Shown piece after piece: positions 1 through 64,000 of a DNA stretch of 64,000 nt. The DNA comes from Caenorhabditis elegans. Lineage: Eukaryota; Nematoda; Chromadorea; Rhabditida; Rhabditidae. Position 1 is the first letter of the stretch; every line of letters starts with the position of its first letter. The stretch spans positions 6,262,001 to 6,326,000 of the forward strand of contig NC_003284.9 in assembly GCF_000002985.6 (NCBI RefSeq), written 5' to 3'. Made by a program: the position numbers and the translations under genes. The notes under the pieces are model-generated. The model was not told the DNA's origin. It made no database searches and was given only the letters and a program-made list of their open reading frames with translations.

Positions 1-1652
1 TAAGTTTGAATAATAAATTGTAAAATAGATACTTCCAAACATGAATTGAAAATACTTGTTCTTATTCCAAGTAAAGATTAATTTTTTCGATTTTTAAACT
101 TTTTTATTTCACTTTGAGAATATATTCTCTTCAGATTCTTACTTTATATTTTAGATGTGATTGAAGAAGAAAATATATCATTCATTCCTCACTAAAATAA
201 ACATTTGAGGATGCAGGATCGCCAGTGGAGGAAATTATTTAAAACCGCTCCGGAACTGCTGAAATACCTAAATGTAATACTAAAAATTTGCAAAAAAGTT
301 CTTTAGTTGACAGTTTAAAATTATTGATTATTTGATTTTTCACTTTTACCGTATATCTTATATTAATATGGCCTCCCTATTAGACTTGCACTCCCTATTA
401 GTATTGCCCCTCGGAGACCTTCCGAAAATTAGTATTGCACTCCCTAATAGTCTTGCACTCCCTATTAGTATTGCAAGCGGGAAGGCCATCGAAAAATAGT
501 ATTGCAGCCATATTAATAGAAGAAATACGGTATTTATTTTGAAACTCGACTAAAAACTGTATGTTTTCGTATTTCAGTATTCTCGGTGTTAGAATTTACA
601 GGATTATTTAAAATTACTCGAAAAATCCGCATTTTCTGAAAATTGACGTTTTATCAAACTTTTATTTAAAATTTCAAAAACTTAAAATTTTTTACATTGT
701 TTTGAAATAATAATAGGTCATGTTAGACTGTTATAAGTGGTTTTGAATTTAATTCCACTTACGATACTTTTCTTTGAAAAGAAGGTGATTTTAATTTGAT
801 TTTTAGGCCAATTAAAAGTAAGAATTCTGTAATTCTTTTGCATGTATGTGTAGAAAGTTACGGTTTAGTTTTACAATGGTTATGAAAAAAAAGTACCGAA
901 TTAATGTATTCTCATAATTTCTTAAGCTGGTGATAATTAACACTCTCGGGTCTGCAATCCTTGTTGCTTGCCGCTCAACACACCGCTCACTCATATTAAA
1001 AGTGGTGGTCTCCCTTTTTTTGATATTTCACTTTTCCTGCAAAAAAAAGCAATACTTTAATAAATTTTTGCAGTTTTTATTATATATATATTTATTATAA
1101 TATGCTTTCTGGGGTTTTTAATAATTGATTCGCATTCAGTTTTTTTTAGTAAAAATCCACACCTCTTCTCTATTTTGATTTTATTGTTTTTTTATTAGCT
1201 TTTTTACATAAATAGATTCAGGACCGTTCTCTGATAGCATTTGCTAAAAATCAATATGGCCATTGAATAGAACATAAAAAACGGGCACGCGGAGAACGCT
1301 CATTGCTCGTCCACTCTCGGCCAAAGCGGACGCATTCGTTACCCTCTTTCTTTCGCACTCTCCTGCCTTTGCCCAGTCTATCGCCGCCTCGAAAAGTCGA
1401 TAACTGCCGAAGGGGCGACTCGACACCACTTGCCTATGCATAGAGGAATAAGTGGCGTACGATTTACGAGAGATATTAAAGGGGCGTGCATCTCATGTCT
1501 CGGTGTGTCCCGCCACGAACGGAAATTTACATGCATTTCCCTGACTCTAAACGTTCTGGAGCTGTTTTCTTTTATGTAATTTTCATCTTCAAACCGATTT
1601 TTTTGTTGTCCTTGATTAATAACAATATTTTATTTATATTTTTCCAGACCCA
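1..1652. other. Non-coding 5' flank of the first gene
   Basis: I see no convincing gene here; the small open frames lack splice signals and coding character. The stretch holds an inverted-repeat element (347-532) and, at about 1270-1560, a more GC-rich block that is a reasonable promoter candidate for the gene starting at 1653. The remainder is AT-rich. Confidence 0.6.
347..532. mobile_element. Small inverted-repeat (MITE-like) element
   Basis: The left end TACCGTATATCTTATATTAA is matched in inverted orientation by the right end, which reads TTAATAGAAGAAATACGGTA. Between them are repeated phrases of the type CTCCCTATTAGTATTGCA, also seen at about 12.77-12.96 kb. It has no coding capacity, so it looks like a non-autonomous DNA element of a dispersed nematode family. 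Confidence 0.6.
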
Positions 1653-4633
1653 ATGAATCGCGGCCCGCGTAACCGCCCCCATCAAAAGCCAGATGCAAAA
1701 TCAATCGCACCGAATTACTTTTTGCGTGCCTCAATGAGAGTTTGGGCTCGGGAGAGGGAAAATGACGATCGGATACACGAGTATAACATTGATACGGAAA
1801 CAATGACAGCTGAAACTTTGAAAAAATTCACGCTTCATTGCCAGAGGGTGGCACTGAAGAGTAAAGTAGGTTATATTTTATTCGAAAATTTCAAACAAAA
1901 TTAGTTTTCAGATCGCAAGTGACGATTTTAGATTCATTACCGAATACTACGACGAGAAAGTTTTGGAGCTGAAAAAATCGCTTTTGAACATTCTCCGTGG
2001 ACTATGGAAAGAAGTACCACCGCCGCACCTTCGCTTAGAGTTTGCAAACCTCATTAGCTTCATCGTCACTTTTGCCGAAATGGTTGGATATGTCCACGAC
2101 ACAATGAGCATCGAAAAAACACATCTTCCATGTGATCTTGTGAACAAGTTCAGCAACTACCTTTACACCATTGAACAGTGCAAGCGCTATGGGCACGCCG
2201 ACTTGACGCATTTTGCACAACTGTTGGATTTTCGGGACGAAGTCTTGATGGCGATTCAAGTATACTATCGCATTCGTTGTCCGATGAGAGAAAATAAAGA
2301 ACCGAGTTTTCCGAAAGATGCCCAACGATATTCTCCATACGATTATGAGTGGCTCTGCGGATCTGTAATTTCAGGACCGTACGTTGATTATTTAAAAAAT
2401 ATTGAAAAAATAATTATTGCATTTGTTAAATAACTCCAATAGATTTAATTCGAACTTTAGAATAAAACCTTCAGCTTAAAAAGTTTCCACCTTGTTAGTG
2501 TTGTAGCTGCTGGAAATTAATTCGTGTTTAATGTCTACTCTCTATTGCAAAAAATGTGTGCATCTATCTGTTGAAAAATCACCTTACGAAACCACAAAAA
2601 CGGGCAATAGAGGGCAGTTATTCAAGAAAAACAGATCTAGAAAAATTAAAGTTTCTAGTTTTAAAAACTTAAAAATACTTTTAAACTGCTCTAAACTGTT
2701 CTGCTTGTTGTTAAACTGCTCTGTTTCAAAAAAATATTTGATTAGTCTAAATATGAAATTCAGCTACTGCAACTTTAACATGGCACATAGATTCAAAATA
2801 GCTGAAGTTGAATAGTTTATATCATGATCACTCCTTTTCTAGTTAGTTCTACCTCTAAATTATAGTTTTAAATTTCAGTTACTTCCTCGAATGCACCAAG
2901 TACTTATGCACCAGCCGCATTGCTCAAATGGACATAACCACACTTCGTCACGATATCATAGCTGCTACCAAAGGAAAAGAATACAAATATTATACTCATA
3001 TTCGAGTGCCGTTTCCAAAAACCGCCAAGAATAGCAAGGCTCTCGCAGATGCCCTTGCCAACCGGGAAGGCAGCTTGAAAGCGATCAACGCAAAAACTCG
3101 GAAAGAACTGAGAAAAGATTTTCCGAGAGGACATCGACTGTTCCACTTTACAACTGTCGCCGATCAATTCTTCATTCTTAGATCTGATATTCGTGCCAAA
3201 AAGCGGACTGTAGCTGATTCTTTGATTCGAAGTGATATCAGCAACGTCACCCCATTCCATCTGATTATTGCGGTTTTGTCGGCCGTGGAAGCACAACTTT
3301 TGATGGTTCACAAAGTGTACGCTTTGTTTGTAGATGAAAAACTCGGACTATATGGAAAACCACTTCCCCAAAAAGTTTGTTTCTTCAATTAAAATAAATT
3401 TCAAACAATTTACAATTTTCAGGTACTCGAAATCGCTTTCAACATTTATCTCATGACTGGAGTAGATAGCTGCAAGACAATGCCGTTGAATGAAAACATT
3501 GAAGAATGTCTTCAGAGCTTACGAAAAGCGACTCGCGATTGGATTCGACAGTATTACCGTGGTTATGAGGACAAATGTGAATCTAATTACACCAAAAACG
3601 TATACGTCAACATCGAAAGTGGCTACAACTTCTTCCCATACGAACTCAAGGTGGAGGATTTTCCAGAAGAAATTGCCCATCACGCCAAACTAATGATGGA
3701 GCACTTATATTTCGAAGAGTTTGAGCTAAACCGCCTAAGCACTCAACTAAGCCAAGTGAGAACTGGGTACTCTAGCTGGCCAAGTAAAGAGTAAGTTGGC
3801 ATCTTGTATACACTGTATTAACTATATTTTACAGAGGAACGCCTTCATTGTCTTTGAATAATTGCAAGGATCATGTCTATGCATTTCACTCCAATTTCTG
3901 CACTGTTCGAGCCGATATTCTTGAGAAGGTCAATGGTGATACAACTTCCTTTGAAGATAGAATGGAATTTGCAAACTATCCGGGCTACGAAATCGTTTGT
4001 ATATCACACAAAGTGATTGACGAGAAGAAATGCGTGCCTTCAATTGCGGAAATTAATCACGAGTTTGCGGTTGCTTTCAAAGAAGCGTTCGGTACTCGGA
4101 TTATTGACGATTTCAGTTTTAACGAAATGGCTTACCAATTTGCGGAAATTGTCAACGCTGAAATTGATTTCAACAACCTTCGCAAGAAGTACAAATACCA
4201 GAAAGGATCTACAGCGACCGCGAAGAAAATGATAAGTGAAATTATGGAGTTCTACATGGATTACATAAAGAAACGTACAAACCATTTCGATCTGCCTGAA
4301 CCACCACTGGCCCGACGCCAAGATCCGAACTGTAACCCGTACAGTGACGAAGAATACGACACTGAGTTGGAAGATGAAGACGACGAGGTGGATGGAGATC
4401 AAAACACTGGAGAGAATTTGTTGAGCAAGATGTTTGGAGAAGTTTCTCTGGGAGCCGTTTCTATTGGATCTGAGAATGATACTGAAGTCGAGGACCCAAC
4501 TACACTGGTTATCGAAGATCGCGATCAAGTACCCGATGATATGGTCGATGAGTTCATTCACGGCGTCTTTCATGTAAATCTTGGGATGATTCCGGATTTG
4601 TCTGCATCATTATACAATTTGCCACTTGATTAA
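1653..4633 (+). CDS. Nematode protein of unknown function, copy A of a tandem pair (780 aa)
   Basis: Five exons by splice sites and phase: 1653-1865, 1912-2378, 2879-3374, 3423-3790, 3835-4633, giving 780 aa in frame. A splice acceptor (TTTCCAG) lies 5 nt before the ATG, so the mRNA is probably SL trans-spliced or has a 5'UTR intron. I do not recognise the family. The protein is mostly predicted helical and has no signal peptide or membrane segment. It carries the motif DYEWLCGSVISG near residue 220, a phrase ALFVDEKLGLYG, an acidic low-complexity stretch (ELEDEDDEVDGD) near residue 690, and the tail VPDDMVDEF...LPLD. All these features and the intron phases recur in the downstream paralogue, so duplication is clear although function is not. 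A helical, acidic, cytoplasmic or nuclear protein is inferred. Confidence 0.85.
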
Positions 4634-5048
4634 ACATGTTTCAAATTGGAAAACCAGTAATTTAGTTAATCATAACTTATTCTCATCTTTCTCTCTCCTT
4701 CATGCTGTGCAATCATTCCCTTGCCTCTCTCGAAATGATCTTTTACAGTAAAAATCATCTTTATTGATTTTGTTCAGGTTTTTTTCTAAAGTGAATTGTC
4801 ATCTGATTACTAGTTTTACTGTTAATTCAATACTGTTTTTCTATGTGCACCCGTTACCCCAGTTTAATCTATCCCGTCCTGTTCAGCTCTTTTTAATAAA
4901 AAGAATTGTGCGGAATTTAATTTAAATTATGTATTTTCTTAAAGCATGGCCTTATTCCCATTTATATATCGATTCGTTTATATTTTTGAACTTTCGTTTT
5001 TGTATGCTTCATTCAGTTTTAAAATAGGATAGGTTATTTCAGGTAGTA
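4634..5048 (+). other. Spacer between the tandem paralogues, operon-like
   Basis: After the stop codon there is a poly(A) signal AATAAA at 4895-4900. About 140 nt further on comes a strong acceptor (TTATTTCAG, ending 5042), 6 nt before the next ATG. This spacing resembles C. elegans operons with SL2 trans-splicing, but two independent genes would look similar. No ORF of note is present. Confidence 0.5.
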
Positions 5049-8000
5049 ATGACTCCAGAAGATGCTCAAGCAGCATCCAGTCCTGATCCCTCAAATGGAG
5101 TGAGACCAGAGGAACAGGCATTTAGTTTGTAAGTTTTTTTGTAAAGTTTCATGTTAAAAAACATCCCTTTTAAGCTGTGATCTGATTTTTTTGCGTAATT
5201 TTCACTTAATATCTTGTCGAATTGTTTCAAAAACTGTTTTTTTTTAGAAGTTGAAAATTGTCTTGAAAATTTGTAGCGTTTTGAAAACTTTCTGAAAAAA
5301 ACCCGGGAAGTTTAGCTTCTCATGGCAAATCTTAAAAAAATTGTTTTTTTGAGCAATTATACTTTTGGAAATAATGATAAATTGCAGTGAGAGCATTTCC
5401 GATCAAAATTTTCTATGAGATGTAAAAAAATAAAATAAAATAGATATTTATTCACATCAAAAGACACCCATTATATGTACCAATTTTCAGAAATTTGATC
5501 AACCAAGATATTTTTATCCATGAAGAAATTCGCCGAATTGATACCGTCGTCGGATTGAGCTGCACAATGAGCAACTTGGAAAAGAATTGCAGGGATAGCC
5601 AGAGACTGGCCCGATTCATGAAGCCAAACAGTTTTGAGGAAGTTCCAAAATTTGAAACTGTGGATGAATTTCAAGACTATTTCAAGATATCGATTTTGGA
5701 GAGAAGGGCGAGTTGCTGAGCACAAAGCCAATATTTTGATTGGAAAATAAATTGAACATCATTTCAGGTCACATTTGATCAATGTCTTTTCATAAGCAAA
5801 AACTATGCCGAAAAACGAGCTCAACTCGCTGATAACATTCAAAATCTTACTGATGATTTGTGGTCCAAAGTTCCTGAGCTCAACAAACGACTGGACTATG
5901 CGAATTATGTCAATTTTCTGATCACTTACACAGAGATGTTTCATTGGATTGGCACTGTCATGGAAACCGAATATCAGAACGGAATTCATTCGTTTATTCC
6001 CTGCCAATTGATTGACATCTTTCATGACTACTTTGAAACAGTTCAAAAAGCTCATAACAACGGGATCGCAGATATTTCAAACTTTTCGTTTCTTCTCTAC
6101 ATTCGTGACCGCATTGTTGACGCTCTACGGGACCATTTCAGCATCGTGACGCCAATGCGTCAGAAGAAGAAAATAGTTGAGCCTCCTCAGGAAATTTCTG
6201 ATAGATATAATCCGTTTGACTATGAGTGGCTGAGCGGAACAGTTGTCTCTGGAAAGTATGTTGCATAAAAACTATATAAAGGTTAACTTTTATTAAAACA
6301 TTTTTCAGATATCACTTTCCATTCATGAAATTTCTCGCTATTGACAGAATGCAGCAGCTTGAACTTTCCTACTATCGTGCTGTCATTGTAGCTTCTAAAC
6401 GAAAGGAAGAACTTGGCTTTTTGAAGAATCTCCGAATTCCATTCCCACAATCAGCTGACAACGCGAACTTGCTTGACAAAGCACTTCAAACCAACGAGAC
6501 AAAGCTTCGCCAAGACTTTTGCAGGATTTTGAAAATCTTGAAGAAAGAGAGAGGCCTTGACAAGACAAGGGCAGTATTGTATATCCAGAAGATGGAGCAA
6601 TTTAACGAGTTGTGTGGTGTTGTGCGAAATAAGAAGAAGAGCACCATGGATCAAATCACTCATTGTGAACCTTTCAACATTAAACCAAAGCTTCGTTTTA
6701 TTGCGGTCATGGCTTCGATTGACGCATTGTTGCTTGTTATTCAGAGAGTTTATGCTCTATTCGTTGACAAGGAAAAAGGAATATATGGCGAATGCGTGCC
6801 AGAATCGGTGAGAATAATGGGTTCATGAGGTGAATTTTGTTTCAAATTTTAGGTATTACTCACAGCGGCACAACTTCTCAAAATCACGACAGTGGAGCGT
6901 TGCCGAAATGACGACATGGACAAGGAAATCTCTGGAAAACTTGAAGTTCTTCGAGTCAAAGTACACAATGCCGTCAAAAATTTCTACATTAAGAAAGAGT
7001 CTATCAACCACGGCGTTTTTGTCGAACCGGATCACGATGAAGCTGCATTGAAAAAAATCAGATTTGAGTTGACCATTTCGGAAAACGAATTCCCTCCCAT
7101 TGTGATGCACCATGCTTCTCGAATGTTGTGGCATCTGAGACAACAAAAAAAGGAGTTGAAACGTTTGAATAAGGAAATTCATTTCGCAAAAGCTGCCGAA
7201 CTTTTATGGCCAAAGATAGAGTAAGTTATTTTTCATCGGAGATAGGATATTAAAAGAGGAGGATAGGTTCTGGATTTTTTGGTTGCACAGATAGGCAGAT
7301 GATTCAAAAAACCAAAATCAACTAGTTTCAAAATTGCATTTCTCACAAATATCTGAAAAAATTAAATGGCCTAAATTAAGCTAATATCTCCTTTTGCCAA
7401 ATTTCCCGCGTCACAACTGTCCGAATTTTGCTTGTATTAAGTTATCCTTCATTATTGCATACTTTGGGCGTTTATCTCAAGTTATTTAAAGCATTTAAAA
7501 CCGATGGGTATCCAAAAAGTACCAAAACTGGATTCCAATCGGCATTGTATGTACTTTAATTTACAAAATATAGTGAGAAATACACCCAAAATATGCAATG
7601 AAAGATGATAAAACAAAAAAATCAAATTCGCTCGTCTGCAACACGGAAAATGTTTTTATTTGAGCACATTTTGTTTCTAAAATACCCAGAACTAATACTC
7701 CTCTTTTCATCGGTGTTAGAATAATAATAATAATTGAATGTTAATGGAATTTTTTTTCAGTGGAGTCATGTTCCAGCTGAACAAAGTACCTGGAATCTGT
7801 GCCTTCGTTTCAAACTTTGACGATCATGTTGATCGAGAAAAAGTGAAGGAAGTAATTGCCGCATCAGAACTCGACTGGATGAACCCTGAGCCAGAGTTTC
7901 GTGCGGGTGTCGAAATTATCAACGGAATTCATCATATCATGGACAAGTATCGCGGCGTACCACACTGCGTTGAGATCCGAGCAACATTGGAAGCAGAGTT

Positions 8001-8664
8001 CCACGCAGAAATGCATTTTCAACGCATCAATGGGCAGACTTACAAACAACTTGCGGCTCAGTTCTCGCAGATTCTCATTCAAGAAATTGATCTCACAAAT
8101 TCTAGAATCAGATATCAAACTAAAATGCAAACAGCTTACCTTGCTCACAGAATTGCCAGAATGATGGCTGGGACTTACATGGATTATGTGTGTAACAACA
8201 TGAAGAACCCGCCGTCTAGATGCCGTGTAAGAACTCCAACACCAATTCCAGAAGACGATCTTCCAGAAGACACAGCTGAAGGCTCCGAAGAGGGTAGAGA
8301 ATCTGAAGAGACTGGCTCGGAAACCGGATCGGATTACGCAACAGATGAAGGACCAAATGTCGGACGTCGTCGGGTTAGACGAAATGTAGAATTGGAAAGC
8401 GATGATGATGATGAAGATGAAGAGGAAGATGAAGAAGAGGAGGACGGCGTTGAGCGTCAATTTGATCCCGAGGAGGCCGCCAGAGTTGCATTCCTTCTCA
8501 ATACGTTTTCTATGAATGGAAATGTCATCTTCGTGGAGAATGAAGGTGACGTAGAAGACGATCGCGTTCCAGATGACGTGATTGATAACTTCATTCGCAA
8601 TGTTCGCAGAGTGCACATGGAGCCGGATATGTCTGCACCATATTTGAATATCCCACTTGATTAA
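5049..8664 (+). CDS. Nematode protein of unknown function, copy B of the tandem pair (851 aa)
   Basis: Six exons: 5049-5128, 5491-5707, 5768-6255, 6309-6807, 6853-7220, 7761-8664, giving 851 aa in frame. It shares intron positions and phases with the upstream copy, including a split codon after the DYEWLSGTVVSG motif, plus VYALFVDKEKGIYG, an acidic run (DDDDEDEEEDEEEEDG) and the tail VPDDVIDNF...LNIPLD. The first exon is extra relative to copy A. The second intron needs a GC donor (GCGAGT at 5708) to keep frame, because the nearby GT donors give stops. Intron 5 (7221-7760) is filled by a fold-back repeat. No signal peptide or membrane segment is seen. Function is unknown. A possible poly(A) signal lies at 9066-9071. 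Confidence 0.85.
7252..7707. mobile_element. Fold-back repeat filling intron 5 of copy B
   Basis: The outer arm AAAAGAGGAGGATAGGTTCT is matched, inverted, by AGAACTAATACTCCTCTTTT at the other end. Inner segments around 7440-7500 and 7555-7615 are also inverted copies (TTCATTATTGCATACTTTGG against the complement of CCAAAATATGCAATGAAAG). It has no ORF. I read it as a non-autonomous fold-back transposon inserted in the intron; copy A has only a 44-nt intron at the same place. Confidence 0.6.
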
Positions 8665-10089
8665 TATCTTTTTTCGCTGATTGAATATCATTTTGTTTTT
8701 GTTCTACATTCTTTTGTTTCCTCAAAATCTCATCACAACGTATTTCATGCTCAAAAAATTTACCATAATTCCCCACGAAATTTGTAGACGTATAATTTTA
8801 TCGGATACCACATTTCCAAACTCATCATACACCCCCATCTTCAAATGTGTCTAATTTTATATTGTCCGGTTAGGCTTATTGAAACCAAAGACCTAGTGAG
8901 CTTTTTATTATCATTTCCTCTTTTGTTCCATACTCTTTCCCATTGTTTCATGACAACATCCATTGGTCAACGTTCCAAAGTGTTTGGCGCACTGAAGTAC
9001 GATTTACGAATCAAGTTTTTGGTACCCCAAAAATGATTTGTTATTACTTTGAAATAGAATGCAAAAATAAATTTATTACGTCGGAAATTCATAAATTCAG
9101 ATGTTTATTACTAATTCTTGTTACTAATTCTTGATCAGTTTGGAAATGTGGAGTTATATTGAAAGTTGAATATTCTGACTGTAAAATATTTTACAAGTCT
9201 CGAATTAGAACTAATTCACATGACACGTTTATTTTTAGTTCGAATGGATATTAAGAAAAGTTAAAATAAGTCAGTTTTCGATCTGAAATAAGCAGTTCAT
9301 TTAGGATTAGCAAGATTAGTTTTCAATAATTTATTGACTTCAAGTAATTTATGTCAAAATTTTTCTTATGTTTTCAGTGTATCAACATATTCACATTTTT
9401 TCACATTGTGCAAACTTAAAACTGGTGAATTAAAGTTAACAGGCTTCAACTCGCGTGCCAAGTTTCGGAATGTTTTGTTTGAACCTGAAAAGTGCTGCAA
9501 CTGCTAATGTAATTTCATTAGTAATTTCGGCAATTTGGGCCCGAAAATGAGCATTGCCGAAAATATAAAGTTTCAAAATTTCTGAAGATTTTAAATCGAA
9601 TAGATGTTTTTTATATCAGAATGCTCAGTATTCAAGTTCAAATGTCTCAAACCTCAAATTAATAGGTAATTTTTGAAATAGCAAACGGTATCCAACATCC
9701 AACAATTACGGCCTTTGTCATGCACTTTTTAGAAATGAGCAAATGCAAAACTTTTCAAAAATTGATTTGAAATTTCCTATTTGCACAACAAGCTCAAAAT
9801 TATATTGACATAAATTCCAAGTTTGTATCACGAGCATGCTCATTATGAAAGACACCAATTTCAGATCAATCTTATGATTCTAATTGTCATTGTGTTTATT
9901 TGCTCGTTCTCCATCATCAACAACATACTGGGCGGACGTTAATTTGTAGCCAACTATCAGTCAATTGATAAGATACCCCACACAATTGGTGGCTCTTTTC
10001 TTTTTGTCTGACAGTTGAACAGTCACTCTGGGTTTTTCTTTTTACAATTTGATAAGTTCTGTATTGATTTTTATCATTAACATTTTAGA
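8665..10089. other. Intergenic, no gene seen
   Basis: The segment holds the 3'UTR and a candidate poly(A) signal (9066-9071) of the preceding gene, then AT-rich DNA leading to the next start at 10090. No RNA gene or convincing ORF is visible. Confidence 0.55.
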
Positions 10090-11685
10090 ATGAGAACATT
10101 CTCAGTTGCACTGCTGCTTGTCTTTTTTGCGTCGAGCGTTTCATCCGTTCGCTACTACTCCCTTGCTGACACCTTCCAGTCAGTAATTGATACGGAAAAG
10201 GCATTGGAAGAAGAACTGAGAGTTAATTTTGAAAATGCGAGAGCAGCAAGAGACAAATACCGGGAAGAGACTCAGAAGAAACTGAACGAAACGCTTTCAA
10301 AGGTATCTGATGCAGTTAAGCAGAGAGCCGATGAATTGGAAAAGGAGAAACAGGTCACAAATCAAAATTTAAATATCAGTTTTCTTATGATTTTTTTCAG
10401 GAAAAAGCTGAAGCCAAGAAAAAGGAAGCCGAAGCAGCGATCGAGAAATGGAAGGAGGTTTCTCAACAAGTTGGAGAATTCGTCGAGTCAGTTAAGGAAA
10501 AGAAACAAGCCAAGGAGCAAGAAAAACAACAGGTTACTATTTAAATTTTAAATTTTTTGGATTATTATTTCAGAAAATTGATGATTTTGTGAAAACTTTT
10601 ACGGACAAAATCAAGCAAAAACAAGAAGAAAAAGAAGCACAGAGGCAGGAGCAAATTGAGGTATAAATCACAATTTATTTAAAAAATTGAAATAAGAATT
10701 TGAAGTAATGACGCTTTATTTGTATTAAGATATTACTAACTACTACTTGGTTTTTCTTTATAAATGCTCATCTTATTCTAGAAATGGAAGCAAGCCTCTG
10801 AGAAGCTTCAACAACAAAGAGAAGAGTTGAAGCAACAAATCGATGCAGCCAAACAAAAGCTTGATGAAAGAAGAAAACAGAAACTGGAGGAATTGAAAAC
10901 CGATTTGGCTCAAGTCAAAGAGCTGGTAACTGCTGAGGTGAAGCGTCGCGTTGACGAGAAAAATCAACGGCTTGGCGAACAAAGAGAAAATCATGAAGCT
11001 TTAAAGCAACAGATCAATGTGAGTTTTTGGCAATGTCTTCCAACTGATTTCCCATCTTGATTTCAGGATAAACTTGCTGATATTGAGCAGCAGGGGAAGA
11101 ATGTTGGTGATCAGGCAAAAACATATGAGCAGAAGAAGGATGAACTTTCGGATCTTATTCAGGTAATTTAGGGATTTTAATGTCTTCATGCAATTTTTGA
11201 TATCAGGATCTAATCGGGCAAGGTGTTAAGGATAAGATGGCCAACCAAATTTCGGACAAGCTTCAGGGTCAACTTGACAAGGCAGCCTTGAAAGAAGTTT
11301 TGAACGAGAAGAAAGTTGAACAAGCTGGAGCCCCACCACCGGTTAATGAGATCCCCGTTGATATTGCTCCGAAAGCAACAATTCTTGACGAGTTAGTTAC
11401 TTACTATTAGCATCGAGAAATACCTAAATCACGATTTTCAGAATCACCGGAAAAGCTGCATGGGAGACTGTAACCTGGGTTCTTCTTGCTCTGTGCATCC
11501 TTCTTTCAATCGCCTTAATCATTATCATTGTTTATCAAGTCAAACAACGCTCTGTCTACGAACGGCTCGACGGCAACAACCAGGTTTACAATCCAACATC
11601 AGAAAGAGCCCCACTTCTTCCACCACCAGCAACTCCAATAACTGCTCTACCACTGGCTCCTGCCAAAGAAGAACAGCAGTTTTAA
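10090..11685 (+). CDS. Type I membrane protein with long charged coiled coil (414 aa)
   Basis: Seven exons: 10090-10353, 10401-10532, 10574-10660, 10782-11018, 11067-11162, 11207-11391, 11442-11685, giving 414 aa in frame. Residues 1-19 form a signal peptide (MRTFSVALLLVFFASSVSS). Residues 35 to about 290 are Lys/Glu/Gln-rich heptad-like sequence, predicted to be a long coiled coil. A proline-rich linker (AGAPPPVNEIP) follows. A hydrophobic segment near residues 345-368 (VLLALCILLSIALIIIIVYQ) is a single transmembrane helix, and a short cytosolic tail has ERAPLLPPPATP. The ectodomain has essentially no cysteines, so it is not a typical adhesion receptor. I do not recognise the gene. A rod-like surface or lumenal protein that dimerises through its coiled coil is inferred. 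Confidence 0.85.
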
Positions 11686-12768
11686 ACTTTGTTCGATAAC
11701 CATGTGATTGTATTATAAAATTGTTTGCACATTGTTTTGCCATTTTTCACGTATAAATTTTTTGATTGATCCTGGTTATTATTAAAAACAAAACAAATTA
11801 AGGGAGCCTGTTAGTGTTAAAATTTGGGAACCAAAAATTATAATGCCACGTCAACTTCAAACATTTTCAAAAAACGAAATAAATAATTTCAAGAATACAT
11901 ATGTATTGAAAATTAAGAAGGGAACCAATTTTCTAAACAATCTCAACGGAAGTTTTTAATGAAAGTTTTGATTTTGGAATGTTTTAAAGGCAATGCACGT
12001 TGCCGTATGCACGTTGTTTAAACTCATTTACATTAATCTTACATGCAGCGAAAAAAACGCATTGAAAAAATTCAAAACATTTTTGGTGGGATGACAAATT
12101 TTAAAACAAAATTTCCGTTTTTCAAAAAACTTTTGTCGAATTCCAAAGGTTTAATATTTGCAAACCGAATAACTGCCACATTCCATCTGTAAATTTAAAC
12201 AATTCAGAACATTTCTGAAAAGTTTCTCGAATTTCTCATTGGTGCTGCTTTACCTTTGCCATTATTAACTCGTCAAATTACAAAATAACTTCCGCAATCG
12301 GAGACTTGAGACTTGACAGCCGAAAACCAAATTCGATTATAACTGAACTGTACGATTTTGGTTATAGTTTGTATTTTTTTTTGTACTTTAATGACGTAAA
12401 TTATCGTCATATTATTCTGCTCGATGAGCAGTTCCCAAGCATGTGATCAGTCTGTTTAAGAAATCATAGAAACATTAAGAAATCACTACAAACTAGATGA
12501 TAGACATCTAAAAATATAATCAGTTGTGACTTGTGGTTGCCCTTTTATTATTATGATTATTATGGATTGTTGCACGTTGAATAAAATGACTGAAACAATA
12601 TGTAATTTGAACTCGAAAATACGTTCAGAGGGATCTTTTTTTCAGAAGCATTGTAGGTAGATTTTGTAATACTTAGAAACCTATTAGCATTTGAGTATAG
12701 TTTTTTATATCTACTTGTTTCACCATCTTAAAATTCATTTTTGATTATTTCAATAGAACACATGTTAT

Positions 12769-12963
12769 ATCCTCTATTAGTTTTACTGTCTCTATTAGTT
12801 GTGCACCCCTATTAGCCTTGCACCCTTACAAGCCAATCGAAAATTAGTCTTGCAGCCTCTATCAGTATTGTAGTCTCTATTAGTCTTGCGCCCCTACGGA
12901 CAAATTGAAAATTAGTATTGCAAGACTAAAAGTCTATGCAAGACTAAAAGAAAAAATACGGTA
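12769..12963. repeat. Dispersed repeat fragment related to the element at 347-532
   Basis: It has the same repeated phrases (CCCCTATTAG, AGTATTGCA, TTGCACCC) and the same right end, AAATACGGTA. The matching inverted left end is not obvious, so the copy appears truncated or diverged. Confidence 0.55.
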
Positions 12964-15900
12964 AGCTTTATCTGGAAATACTAGCGCTTAAATTTTTTTA
13001 AACCTTTTTTTTTTTCGTGTAAATAAGTTTTGTTCCATTTTATTGTTCCCTAAAATTGAAAAGATTTCAATTTCGACATACAAGGTCGATAACGTTCTTG
13101 ATCACGTCAGACTTTGACATAGCTATTTGTAAAAACAGTTCCAATTACTCGATTCTTGGTATTCCTATGTAGTAGTACTACTCGTCAAACAAATTCTTCT
13201 TCCGACATGAGAAACATAAATTCGGAACGACTTCTGTGGCCTTGCCTTCTATTTTTCCATTTTCTGAGTACGATGCATCTTTTTTTGTTCTTGATATCAG
13301 TTCTATTTGACGGCCACCGTCTTAGTTTTTGTCTTGTGTTGGGCATTTGCAAAAACTACGAAAAACTATCAACGATGGAATGAAAGAAAAAAGAAATAAC
13401 ATTTCCTTCACTCTAACACAACTTCGGTTTCCCTTGTTTTAAAAGATGAGTGACCGACAGCCAATGAAAGCGGGTAGTAGACAGAAACAACTTACGGTGT
13501 TTGATTTACTCAAAAATAAATCAGATCACACCGAAACACAGATTCATGAAACTTGGTTAATTCTGATAGTTGAATCTAAACGTAACCTTGAAAAATGATT
13601 GAAACCCTTTTTTATGGGTGGCGGATACTAGGGTTGTAACGGAGGTATGTAATAACAGGAAGTTAACCGTTTTCTTGCCTGTGATCGTCATCAAGGCAAT
13701 CTTCAATATTACAAGAAATAACTGATAGATCTCATTTGTAGAATAAACGTTCAAATGTATGTATACTGTGAAAAAGAGATATTGCAAGTAATCTATCAAT
13801 CTGCAAATATTAAAAATCAGAAATTAGAAATTTCAAATCGAAGAATTTCTGGAAGATATTTGAAAAAGTTCAACTGATTTCAAAACGAGAAAATTTGTAT
13901 ACTTGTCATTCTAATATTTTATACATGTCATGTCTTATGCAATGTATGCAATGTGTTTGCAATGTATTTACAATCGTTACGAAAATTGACTTAATAGTAT
14001 TTCCAATTTCAGAATTTCAGACTGGAAATGTTTGTTCTGAAAGGATAAAAACGGTCCCGACAAGCCCATCACCAGAAGCCTTTCTTTGAGCATAAAAAGT
14101 ATAATTTCTCATTCACAGAAAAATGCTGAACTGGCCAAAAAAAAATTTTTGATGAGCAAAAGCACATGCAGTACATGTTTTAAACAGTTGTTCGGTTTAT
14201 TTCGATTTTTGGTTGAGTTTTCCAACTTTATTCGCTTATTCAAAAATGTAGAGGATGGGTTCGATTTCGCAGTTTCATATCGAAATTTATAAATTTCCAA
14301 CAAAAATTGCATAATCAAAATTTGCCGATTTTGCCAAAAAAATATTTGCCCATTACCGCTAAGTTAATTTGCTCAGAAAACGTGAAAAAGGTTAAATTTT
14401 GTTACATAGGTCCACAAAATATTTATTCTAATGTGTAGTTTCGTCAATTTGAAAGATGATTTTTTGAAAAACAAATTGATCTTCTATTACCCTCTATATT
14501 TTAATAATATATTTCCACATTCCAAACTTCTTCCCTCTATACTACCGATCTTTGAAGATAACAACAAAACTTGAATTTGAAAATGTCTGAAAAAAAGGTT
14601 TTAGTTCACATTTATCAATTTTAATGTGAAAGTCTGAATTATTTATGCATTCGAATATTAATCACCAAAATAATCGCACTTTTTGAACGCCCACACAAGT
14701 TCCTGCGACAATATTGTTGCTTGTGATCGATTGGACCTAATGGCCCATTAATTGGTTTGCATTGTTGTTTCTTCCACCAAAAAAATCTGCCAGGACCGGC
14801 CCCGTGTGAAATGATTGCAAATGATGGGCTGATCGCTTTCGCTCGTCAACTCCTTGTTTGAATTTTCTAATGAGAGGGAAGGATTCTATGAATAATGTAT
14901 GACGTTGGGTTTCTCTTGTCATACTTGAAAGGTTATTCCTTCTTTGAGTTTTGTTGTCAAGTTAAACCACAAAAGACACAGATTACATTCCCAAGCCAGG
15001 GCAAAATGAACAATAAAGGATATTTTTTATCTGTGTTTCGTTCCCAGAAATAAAAACGATATCCCACTGAGTTTTCTTGCAGAAAACACACACGTTTGAC
15101 ATTGAAATGTGAAACGGAATATAAATGAGCTGAAAGACCAAAGAATGCGGAGATAATGGATTTTCCTTTTTTATCGCTAAGAAAAATTAATTCCTCGAAA
15201 TGTCATCTTGATTACACAACATTGAAATTCTTGTGTGTATTTTGTTTGTTGTGATTGTTTTTGGGGCACTTGTTTATTTAATGATGGACTACTGTTGTAA
15301 GAATTGGATACGGGCATTAAAGTTAAAACATCGTTCACTGTTTATTTTCTGTCTTCGGCTAGCAAGTTGACCAACCTTGGTACCAATTACATCAAAGCTA
15401 GTAGTACCTCCCCAACAACTGTCACATAAAAACGTAAACATGATTACGGGCACTGCCGACCTTGGAGGAGGCAGTGAATTAAGATCGAGATAGACAACTG
15501 CATATTTGAATTTGACTTGTATGGGTACAAATGTTGATAAAATCAGGTCATTGACGTTTTAAGGTTTAAATGAATGAACAAATTGTTGAAAATCAGGTTA
15601 ACTAGGTGACTTCTGTGCCAGGATGGAAAACTTGGAATTTGAGTTTTTGAGCTTTGGTTTGAAAGTTGATAAATGAATCAATACACTGTTTAATATCTTG
15701 AAAACTGAAAAAGTTATCATTGGAGAGAATACATATTTTTTAAAGATTGAGATATGTTGTTTAAGTGTACTTTAATGAGTTCCACAATGAGATACGAAAA
15801 ATATGTTAAATTTCCAAAGTGGTAATTACTCAGTTTTTACCAATCGTGATTCTGGAAGTCCACCAAGAAAAAATTATTCTACGAGCTTTCCCTATACCTG

Positions 15901-17675
15901 CAACAATTACCGTAATTATTTAATAATTTGATAATTTATATCAAAACGTTGACTAGAAAAATCTAAACGTTTTTACAGTGTTCAACTATGATTTTTGATT
16001 ATTTTGAACAATTAAATGTGTATTAATACACCTTAAGTGGGTTTAAAATCAATTATCAAACTACACTCAAAATCGGAAAGAAAAACTTGACTTGCTTTTG
16101 TATTACAACTTCCATTGGAACTTCCATTGTACAGATTTCCATTGGAGCCATCTTCTAACAATACTGTATTTATGACTGCATATGTTATACATGTTTACAG
16201 CGCTTTCTGGAAAATTGGAAAATAGGTGCCAGCAAGTGGAAACAAGTGAAAGCTCTTTTTGGCGATGGGAAGAAGACACCGCGAGGGATGTTATTTTTTC
16301 TTCCGTTTTTTTTTACTCATTTGCTTTCTTTACCATTCACATTCACTGTGTGTTTCCTTATTTATTCGATACATGAGCGTCCACATTTCCTCCTTTCACA
16401 AAATGATAATTAGACGTCAAACGGCACTACCACCAGGCAACCCAAAAAAACTGTGTAAGAAACGGGCTTTTGTGTGATGAGTCGAGTGTGGCAGAGAGGA
16501 AAATAGAAAACAATGAAGAAGCCGCCTGGGCGCACGGCTTTTTCTTTGAATATTCGACCTTTCGCAGATTTTGTGATTTATCGTTTTCCACTTTTGAGGG
16601 ATTGTGTTACAACAGTTTTTTCTGGCTTCTCATCTCCTTGCACTATTGAATAAAAATGAGGAAATTTGAATGTTGAAAAGAATAAATGTATTCGTCGCAG
16701 GAAGTGTAGCGTCAATGGCATTCTTCTCCAACGGAACACTTTTTTGAGATGCGATGACGTTGATCGCGTTACTGAATAATTTCTGAAAAGTGTTTTCCCA
16801 GCTGAAGCTAGAAAGCGAATTCACCACCTTTTAAAATTCAACGGAAAAGAGACAATGATCTGTTAATCCCTAAGTGTTCGCTTCTCACAAAAGCTTCTAC
16901 CCCAAGACCAAACCGTTCGCACTTTTTAATCCGGTCGCTTGGAAATTGGTGATGATGTATTCTTATTAATTTAAAGCCTCAGACGGCAAAAGTCTTGTCC
17001 TTGCTATTGGCTTTCCCGGCAAAAGAAATACTGTAGCATCTGATGTTCACGGCTAATTTGTGCGGCATGCGACAACACATCCAGAAATATTCATCGGTAG
17101 TAAAAAATGAAGAAAAAGAGAATGGAATGTAGATTTTTTAAGTATAATTCTAGAAGATATCTGAACTTTGAATGCAAAAGTTAATTAAAAATTTCAACAT
17201 TTGATGATTGAAAATCGAATTGAAAATTAATTTGGAATTTAGACAAGTGACTCAATCCAAGTTTAGCCAACAGCATTGGTGGCCGCTGCCGTATTATTAA
17301 ACTTGACACACACCCTGCGACAATGAATGGGTATTGTGCTTTTAACTATCTTTGTACATTGTGAAAGAGAGAATGAGAATAGAGAACAAGCTTCCCGCCA
17401 ATTTAGCAAGTCTTTCCAGAGTTGGCTTATGAAAAACAAAACATTTTGATTATTTGGGTTTTCTATTTTCTGTTCCGGGTTCATCAGTTTACTATCAAGG
17501 CGTCAAACCACTTCACGTCCCTGCAAACATAAAAGAAGATACGAGAAATCGAGTAGGTTTCGACGCCATTGATAACAGTACCACACAACGTCGGTGGGCA
17601 GCAGCAACAGCAGCGGGTGGCCAGAAAGAGCATCAGCGAGATGAAAAGGGGAATCGTAATTCTGAAACGGCGTCA

Positions 17676-17687
17676 TGACCTTGGCAT
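17676..17687 (+). promoter_or_regulatory. TGACCTTGGCAT motif upstream of the first collagen
   Basis: The identical 12-mer occurs upstream of the second collagen at 61174-61185. TGACCTT is the complement of AAGGTCA, the extended half-site bound by monomeric nuclear receptors of the ROR and Ftz-F1 types (NHR-23 and NHR-25 in C. elegans drive moult-linked genes). Its use here is inferred from sequence and conservation between the pair. Confidence 0.45.
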
Positions 17688-17801
17688 GCCAGTCTCGCTT
17701 CTTCCTCTTTGCTATTTCGCAGCTAGCCTGTCCATCGTCTCTGTTCGTCGTACACACCCTCGATGCCTCTCACCTTTGCCAGATCGTCCGCCTACCTGCC
17801 G

Positions 17802-17809
17802 TATATAAG
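17802..17809 (+). promoter_or_regulatory. TATA box of the first collagen gene
   Basis: GTATATAAGG lies about 50 bases before a 5'UTR donor (GTAAGC at 17861), which splices to the acceptor directly before the ATG at 18016. TATA boxes are typical of strongly expressed C. elegans collagens. Confidence 0.65.
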
Positions 17810-18015
17810 GCAGCGTCTCAGGGTAGAAAGCAGGTGGGCAATCTCATCAAACCAAATACGGTAAGCATTCTTTTCCTATCTCTTACTTGTCTTTTCCCAC
17901 ACAAATTTCTTATTTGGGTGGTAATTTCTCTTTGACCGTCTAGTATCTGATGATGTAGCCCTATTAGTGTTGAATTTTCTTTTTTTGTTTACATTCTTAT
18001 CAGTTTCTATTTCAG

Positions 18016-18921
18016 ATGTCTGACGAGAAACAACTCGAAATTGAGGCTAGCTCTCTCCGCCGTGTGGCTCTTGTTGGAGTTGCCGTCTCCTTCACCGCCA
18101 CATTGGTGTGCGTCATTGCCGCCCCAATGCTCTACAACTACATGCAACACATGCAATCCGTTATGCAATCCGAAGTTGATTTCTGCCGTTCCCGATCTGG
18201 AAACATCTGGAGAGAGGTTACCCGCACTCAAGTTCTCGCCAAGGTTTCTGGAGGAGCCCTTCGTTCCCGCCGTCAAGCTGGATACGAGAGCGCCGGAGTT
18301 GAAGGATCTTCAGTTGGACACCAAGGAGGATGCTGCGGATGTGGAGTCTCTGCTGCTGGACCACCAGGAGCCCCAGGATCCGATGGAGAAGATGGAGCTG
18401 ATGGACAACCAGGAGCACCAGGAAACGACGGACCAGATGGACCAGCCGCCACCCCAGCCCCAGCTCACGAGTTCTGCTTCGACTGCCCAGCCGGACCACC
18501 AGGACCAGCCGGACCAGCTGGACCAAAGGGACCAAACGGAAACTCAGGATCCGACGGACAGCCAGGAGCCCCAGGAAACAACGGAAACGCCGGAGGACCA
18601 GGAGCCCCAGGACAAGCCGGACAAGACGGACATCCAGGAAACGCCGGAGCTCCAGGAGCCCCAGGAAAGGTCAACGAGGTTCCAGGCCCAGCCGGAGCCC
18701 CAGGAGCCCCAGGACCAGACGGACCAGCTGGACCAGCCGGATCCCCAGGAGCCCCAGGAAACCCAGGATCCCAAGGACCACAAGGACCAGCCGGAGACAA
18801 CGGAGGAGCTGGATCCCCAGGACAGCCAGGAGCCAACGGAGACAATGGAGCCGATGGAGAGACCGGAGCCCCAGGAGGTTGCGACCACTGCCCACCACCA
18901 AGAACCGCCCCAGGATATTAA
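18016..18921 (+). CDS. col-166: Cuticle collagen (301 aa)
   Basis: Single coding exon. The acceptor TATTTCAG directly abuts the ATG, with a 5'UTR intron at 17861-18015. Order: N-terminal cytoplasmic segment; signal anchor around residues 16-38; a subtilisin-like cleavage site (RSRR) before QAGYES; a cysteine cluster (GCCGCG); Gly-X-Y blocks from about residue 117; an interruption with CFDC; a longer Gly-X-Y region; and a terminal cluster CDHCPPP. This is the standard nematode cuticle-collagen layout: secreted, trimerised, processed and crosslinked in the exoskeleton. Codon use is strongly biased (GGA, CCA, GCC), as in highly expressed genes. Poly(A) signal AATAAA is at 18996-19001. The symbol rests on my recollection that the T07H6 clone carries col-166 next to lev-9 and mom-1; the family call is firm, the symbol less so. 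Confidence 0.9.
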
Positions 18922-19966
18922 TTTCTTTATTATCCAATGTATTTTGTCAGCTTGCATTTCTAGCAAGTTTTTTCATACGGATAAAATTGCCTAAAAATAA
19001 AAAAATCTGAAATTGAAAATGTGTTGTTCATTGTTTGGTTTTTATTCAGATATTCAGAAAGAGTTAAAAAACTAAACTCAGAAATCTCCAATTGAATAAG
19101 CTCAGTCAAAAAAACAGTTAAAAACCTGAACCTACAAAAATCAAGTCGTACGAAAGCTTACGCCATGCCACATTGAGATGGTTTAATGTCATTTTCGATT
19201 TGCATTTTCTCATTTTTGCGTCTCTTGCCCACGGAATAGTTTTTAGCATGACAATCTTGATACATGCCAAAGAGAGATAGTATGACCTTTTTCGGCAAAC
19301 AAAAGTAGACATTTCAACAGAATAAGTATGAACAAGAAGGGTTAAAGTGGCAAATGAAGGCATTCCGTTGGTGAAAGTAGTACTCAACAGGGCCTTCACA
19401 AATTTGAACTAATATAGTACACGATTTTTTAAATTTACAATTTGTACTATTTTTTGCACATATCGAGAACATTTTCGGCAAGTATTATTCTCAAACTTTA
19501 CATTTACAAGTTTTCGTATAGCTCATCACTTCGAAACTATCATAGTGTTCTATTGTGGTAAGATCCAGTTTTGGATACGAACAAATCCAATGGCCACAAC
19601 GATATTTTTCTTCTTTTGTTATTGAAACCTTGCGTAATGCCCGTTTCTATCCAGCCGCCAACTATCTCCAGATCCTCTTCATCTGATACGAGTCCGGGTT
19701 CATACGGATGTGAAAAATGAGGAAACAAGAAAATATAAAAAAATGAAGAAATGTTGAAAGCCCGAACATGATTAGCATCTATTTGCATACAGACACTTCA
19801 CCCATCCCTCAAAAAAGCTGATTTATTCAGACGGTGTCATAAATGAATCTTCATTCCATTCCACTCCCAAAAACACCCAAATTGAGAATTAAAAACTAAA
19901 CCTTGAGACTGAGACATAAGAGGGAGAAAGGAATTTATTTTTGATTGATAAATTAGTCAGCCAATT
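18922..19966. other. Convergent intergenic region
   Basis: It holds the 3'UTR of the collagen (poly(A) signal 18996-19001) and, on the minus strand, a poly(A) signal for the long lev-9 transcript (complement of TTTATT at 19934-19939, about 30 nt after its stop). No other gene is apparent. Confidence 0.6.
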
Positions 19967-22900
19967 TTAAGAATTGGAAGGTAGACATAGCGGTAAACGT
20001 CGTGACCATTGACCAGGCGATATGCAAACCAAAACATTGTCAGAACTCAATTTGTAATTCTGAGACGGGCAGTAAAACACAATTTTCTCCCCGATAGAAT
20101 AATAATCTTTAGCAATTGTGGTGGTAGCTCCATGGTCGGGTTGCCCTGGATGCCTACAGTAGCCGTCGCCTGAAAATGACAAAAACCAGTTTCCATTTCT
20201 CAATCAACCAAAACAAACAAACATTTCGTCTTGATCTCGCTCCATTCGCCATCGGCTTGGCAGACAGAAAAATCGCCGCCAGTCAGCATGTAATTCGGGA
20301 GGCATCCAAGCAAAACAATGTCTCCTTTTGTGTTAATCTCCTTTGGCTCTCCAATAAAATGACCATTTGCCGGCGGAAGAAGAGGTGGGCAATGGACAAC
20401 GTTGCAGTATGGGAAGTCGTGACTCCAAGTTCCTTGAGTTGTACAATGCAAGTTTTGTTCTCCAATCAACGTGAATCTGAATAATTATTATTCAAAATTT
20501 TTTTTTAATATAGTGTCCTTTTATAACAAACCCTTTATGGCATTTGAAATGAGCGACACCGCCAGTTCTATAAGAAGTCACCGTCACAGTCATCCGGGTT
20601 CCATTTACAAATACTGCCGGGCAGTGAGCTGCTGGAATAAGGTTCTGATTGAAAAAAGCTAGGGTACAGAAAAATGTAGTATACTTATCAATATAAAAAG
20701 GGAACCCAGGAAAGTTTCGTTTTCAGTGAGCAGAGGCAGCTTAAACTTATTTTAAAATTTTAAAAGACGCAAAAATTTTTGACTTCATGCGATTGAAAAA
20801 AAATAGTTGCTGATTTTCAGTTGATATTTTGTCTACTAATAAAAATTATTGCTTTTTTGTTATGCAGTCTGTCAAATTTCTATAAAGCCACCACGTCCTT
20901 AATGATGATGTTTTGAGACATCCTGAAAAATTGGTACTTGTGTATTACGTGCCCTCATTTTCAAATTAATTTAAATTTTCACTAATTTCTCCAATTAAAT
21001 AAAACGTGGTATACATTTTTCCTCTTTAGTCTTAGAAAAGGTTATTTCCTAAGCCTATAAATACAAAATGTGGTTCACGTTTTCATTTTTCATAACTTAA
21101 AAATTTACTTTCAAAATGAGGGCATGTAATACACAAGTACCGAAAAATTTAATTAGTAACTATCAATGACATTTGTAGAACATGTGGGATCTCCTGGGTT
21201 CAGCTAGACTTCAGAAATTCCCAAACATCCAAAATTGAAAAGTGGGTCGCAATGTATAATAAATGCTGATTTTAAAACATATTATTGAAAAATCTCCGCT
21301 CTCAATATTACTTCTTTATATTTAATTTCTTACCAACACATCTTGGTGCTGAGTGACTCCATGTTGCATCTTCAAGACAAGTAGAAACTGCACTTCCCTC
21401 TACAGAAAATCCCGGCGGGCACGAAAACTGAGCAACAGTTCCGACGAACAATGTAGGGCTCGATAGATCTACTTGTAAGTTTGTCGGGCCAATTGGAAGT
21501 AGGCATTTTTCTTCTGAAACAAAATATATATTTCTTTTGCTCTGATTTTTCTACCGTGAACAATTAGCTTTATTGAATTTCTAGCACCATTTGGCAAAAC
21601 GCAGTGCAACATTCCACTGTCGAATGGTTGTACACTAGCTATTGAAATCTGTAACCAATCCATTTACAAGACTCAAATCATCAGAAAATCACGTACTTCA
21701 AATCCGTCAATATCATCGTAATCTCCAGTTTTTGCCTTTGTCCACTGCGTCGGATACGAACGGTAAGTGGAAGTGACTTTCTGAAGAATGTAACCAGTTT
21801 AGGCCACTTTTGTATTTCCTCACCCAAATTGGATCCGATGCCACTTTCTCAGTGAGACATGCCAATTTCACATTTGCCGCTCTGGATACAATCAGTTCGC
21901 CTTTTGATGAGATGGCATGAGTACCATGAGTAACTGAATACTTAATTGGCACACTGGTTCCTGGAATAATACTGTGCTCACAATGATAATATATTAACAA
22001 AAAGCAACAAAACAAGTTTGAATGTTTTACACCATAATATTTGAAGCACAAATTTAAAAATACAATCCGTAAAAATAAACATTTTTTTAGTCAATTTTGA
22101 GGGTCGAGAACTGGGAAATGGACAATCTGCAAAAAAAATATTTTTAGGTCAATTTAGCACTTTTGAAACTTTCTCCAATAAAAAAAACATCTTAAAACAA
22201 CTGTCCAAAAAATATCTGAAAAACTAGCTGAAACCTGTAATTTGTCAAAATAAGTTTAGCGGCACTTTGTTTAGCAAATTCCAATTTTCAATGTTGTTTT
22301 CTAATTTCTTAAATAAAAAAATTATACTTTAAAATTAATCAAACAATTTTCTATGCATACTTCCGTTTTATGACTTTTTTTCATGGATTATCAAATTAAA
22401 ATAGAAAATTGATTGTCGTACAGACCAGTAGCAAAATTGCGAGTTCGAAAACATTATCAACTCTTTGCAAAACAATCAGGAACTTACCGGTGGCTTGAAT
22501 TGGAATACAGTATGGAATAGGACTACTCCATACACCATTATAACACTGCAATTCTTTTTTTCCATGCAACTGCTCCAATCCAATATTAGCACATCGGAAC
22601 AACAATTTGGATCCAGACTCAAAATTTTGGTTGAACACAACTGTTTCTTTCTTCTGTGTGTGATAGATGACTGTGTGAGAGTTGATATTCATTTTTAGAG
22701 TGCAAATTGTTTCGGCTATAATTTTTAATCAGTTTTTTGAATTGTGTGATTTTTTTACTTTTGGAACAGTTCAATTTCTTCTTGTAACCCCACTTTCCCC
22801 GTCTGCATTTGATTGGCACAGTTTCTGCAGAATTGCTTGTTGTCAAGCAGCCAACCTGGAATGAAATGTGGCAATCAAGAAGTACGCAATGTTTCGTAAC

Positions 22901-25900
22901 TACAGTGTGGAATTTTTGAACTTTACGAAATTACTTGATTTTTTTTAAATGTTTCTGTAAAAGTTTGTCAAATCTAACTCACATTGAGTATTGTCCCATG
23001 AGCAAACAGATGCATATGATGAGGTATGTAGTTTTCCACGTTGAATATTTTCTGATTCAATTCTAAGCGCAGAGGTGGGCACATTTCGTCGTTGGTCGGA
23101 GTTTTCCAATTGGTAATGTTAGCAGTGACTATAAACCATTGATTTTCAGAGAATGACTAAGAGGGGATTTACCACATGGCAGTAAGTTGCTGACCCATTC
23201 TCCATTTACACACTCTATACCGCCGGCCTCTTCTTTGTCGTTACACTGAATATTTGTTAATTTTGGAGAATACCATGTTTTCTTTATTAGAACTACACCC
23301 GACTACTTCCCTTTAAAAAGCATGCCCCGGTCTAAATAAAACAAACTGCAGTTATAGAATTTGTTAAAGTTGAACAATGGGGTGCAGTACTAATAAAGTT
23401 AACACGGTAACTGTTTTGAAATAACCTTACTTTGAACTGAAAAATAGTCCCATTAGGATAGGCTGTCTGATATCTATCAATGTGGGTTTTCCTTAATCCA
23501 TGATATCTGTAAATAATTGCAGGCGTGGTATCTTGAGGCGCAATGCAAAACCGGGATTCTAAAAATTTACATTTAAAACTTACATGTACAATTATACTCA
23601 CCGTTTTCATGACAAGATGGTAGAGGGTTCAAACTACCCTTGGAACAAGATATGGTTACATTTGTACCTGTACACATTAGAAGAACTTTCTCTCCATTTT
23701 TGATAGTTTCAGCTGTTGTATTGTATTTTCCAACGATTAACTCAGATAATATACATTCTTCTGAACAAAAATTTTTAAGTTATGGTATTAGAAAAAACTT
23801 TTTAAAAAAGCTTACGTGGTACACAATGACCGAGTGGCTCTCTGAGGTCTCCTTTTATACATTCTAGAACTCCATTACCGCTTAAATGGAAACCACGTAG
23901 ACATGCCATTTGCGCGACAGTTCCATCTTCTACTACATCATTGGATTGCAAAATTTGAGATGTACCCGCTTTTAAAAAAAACACGTGAAGTCTTATTGGT
24001 ACCCGACATGATTCTAAATTATCAAATATCGAAGTTAATATAATAAGGTTCACTCACTTGGAATGCACTCTGCTATTTCAGGTTTCCATTTCCCGTTAAC
24101 ACAAGTAGATTTTCCGACAACTCTTTCGCTAGCAAATTCGTATCCTTCTCTGCAAATCACCTGAACACACATAATGCTCCTGAATTTCAGTTGTTAAAAT
24201 ACATATCAATTACTATAGCTTTAATAGAAAACTTAAAAGTTCGATATCGTATGTCAACAGGCATTGTGTACATTTTGTCATGTGTTCGTTTCACAGTCGC
24301 TTATTAGAACACCATCATGCGGGGGTATAGCTCAGGGGTAGAGCGCTCGCTTTGCATGCGAGAAGTCTGGGGTTCGATTCCCCATACCTCCATTACTTTT
24401 TTAAAATTTCTTTGAAATGTGTTGAAAGTAAATGAAAAATCTTGCTGATTACAGAAAATAATTATATTGTTGATTTTTAGAAGAACAGTTCAAAATGGTA
24501 GTAAGCAACAATTCACTGTATAAAAATGTGCACAAATGTTCAACAGACCGAGACTCCATTGTCAGAGTGTTGCATTATCATTCTTTCAAGTTTTCCCGAC
24601 ACAATTCCACATTTTCCCGAGTGTTGCCGATGAGTTGATAGTTCTGAAATAAAAATAACTGAAAAAATGCATCACTATTATAAAGTACCATCATCGACAT
24701 ATTCTCTTACGGCTCTGCCAGGCAAACTTCGTTTTTTTCGGTCCCAAAGAATTTTTCCTTCAATCATTGGATGCGTTTGCGAAACACATTTGGGTGACAC
24801 TTTTGGCATCCATTCACCATTCACACAAGTTGCCTTAGGGGGCCCTACAAGACCGATTATTTTGAAAGAAAGAATGCATAGGTTACCAATCAAATAATTG
24901 CCCTTCCCACACTGAAAACTGATAGCTCTCCCTTCTTCTACTTTTTGAATATAACTTTGAAACTCGTATGCACCAAGGATTCCCTCCAGAAGTATTTGTC
25001 CGCCAGGAAGTGTTCCATATGTTTTGCTAGGGTGTTCACACCAACCTAAACTTTATTGAAAATAAAAAAAAATTTGAATGATAAACGGCTCGACAAGTGT
25101 GGTCAGTGCAACTTAAATTGGTCAGTGCAACTGCAACTGGTCAGTGCAACTAAAATTGGTCAGTGCAACTGCAAGTGGTCAGTGCAACTAAAATTGGTCA
25201 GTGCAACTGTAACTGGTCAGTGCAACTAAATTGGTCAGTGCAACTGGTGCAACTTAAATTGGTCAGTGCAACTGCAACTGGTCAGTGCAACTTAAATTGG
25301 TCAGTGCAACTGCAACTGGTCAGTGCAACTTAAATTGGTCAGTGCAACTTAAATTGGTCAGTGCAACTGCAACTGGTCAGTGCAACTGCAACTGGTCAGT
25401 GCAACTTAAATTGGTCAGTGCAACTGCAACTGGTCAGTGCAACTTAAATTGGTCAGTGCAACTGCAACTGGTCAGTGCAACTTAAATTGGTCAGTGCAAC
25501 TGCAACTGGTCAGTGCACTGCAACTGGTCAGTGCACTACAACTGGTCAGTGCACTGCAACTGGTCAGTGCACTACAACTGGTCAGTGCACTGCAACTGGT
25601 CAGTGCACTACAACTGGTCAGTGCACTGCAACTGGTCAGTGCACTACAACTGGTCAGTGCACTGCAACTGGTCAGTGCACTACAACTGGTCAGTGCACTG
25701 CAACTGGTCAGTGCACTACAACTGGTCAGTGCACTGCAACTGGTCAGTGCACTACAACTGGTCATGGTCAGTGCACTGCAACTGGTCAGTGCACTAATTT
25801 TGGTCAGTGCACTACAAGTGGTCAGTGCAAATGCAAGTGATCAGTGCACTACAACTGGTCAGTGCAAATGCAGGTGGTCAGTGCAATCGCAAGTGGTCAG

Positions 25901-28900
25901 TGCAAATGCAACTGGTCAGTGCAACTAAAATTGGTCAGTGCAACTGCAACTGGTCAGTGCAAATGCAGGTGGTCAGTGCAATTGCAAGTGGTCAGTGCAA
26001 ATGCAAGTAATCAGTGCAACTGCAAGTGGTCAGTGCAAATGATTTTAGTTAGGAAGGACAAATGCTCCACGCATTTCTTTGCTCTTATCATCCCAGTCTG
26101 GAACAACTTATTCAAAAATGTTACGGTTTTTATGTCCCCATATCAGTTCTGTGAATTTATTCATCTCAACATCCCCCGGTTATAACTACACTTTTACCTC
26201 CATTCTCGTCTTTCTCCCCGTTTCACCTGTTCCCTATTATCTTATTTCCTTTTTTTGTAACTTTTACTCGAGTTGAACTCTTTTAGGGTTCGTCTCGTTT
26301 TATTTGTTTATTTCTCTTCTTTTAGTTAAATAAACTCAAATTCAAGAAATTCAAATGCAAGTGGTCAGTGCAAATGCAACTGGTCAGTGCAACTAAAATT
26401 GGTCAGTGCAACTGCAACTGGTCAGTGCAAATGCAGGTGGTCAGTGCAATTGCAAGTGGTCAGTGCAAATCCAAGTAATCAGTGCAACTGCAAGTGGTCA
26501 GTGCAAATGCAAGTGATCAGTGCAAATGCAAGTGGTCAGTGCAAATGCAAGTGATCAGCGCAAATGCAAGTAGTCAGTGCAACGGAGCAAAAGGAAAAAA
26601 TGTTTGATCCAATCATTATGATGTTTCTTGTGGTTTGATACATCATTTACAAATGATCACCCTTTTTGGAGAAAAATGCGTCTAAAGATCAGAGGTGGTA
26701 ATGTGTCGGCCTGCGACTGAGTTTTGGATCGGCCCACAACACGTTGACACCTCTACGTCAAAGTATGCGGTAGAAAAATTGGACAGATGTGTACCACTTT
26801 TCGGCCTGTGAGTAACGCACTTGGTAAACATTTCATTGGTGGTCCGTCTTTAGTCCATTCTCCATAAAGACATTTTATAATTTGATTATTTCTGTTTGGA
26901 TGATAACCATTGTTGCATTCATATTTGGCGATTGAGCCGTGCGATGATTTCGAGAATAGAATTCGAGCATGTGGAACCCTTGGCGGCCAATTGTGGCAGC
27001 TTACTGAAAAGAAAAGCTGTGGTTTTATGCTATTTTAAAATTAAACTTACAAGGACTACAAACTGGAACATGTGACCATGTGGAATTGCTACAAATTAGG
27101 CGTTCATCGATGTTTGCTTCGTGTTGCTTATTGCATTCAACAATCACTTTGGAACCTGAAACTTGAATGAATTATTCTAAACTTTAGAAAAACAACTACC
27201 GGACGCAATGAGTTGACCTTCGCTTTTGTCTCTTATTTTTCCATTTTGTATATGTGGTACTCTACAAGAAGCTAAACATCTTGGAATCGGAGCACTCCAT
27301 TGACCATCTTCCATGCATTTTGCCTTTGACGCTCCCTCGTGAGTCATTGTTTCCAAGCACCTGAATTTAAACATTTAAGAAACATAAATTTGTTTAGATT
27401 TGGAAAATCGTTACCTGAAAACTGCGACAGCTCCGAATGACGTTTCACTGCCCTCAATGTATCCATTGGGAAGGGTTGGAAGTACTGAACATCGAATTTC
27501 TTCACATCGCGGCTCATTTCCTCCCCATATTCCCTCAGCTAAACATATTCGTTGAACTTGACCAACGAGGCGATAACCATGATCACAGGAGTACGTCACA
27601 ACGGACTGGTATGTCAATGAGCTACCGACAACTTTTCCATGAAGTGGGCTTGACGGACGAGAGCATTCAGTAGCTGGAAAAGTTTATGAGTTGTTAATTT
27701 ATTATAACATAGGTAATTTGCAGTGTATTTCAGTATGTCCTTATGTATTCTGATTTTTGATCTTTTTTGTGGCCTATATAAAACGTGTGGTACAACTATC
27801 GAGGTCCGTGATGGATAACTATCGCCCGAACATCTTACGTTTTCTGGGTATTTTGAGTGGTCCGCGCACACAGATCATGGAACACTATTCACACAATTTC
27901 TACTCAAGAGAGTTTTGTAAGATTTAGGGTTACTGTGGATATATTGCGGTTGCCACCAGCGAACGAAACTGACTTGTTGCTCAATAAAACAAACTGGCTA
28001 CCAACAAAACATTTTTATTGTTTTTTTTTTTCAATTTTTTCAAAGTGTACCTTTACAATTAGCCGGCTCATTTGTCCATTCTCCGTTACTGGAGCATTGA
28101 CGGGAAGTCGAACCGACAAGAAGAAAACCAGGGTTACATGAATACTTGACGTGATGGGGATATTCAAATGTATCTCCCTCTCGAAGACCATTTTCTATAT
28201 CTCCGGGATCCGGACATGCTCTTGCTAAAAGTTGCATTGACTTATTGGGCAAGTTTAAGTTTTTCGCATTTTTTCAAATTTTCAAAGTTTTACCTTTACA
28301 TCTCAAATCAGGTCCAAACCATTGTGCAACATTTTTCCGATTCAACAGACATTTTGATATTGAAAGACCCTGTAAGCATTATTTTTAAAGATAAAATGGA
28401 GAATTTTGATTTAAGTCTCACTTTTGCGTTGAATTTGTGATAGCCTGGTATGCAATTATAAGCAACTTCAGCATCAAGGTCATACTCTCCGGAAAATGAA
28501 GACCCGTCGTGAACGGCAAATGGAATTTCCGGTGGTGGCCCGCATTTTACTGAAATATTTTGGGATTATACGGCAGTGTCGATAAGAAACGTAAAGCATT
28601 GGATGAGGAATCATGCAATTCTGTAGTCACATAATTTAGAAAATTCTTAAACAAAATTCCTAGATATTCTGGATCGATGTTTTGGTATTCAATCAAGTTG
28701 ATTTGGTTAGATTGAACTTTAGTGGTGAAAACCTTTTTTGTAAGGCTAATTTATTTCTGAATACCCCTAACCGTTTTTTTTTTAAATTTTAAACCACTTG
28801 ACAGCTGACAGCTCACCGCCACCAATCAACTAAATTTATCAACTGCTCGATAAAAGCTGAAATCTTTTTTCGTTGAGTAAAGTAGATTTGAAATTGTTTG

Positions 28901-29527
28901 TTTCACAAAATTGGTGATATTTTGATATTATCTTTTAGTGCATTTGATTTTTTGTTTATCTTGCTATAAATTTTGTTATATCTTTATATTGTTTTTTCAA
29001 AAAACTTAGGTTTAACTATTTGTGCACTTAAAAAATCTTCTTATTTTATTTTGAACCCGTAAACATAATTTTTTTAAATAAGGAACTTGAAAAAATACAT
29101 TGTAACCTGCAAACAGGTTGTGAAGAACTCCATTCTTTGTTAGCCTGACATCTTCTCTGACTGGCACCAACTAGTATATATCCCTTGTTGCATCCATATT
29201 CTGCATTTGATCCAAATCGCAAATCACCAGCAGTTCGTATAAATCCATTTTCAATATTTGGAAGTGGGTGGCACATTGCAACTGAATAAAAACAAAAAAG
29301 TTCATTTTTTATATTGCTCAATAGACAAGATATTTTTATCACTCACTTGGGTTCACACAGCTCAAGCCACATTCTCCGTCGCACATACATCTTTTGTTTC
29401 TTTTACAATCTTCGTCTGCTATACACTCTTTTTTGCAATGTTTCGGCCGTTGTGATAGAGTAACTTCCGGACAAGATAGGGCCGACGCGTAGGTAATGGA
29501 GATGGCGAGTAGTAGTAGAAATCGCAT
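19967..29527 (-). CDS. lev-9: LEV-9 long form: WAP, about 18 CCP domains and an Ig-like domain (1356 aa)
   Basis: Exons (high to low): 29527-29347, 29281-29099, 28549-28422, 28369-28294, 28224-28051, 27673-27415, 27360-27200, 27155-27051, 27003-26821, 25045-24887, 24844-24689, 24643-24549, 24160-24058, 24013-23816, 23760-23602, 23558-23431, 23245-23173, 23128-22983, 22855-22759, 22715-22488, 21960-21824, 21780-21697, 21648-21555, 21513-21334, 20658-20532, 20476-20223, 20169-19967. The model closes in frame. Signal peptide, then an 8-cysteine WAP domain (C19-C57), eight CCP/sushi domains, a basic RKKR site (572-575), six further CCPs, an Ig-like domain (from about residue 1000, with DSGMLHC) and four terminal CCPs. 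LEV-9 is a secreted muscle factor that clusters levamisole-sensitive acetylcholine receptors with LEV-10. The join of the 3' half depends on a GTCTGT donor at 24548 that removes a stop. The exon 2 donor (29098) was chosen by phase. Confidence 0.75.
20931..21143. mobile_element. Fold-back element in a lev-9 intron
   Basis: The left end TTGGTACTTGTGTATTACGT continues into GCCCTCATTTT. It is matched in inverted orientation by the right end, which reads AAAATGAGGGCATGTAATAC then ACAAGTACCGAA. Arms are about 33 bp with few mismatches. GAAAAATT occurs across both outer boundaries and may be a target duplication. It has no ORF, so it is a MITE-type element inside the intron between exons 24 and 25 of the long form. 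Confidence 0.7.
24321..24392 (+). tRNA. tRNA-Ala (anticodon UGC)
   Basis: A 72-nt cloverleaf. Acceptor GGGGGTA pairs with TACCTCC, the D-arm is TAGCTCAGGGGTAGAGC, the anticodon stem CTCGC/GCGAG frames loop TTTGCAT (anticodon TGC), and the T-arm is CTGGGGTTCGATTCCCCA. A and B box sequences are standard and a T-run follows at about 24396. It lies inside the lev-9 locus on the opposite strand, in the region that is intron for the long form and 3' flank for the short form. It is identical to the tRNA at 30278-30349. Confidence 0.95.
24540..29527 (-). CDS. lev-9: LEV-9 short form: WAP plus eight CCP domains (622 aa)
   Basis: It uses the same first eleven exons as the long form. Exon 12 then runs on through the GTCTGT donor and stops at 24540-24542, giving 622 aa with a WAP domain and exactly eight CCP domains, the domain count I know for LEV-9. 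Each CCP has four cysteines and the conserved Trp before the last one. After CCP8 comes a dibasic RKKR-S site (572-575), consistent with reported proteolytic maturation of LEV-9. The last 30 or so residues are in fact the first half of a ninth CCP that is cut off by the stop. No canonical AATAAA follows closely, so the polyadenylation site is uncertain. Confidence 0.85.
25101..26583. repeat. Minisatellite of 18/19-bp units in a lev-9 intron
   Basis: The core GGTCAGTGCAAC is repeated dozens of times. From 25101 to about 25507 units are 19 bp and tend to alternate between GGTCAGTGCAACTTAAATT and GGTCAGTGCAACTGCAACT, a 38-bp higher-order unit. From about 25508 to 25763 one A is lost: 18-bp units alternate GGTCAGTGCACTGCAACT and GGTCAGTGCACTACAACT, a 36-bp higher-order unit. 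After that, units are more diverged (AAATGCAAGT, AATCGCAAGT). The array is split by unique DNA at 26042-26357. It lies in the intron between lev-9 exons 9 and 10. Open frames across it (periodic QLVSAL) are a by-product of the period, not genes. Confidence 0.95.
26042..26357. mobile_element. Insertion inside the minisatellite, with possible 6-bp target duplication
   Basis: About 316 bp of non-repeat sequence interrupts the array. CAAATG is found just before it (26036-26041) and at its end (26352-26357). Removing the insert plus one CAAATG restores a normal repeat junction (GTGCAAATGCAAGTGGTCAG). Near its right end it carries AATAAA within TTTTAGTTAAATAAACTC, but there is no poly(A) tail and no inverted ends. 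Its family is unknown to me. Confidence 0.55.
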
Positions 29528-30277
29528 TTAATTCATGTGATTTGGTACTATGAAAATTTTAAAAGAGAAATCCGCTTGAGTTCTTGCAAGACGGCATTCT
29601 TTCACCAGCTGACACGCAATGTATTGATTGATTGGGGTCTTTTCAAGGGTTCCCATTGTAAAGTTGCTCGAGTATCATGCTTGTCTGATCAATTATTTGC
29701 TGCGGGACATTGTGGCAAATAGGAACTGACTGCTGAAAAATTAGAGGTGAAGGTATTTTGATGTGATTTTTGCGGTTTTCACAACTTTCACAGGGTTACA
29801 GAAAAATCTTTATTTTTTTATTTTATTTTTCTCCAAAATTTGAATTCAAAAAAGGGGAGAATTTTGAGAAATATCAGTGAAGAAATACAAGTTTATCGCA
29901 GGGGCGACAAATCATATTTTTTGGCAAACGTCCTATTTGGAAATCGCCTTTTAGGTTTGAATGATTGTGGAAGTTTGAGATTTTGCAAAAAAATTGGTAG
30001 ACTGAAAAATATAAAAAAACAGGAAACAGGTTACAATTGTAAATGTTTTGCTTATGAAAAATCCCTTAAAAAGTATTTGGCAAATTGAGTTTAGTTTCGG
30101 CAGATGGCCGAAAATGAAAATTTCTGTCAAATCGCCGCACTTTTAGAACAATAATTAATGCTTGCTATTTCAGAACTGTTTCCCCATAGTTGAATTTTAA
30201 AAAAAGTGCAAAAAACATTCTCGAAATGGAATAAATTGGACAAGTGAAAAAATCATTTTGAAAAATAAAAAAATATC
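29528..30277. other. Upstream region of lev-9
   Basis: The segment between the lev-9 start and the minus-strand tRNA-Ala contains AT-rich DNA and small open frames without splice support. It presumably holds the lev-9 promoter. I see no TATA box or recognisable element. Confidence 0.5.
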
Positions 30278-30349
30278 TGGAGGTATGGGGAATCGAACCC
30301 CAGACTTCTCGCATGCAAAGCGAGCGCTCTACCCCTGAGCTATACCCCC
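30278..30349 (-). tRNA. tRNA-Ala (anticodon UGC), second copy
   Basis: Base-for-base identical over 72 nt to the tRNA at 24321-24392 but on the other strand, so the pair is inverted with about 5.9 kb between. A T-run follows the 3' end on the minus strand (ATATTTTTTTATTT). It lies about 750 bp upstream of the lev-9 start codon, transcribed in the same direction as lev-9. Confidence 0.95.
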
Positions 30350-35993
<5,644 letters not shown>

Positions 35994-38139
35994 GGTTTTG
36001 AAAAGCTGAAATTCAGTTGTCAACATTTTTCAACAAAACCGTTTTCTATGCTTTAGTTCTCAGTCCTGGCCATGTTCTCTTACGAGCTAAAACTAAAAAT
36101 CTATTTTTTCTGTTTAATGACTCAAACTCGGTTAAGAATTTTTCTTTGCAATTGTTTTAGTTACGATCTTTTCATCCTATGAATTATTCATTCCGCGTTG
36201 TACAGAAGCATACATTTTGATTTGCAAAATGTATTTACTTGAAAGTTAATCACACTGTGAAACACATTAACATCCATGTGAAAATAATAAAAGAACACTT
36301 TGGTTTTACACTAGTTTGCTTAAAAAATATTAGAAGCGTTGAAATATAAACTTGCGTTGTAAGCACGAAAACGGTCAAATAACCAATTTTAAAAAGATGA
36401 CAGGGAATGTGGCGTGTCATGAAATTGCATGTCTAAAATCAGGAGCAAAGAGTGAAAATTATTATCAAAATATCTCAACTTTTAGAAAACTGCAACAATC
36501 AGTAAGAATTCACATTCTTTCTCTATTAGCTAATAATTCATTTCAATTTCCAATTTACTCATGATAAAGGTCTAGACTTCTCACGTTTCTAGCCACATAT
36601 ACATTTTATGTAACGAAACAGTGACGGTCCATAAGTTGAAACCAACTGCAGTAACTCGTCGTTTGCGTGGCGACACCTATGCACGTAAGATCTGACAAAA
36701 ATACTCCTCTCCAAGCGTCTACCAAATATCAAAATTAGTTTGGTAAATAAAATAAAAACCAAAAGAGTGTATGAGTTCGCGTCTTTTTCTGGGTAGTTGA
36801 TAGCCAACATTAAAAAATGCCACGGCTTCTGAGAACCAACCGATTTTTTTTCTGGTTTAAAACTCAAAATCAAATTCAGCTATGAATTTTTAGTAACGAT
36901 TGAATTCATGAAATATTATGTCACAAAATAATTATTTTTGATAATAAAACAGGAATATATGTTGTCTGTTGTTGTTAAACAAAGCACATGAAAAAGTTGA
37001 TCTAAACTAAATAAATTAAGTTTTAAAGTGGTATTATACTTTTAATAAAAAATTGTTTAAAGTTAAAAAAAACATTTAATTTTTCAGATTTCAGTTGAAC
37101 TGAATCTTTTTTCAACAACTTAAAACCAACCTAAAATTTCAGAGATGCAACTTAAATGGATAGTACGATCCTTTTTTCTTTAGTTTCGGGCAGTTACCGA
37201 TCAATAATGTTGATTCAAAGAATATTACTATTTTGCTTAAAAAGCAGGTTGAGAATTTCAGCGCAAAAATGCAAAACTTGAATACGTTCCATTTTCAATT
37301 TTCGTATCGTTGACGGAATTTCAACGTGTTTTTCTTTAAATATCATTGAAATTTTTAAATTACATACGCAGTATATGTTGTGATTGGAGGCTGGCTGGGG
37401 TGCATAATTTTATTATAAGACAGATGCCGCTTCCTTAGAGGAAGCGGCTTAAATACAATAAATGTCGGCGGAGAAACAATAAGATAACAAAAGATTGTCG
37501 TGGGATAATTCTAAATATAATAACAAAAAATAACAAAACTCAATATTGCGATATAAATCAGACAACAAACAACATCTGAGTCATGGCGGAAGGGCAAAGA
37601 GTGCGATATCTCGCACAGTATATTTTAGAGTACCAACCTAGTCAATGAAAAATGACAGAAGGTGATTTATCAAGTTGAAGCTCGGCGTTAACCGACGCCA
37701 ATCATTTCATCGTATCTCGAAAAAATGTAATGCGATTGTTTCGGCAAGAGCAAAAAGTTGTAATAATAGATGGATATATCTGAGTGTTCGAGTGCATTGG
37801 TGAAAGTGAAAAGCTGCCGGAATTAACTTCACTCACGGTCGTCGTGTCTCATGTCTCTCTTTATCTTCTTGAGTTGATCGGTTGTAATCTCGACTCTTGT
37901 GCTCTTCTATCTCATTTCCAAACAATCCATAAGTCTATTCCTTGTTCCTGTCTTCGTCTCTGATCTGATATCCCTCTATTTTCACATTTTATAACGTGAG
38001 TATCGCTATCCAATCCTCTGCAAGTTTACCTGATCTATCTACCTGTCATCACCAGGGTAATTTGTCGTTTGTCTTCACTCGTTTGTTAAATTGACGTCTT
38101 GCTAATGTTGCTCAATTTGTTTTTTTTTTCATTTTTCAG
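35994..38139. other. Intergenic region and 5'UTR of the carboxylesterase gene
   Basis: It holds the mom-1 3'UTR (poly(A) signal 36286-36291), then about 1.7 kb of AT-rich DNA with no convincing gene. A perfect 9-bp hairpin lies at 37426-37448. Pyrimidine-rich sequence at 37850-37995 leads to a donor (GTGAGT at 37996) that is probably the end of a 5'UTR exon, joined to the acceptor just before the ATG at 38140. Confidence 0.55.
37426..37448. other. GC-rich perfect hairpin
   Basis: GCCGCTTCC and GGAAGCGGC form a perfect 9-bp stem around the loop TTAGA, in strongly AT-rich surroundings. It stands about 700 bp upstream of the carboxylesterase start. It could be a remnant of an element or a binding site; no function can be assigned. 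Confidence 0.5.
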
Positions 38140-41100
38140 ATGCGCGAGCTGCTGTTGCTGCTCACATTTATTTTCAGCTGGGCCAACGGCCAATTGTTGG
38201 AAAAATCGCGATCGGTCTGGGTGGAACAAGGTCTTGTTCGAGGAAACATATATAATATCGATGGAAAGCATATTCAAATTTTTCGAGGAGTTCCTTACGC
38301 AGAGCCTCCTATTGGAGAATTGCGATTTAAGGTATGATGTGCCCCTATTTTTTTTGACGTACCTACAAACTTGGTGAGCACCGAAAAAAGTTTAAAGATT
38401 GATAAAGAAACATCTATAAGTCCCTCGCCCTAAGAAATAATCGGTACCTGTCCTGTTTTTAACTGTAAAATAGTTTTTCTATTCCAAAACTAAACATTTT
38501 GATCTTTAACTTTGTTGATGATTCCAGGAAAATTTTTTTGCAAATAATGTGCATATTTTGGGGTCACTCCTCAAAAAGCTTTTTGGAAAATTTTTTGAAT
38601 ATCTCCAAAACCCGTGACAAATCACCAGTTTTGGGAAAAGATTTCAACCCCTCGCCAAATGTTTCCAGAGAGTTTTTGCCAAAAATGGAAATATTAGTAA
38701 AATTTTCAAAATCCTAAAAGTAGGAAAATAAGCAAGCTGACTACCAATTTTGGATCACTTGAAATAATGTTAATTTCCAACTTAAACCTATTATCCTCTG
38801 CAATCTAAGTGCAAATATTGAAATCATAAGTTTCACATCTCAAATACTTCATTTTGAGTTTTCAAAAACATTTCTGAACTTTTTACCAGAATAACAAAAA
38901 GTTAACACCTATGCATCACCAGTTGTTATTCAATCGGTTGTTCTCAAAACTGTCTTTCATTAACTCGTCATAATGACGACTCAATATTACACACACATAC
39001 ACAAACAGTTGTTTCTTTTATTACAGCCACCTGTGAAAAAAACTCGCTGGCACCAGGAACTTCCTGCTGTTGAGTATGGACCGCCCTGTCTACAGTTTAT
39101 GGATTTTCACAAAAACGATAAATTTGCAAAGACGAACATGGATAGGCAAAGTGAAGATTGTCTATACTTGAACGTATTCAGTCCTTATGTAATGTTGAAC
39201 AGCAAACTTAAAATTATGCAAAATATCATTTAGGACACTGATGATGAATCTAAAACTTATCCGATTCTCGTCTGGATTCACGGAGGATCATTTTTAGCAG
39301 GATCAGCTGATACTGGAATTGATATGGAAGTGATAGCAGCAAACATTGTGTCAAAAGGAATAGCGTTTGTCTCAATAAATTATCGTTTGGGGCCGCTTGG
39401 ATTTATGAATTATCAGAATGGCGATAAGTTGGAAGGCAATTTTGGAATTTGGGACATGGTTATGGCTTTGCAGTGGATTCAGTCAAACATAAAGCAGGTA
39501 GGCAACCCATTTCATACATTTTTATCATACAATTTCAGTTTAACGGTGACCCAACAAAAGTTACTGTCATGGGTGAGAGTGCCGGTGGTGCAGCGTCCAG
39601 TCTACTAGCATTATCTCCAAAAACCTCAGGTATTTCTGATATCTGAAACAGTTCAATCTTTGTAATACTTAGAGTGTTTTTTTTAAGTTTTCGATTAATG
39701 AATGGTGGAGGGGGGGGGGTCTAAAACGTTTTGACTAGAAAGAAAATTTTCCAATAATTTTTTTGAAACGTTTTAGGATCAAAATTGGCAAACTGTGTTG
39801 AAAGATTCACTAGACTTTTTTAAAACTTTTACCAAACTGTTTCAATATTTGATTAAAAGTTTTCTAGAGTTTGTTCCAACTACTATGAAAATTTCTTACC
39901 ATGTTTCTTTCTTAAAGAGTAAACGTGGACTAGTCGGGAAATTGCTGAAAACTACTCTTATAGTGTTTACATGACCAAGTATCATAGTCAAACTTTTATA
40001 TTTTCTTTTGAATATTATTTATTTTCTGTCAAAAAGTAGCAAGCACTGAGTTTTGGCCACTTTTTCAGAAAATCATGTTCGGATCCCTACAATGCCTGAA
40101 TATTGATAATTGAAGCATTTGTAAAACATACAATTCAAAGAAAACTTTTTTCTGGTTGGCGACTTCCACAAATTGACAAGAACTCAGTAACCTTTTGACA
40201 GCCAACAAAAAATTTAAAATTAAACAATTTCAAATGGTGAGTTTTTGAACAAAAAAACATTAACATAGTCTACTTTTTTTTCACAAAGTAATTACAGGCC
40301 TACTCCACCAAGCTATAATCATGAGCGGCTCATCAATGGCAGGCTGGGCAATTCATCGTCACAGTCAACCTGCATATTCTGTGGATAATCTTGTGGCGTA
40401 CTTCAGGTCTCTCAGAAAGGGGTATATTGATAGAGTCACGTGTAATTCAAATCCCTTTGTTAATGTTATGTTTCTAGCCACGACAGTTTCTACCACCCCG
40501 AAATATTTCAGTTGCTCCAACAATGACTCATGCTTCTTCTAACATCTAACCACTAATTTACGATAATAATTGCAATTTTAAGGGTTTTCAGATGTGAGAA
40601 GTGGATAAACGAAGATGATACCAAGGAAGTAGTTGGCGATGAGTATCAACATTTAACACACTCGGTTATAAGATCAGCTCTGTGTAACTATCAAAATGTG
40701 AAAATCAATTGTCTGACTGTATGTTGAAAAATTTAAAAAAAAACTGAATGTGTCTTTAATAGCAACATTTCAAAAGATCAGTATTTATATTTTCGGGGGA
40801 AATCATAACTTACAATTTATACGTATGTTTATATATATTTGCTTATACATAATTTATACATAGTACATATGTAAGTGTATACATTATTTAAAAATAAGGT
40901 AACCTCTACAATCCCACAAAACTTGTTCGCCGGCAAAAAATATTCAGAAACATTCTAAAACTGTTTTTAAATGGGAACTAAATCTTTAATTTTTCAGGAC
41001 GATATGACGCAAATGGACAAAATGAATTGCCTCAGGAAAGAGCTAAACTTCTCTTCTCCTCTTTTCCGCAAGGCACTTGCAGCTGAAGTTTATCACCCCA

Positions 41101-43037
41101 TAACTATTCCCCCAAACATTTTTCCCTACAGCTCGGTGTTTCCAAAATGGTGGTTGATGGAGATTTGGTTCCTTCTTCCGGTGTTTCCCTGGTGCGCAAT
41201 AACGCTCGTATCCCAATCATGACAGGCGTTGCAAGAAAGGAATGGGGTCACAAGAAGGGTAATGTGACGATTCATCCAATTATCAAGGAATTTAATCCTA
41301 CTGATGGGTTTTTCTTTTTTCAGCAATGTTTTACAACATGCACCAGCGTGATGGATTGAAAAGAAGTGACGTTGAGGAACAAGTTTATAGGATTATCGAT
41401 AACAGTTTTCATGAAACGGCGTCAGAAAAGCTGGCAAATTCAACTGTTCAGCTGATCGCAAATGCGACAATTGTCAGGTGAACACTTTGATGTTTTTATT
41501 CACATATGTTAATGAACATGGTTCACACAAAGTTAATTCACCATGTTGCGCAAAATGCCTAGGTGAGCACAATTGGCACATCGTAATTGAGGACCAAGTA
41601 CAAAAGGATGTGTATATCGCCCTTTTTTTTTGACGATGCGTCCACACTGTAATGTTGATCATAGACGCAAATTAACAAATTCTTGTTCTGTGAAAAAAAA
41701 ATGTTGTCTGTGGTATTTTTTGAACAAAAACAGCTCTTGCGAACTTTTGACTCTTTAATTAAGTCTCAAAAGTTTAGTTGCTGAGAGCATTAGAATACTA
41801 GAAAAAATTTTGTCGAAAAAGTTTCTTCATTAAATTTTTTTGGTCAATTCATTAAAAAATATATGATGAAAAAATAAAATAAAAAATATTTCTCTATGCT
41901 TTGTGTTTTTGAATTGTTTTATATCTTCAAAAGCAATCAAGATATATGTTGTCAAACTAGATCAGTTGGGGTGCCGCACTAATAGAGATTAACAAATTTC
42001 AGGTATCTCGAAACCCCTAACAACGAATTCATCGCCGATCAAGTTGTAGGAGCATTGCAAAAACTCGAATCTGACATCGAGTTCGTTGCTCCGTGCGAAA
42101 GAGAAGTTGCTGCTTACGTCGACAAAGGTGTCCCAGTGTATCTCTACTCTTTCGACTACGTGCCCAAGAGTCCGATTCTTGAATCGGTAATTAAGGGCTA
42201 ATGCGTCATAAATTTTTATCAAGATGTGATTTAGGAACGGAAAATCTACTCGTTGTTTGGAACGAAACCAGTTGAGATGAAGCGAACCGAGAAATCTGAA
42301 ATATGTTAGTTGTCGAATTTTCAATTTGTCTTTTGGTAAAGTACATATTGTTGTTTTCTGTTTTCTACATACCAATGTCTCACAAATGTATCACATTTCC
42401 AGTGGAAAAAGCTGCATTTCATGGTCTCGATCACGCGTTCATTTTTTCAAAAGGATACAGTAGCAACTTTGAAATTTCCCCGTATACGAAGCGAGAAGAA
42501 ACAATGTCAAAAATTCTTTGCACAATGCTAACAAATTTTGTAAAGAATGGAGATCCTTCAACAACAAGGTTGAGCATAAAACCAAAACATGACTCAAATC
42601 TTCACAATTTATTCAGATTCTCTTGGCCAATCTTCTCCGGCAATAGCAGCCAATACGTGTCACTGGATGTTCCGCTCAAGTAAATATAATCATGCATTTA
42701 TTTTTTTTAATAACGAATGACTAATTGTTTTTTGTTTTGCAGACTATTGGAAGGTGAAATTCACTTCCCCGACGCGCAATTCTGGAACACCGAAGCTGAA
42801 TTAATAACACGATACGTGTCGAAAGATTCTGAAACAGATTTGGATCCGGACGCGGATTTGACAAATGAGGAACGGGTGCAGCTCTCTGCGTACCGACGCT
42901 CTTGGTATGCATTATGGGTTCTAGTGATTATACTATCTTTGTTAATATGGGCATTTGTTGGCTACTGTGCTTATTATAAATCGAAAAGTCCTCGAAACCG
43001 TCCTTACGATAATATACTCATTTCAAAGCCCAATTGA
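38140..43037 (+). CDS. Membrane-anchored carboxylesterase / cholinesterase-like protein (713 aa)
   Basis: Thirteen exons: 38140-38331, 39027-39188, 39234-39497, 39539-39629, 40298-40406, 40592-40718, 40998-41087, 41132-41258, 41324-41477, 42003-42186, 42235-42304, 42403-42679, 42743-43037, giving 713 aa in frame. Signal peptide (about 1-20, ending WANG), then an alpha/beta-hydrolase type B carboxylesterase domain: GVPYAEPP near residue 48, SEDCLYLNVF, the oxyanion region WIHGGSF, and nucleophile Ser220 in GESAGG. Candidate triad partners are Glu382 (VARKEWG) and His530 (FHGLDH). The C-terminus has a transmembrane helix (about 671-693) and a 19-residue basic tail, as in gliotactin and neuroligin-type proteins. 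Those adhesion relatives usually lose catalytic residues; here they appear kept. Substrate unknown. Poly(A) signal 43198-43203. I recall this as T07H6.1. Confidence 0.88.
39930..40100. repeat. Partial copy of the dispersed repeat family in a carboxylesterase intron
   Basis: GGGAAATTGCTGAAAACTAC resembles the starts of the copies at 31.5 kb and 56.1 kb. CGGATCCCTACAATG is close to the complement of the phrase CATTGTAGGGATTCG at 31.7 kb. It appears rearranged. Boundaries are approximate. Confidence 0.35.
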
Positions 43038-46000
43038 ATTGTATGTTATACTTGTATCATTTATCTGATCAGTCATGAAAACATCTTTGCTCGATGCATT
43101 CCCGTCTCGCCTATTAATTTGTGGCCTTCAAATATGAACCATGGACTTTGTTGTTTCACGTATTATGTAAATTAGTGCAAAACTGGTGGTTTTTTTAAAT
43201 AAATTTTTGTAAATTTTGTTTATAATTTTTTAATTTTCTGTTATACTGACGTTCACGATAGAACTATTTTCGCTTACACAATGTATGTATGTTCCCAAAA
43301 ATGAAAATTTTACTTCCGAGAATTAGACAATATGAGAAATGCGGAGGTATGCGGGGTTAACCGCTGGTCTGGTTTGATGACGGCTGCGTATTTACTAAAA
43401 AGCTATAGCTGACCTAGAATTAAATAAATAAATAAATCTATGTTTTTGTCAAATTTACTAAAATTGTAAAATAAAAATTGTTGCTTTCTTTAAATGAACA
43501 CAATAGAGACGAGGTTTGATAGGCTCATTCGGTTTAACAAAAAACAAACAGAACAAAAGTACAATAGTTTATAAAAATTTCAAGTTGTTTTCCAAATGCG
43601 TTTTCAAGCGTTGTCACATTTTCAAAGATTGCATGAAATTCTAATTGTGATGAAAAAGTTTCGTTTTTTGGACTTTTGTTCTTCGAGATTAAATTTTTAT
43701 GAGCAGCAATGTGGCAATGACACATTTTATGCAAAATAATCTTTTGAATTATACTACTTTTGTGGTTTATTGAACTATTTTTAAAAACTCATTATGAGCA
43801 CATAGTTCGAAGAAAGTTCTTTAAAACAAATGTATTTTTCTAGTCTCCTGGCTAAATTTAAAAGCTTTCATGGAGTGTGAAGAAGTGTTTCCGCACATCC
43901 GGAAAAATGAATAAGAACGCATGCCCAACAAATCGTGATATTTTTCACATTGACGCACACGTTTCCGGTCTATGAAAAGTCACAAAAAAGTGCGTTATTT
44001 GAGAAGGTAGCCTTTTTCAAAACATATAGTAGTTCAGCTTGCACGTGGTGGTTTTTTTTGCATTTGTTGTTGGTGCATCTAAATGATCATTCGTTTCTTG
44101 TTTCTAGTTTTTGAGATTCGAGAGCAGTTTCTTTATGAGCAAATTGAGCAATATTTCTATTTCAGAAGGAGACTGGGACAGAAATTTGAAACCGATATCG
44201 AAATAAGATTTTTGTTGGCAGAATTTTCATTGACCAGTTACTTCCGTCACTAAAATAAAATTCGAGCTTTGTTCGGAGAGTATTCAAATTGGGAACTTGA
44301 TTATGTTTTGTTCTCAGTTTTCTGTGTATTAAAGTGTGTGTTTCGAGTCACGCCCATTTGTTGGTTCTATCCCCAGCACCTAAGCGTTTAAAGTAGGAAT
44401 TTGATTTTAATAGATAATGGTTTTAAAAAGTTAGTTAAGTTATTATGGTATTCGGTCATGTTAGACTAAGTGTATTTAAATCAAGTTCCCACTGACCCGC
44501 TGGCCCACTGACTCAAAAACAACGTTTCTAACAGCGCAAAACGGAAAAAAACAGCAAAATTCGTGATTTAACTAAGTTAAACGGATCATTATAAAACAGT
44601 TTCCGAGCGGATCCGAGCGGACATTTGCTTGAAACTTTTTAGACACTCCCACTCTATACTTATGCAAAAAAAAAACAAAAAAAATTTTTTTTTCTGCTGA
44701 AAAAGAAAGTAATTCGAAATGTACAAAGTGTCGGCATAATTGCTTATTAGTCTAACTTTTCCCTCCGTTCTTTCAAAAAAAAAGGAAGCAAAAGCAAGGT
44801 TATTTGTTTTTGTTGTATTTTGAATGTGAAATTAGGAGAGATTCTATTATGTACCCTTGTCTGGAAGCTTGCTTTCTTGAACTGTGAGTGGTCACTTGTT
44901 TTTCGACAAAGAAGAGGAAAGAAAGACATGGAACGGAAATGTTTTTAATTATGAACATACTAGGTGTGAAGGATGATTCTGATTCTAAGATCGCATCTTG
45001 AGATAATTGAAAAACTCATGATGATGATGATAGTCTATTCCATTTTAGCAATTTCTTGTTCTCTGTTTGTAGATTTGGCCACCTAATAAATTATAGACTT
45101 GTACGTCACAATAGTCAATAAGTAGACATCGTTGATTTTAAACTGTCAAGTATCGCTTTTTTCCAGATAACAAATATCTTACTGTTTGCACAATTGTAAC
45201 TTATACATTTTACCAGACAGACATTGGAACCTTCAAAAGGCCTAGCGCGTTCGAATTTCAATTTTCCGCCACCATGTTTCAATGTTTACCGAAACTTATC
45301 TTGAGACGTCGAAACCAGGGGCGGCGCAAAAATATTTTGCAGAACATTTTTGAAAGTATATAAGCATATCTTTCTCTTCCTATTTTTAATTTATGTAACT
45401 ATACACAATAACCATCGAAAGTTCTTAGTATTTGTGAAAACTAGACGATCTAGCTTGGTGGTGACGACTTTGCCGACAATTATTCAAAATTATGTTGTAA
45501 TTCGATCTATGTGGAGCCATATTCGGAGTGGTGGAGTCGATTGGCAAAACGAGGACTACGCACCCTGCGTAGAAACTAAGGCACCGCATTTAAATGTGTG
45601 GGTTGATGGTCTAGGCATTCTTAATGCCTAGAGTACTAGTTTCATTAAATTTTAGAATTCATCGTTCAGATTTTTGTGTTAACCATTTAATGAATAATTG
45701 ATTGATGAAAATTAGTGAGGCATTTTGATCATAGTGTTCACATAACTATTTTCAACATTTTTATCATTGATTTTAACTAGATATTTTCATTTTTGTGCGT
45801 CGGAATGAGAGCCATAGCGATAAGGCGTGTTTTCTTTTGAACTATATTTTTCAAACATTCAATATTCCCTACCCTTTCTATTTTTATTGCAAGAGCAACC
45901 AATAAATTAAACAAGTTATATTCATTTACTAAAAAAATCAGTTTCGATGATTTGTAACTAATTTACAAAAAGTCTAATTATAGTGTTTTTGTGACAATAA

Positions 46001-49000
46001 TCTAGTTTTCATGAACTTCTACAAAAATTTCAGTTACTGTTATGAAAAATAGTAATCTCATTTTTAAAATAAGCCATCGAAAATTTATTTTACATCATTC
46101 TGGCGGTCCGACAGTCCGACTGCAAGATTTATGGTTTGTTCTAAAAATTACTTTACAGCACTATTGAACTTTATAACTGTATTGTGTGGCAAAATAGAAA
46201 CTAGTACTGCATGCAATAGAGTTATAAACAATACGGTAAGATAAAATAATATATATATACAGTCCTGCTCCAGGCAATATTAGTGCCATCAATTTTAACA
46301 CATTCTTGATTTCATTGTTCAATATTTCCTTTTTTAATTTTGTAAAAAAAAACCATTCTTGACAAACTTGAGTCAACAGTTATAATGTTTCACAGACGAT
46401 TGTAATCAATTTTCTCATTCAAACACTCTAATTTTGATGTTACGTTTTGGACAAAAAGTTGCGTAAAAACACTCAGAATAACTTCACTATTTTTTTCAAA
46501 ATCAAGTTATCGAATATGCACAAAAAATGTGCGTCTTAGTGAAATCTAGTTATGGAACACGAATTACTTATAATTTTTAAACATGATATTCATAAAAAAA
46601 CAAGTTTAAATCAACTTTTTGTCACAGAGCCGAATGGTTGTTGCAACGTTCGGAGTGCGATTACTTTATGTCGGTTTGTTTCTGTAGCAATCATTTTTCT
46701 GAAGTTTGTTCCAGTCATAGTTACTATTTCAAATCAATATGCTCTTTGAAAAACGTTCATGAAAAGAAAAATATGGGATTCAGTAACTCAATAAGTTCTC
46801 CTTAAATCATATTGTCTAGAAAATTCATGGGATTTTCGCTTAGCTTTTGATTACTGATTATCACCAGGGAGACCCATGGTCTTGCTGTAAACTGAATTAT
46901 ATCTTAAGACACTAACTTCCAATTAGGAATTCTTCTATATGAATTGGTAATTTACTTCGTCGCCGTGTTCTCTAGATCTTACTCATTCAATAGTTTTGAT
47001 TTCTGGAGCCCCAACTCCCACACCATCTAACACCTCGACGGCGCGTCTCTGTCATTTTCCAAATTGCGCGCCTCCTTCTGTAATCACATGCTTCTTCCGT
47101 TTTAACAAAACAAATCCCGATGACTAGGCGAAGATCCGTGGTGCTCACCTCTCTTCCTCCCTGTCATTACACATACTCGGATCACTTCCTTCCAAGCAAT
47201 TATTCGCTGTCGGAGAGCACCAAATTTATTCATATTTTCTCTGCTCTACTTTTTTATATTTTATTTCTTCTCATGACAAATGAGAAAAAATAAACAGATA
47301 AAACATAACTAGCTTTGGCCCTCAAGAAGGGCGGAGCTTCACACTAAAAGGTCTGAAAATGAAATTGCGACAAGAAAGGAAAAAGGAGAGAAGGCGAAGA
47401 ATAAACTGTGTTGAAATTCAACCTAAAAGACCCCCTTGTGATCCACTCAATCCTTCTTTGTAGTCTCATATGACTACTATATCCCCTCCGGCAACCTTTT
47501 TTCGTCGGCCAAGTGTGCAGCCTACTAGTTGGATTTATGAAATGATAGATTATTCTCATTTTCAGTTTTGTTGCTCCGTTTCATATTAAAAGTTCTATAA
47601 TCTTGAGCGTCACTTTTTCCATTTCAAGATTTTATTGCAAAAAATATAGTTTGAAATTCCATTTTACTTTGAAAGTAGAATAGAACCAGTTGGAATAGTT
47701 AAATTATCTTTCATCCAAAAAAAACCGTAGGATGTTTCTTATGAGATTAGCGATTTTTGTCAAAACATGAAATTAATTTAAAAAAATGGAGAATTATCAA
47801 TAAAAATATCAATTTCCAATCAAAAACATTATCAAATTTCAATTGGCAGCTTAATAATCTCCAAATTTTCGATAAAAATGGATTTTTAAAAGAAAACACC
47901 TACCTAACATGAAAATTTAGTGTTGGCGAAGGATCAAATTTTTGACAGGCTCAGATTATTAAAAAAGGTATAGTTTTTTGTATAGTAGAACTTTAACAAA
48001 AAAAGTAATATGCAGCTCAATTTTAATAAAAAAAACCATGTCTTCGGGAACTTTCAAAAGAATACCTAGAACATGAGAGTCAAAAACTAAGCAAATGCCT
48101 ATTTTTGAAAGTAAATTAAACATTCTTCGGTTCTACTTTTATTCCTATATTCCCAGTTTTCACAAAATAGTTTCATGTACCTTCATCAAACTTTCATTCG
48201 ACATACTGCGTCAAATTAGCGGGGGAAAGTATTGTAAATATTAATAAAAACAACGCTAAATTTTTTTTTTTTAATCCTGACTTCCAAATAATATGTGTCA
48301 CTTTCACTACTAGACAGAAAAAAACACCTAGAAAAATTTGTCAGACTAATTTCCAGTTGTTCTTGTTCCTTCCATATTTTGTAGAGTAATGTCTCATTCC
48401 ATGATACTTCTCTGACGCCTGACCGAATTTCATCGCCTTTTTGCAATGCTTTTCATTAACGCTTTTTTTGTGCGTTTTGTTATCTCACTGATGGATCATT
48501 ACCCTACTAAGAACATTTTTCCTTTTGCACGTCGTTTTGGTTATTTTTGTTGTCACGTCGCGTATGTGCAAAGTGCAATTGTCGGTGCGAGACAAGGAAG
48601 ATGGGAGGGTTCAAACCAAAAATTAACTATACGACAAATCCATTTGAATTTGCGGGATCATTATGTGCAAATACGAAATACCAATTTCCAATTGCACACT
48701 CTCTTTCATCATCATGAAAGTTTTATTGTATATATGTATTCAAAAAAGTTTGCAGTAGTAGTAATTAATTTTCTCGCTACTTTTAAAACGTTTCTTAGAC
48801 CTTAAAAAATTTGGTCATCAAAATTAACGGAGCATAGGTTCACAGTTCAATGATTTTCTGCATCTTATGCATTCTTCACGTGTTCTATCATCAATTCTAT
48901 AATTTCCCGAAACAAAGCTAATTTGTATATTCACTGCTATGAAACTTTTCTGCAAAAACTATGAACGACTGAAGGTCAGCAAAAGTTTTTTTCCAAGATA

Positions 49001-49693
49001 TCTAAAAAATCATCCAAGTGCTGTGCTTTCCAATAGGAAGGATTAGCAAGAAATAATAAGACACATCCGTTGAGTTCGATCTATTTATAAAAGTTAATTC
49101 TTATAAAAATACATTTCATTTTCCTTCCACTCATTTTCCCCTCTTAAAACGGAATGGATGAGCTGAGCCTGGCCACTTTCAATTTGCAACATTTGCTCTC
49201 GTTCTCTCATTTAGGGCGGGTCCTCGAATGGAAATTAGTTTTATGGAAAAAAGATGGGTGAATGGAATTTTCCCCCCTCTTGTCGTTTGCTCTCTTGCTC
49301 TCTTGCTTAGGAACATCTTTCTTTCCCGCCACCCTTAATTTCCCGTCGTCACGTCGGTTGGAAGAACGCTTTTTTGCACTTTTCTTCATGCTTAATTGTA
49401 TTAGTTCAAGGTTTTGCTACTTCTTGATTTTTCCAAGCACAACTTGAAAATCATTTTCACTTAACCATAGATTTTCGAATCGAATGAACAAAATGTTTTC
49501 ACCTGTTGCTCTCCAGAATTTTCAATACCACGAGTTTATCGTTTCTTACTTACTCATAGATCATGTTTTTCAAGGTTTCTCCTCCTTCAAACTGATATTT
49601 CTCTCACGTCACGCTATTAAATTGATCCATCATTTCTGAGTTCTCTTCCTTATATGCTTTCATAAATGGGAATTTATCAACATTCTTTTCAGA
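43038..49693. other. 6.6-kb intergenic region, no gene supported
   Basis: Apart from the carboxylesterase 3'UTR I find no gene with splice-consistent exons. The best open frames (45350-45631 plus, 93 codons; 48446-48805 plus, 119 codons) have no partners or recognisable domains. A small palindrome (TAGGCATTCTTAATGCCTA) lies at about 45612. The last kilobase is pyrimidine-rich and presumably regulates the GPCR gene. Confidence 0.5.
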
Positions 49694-51697
49694 ATGGGAG
49701 GCGATGACATACAAAGAATACTCGCATTGAGTTGTGAGTACATGTTCCCATTCTTGGCAATACTGGGTGTTTTTGGTAATTCTATCACATTATTTGTCTT
49801 GCTTAGTAGATCAATGAGAAACAGGTTGGTAACTTTTTAAAGAAAAAAAAAAGAAGTCAGAAGATCTGAAACAATAATTTCACTTAGTTTTATAAAACGT
49901 TTTTTTTTTCTAAAAGTTTTGCACTCCATAACAATGAATATTTTACCTCAATAAACAAATAAGAATGTAATGCCAATTATTAAACATTTAAGCACAAATG
50001 AAATGCTGGCGGCAGCAGCTTTTAGTGACATCCTCTACATTATTTGTATGGTTCCAAATCAGTTGAGTCGTTGGCCGTCAATGGTTCTTTCCGACTGTCC
50101 CGGTAAGTTTTTTTGGATTTACCATTTATAATAACGTCTTACATTTCAGATAACCCAGAGAGAAAATGTGCATCGGAATATCACATGTGGTTTGCAGTTC
50201 ACAAACATCATCTAGCTTTTCTTGCAAACTGGTTTTCTGCGGCTAGCACTTGGTATTGAAACATAAAACTCCATTCTTATAGTTTAAAAGAGCACATTCC
50301 AGGTTCATTGTGACGGTATCATTTGACCGACTATACGCGATAAAGGCTCCATTTTCTGCTCGACTGCAAACGTAACTCAGTTTTTCGTTGTTATTCTTGA
50401 ACTAGTTCTTTTTTTCAGAATTTGCCCAAGACATAACCTTGTTGCGATTCCACTAATCCTTTTCTTCACGGGTGCAAGCTGCTTTCATATGAATTTCAAA
50501 CTGCTTGATGACCATGCAGGCTCTGGAAATTTTACGAATTCAACGGTTAGAACAATAATTTCATTATTGAAACTATAATGAAATTTTCAGATGGAAAATA
50601 TTGAAGATAACAGAATCACTTTGATCCAAGTAATGACAGTTTTCATGTTCATCTTCCACATTCTGATCCCAATGATTCTTTTAATATCATTTCATACTTG
50701 CTTGCTGTATTATCTTCGTAACCGATTTAGGGTAACAAACAAATCATCAAAAAGTCAGTAGAAAAAACTTAAAGATATTTAGCACTTCTTTCCGGCTCGA
50801 ACAAGAAGTGCAAGAAACTCGACAAGATCCGATGACGTCCCTGCTCCACTTTTATCCAACGTAACCGATCGATCGGAAGTAGTGCGACATCATTCTTCTA
50901 ACAGGTGCAAAACTTAGTGACTCATAATTTGTATTATTCAATTTTGCAATTTTCAGTGGTGTTTGGAATCGCCATGTGAACAAAGCCGAACGTCATGTAA
51001 CTTATACGGTCATAGCAATTGTCACATGCTACATTGTTTCACATATTCCATCTGCATGCCTATATGTTTACATGTAAGTTTTTGTTTTAATTTTTTGATC
51101 TCAGGAAGTAAAAACAGCAATTATTTCAATTTAATTTCTAGAAGTTTTTGAAAAAGCACAAGAAAAGTATACTAATTTCAGCAACCTGTTTCATAACGTT
51201 CTTTACTCAACAAGATGGATGTACACAAGTGTTCAAGTTTCCACAACCGTTGTCACATGCTCCAAAGTTGCAAATTTCATACTTTTTTGCATGAGCAGGT
51301 AAGGAGTAGAGTATTCTAGGTATTCAATTTTATTTTTGTTGCAGTAAACATTTTCGCAAAGAAATGAAAAAGAAGTTGTGCTTTCTGTCGTGCAAATACA
51401 AAGATGGAATCAGTGGAAAAGATAGTGCAAATCAGCCGAGAACAAGGTAAGTGAAAATCGGTAGATGTAAGGCACAGTGTGAATATGACAGTAGGGTGTT
51501 TCACAATTGCATTATCGTGCCTCACAGCGTTCGTTTTTGTCTATCATCTCTTTGTATTTCATGTCTCCGTGTCATGCATCTATCGTAAGGTCCTTTGTTT
51601 CTAAGAGCATCTCACTAAAGCATTTCAAAGGTTCAGATTCAGATCCCTCCCTCTGAACATCATTGGCGATTCAAGTAACAACTGTTCTCACGATTGA
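49694..51697 (+). CDS. Rhodopsin-family GPCR, probably a neuropeptide receptor (399 aa)
   Basis: Eleven exons: 49694-49824, 49993-50102, 50150-50252, 50303-50371, 50419-50545, 50591-50731, 50783-50904, 50957-51073, 51182-51298, 51345-51446, 51637-51697, giving 399 aa in frame. An acceptor (TTTTCAG) sits 2 nt before the ATG. Seven hydrophobic helices are present: TM1 with the GN motif (GVFGNSITLFVLL), TM3 ending in FDRLYAI (a DRL variant of DRY), a short third loop, and TM7 continuing into FCMSSKHFRKEMKKK. The NPxxY motif is replaced by SKVANFILF, as in several divergent nematode peptide receptors. N-glycosylation sites (NFTNST) lie in the second extracellular loop. Ligand unknown; an FMRFamide-receptor-like or AEX-2-related type is possible. 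The last exon's acceptor could be 51631 instead. Confidence 0.82.
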
Positions 51698-52632
51698 ATG
51701 CGGCGTTCCATTTATGTCATTTTCTCAAAAAATGCATTAGACTTTAAGAAATTAGGCCGGAAATTGTTTTAATTGGATCTAAACATATCAGTTAACTGCG
51801 AGATGTGTGACAACTATTTTCCCAACACCTTTTGTTTAGGAATAGTATTAGATTTGAGATTTTTTAAATGATCAAATATATTAACGTTTTGTTCAATTGT
51901 TAAAACTAAATAGAATATTAAACTTCACCGACATTTCACAGAACGTGAAATCTAAAACTATACTTAAGACATAGTTATCTCAATATAGAAACACGATCTT
52001 TTTCACTCTTTCAACTGGTTTCATATTTTTGTTCATACGGATTTTTAAAAATTTTACATACCTTTGATGTTGAACTGTATCCGAATGTTTAATTCTCTTT
52101 TCTTTCCATTTGGTTTTATTTTGTAAGACCACATCATATTGCTGATAAGTTATATTTCCATTTAATTGTTTTCTTAAAAAAATAAAAATAAAACTTTTTT
52201 GTACAGTTCCATAATCACAATTATAACGGAGCACTTACGTTTTCATGAGACGAACGTTTACGAGCAATGAAAAGAGATTTCAGATTTTCTTGAGAGTCAA
52301 AGTCTATTCAAAATTAACTTTGACGTCTTGAAGCCAAAATGCGTCAGACTGATGAAACCGGCATTACCCGCTATGTTTCATGTTTCATCTTTAAGACGTA
52401 TTTTAAAGTTGATTTATTATAATAAACATTTAATAAAATGTAGGTATACTCTACTGTGCTGGCATCCAGGTCTAGGACTTTTTTGTTTTTTTTTCAGGTG
52501 TCATATGAGGTTTGAAAACAATAATATTGCGGATAAATATTTTTATTTCATGTTAATATTAATTAAACATCAATACATTTTCATATAAGTCCATATATAC
52601 ATTTATAGCGGAGCTTTTGGCGTTTCATGAGA
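51698..52632. other. Convergent spacer with a decayed copy of the neighbouring terminal exon
   Basis: It contains the GPCR 3' flank and, on the minus strand, the 3'UTR of the chitin-binding-like gene with a poly(A) signal (complement of TTTATT at 52542-52547). A diverged duplicate of that gene's last exon lies at about 52225-52385. Confidence 0.55.
52225..52385 (-). pseudogene. Degenerate duplicate of the terminal exon of the cysteine-rich gene
   Basis: On the minus strand the real last exon reads GFHESGAF...DAESQDNLKALLNAGKC then stop. The copy reads GFHQSDAF-like sequence, then DSQENLKSLFIARKR, with a frame break between and the terminal cysteine replaced by Arg. The similarity continues into the 3'UTR (TCTCATGAAA then GCTCCGTTATAA against GCTCCGCTATAA). 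It is either a dead exon or, less likely, an alternative terminus. Confidence 0.55.
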
Positions 52633-55600
52633 TCAACATTTGCCAGCATTTAAAAGAGCTTTCAGATTATCTTGGGATTCAGCATCCATCCAAAATTTGT
52701 CTTCATCGTCGTGCATACAGAATGCTCCAGACTCGTGGAATCCTCGTGGACACTGGGAGACTGAAACAGAAATTAGACATTAACTTCCAGGTTCTTAGAA
52801 ACTAACAGCATCTTCCATAGAGAAGCATTCCATTCGTGCATTGGCATTGTGGAACATTTTTATCACTCTTCTTCTTTTCGCAGTAGGTGTTCGGGCATCT
52901 AGACTGGCATTCAATGTCGGTTTGGCAACCGTATTCTCCAGGCCACAGTTTCCTGAAAAAAAAACCATATAAATATTGCCTTCCTAAAGAGCATTACATC
53001 CTGCATTCTCCGTCAATACATTTTTCGTTTGGAAGACATGTTGAGTCGGCATCAAAATTTTGAATGTTGGCGACACATTTTCTTTTGGATGCCACGTTGA
53101 AGAACACTGTAATTTTTGAACTTTTGAAAATATACTCGTATAACTATTCTTACGTGGAGTTTCAGTCATATTGCCAATCGGTGCAAAAAGTGGGCGTCGT
53201 CGTGCTGTCGACAAAAGGAATTTGCATGGAGAACCATATTGATCACATCCGTTTCTTGCCAACGTCAAAACTGTCGGTGCCATTTGTTCACACGTTGCTC
53301 CATTCGACGCTGCCCCATTGACACATGAACAAACTTCTTGAACACATTGTGCGCACGTGCTTTGGAATCCATTACACTGGTTCGAATTCTGGCAACTTGT
53401 GCCAGGAACACTGAACGAGACAATAGGGCTTATTCCGCTCGAACAACACGTGCCCATAGTACAGCTCGCGCCTGACGGACAAACATTGTTGGGTGAGCAT
53501 TGGCAAACTGCGTTGGATCTGGTTGGACACACTGGTTCCATTGAGAGAAGACAACAACCTCCTGTAAGTATATGCTCAGATTAATTTCTTTGAATTCATT
53601 TTAAGTACCTAGTGGAGTGCATCCATAACCTGGTGGGCATTCTGCTCCCCGATAGCATCTCATTGAAGCTCTTCCTCCATTTGGACACAAAGGAAGTGGC
53701 TCCAAGCAGCATCCGCGGCCTGCAAGAAACATGTTTGTTTAATTTTTTCAGTAAGAAAAAACAACCTTCGCAAATGTAACCTATCGGACAAGAGTTAGCC
53801 ATTCCGCAAACAGACGACGCAATACTTCCGCTGGAGCACATTGGCATTGGACAGCAAACACCATTTTCGCATTGCTACAAAAAATTTGTTTGTTTGATTG
53901 TCGAGTCGTGCTTTGTAGTTATCAAATTTTGAACGTCAGTAGTAAAAAAAATTGAAAGCTGCGTAATAAACTAACTGAACCCAAAACTTACATTTCCTGG
54001 TGGGCACCCGATTCCCATTGCACACCTCTGAACCGACATTAGACCACTTGGGCATCTTGGAAGAGAACAACAACCGCTGTTCACACATTCAAAGCCAGTT
54101 CCACATTTCCCAGTGCACATTGAAATTGCAAATCCACCAGATGGACACGACGGAAGATCGCAGCAACCACCGTTCATACATGTCTGTCCTACTGGACAAC
54201 AGTTCGTACATCCACCCGAACATCTTTGTGACGATGCAATATTGTTCGGGCAAGTTGGTAGTGGGCAGCATGCTCCGTTGTTACAGTCAACACCGATTCG
54301 ACCACAATCCAAGGTTCTTGTGCAAATTCCGAGAGATGTTATACCATTGGAGCATTTTGGCAGTGGACAGCAAAGACCTTCCATACAAGCTTGCCCCATT
54401 GGACATCCGTTCACTTGAGAACATCGGCCACGGGCTGTTACTCCATTTGGACAGAACGGTATTGGACAGCACCCACCGTTTGAACACTCAAGGTTCAGGC
54501 CACATTCGGCTGCGACCAGGCAACGTTTTTGAGAAATCATGCCGTTCGAGCACACCGGGAGTTTAATTGGCTCTTGACAACATGTTGTTTTGGAGTAACA
54601 ACTTCCAACTCCGCAAGATCCAGAAGAGCAGAATCCCACAGCGTTCTAAAATTTAATATTTGACTTTTGTACTTTCTTATTTAAATAAGAAATTGCCCAC
54701 CTGTCCAACTGGGCAACGAATCGGGCAACAAGCTCCCTGGAAACAAGCATTGTTTGGCCCACATCCTTTGGAGCAAGAAGTTGTCGATGGTGTTCCGTCA
54801 GGACAAAGAAGTACAACATTGTAGACAATATCTGTGGATGGTTGTTGTTGTAGAGGACAACACATTTGAAGTTGTTGGTTGCATTGTGTTCCAGATGGGC
54901 AAGATCCACAAACTCCAAACGGTGGGGAGTAAGAGCCAGGGCAGAGAGCTGGAAAAAATCGTATGAAAAAGATGCCCAAGATTCAAAAAATTGTAACTGA
55001 TGAAAAATACCGTGATCTCTTTTACAACTTTAGGCTAAGCAACGTAACCTCATGTTTTGATCAAATTACCATTTTTAATAAAAATAAATGGAAAACTTAT
55101 TTTTTGGGCACGGTTACAGAAATTTATTTGAAATTGCAAGAAACCGTATCACATAATGTATACAACATACAGTCCCAGAAATCGATACAATTTTTTATAT
55201 TTGCAGGACAGTGAAGTCCGCAAGGTCCGCAAAGTGTACAATGTGCACAGTCAATAGTGCTCGCAGCAATATTTTTATATTTACTTACTAATTTTAATCA
55301 TTCCTGTTGGTTGCTCATTCACTGGAACTGGGCAGCATCCCAATCCTGGGGTACAAGCAGAGTCTGAAATGTTTACATTGTTTTTTAGAAGTTTTAGTTG
55401 TTAGCTTTTTTTTCTCACACTGCGGACACTGCTCGTTGCATGAACCAAGTGGTGGCACATTTGAACCGGGGCAGACTGTAAAATGATCAAGAAATAGGTA
55501 TTTTTCCAATCTTTCAACTTACGGGGAGCTTGATGTTGAATCAAATTGTTCAAGTTTAGAGTATCCGTTTGTTGGCAACAAACTTTCTGTAATAAAATTT

Positions 55601-57553
55601 TAAAATTTGTTTTTTAATTCCTAATATACATCAAAACCTACGTTTTGACATTGGGAAGTTCCTGGGCAAGAGCTGGAAACTTGAGAACAGCTACAAACAG
55701 GCTGTTGGGTGGAACTATCACATGAGTTCTGGATGGCAAGTGGTACACAAACATTCAAATCAGAATTAAAAACTGTCGATTGGGAGCATTGCATACGTGT
55801 CCATTCTCCACATCCTTCAGTAGGCGAGGATGGGACGCACTGGAAGAAGTATGCGTTGCTTGCAGGATCTTGTTGAAGTGGGGACGAACGCCAATTACAT
55901 TCCATACCCTGGTTAGCAACTGCGGTTGGGGCTGAATAAAGAAGACTTTTTGACTCTGTTCAATCAATTTTTGAAATACCTTGACAAGCAGAGACACATC
56001 CGGATGCCTGAACATTTTGTGCGCAAGCGACTTGTTGCCTAAAAAATATTTACTCTGAGTTCTGAAGAAGTTTACTTAAATATAAAACTGCGACAGTGGG
56101 GAAATTGTTAAAAACCACTCTTTTGGTGCCAAAATGAGAAATTCTTTATATTGTTTCAGAAAGTGGTAATCAGTTTTTGATACTTTTTTTAGAAATCGTC
56201 TATTAGAAAGTTATTTCTTTTGAATTTAATGGTTTCTTTATGTTTCATATACATACTGATATTCAATCATTGTATGCACCTTTTAACTGTCAATAGATAA
56301 TTTTTTCAAATTATGTAAACAGTTTCACTGTGATATTTGGTAATTTGTACACCACATTTTCACAATTTCACCACTCAGTTTTTTTTTCACAATTTCACCA
56401 CCACTGGCCCTACTCCACTTTTGAAAAAAGAATATTAAGTTTGGGGGAATCGCTGAAACTCTAAAAAATTCAGATTTTTTCTCTACGTAAAATTATCTAC
56501 AAAATGTTTCCTACTCCTTCTTCAAAACTCACCTTCTGAATGTCTTCTTCTCGATACATCGTTGTTTCGGCTCGTCAAACTCGTGTTCCTTGGGACAGTC
56601 TCGTAGGTTCCAGACACCCAGGTATTTCTTGCTCAGCGCGTATCCTTTTACTTCATCCTCATTGAGTGGCGCACACTCGTAAAATTGTGTCGAGTTATCC
56701 GCAGGTCTTAGATGTTCAACTGTCATGCACACCTTTCCAGCGGACGGAGAGTTTTCGATCCCTAAAATTTAAATATTTGAGTGCCCGATTCGAAGTTAAG
56801 TTTATAAGTTTTTTAGTTTATAGTGATGTTTCACTTGTCACTGTCCTTTTACTCATTTTTCTGTCTTAGGGTTTGGTTCTTTGAACCTCTAGATGCCACT
56901 AAGCGAATCCGACCTTGAGTATGTTCTTGAATGCCTTGGGATTTAAAATCAGAAATGACATGATACCGATCTTGCAAGTGATAGCCACCACAGAAACGGT
57001 TTTTTGTGCGTACTACTACTATTTGTCGCCCTTGAACTAGATAAACTGGAACGCGGAAGTTTGATGGGATTCATCTTTAATTGAAAATCATGAATCAATT
57101 TTGCTCGTAATTGACCTGAATAACTTTATGATGAGAGGCTAGAAGGAGACTACAAAGACGAGAAAAAGTACTTGAAACGTTTTCGTTTGTTTTTTCTTTC
57201 CGTCCGCGCGGTGGAAATCAAGAAATTCGAACTCTTTTTTGTTTGTTGAGAAATCTGCTCTTTTTGAATGACAAATTTCGTGTCCAGATTCAACTTAAAG
57301 GAAAGAAATATGCTCCAATTAAGGTATTTAAGATTATCAAAATTTTATAGTTTAATATCTCATCTGTGTTTTAAATCATATAATAATAACAGAATGCTAT
57401 TTGACTTCTTTTGACACAATGTGTCTAGATAAATATGATTTGATACAGTGATTTGATACTATTAATCAAAATATCACGAAAAAATTTACCTTGTGAAGGG
57501 TGTGGCAGTAACAAAATAGTTAAAAATGGTAACATAGAAATATATAACTCCAT
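52633..57553 (-). CDS. Secreted cysteine-rich protein with chitin-binding-like domains (916 aa)
   Basis: Fifteen exons (high to low): 57553-57490, 56761-56533, 56038-55980, 55931-55642, 55586-55523, 55475-55419, 55363-55289, 54948-54701, 54645-53992, 53874-53766, 53719-53609, 53561-53154, 53106-52998, 52952-52807, 52760-52633, giving 916 aa in frame. Signal peptide of about 22 residues (LTILLLPHPSQG). Two cysteine-patterned segments resembling peritrophin-type chitin-binding domains follow (exon 2, FYECAPL...CPKEHEFDEPKQRC; exon 4, FFQCVPS...VFNSDLNVCVP). Then come about nine tandem units of about 35 residues with the pattern C-x-x-G...C...G-x-x-C-x-x-G-x-CC-x-L-P-x-C, like nematode lustrin/EB-type repeats. 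A basic ARRRP stretch follows, and a final cysteine module ends AGKC. Likely an extracellular matrix, cuticle or eggshell protein; I recall T10E10.4 as such a gene. Exon 14 could read through to an early stop at 52802. Confidence 0.82.
56093..56425. mobile_element. Inverted-end element in intron 2 of the cysteine-rich gene
   Basis: It starts CAGTGGGGAAATTG and ends with the approximate inverse CAATTTCACCACCACTGGCC then CTACTCCACTTT. The interior is related to the repeat in mom-1 intron 1. It has no ORF, so it is a non-autonomous element. Confidence 0.5.
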
Positions 57554-58485
57554 CTCATATATAAATTATGAATAAATTAGTATAAAATATATAATTTAAA
57601 ATATGGAATGAATAGAGACAAACTGTCTGGATTTCTTGACTCGCTATGTTAGATTTCCGGAGACTGTATATCGCAGCACGTCCGTTTATATGAGGCGGCA
57701 TCGGCTCGTCGAGCATTAGACCAGTTTCCGCAGAGACGCTCTGCCGACGCACATGGAAGACCCCCTCGCGATGCGGAAATATCATGGCAAAATATGAGGA
57801 GTTGGTGAAAATTAGACAATTTACAGGAGTATGAGTCATGTCGAATCTGCAAACAGTTTTACTTGATTCATTTATGAATGACGACATTAACCCGATTTGA
57901 GTGCAAAGGGAGGTTCTGGTAATAAGGAATGAGCCATTGAGGTTCTGCAAATCCAAAAATTTATGAACTTTTTTAGAATAAAGATATGTTTTAAGGCTTG
58001 TTCAACACAGGTTAAAAACTTACTATTTCCGAAATTCACACTGTAAAGCGGTCATACTTGTTTTTTAATAAAACAACTTTTTAGGAATATGGCTACTACA
58101 TGTGTTTTTTTTACATTTTTAGTATGTCATTACTTTTAATTGAAAAGTTACAAAAGTTGCTCAGACACTGAGTTCAAAATCAGTTTCGGCATACTTAATA
58201 ATCGCAATTTTTCAGTATGGCCAAAAAATATGTGATTTTCCAAATTCGGCACTACATATATTATTTATTTTGCAGATTAACTTTCAACTTTTCAATACTT
58301 TCTTTAATTCCTTTTTTCCTTGGCACATTCATTTCATTTCCACTTTGTTTCAATTTCATAGACGCACAACGCACAAAAAACAATTGTACCCAAATGAAAG
58401 AATAGCACAATTCAGACCATCATGTTGCCGCCATAATCTTCTTTGCTATGACGGCCCTGGCGGAAAACACTGAAAGGGCACGTTT

Positions 58486-58803
58486 TTGATTTTCCGGATA
58501 GACACGATGCTGGAGCACATCTCTCAACCACTTGATCTATTGTGTTTGTCGGATTTTCAAGTGTTTTTTGATCATTTCATGCAGATAGTTTTACCCGAAA
58601 AAACTTTTTTCCCAGATGATATACCACGACATTTTTGTAATTTTCACTGTTCTAATTCCCATAGTGAGATGAAGGTTTTTTGTAGACTTTTTCCTCTTGA
58701 TGCTGATTGGAACAAGCAGATTACGTCACTTATTAAATGTTTAATACCGTTCCAAATACGACATTTACGGCGACTTGCTAATTTCGATTTATTTGGGAAT
58801 TAA
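58486..58803 (+). CDS. Possible small hypothetical protein (105 aa)
   Basis: A single open frame with mixed composition and several cysteines and histidines (IPRHFCNFHCSNSHSEM). There is no signal peptide, recognised domain or clear splice context. It stands alone on this strand upstream of the second collagen. It could be chance or a decayed coding fragment; I rate it low. Confidence 0.15.
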   Translation: MIFRIDTMLEHISQPLDLLCLSDFQVFFDHFMQIVLPEKTFFPDDIPRHFCNFHCSNSHSEMKVFCRLFPLDADWNKQITSLIKCLIPFQIRHLRRLANFDLFGN

Positions 58804-61173
58804 TACAATTATAGCTGACAGGTGTTTTGATAATGTTTGAAATGTCGACGAAAAACCCAAATTTCCTTATTTACGCTTCTTTTTTTTTCATTTATCCCTA
58901 CCACCTTGGTGGCATTTTTTAATGACTTCCTCGAGGAAGTGAAACAGAAAAAAACCGAACAGATAGGGTTTTTTCTCATTTCTCTCTTTCCCAGCGCATG
59001 TAAAAAACAGAAGAAAGCGGTCCTCCGGGGCTTGGGTTGAAGCGAGAAAAGATGATGAAGATAATGAGTCGCAGACAAGGTTTGAGGTGACGCCGGTTTT
59101 TTCAAGGGCAGCTATCGGTGTGGGTGATGGCAAGTGTAGACCTAATGAAGGAGCGGCTGAGATACTAAGGCTGATGATGAGGGTTCAGAACGAACCTCGA
59201 AAGGAAGAACAACTGTGGAAGCTGATGAGGAGAAAGTGTCCGCAATATGTACGTGGTGTTCCTCAATATATCTTTCTTATCGGCGATAAGCTGCGATTTG
59301 TTGCGTCATTGACATAGTCGGCCAATTAAAAAAACTGAAGACCGTTTTTATTCTGTTACATCTACGGATGGCTGAAGTTTTACTGATCGAAGATCAAGCT
59401 TTAACTAGAGTCTATAATTCTATGTATCATTGCAACTTTGGAAACTTCTAACTTTGGTCATTTAGATGTCAATCTCAGAGCAAGACGGCGCCGTTTTTTT
59501 TTTCCCTTTTTCCTTTTTCCAGGGTCAGCGCCAAGGTCGCAAAACGCTTGCCGGAAAAGCATATCTCTCTAATTGATAAAATCGCTTACCTTGAAAACAA
59601 GAAACAAGGAAATAGGAAGTTGTTGTGTCGTAGAAATAGTAGAAGGTAATTTCACGGAGCTTCCTTTACTAGCGGGGACTGAAACGGTAGTTCCTATCGT
59701 GTCATTTCTACACATCAAAAAAAAAACAAGAATGCATTAAAGTGCTTCAAGATAACATCACATATGTGCCGCGATGGACGATATTAATTCTATTTGAAAT
59801 TCTTATTGAAATTGAGTAGTGTAAAGACTTAAACTTAGAAAGGAAGAAAATTATTAAATGCAAATTTGATAATTGTGTTTTGTTACCCACCAGCTTATCA
59901 CCGCCATAAGATATCCTAAAATCATAAGTTGATCTGCAAAAAAATTATAATTTGATTTTTATGATATTCAAAAAGACACCAAAGAATTGCCCCAAAATTT
60001 TTAGATTATGCATTTCAGTCTTTTTTTTGATAAAAAAATCAAACTTTTTACATCTCCGAATATATTCAAGTACTTGTGCATTACACTCTTTTCTTTTTTG
60101 GAAAATAAATATTCTTCAAAGCTGAATTTCATAATAAGGCTATTTAAAATTTGCTCAAAATTTTGAACCACCATTAAAAAAATTTGATCAAAAGTTGAAA
60201 ATTCTCGTTATGAAGATTGATCTTGTGGTGTCATTTTGAGTTTCAAAAAGCTAAAAAAGTTTATCTTGAATACCAAATAAAACGTTTCTAATTTTTTTTA
60301 CAGTAAAAATGGGAAAACTATGTGACATAATTCTGAAAGTCGACTAATATATTTATATGTACTGAAATAACTTAGAATCAATAAAACTGAACTAAGAGCA
60401 ATTTGTTTTTTCTTTAATCAAATGTTGATTGGTATATAAAATTCCAGAAAAAACAAGTTCTGTTATCTTTCAGCGGTCATGGGGGTCAGTGTACAAAACA
60501 AAATTGGTCGTTTTTTGTTGTTGTTCAACTGAAAGCCCAACTTGATGACCAGGTAAACAAAAGTGTGGAAGACCCCTTTTAGTCGTTTCCCGGTCAAAAA
60601 TAAACTTTTTTGTTGTCTATCGACTGTATTGTACGTCTTATGTGGCAATGCCACATCAGCTTCATTATTCTTATGTGGTCGTAGGATTGGGTTGGGTTGT
60701 GTGGCGGTTGACGGGTAATTATGGCGTCGAGAAAAGTCGACAAATATTCTACAAGAATGAAACAAAGACGATGCGCCTTGTCTTGAAAACAAGGAAACAT
60801 TGATTATTACATCGTGCATATTTGAGGTGTATGAATGAATCATAAAAATGGTTGTAATGAATATTGCTTTGTGTAACAAATTTTCAGGTCAATTTAGGCA
60901 CGTCTTCCAGGTTTGCGCAGAAAGGAACATTTTCACGAAATAGTGTTACTGGTATTTCCCATGTTTTAAATGAAAGAAAACATAGTAGAAATGGATAAAC
61001 TCGCAAGAAAACACTTTCTCTTCAGGACTTCCAGTTCACCTGTATTTTTTACTTTAAAAACTTTTAGGAACATTGATAATTAGCTTAATCAAAAATAAAC
61101 TTCCTCAATCTATCAGCTTTAGTGTCAGATCCAATGATATAGCATAAGACAGAGAGTAGGGAACGATAGAGCT

Positions 61174-61185
61174 TGACCTTGGCAT
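61174..61185 (+). promoter_or_regulatory. TGACCTTGGCAT motif upstream of the second collagen
   Basis: Identical to the 12-mer at 17676-17687 and placed similarly (102 bases before the TATA box here, 126 there), although most of the surrounding promoter differs. It contains the complement of AAGGTCA, a nuclear-receptor half-site, so moult-linked control by an NHR-23 or NHR-25 type factor is a reasonable inference. Confidence 0.45.
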
Positions 61186-61275
61186 AGCTGCTTTTCTTAT
61201 TCTGATAGTCTGCGTTTCACAAGCTGAAAGACTTTCATGCCGACCCACCTTGCGATAAACACCGCCTCCAGTAAG

Positions 61276-61283
61276 TATAAAAG
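61276..61283 (+). promoter_or_regulatory. TATA box of the second collagen gene
   Basis: TATAAAAG lies about 45-50 bases before a short 5'UTR exon that ends at the donor GTAAGC (61331). The matching acceptor TTCCAG ends at 61487. Confidence 0.65.
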
Positions 61284-61487
61284 ACGCCTACGAATGGCAT
61301 TTGGTAGGTGTTTCATTGCATCAATTTAAGGTAAGCGTTTCCTCTCCCTTCTTTTCTTACATACTGTAGAGATAGAGATAACTTTTCTTGAAAATATATC
61401 CCTTTTAGTCCATGACTTTTTTCTAAATGAGTGAATAGCTTTGATAAGATACGATATTTCTTTTCTGAGACTGACTTTTCGTTCCAG

Positions 61488-62393
61488 ATGTCTGATATCA
61501 AACAACTCGAGCAAGAGGCTAGCTCCCTCCGCCGTACGGCTCTTGTCGGAGTTGCCGTCTCCTTCACTGCCACATTGGTGTGCGTCATTGCCGCCCCAAT
61601 GCTCTACAACTACATGCAACACATGCAATCCGTTATGCAATCCGAAGTTGATTTCTGCCGTTCCCGATCTGGAAACATCTGGAGAGAGGTTACCCGCACT
61701 CAAGTTCTCGCCAAGGTTTCTGGAGGAGCTCTTCGTTCCCGCCGTCAAGCTGGATACGAGAGCGCCGGAGTTGAAGGATCTTCCGTTGGACACCAAGGAG
61801 GATGCTGCGGATGTGGAGTATCTGCTGCTGGACCACCAGGAGCCCCAGGACAAGACGGAGAAGATGGAGCTGATGGACAACCAGGAGCCCCAGGAAACGA
61901 CGGACCAGACGGACCAGCCGCCACTCCAGCCCCAGCTCACGAGTTCTGCTTTGACTGCCCAGCCGGACCACCAGGACCAGCCGGACCAGCTGGACCAAAG
62001 GGACCAAACGGAAACTCAGGATCCGACGGACAGCCAGGAGCCCCAGGAAACAACGGAAACGCCGGAGGACCAGGAGCTCCAGGACAAGCCGGACAAGACG
62101 GACACCCAGGAAACGCCGGAGCTCCAGGAGCCCCAGGAAAGGTCAACGAGGTTCCAGGCCCAGCCGGAGCCCCAGGAGCCCCAGGACCAGACGGACCAGC
62201 TGGACCAGCCGGATCCCCAGGAGCCCCAGGAAACCCAGGATCCCAAGGACCACAAGGACCAGCCGGAGACAACGGAGGAGCTGGATCCCCAGGACAGCCA
62301 GGAGCCAACGGAGACAATGGAGCCGATGGAGAGACCGGAGCCCCAGGAGGTTGCGACCACTGCCCACCACCAAGAACCGCACCAGGATATTAA
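61488..62393 (+). CDS. col-167: Cuticle collagen (301 aa), near-identical to the collagen at 18 kb
   Basis: Single coding exon. The start is set at 61488 because a splice acceptor (GTTCCAG) directly abuts this ATG. The in-frame ATG at 61431 lies in the 5'UTR intron (61331-61487), and the other collagen starts at the same MSD. The protein differs from the 18-kb collagen at only 4 of 301 residues, three of them in the first 17. It has the same layout: signal anchor, RSRR processing site, GCCGCG cluster, Gly-X-Y blocks, CFDC interruption and CDHCPPP end. It forms trimers in the cuticle. Poly(A) signal AATAAA is at 62455-62460. The symbol is inferred from memory that col genes on X are numbered in map order and that T10E10 carries col-167. 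Confidence 0.9.
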
Positions 62394-64000
62394 GCTCATT
62401 CACTCTGTATCTCCAATGCTTTTTTGCGTTGCCTGTCTTTCTAATTACCTCAAAAATAAACTTAAAGATATAGATAATTTATTTTTCAAACAAAATGAAA
62501 GAAATATAACAGAAATCAAAAATAAATAAATTTCCGACATTTACCAAAAATTTTGTTTTGGAATGGGATATAGGCAAGATTCGTATTTTTCAAATTGAAT
62601 TATATTTAAAAGTTTTCTATTAGATGATGCAATAATTCAATTTGGAACCTAAAAATACTATGATATAAATCAGGAGATCTTATACTTGAATACTATCTAA
62701 ATTGTAAAATTAATTGTAATTGATATACGTGAAGGAAAGTGAAAATTTTTCTTAAAAATGCGGAAGTTATTTGGAATTTTAATTCAATACGGTACGGTCG
62801 CCACGATTCTTTATCGGGGCGATGGCATTGATAAAACTGCCGAACAAATACATAGTTGTAGAGTTGTTCCAAATTTCGTGAAGAAAACAAACCGGGTGTT
62901 CGATTGATACACTAGGAAGTAAATTTTGCGCAAGCAAAATGGATTTGCAGATTTATTGATAACTAATCGCGTCGTGCAAGGTCATGCAAACATAAACATT
63001 TTGCAGACTAATATGCATCAACTGTGGCAGCAACTGGAATACGTTTTGCGAGTGAGCAGTGCGGAGGATGTGCGGAAGACACATCAAAAGCTAGTATAAC
63101 AGGTGTTCACAAAATTATTAAAGTACTTGTGTTCACACTTCACTGCGATATTTTATCAGACTGAAATGAGTTGTTAGAATACATTGTCAGAAGTATAAAA
63201 CATATTTTTGAATGATGTAAGTTATATAAAAACATCATTTATCTCAGAAATACAAATAGTTATAATATTTTCCCAACTGATTTTTCAACAAATTCGATAT
63301 TTTTAGTGTTATTGTTTTTAGTCGCTCGAAGTTTAAACAAATGTTTTAAAAACTTATTTGCTACTTTTTTTTGTAGAAAATACGTTGCAATTCATACAAC
63401 TGGGATATGATTGCTTCATTACACTTAACAGGTATTTACCGTCTGTTCAGAAACCGATTCATCCTGGCTGAAAATATATATCTTCCGCTTCATTCAACTT
63501 CCTTGGCGTGTGGGGGGCCAGTTTTTGCAGATTCTTACTGCTGTTTCAAATGGATTTTGAGAAGGTGTAGCGAAAGTTTCGAAGGATTCACGTTTCAAAC
63601 CATATCTTCTTTCTTGTGTCTTCCTGAAAATAAGAAAACCAGTGAAAGGGATTACCGAAACTGTAAAGTTGCCTTGTGATCTGTGAGGCGATACAATCAA
63701 TCATTTTCTCTAGTTAAGCTGTTCCTGTTTTCGTTTGACGAACGTTTCCCTCTTTTTTTTTCAAAAAGCATCCTAATCTTTTTCTGAACCTGATTGTCGA
63801 TGATCCTTGGATAACTTCACGAAATAATTGAATACATACTTTTCCCTCAATTTTTTACGACGATGAATGATCTGCATCAATCATTTTCAATTTACTTCCT
63901 CTTGTATCCCTCACTAAAACCTACCAGCTTGCCTTAAGGGTGTAAAGAAGGCATTATTACATCACCGGGTCCAAAACGCATTTTTATCAAAAACTGTCGA
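62394..64000. other. 3' flank of the second collagen, no gene seen
   Basis: After the collagen 3'UTR the sequence is AT-rich, with only short open frames (for example 63407-63679 plus, 90 codons) that lack domain or splice support. I see no RNA gene. Confidence 0.55.

Follow-up and report, generated by a model that had tools for sequence, protein, structure and literature searches.

A weak splice donor in Caenorhabditis elegans lev-9 probably selects between two precursors that share a candidate cleavage site

The Caenorhabditis elegans gene lev-9, whose product clusters receptors where nerve meets muscle, has two possible ends that diverge at a single, poor splice donor, and we confirm both from the reading frames. 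One end is reached by reading through the donor to an almost immediate stop and the other by splicing at it into a long, open tail. We think it likely that both belong to one transcription unit in which splicing and early polyadenylation compete, and in which a cleavage motif encoded ahead of the switch would be common to the two precursors.

Results

The gene lies on the minus strand of X:6262001-6326000, the 64-kb stretch analysed here (the window; positions below count from its first nucleotide, and features are on the minus strand unless stated). We take it to be the locus with the gene names T07H6.5 and T07H6.4. We rebuilt the gene model exon by exon from the window sequence, obtaining 27 exons and 26 introns in the long form; every junction has GT...AG ends, and the long ORF contains no internal stop. 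By its predicted architecture (a hydrophobic N-terminus, a WAP domain and CCPs) the gene is identified as lev-9, matching the published description of LEV-9 (PMC9083331).

Exon 1 (29347-29527) contains the start codon, the hydrophobic N-terminus taken as signal peptide (hydrophobicity 2.36) and the WAP domain (Pfam PF00095, 25.7 bits against a cut-off of 20.8). Directly 5' of the start codon we noted ATG-AAT-TAA (29528-29536), a possible minimal upstream ORF. Exons 2-11 (24689-29281) encode CCP1 to CCP8 and a linker, as placed by the gene build, Pfam and cysteine spacing. Intron 9 (1775 nt) is largely a 19-bp minisatellite, with about 50 copies at 25100-26038 and about 12 at 26352-26582. Exon 12 (24549-24643) encodes aa 589-620, including C600, the first cysteine of CCP9, and completes the part common to both forms, which comprises 12 exons running from 29527 to 24549.

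At its 3' end, exon 12 meets the donor GTCTGT (TCG|GTCTGT; last exon base 24549, donor at 24543-24548). Reading through adds valine and cysteine and then reaches a TGA at 24540-24542, giving a short ORF of 622 aa that ends in NGVSVC. Splicing instead joins 24549 to 24160 in phase 0, leading into exon 13 (24058-24160), which encodes cysteines 2-4 of CCP9 (VICREGYEF...); 14 further exons then reach a stop at 19967. The first-pass annotation of this DNA had described both outcomes, and the rebuilt frame bears out the stop two codons past the donor as well as the phase-0 join with its unbroken run of tail exons. The long product needed adjustment: it had been given as 1356 aa, and the long ORF is real, but our model yields 1347 aa. 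The larger figure is obtained with an intron 24 acceptor 27 nt upstream (TACCCTAG|CTT) in place of TTATTCCAG, the TACCCTAG site being the weaker, or with either of two alternative changes at intron 16.

We then scored the modules of the tail. Against Pfam Sushi the whole long form reaches 330 bits, and 14 stretches match Sushi at E values of 1 or below. When the ten tail CCPs were scored singly, four exceeded the Pfam cut-off (20.7 bits), three fell below it and three were unmatched. The four are CCP15-CCP18, canonical CCPs encoded by exons 24-27 (19967-21513; gene build and Pfam), the last of which includes the long-form stop. CCP10-CCP14 (exons 14-20, 22488-24013) are degenerate and were placed by cysteine spacing. 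Below the cut-off, at 18.2-19.6 bits, are CCP9, CCP10 and CCP14; CCP11-CCP13 alone gave no Pfam match. Searched against the genome, the last 351 residues had two matches outside lev-9 among the best-scoring candidates, both ordinary CCPs, on contigs C1 and C4, with 38% and 29% identity. No solved structure of LEV-9 was among the matches listed for residues 1-656 (best 60 of 95), which were other CCP proteins.

Between CCP14 and CCP15, and flanked by phase-1 introns, exons 21-23 (21555-21960) encode an Ig-like module. It has a Cys-Trp-DxGxLxC plan at aa 1032-1087 (C1032, W1043 and DSGMLHC ending at C1087), and its profile matches are weak, with E values of 0.14 for Pfam ig, 0.05 for V-set and 0.16 for the best PDB antibody chain. 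The module is absent from the first-pass annotation.

Several features bear on whether the 24549/24160 join is more than chance. Phase 0, which exon 13 needs, is found at only two of the 12 upstream exon ends (exons 3 and 12). Pairing six donors with 22 acceptors around the switch gave 132 combinations, in ten of which the tail stays open; 24549/24160 is the only one of those ten in which a donor above 0 bits and a good acceptor go together with CCP-like spacing of the first and second cysteines (C1 and C2). Junction 12 falls in phase 0, two codons before C2 of CCP9, and junction 18 interrupts CCP13 at the same place and in the same phase; junction 16, likewise phase 0, lies immediately before the second cysteine of CCP12. 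All 15 junctions classed as between-domain are in phase 1.

The cysteine plan of the long form is complete. Spacing places all 82 cysteines, 8 in the WAP domain, 4 in each of 18 CCPs and 2 in the Ig-like module; the grouping by fours is our own, and the weight of the result rests on the spacing and on there being no leftovers. The short form has 42 cysteines, with C600 and C622 left over, which might form a pair. Its terminal V-C keeps a cysteine close to where the long form has C2 of CCP9, at 22 versus 23 residues past C600.

Profiles did not recognise the exon-12 half of CCP9. CCP9 scores 18.7 bits against the Pfam cut-off of 20.7, and the match is essentially to the half encoded by exon 13, itself a Sushi match below cut-off; the exon-12 half had no Pfam recognition as a CCP. 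A profile built from the remaining 17 CCPs gives the joined domain 15.1 bits and the exon-13 half alone 15.3, showing no gain from the exon-12 half; when that half was shuffled, the join equalled or exceeded the real score in 39 of 200 cases. The C1-C2 distance of CCP9 (23) is the shortest among the 18 CCPs. The earlier statement that the short form ends in half a CCP domain thus holds as a claim on cysteines and frame and not as a profile match, because the exon-12 half is unrecognised by profiles.

The switch donor has the lowest score in the gene. With a matrix built from the other 25 lev-9 introns only, it reaches 1.85 bits, the lowest of 26 by a margin of 0.35 bit (the next three score 2.20, 2.21 and 2.30), and it alone has C at +3. 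Intron 12 (24161-24548) is 388 nt long, the fifth longest of 26 and seven times the median of 53.5 nt. A hexamer search found no AATAAA in intron 12; the best candidate for a short-form poly(A) hexamer is a variant, AATATA, at 24463-24468. An AATAAA at 19934-19939, 28 nt past the long-form stop, is the likely long-form signal. Just past the short stop, at 24511-24516, we also observed a donor-like GTGAAT that at 5.8 bits outscores the switch donor; splicing there would not alter the 622-aa protein. A competition at one donor between splicing and early polyadenylation is plausible and fits this anatomy. Intron retention with early polyadenylation had been proposed before: the lowest-scoring donor, the long intron and the hexamers agree with a composite terminal exon, but intron 12 does not offer the canonical hexamer.

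RX(K/R)R occurs twice in the long protein, once inside the WAP domain. The other occurrence, RKKR at aa 572-575 (exon 11, 24689-24844), occupies the sole long linker of the shared part (aa 557-599, 43 aa, between CCP8 and CCP9) and is upstream of the switch; composition predicts 0.007 such motifs in that linker. LEV-9 is reported to require C-terminal cleavage in order to act (PMC9083331; PMC4220116), and according to one of these reviews the cleavage is not needed for secretion. We assign RKKR|S, a convertase-type motif, as the likely LEV-9 cleavage site. Because RKKR|S precedes the switch, both precursors should give the same WAP-CCP1-8 protein, and the tail would probably be an extra product. 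A contrast had previously been drawn between a short clustering factor and a much larger matrix-like protein; it overlooks that RKKR lies upstream of the switch and that C-terminal cleavage is reported to be required. The attribution of eight CCPs to LEV-9 agrees with the short form, which matches the secreted protein of one WAP domain and eight CCPs described in print (PMC9083331).

Two identical tRNA-Ala(TGC) genes, inverted relative to each other and separated by about 5.8 kb, enclose lev-9 exons 1-12. One, at 24321-24392 on the plus strand, is antisense within intron 12 and is followed by a six-T run at 24397-24402; the other, at 30278-30349 on the minus strand, is in the sense orientation upstream of exon 1. 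Identical full-length copies number at least eight in the genome, both lev-9 genes included, among 35 matches listed. A polymerase that continued beyond the early poly(A) site would run head-on into the antisense tRNA gene.

Discussion

From the frames, phases, cysteine plan, weak donor and motif read in the sequence, we infer how the RNA may be used. Under the account that we favour as likely, lev-9 would be transcribed as a single unit that contains a composite internal terminal exon. If cleavage and polyadenylation in intron 12 outcompete the weak donor at 24548, the mRNA would end near 24450 and encode the 622-aa precursor, consisting of the signal peptide, WAP domain, eight CCPs, linker and a CCP9 fragment of 23 residues. 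If U1 prevails, exon 12 would be joined to exon 13, and an mRNA extending past 19967 would encode the 1347-aa precursor with its ten added CCPs and Ig-like module. Cleavage at the RKKR|S that both precursors carry in the linker following CCP8 would release the same mature clustering protein, ending at R575; the short precursor would shed a 47-aa peptide and the long one a 772-aa CCP/Ig protein.

The acceptor region of exon 13 invites another reading, in which the short lev-9 is the upstream gene of an operon and the tail is a second gene, SL2 trans-spliced at 24180/24179 and starting at the ATG at 24172 to give 731 aa. Two good acceptors lie 19 nt apart there (24161-24179), and the upstream one, at 24179, scores 8.10 versus 7.48 for 24160. 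Cis-splicing to the upstream acceptor breaks the frame and gives a 636-aa product, and an ATG 7 nt inside it (24172-24170) is in frame with exon 13 and could serve as a trans-spliced start. TAYYTT is a form of the Ur element linked to SL2, and three such words occur in intron 12, at 24460, 24430 and 24201; three or more arose in 91 of 1000 shuffles, hence their number is not unusual. A protein begun at this ATG would start within a CCP, with cysteines 2-4 of CCP9 and no C1, and would have no hydrophobic N-terminus, and the phase of the join and the cysteine plan would be reduced to coincidence. We therefore consider the operon unlikely. It is more doubtful still that the tail is an independent gene, driven by its own promoter and with a first exon in intron 9, in intron 12 or in one further downstream. 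Several introns are long enough to suggest it (1775, 527 and 702 nt), but a search that took in ATGs opening directly into a tail exon, as distinct from small separate first exons, returned 11 candidates, none of them convincing: judged by hydrophobicity only, none matches the true signal peptide, and the best, at 23610, reaches 1.65 versus 2.36 for the true N-terminus.

Both transcripts might also exist with the long one a minor run-through that has no role, leaving the short protein as the function of the gene. The published LEV-9, with a WAP domain and eight CCPs, corresponds to the short form (PMC9083331), and the middle CCPs of the long form are degenerate. In the literature searched on lev-9 and T07H6 we found no mention of a long isoform, which may still be in print. 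Against a role-less run-through, the last four CCPs are canonical, and 15 intact exons with a full cysteine plan over 727 residues would be hard to explain without selection; we regard it as improbable.

Should the tail be made under the single-unit account, lev-9 mutants would split into two classes, those affecting both forms and those affecting the tail only, and the view of LEV-9 as an eight-CCP protein would be incomplete. The tail would then be a candidate nematode cleft protein of the Hikaru genki (Hig) type. The placement of RKKR ahead of the switch could explain how the short form might be enough for receptor clustering. We infer dauer to be a candidate place for a changed isoform ratio.

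A bolder extension, which we put forward as a long shot, treats lev-9 as a two-in-one precursor. Cleavage after R575 would yield a Hasp-like WAP-CCP scaffold and, from the long mRNA only, a Hig-like Ig-CCP protein, such that the choice between splicing and polyadenylation would set the ratio of two synaptic-cleft proteins that flies encode in separate genes. Situated between exon 13 and the early poly(A) site, the antisense tRNA-Ala gene might help to set that choice, as at mammalian H13/Mcts2, where nested transcription is reported to promote intronic polyadenylation (PMC13309782).

The switch mechanism proposed here belongs to a known class, in which polyadenylation inside an intron creates a composite terminal exon. 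Such exons in the human genome are marked by weak 5' splice sites in large introns, with IgM and CstF-77 among the cases described (PMC3708835), and in C. elegans a divergent donor together with intron retention gives rise to daf-2b, an isoform of the insulin receptor (PMC7041946). The proposed lev-9 switch shares with these systems a weak or divergent donor, a stop past the donor and an alternative protein end. It differs in that a likely proteolytic site precedes it, and the N-terminal product may therefore be unchanged.

Protein architecture provides a further comparison, confined for the fly proteins to domain plan. LEV-9 has been described as a secreted, C-terminally cleaved protein with a WAP domain and eight CCPs (PMC9083331). 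Exons 1-12 give the same architecture, to which the long form adds ten CCPs (by cysteine spacing) and the Ig-like module. Drosophila Hasp has a WAP domain followed by up to 17 CCPs (PMC9083331). In domain plan the long LEV-9, with a WAP domain and 18 CCPs by cysteine count, is closer to Hasp than the short form is, and differs from it by the Ig-like module in the tail. In Hig the order is Ig then CCP. From about aa 998 onwards, the long form has a similar domain plan, with the Ig-like module followed by four canonical CCPs. Hig itself has one Ig domain and five CCPs (PMC4411065), whereas this C-terminal stretch of LEV-9 has four CCPs and is part of a larger precursor.
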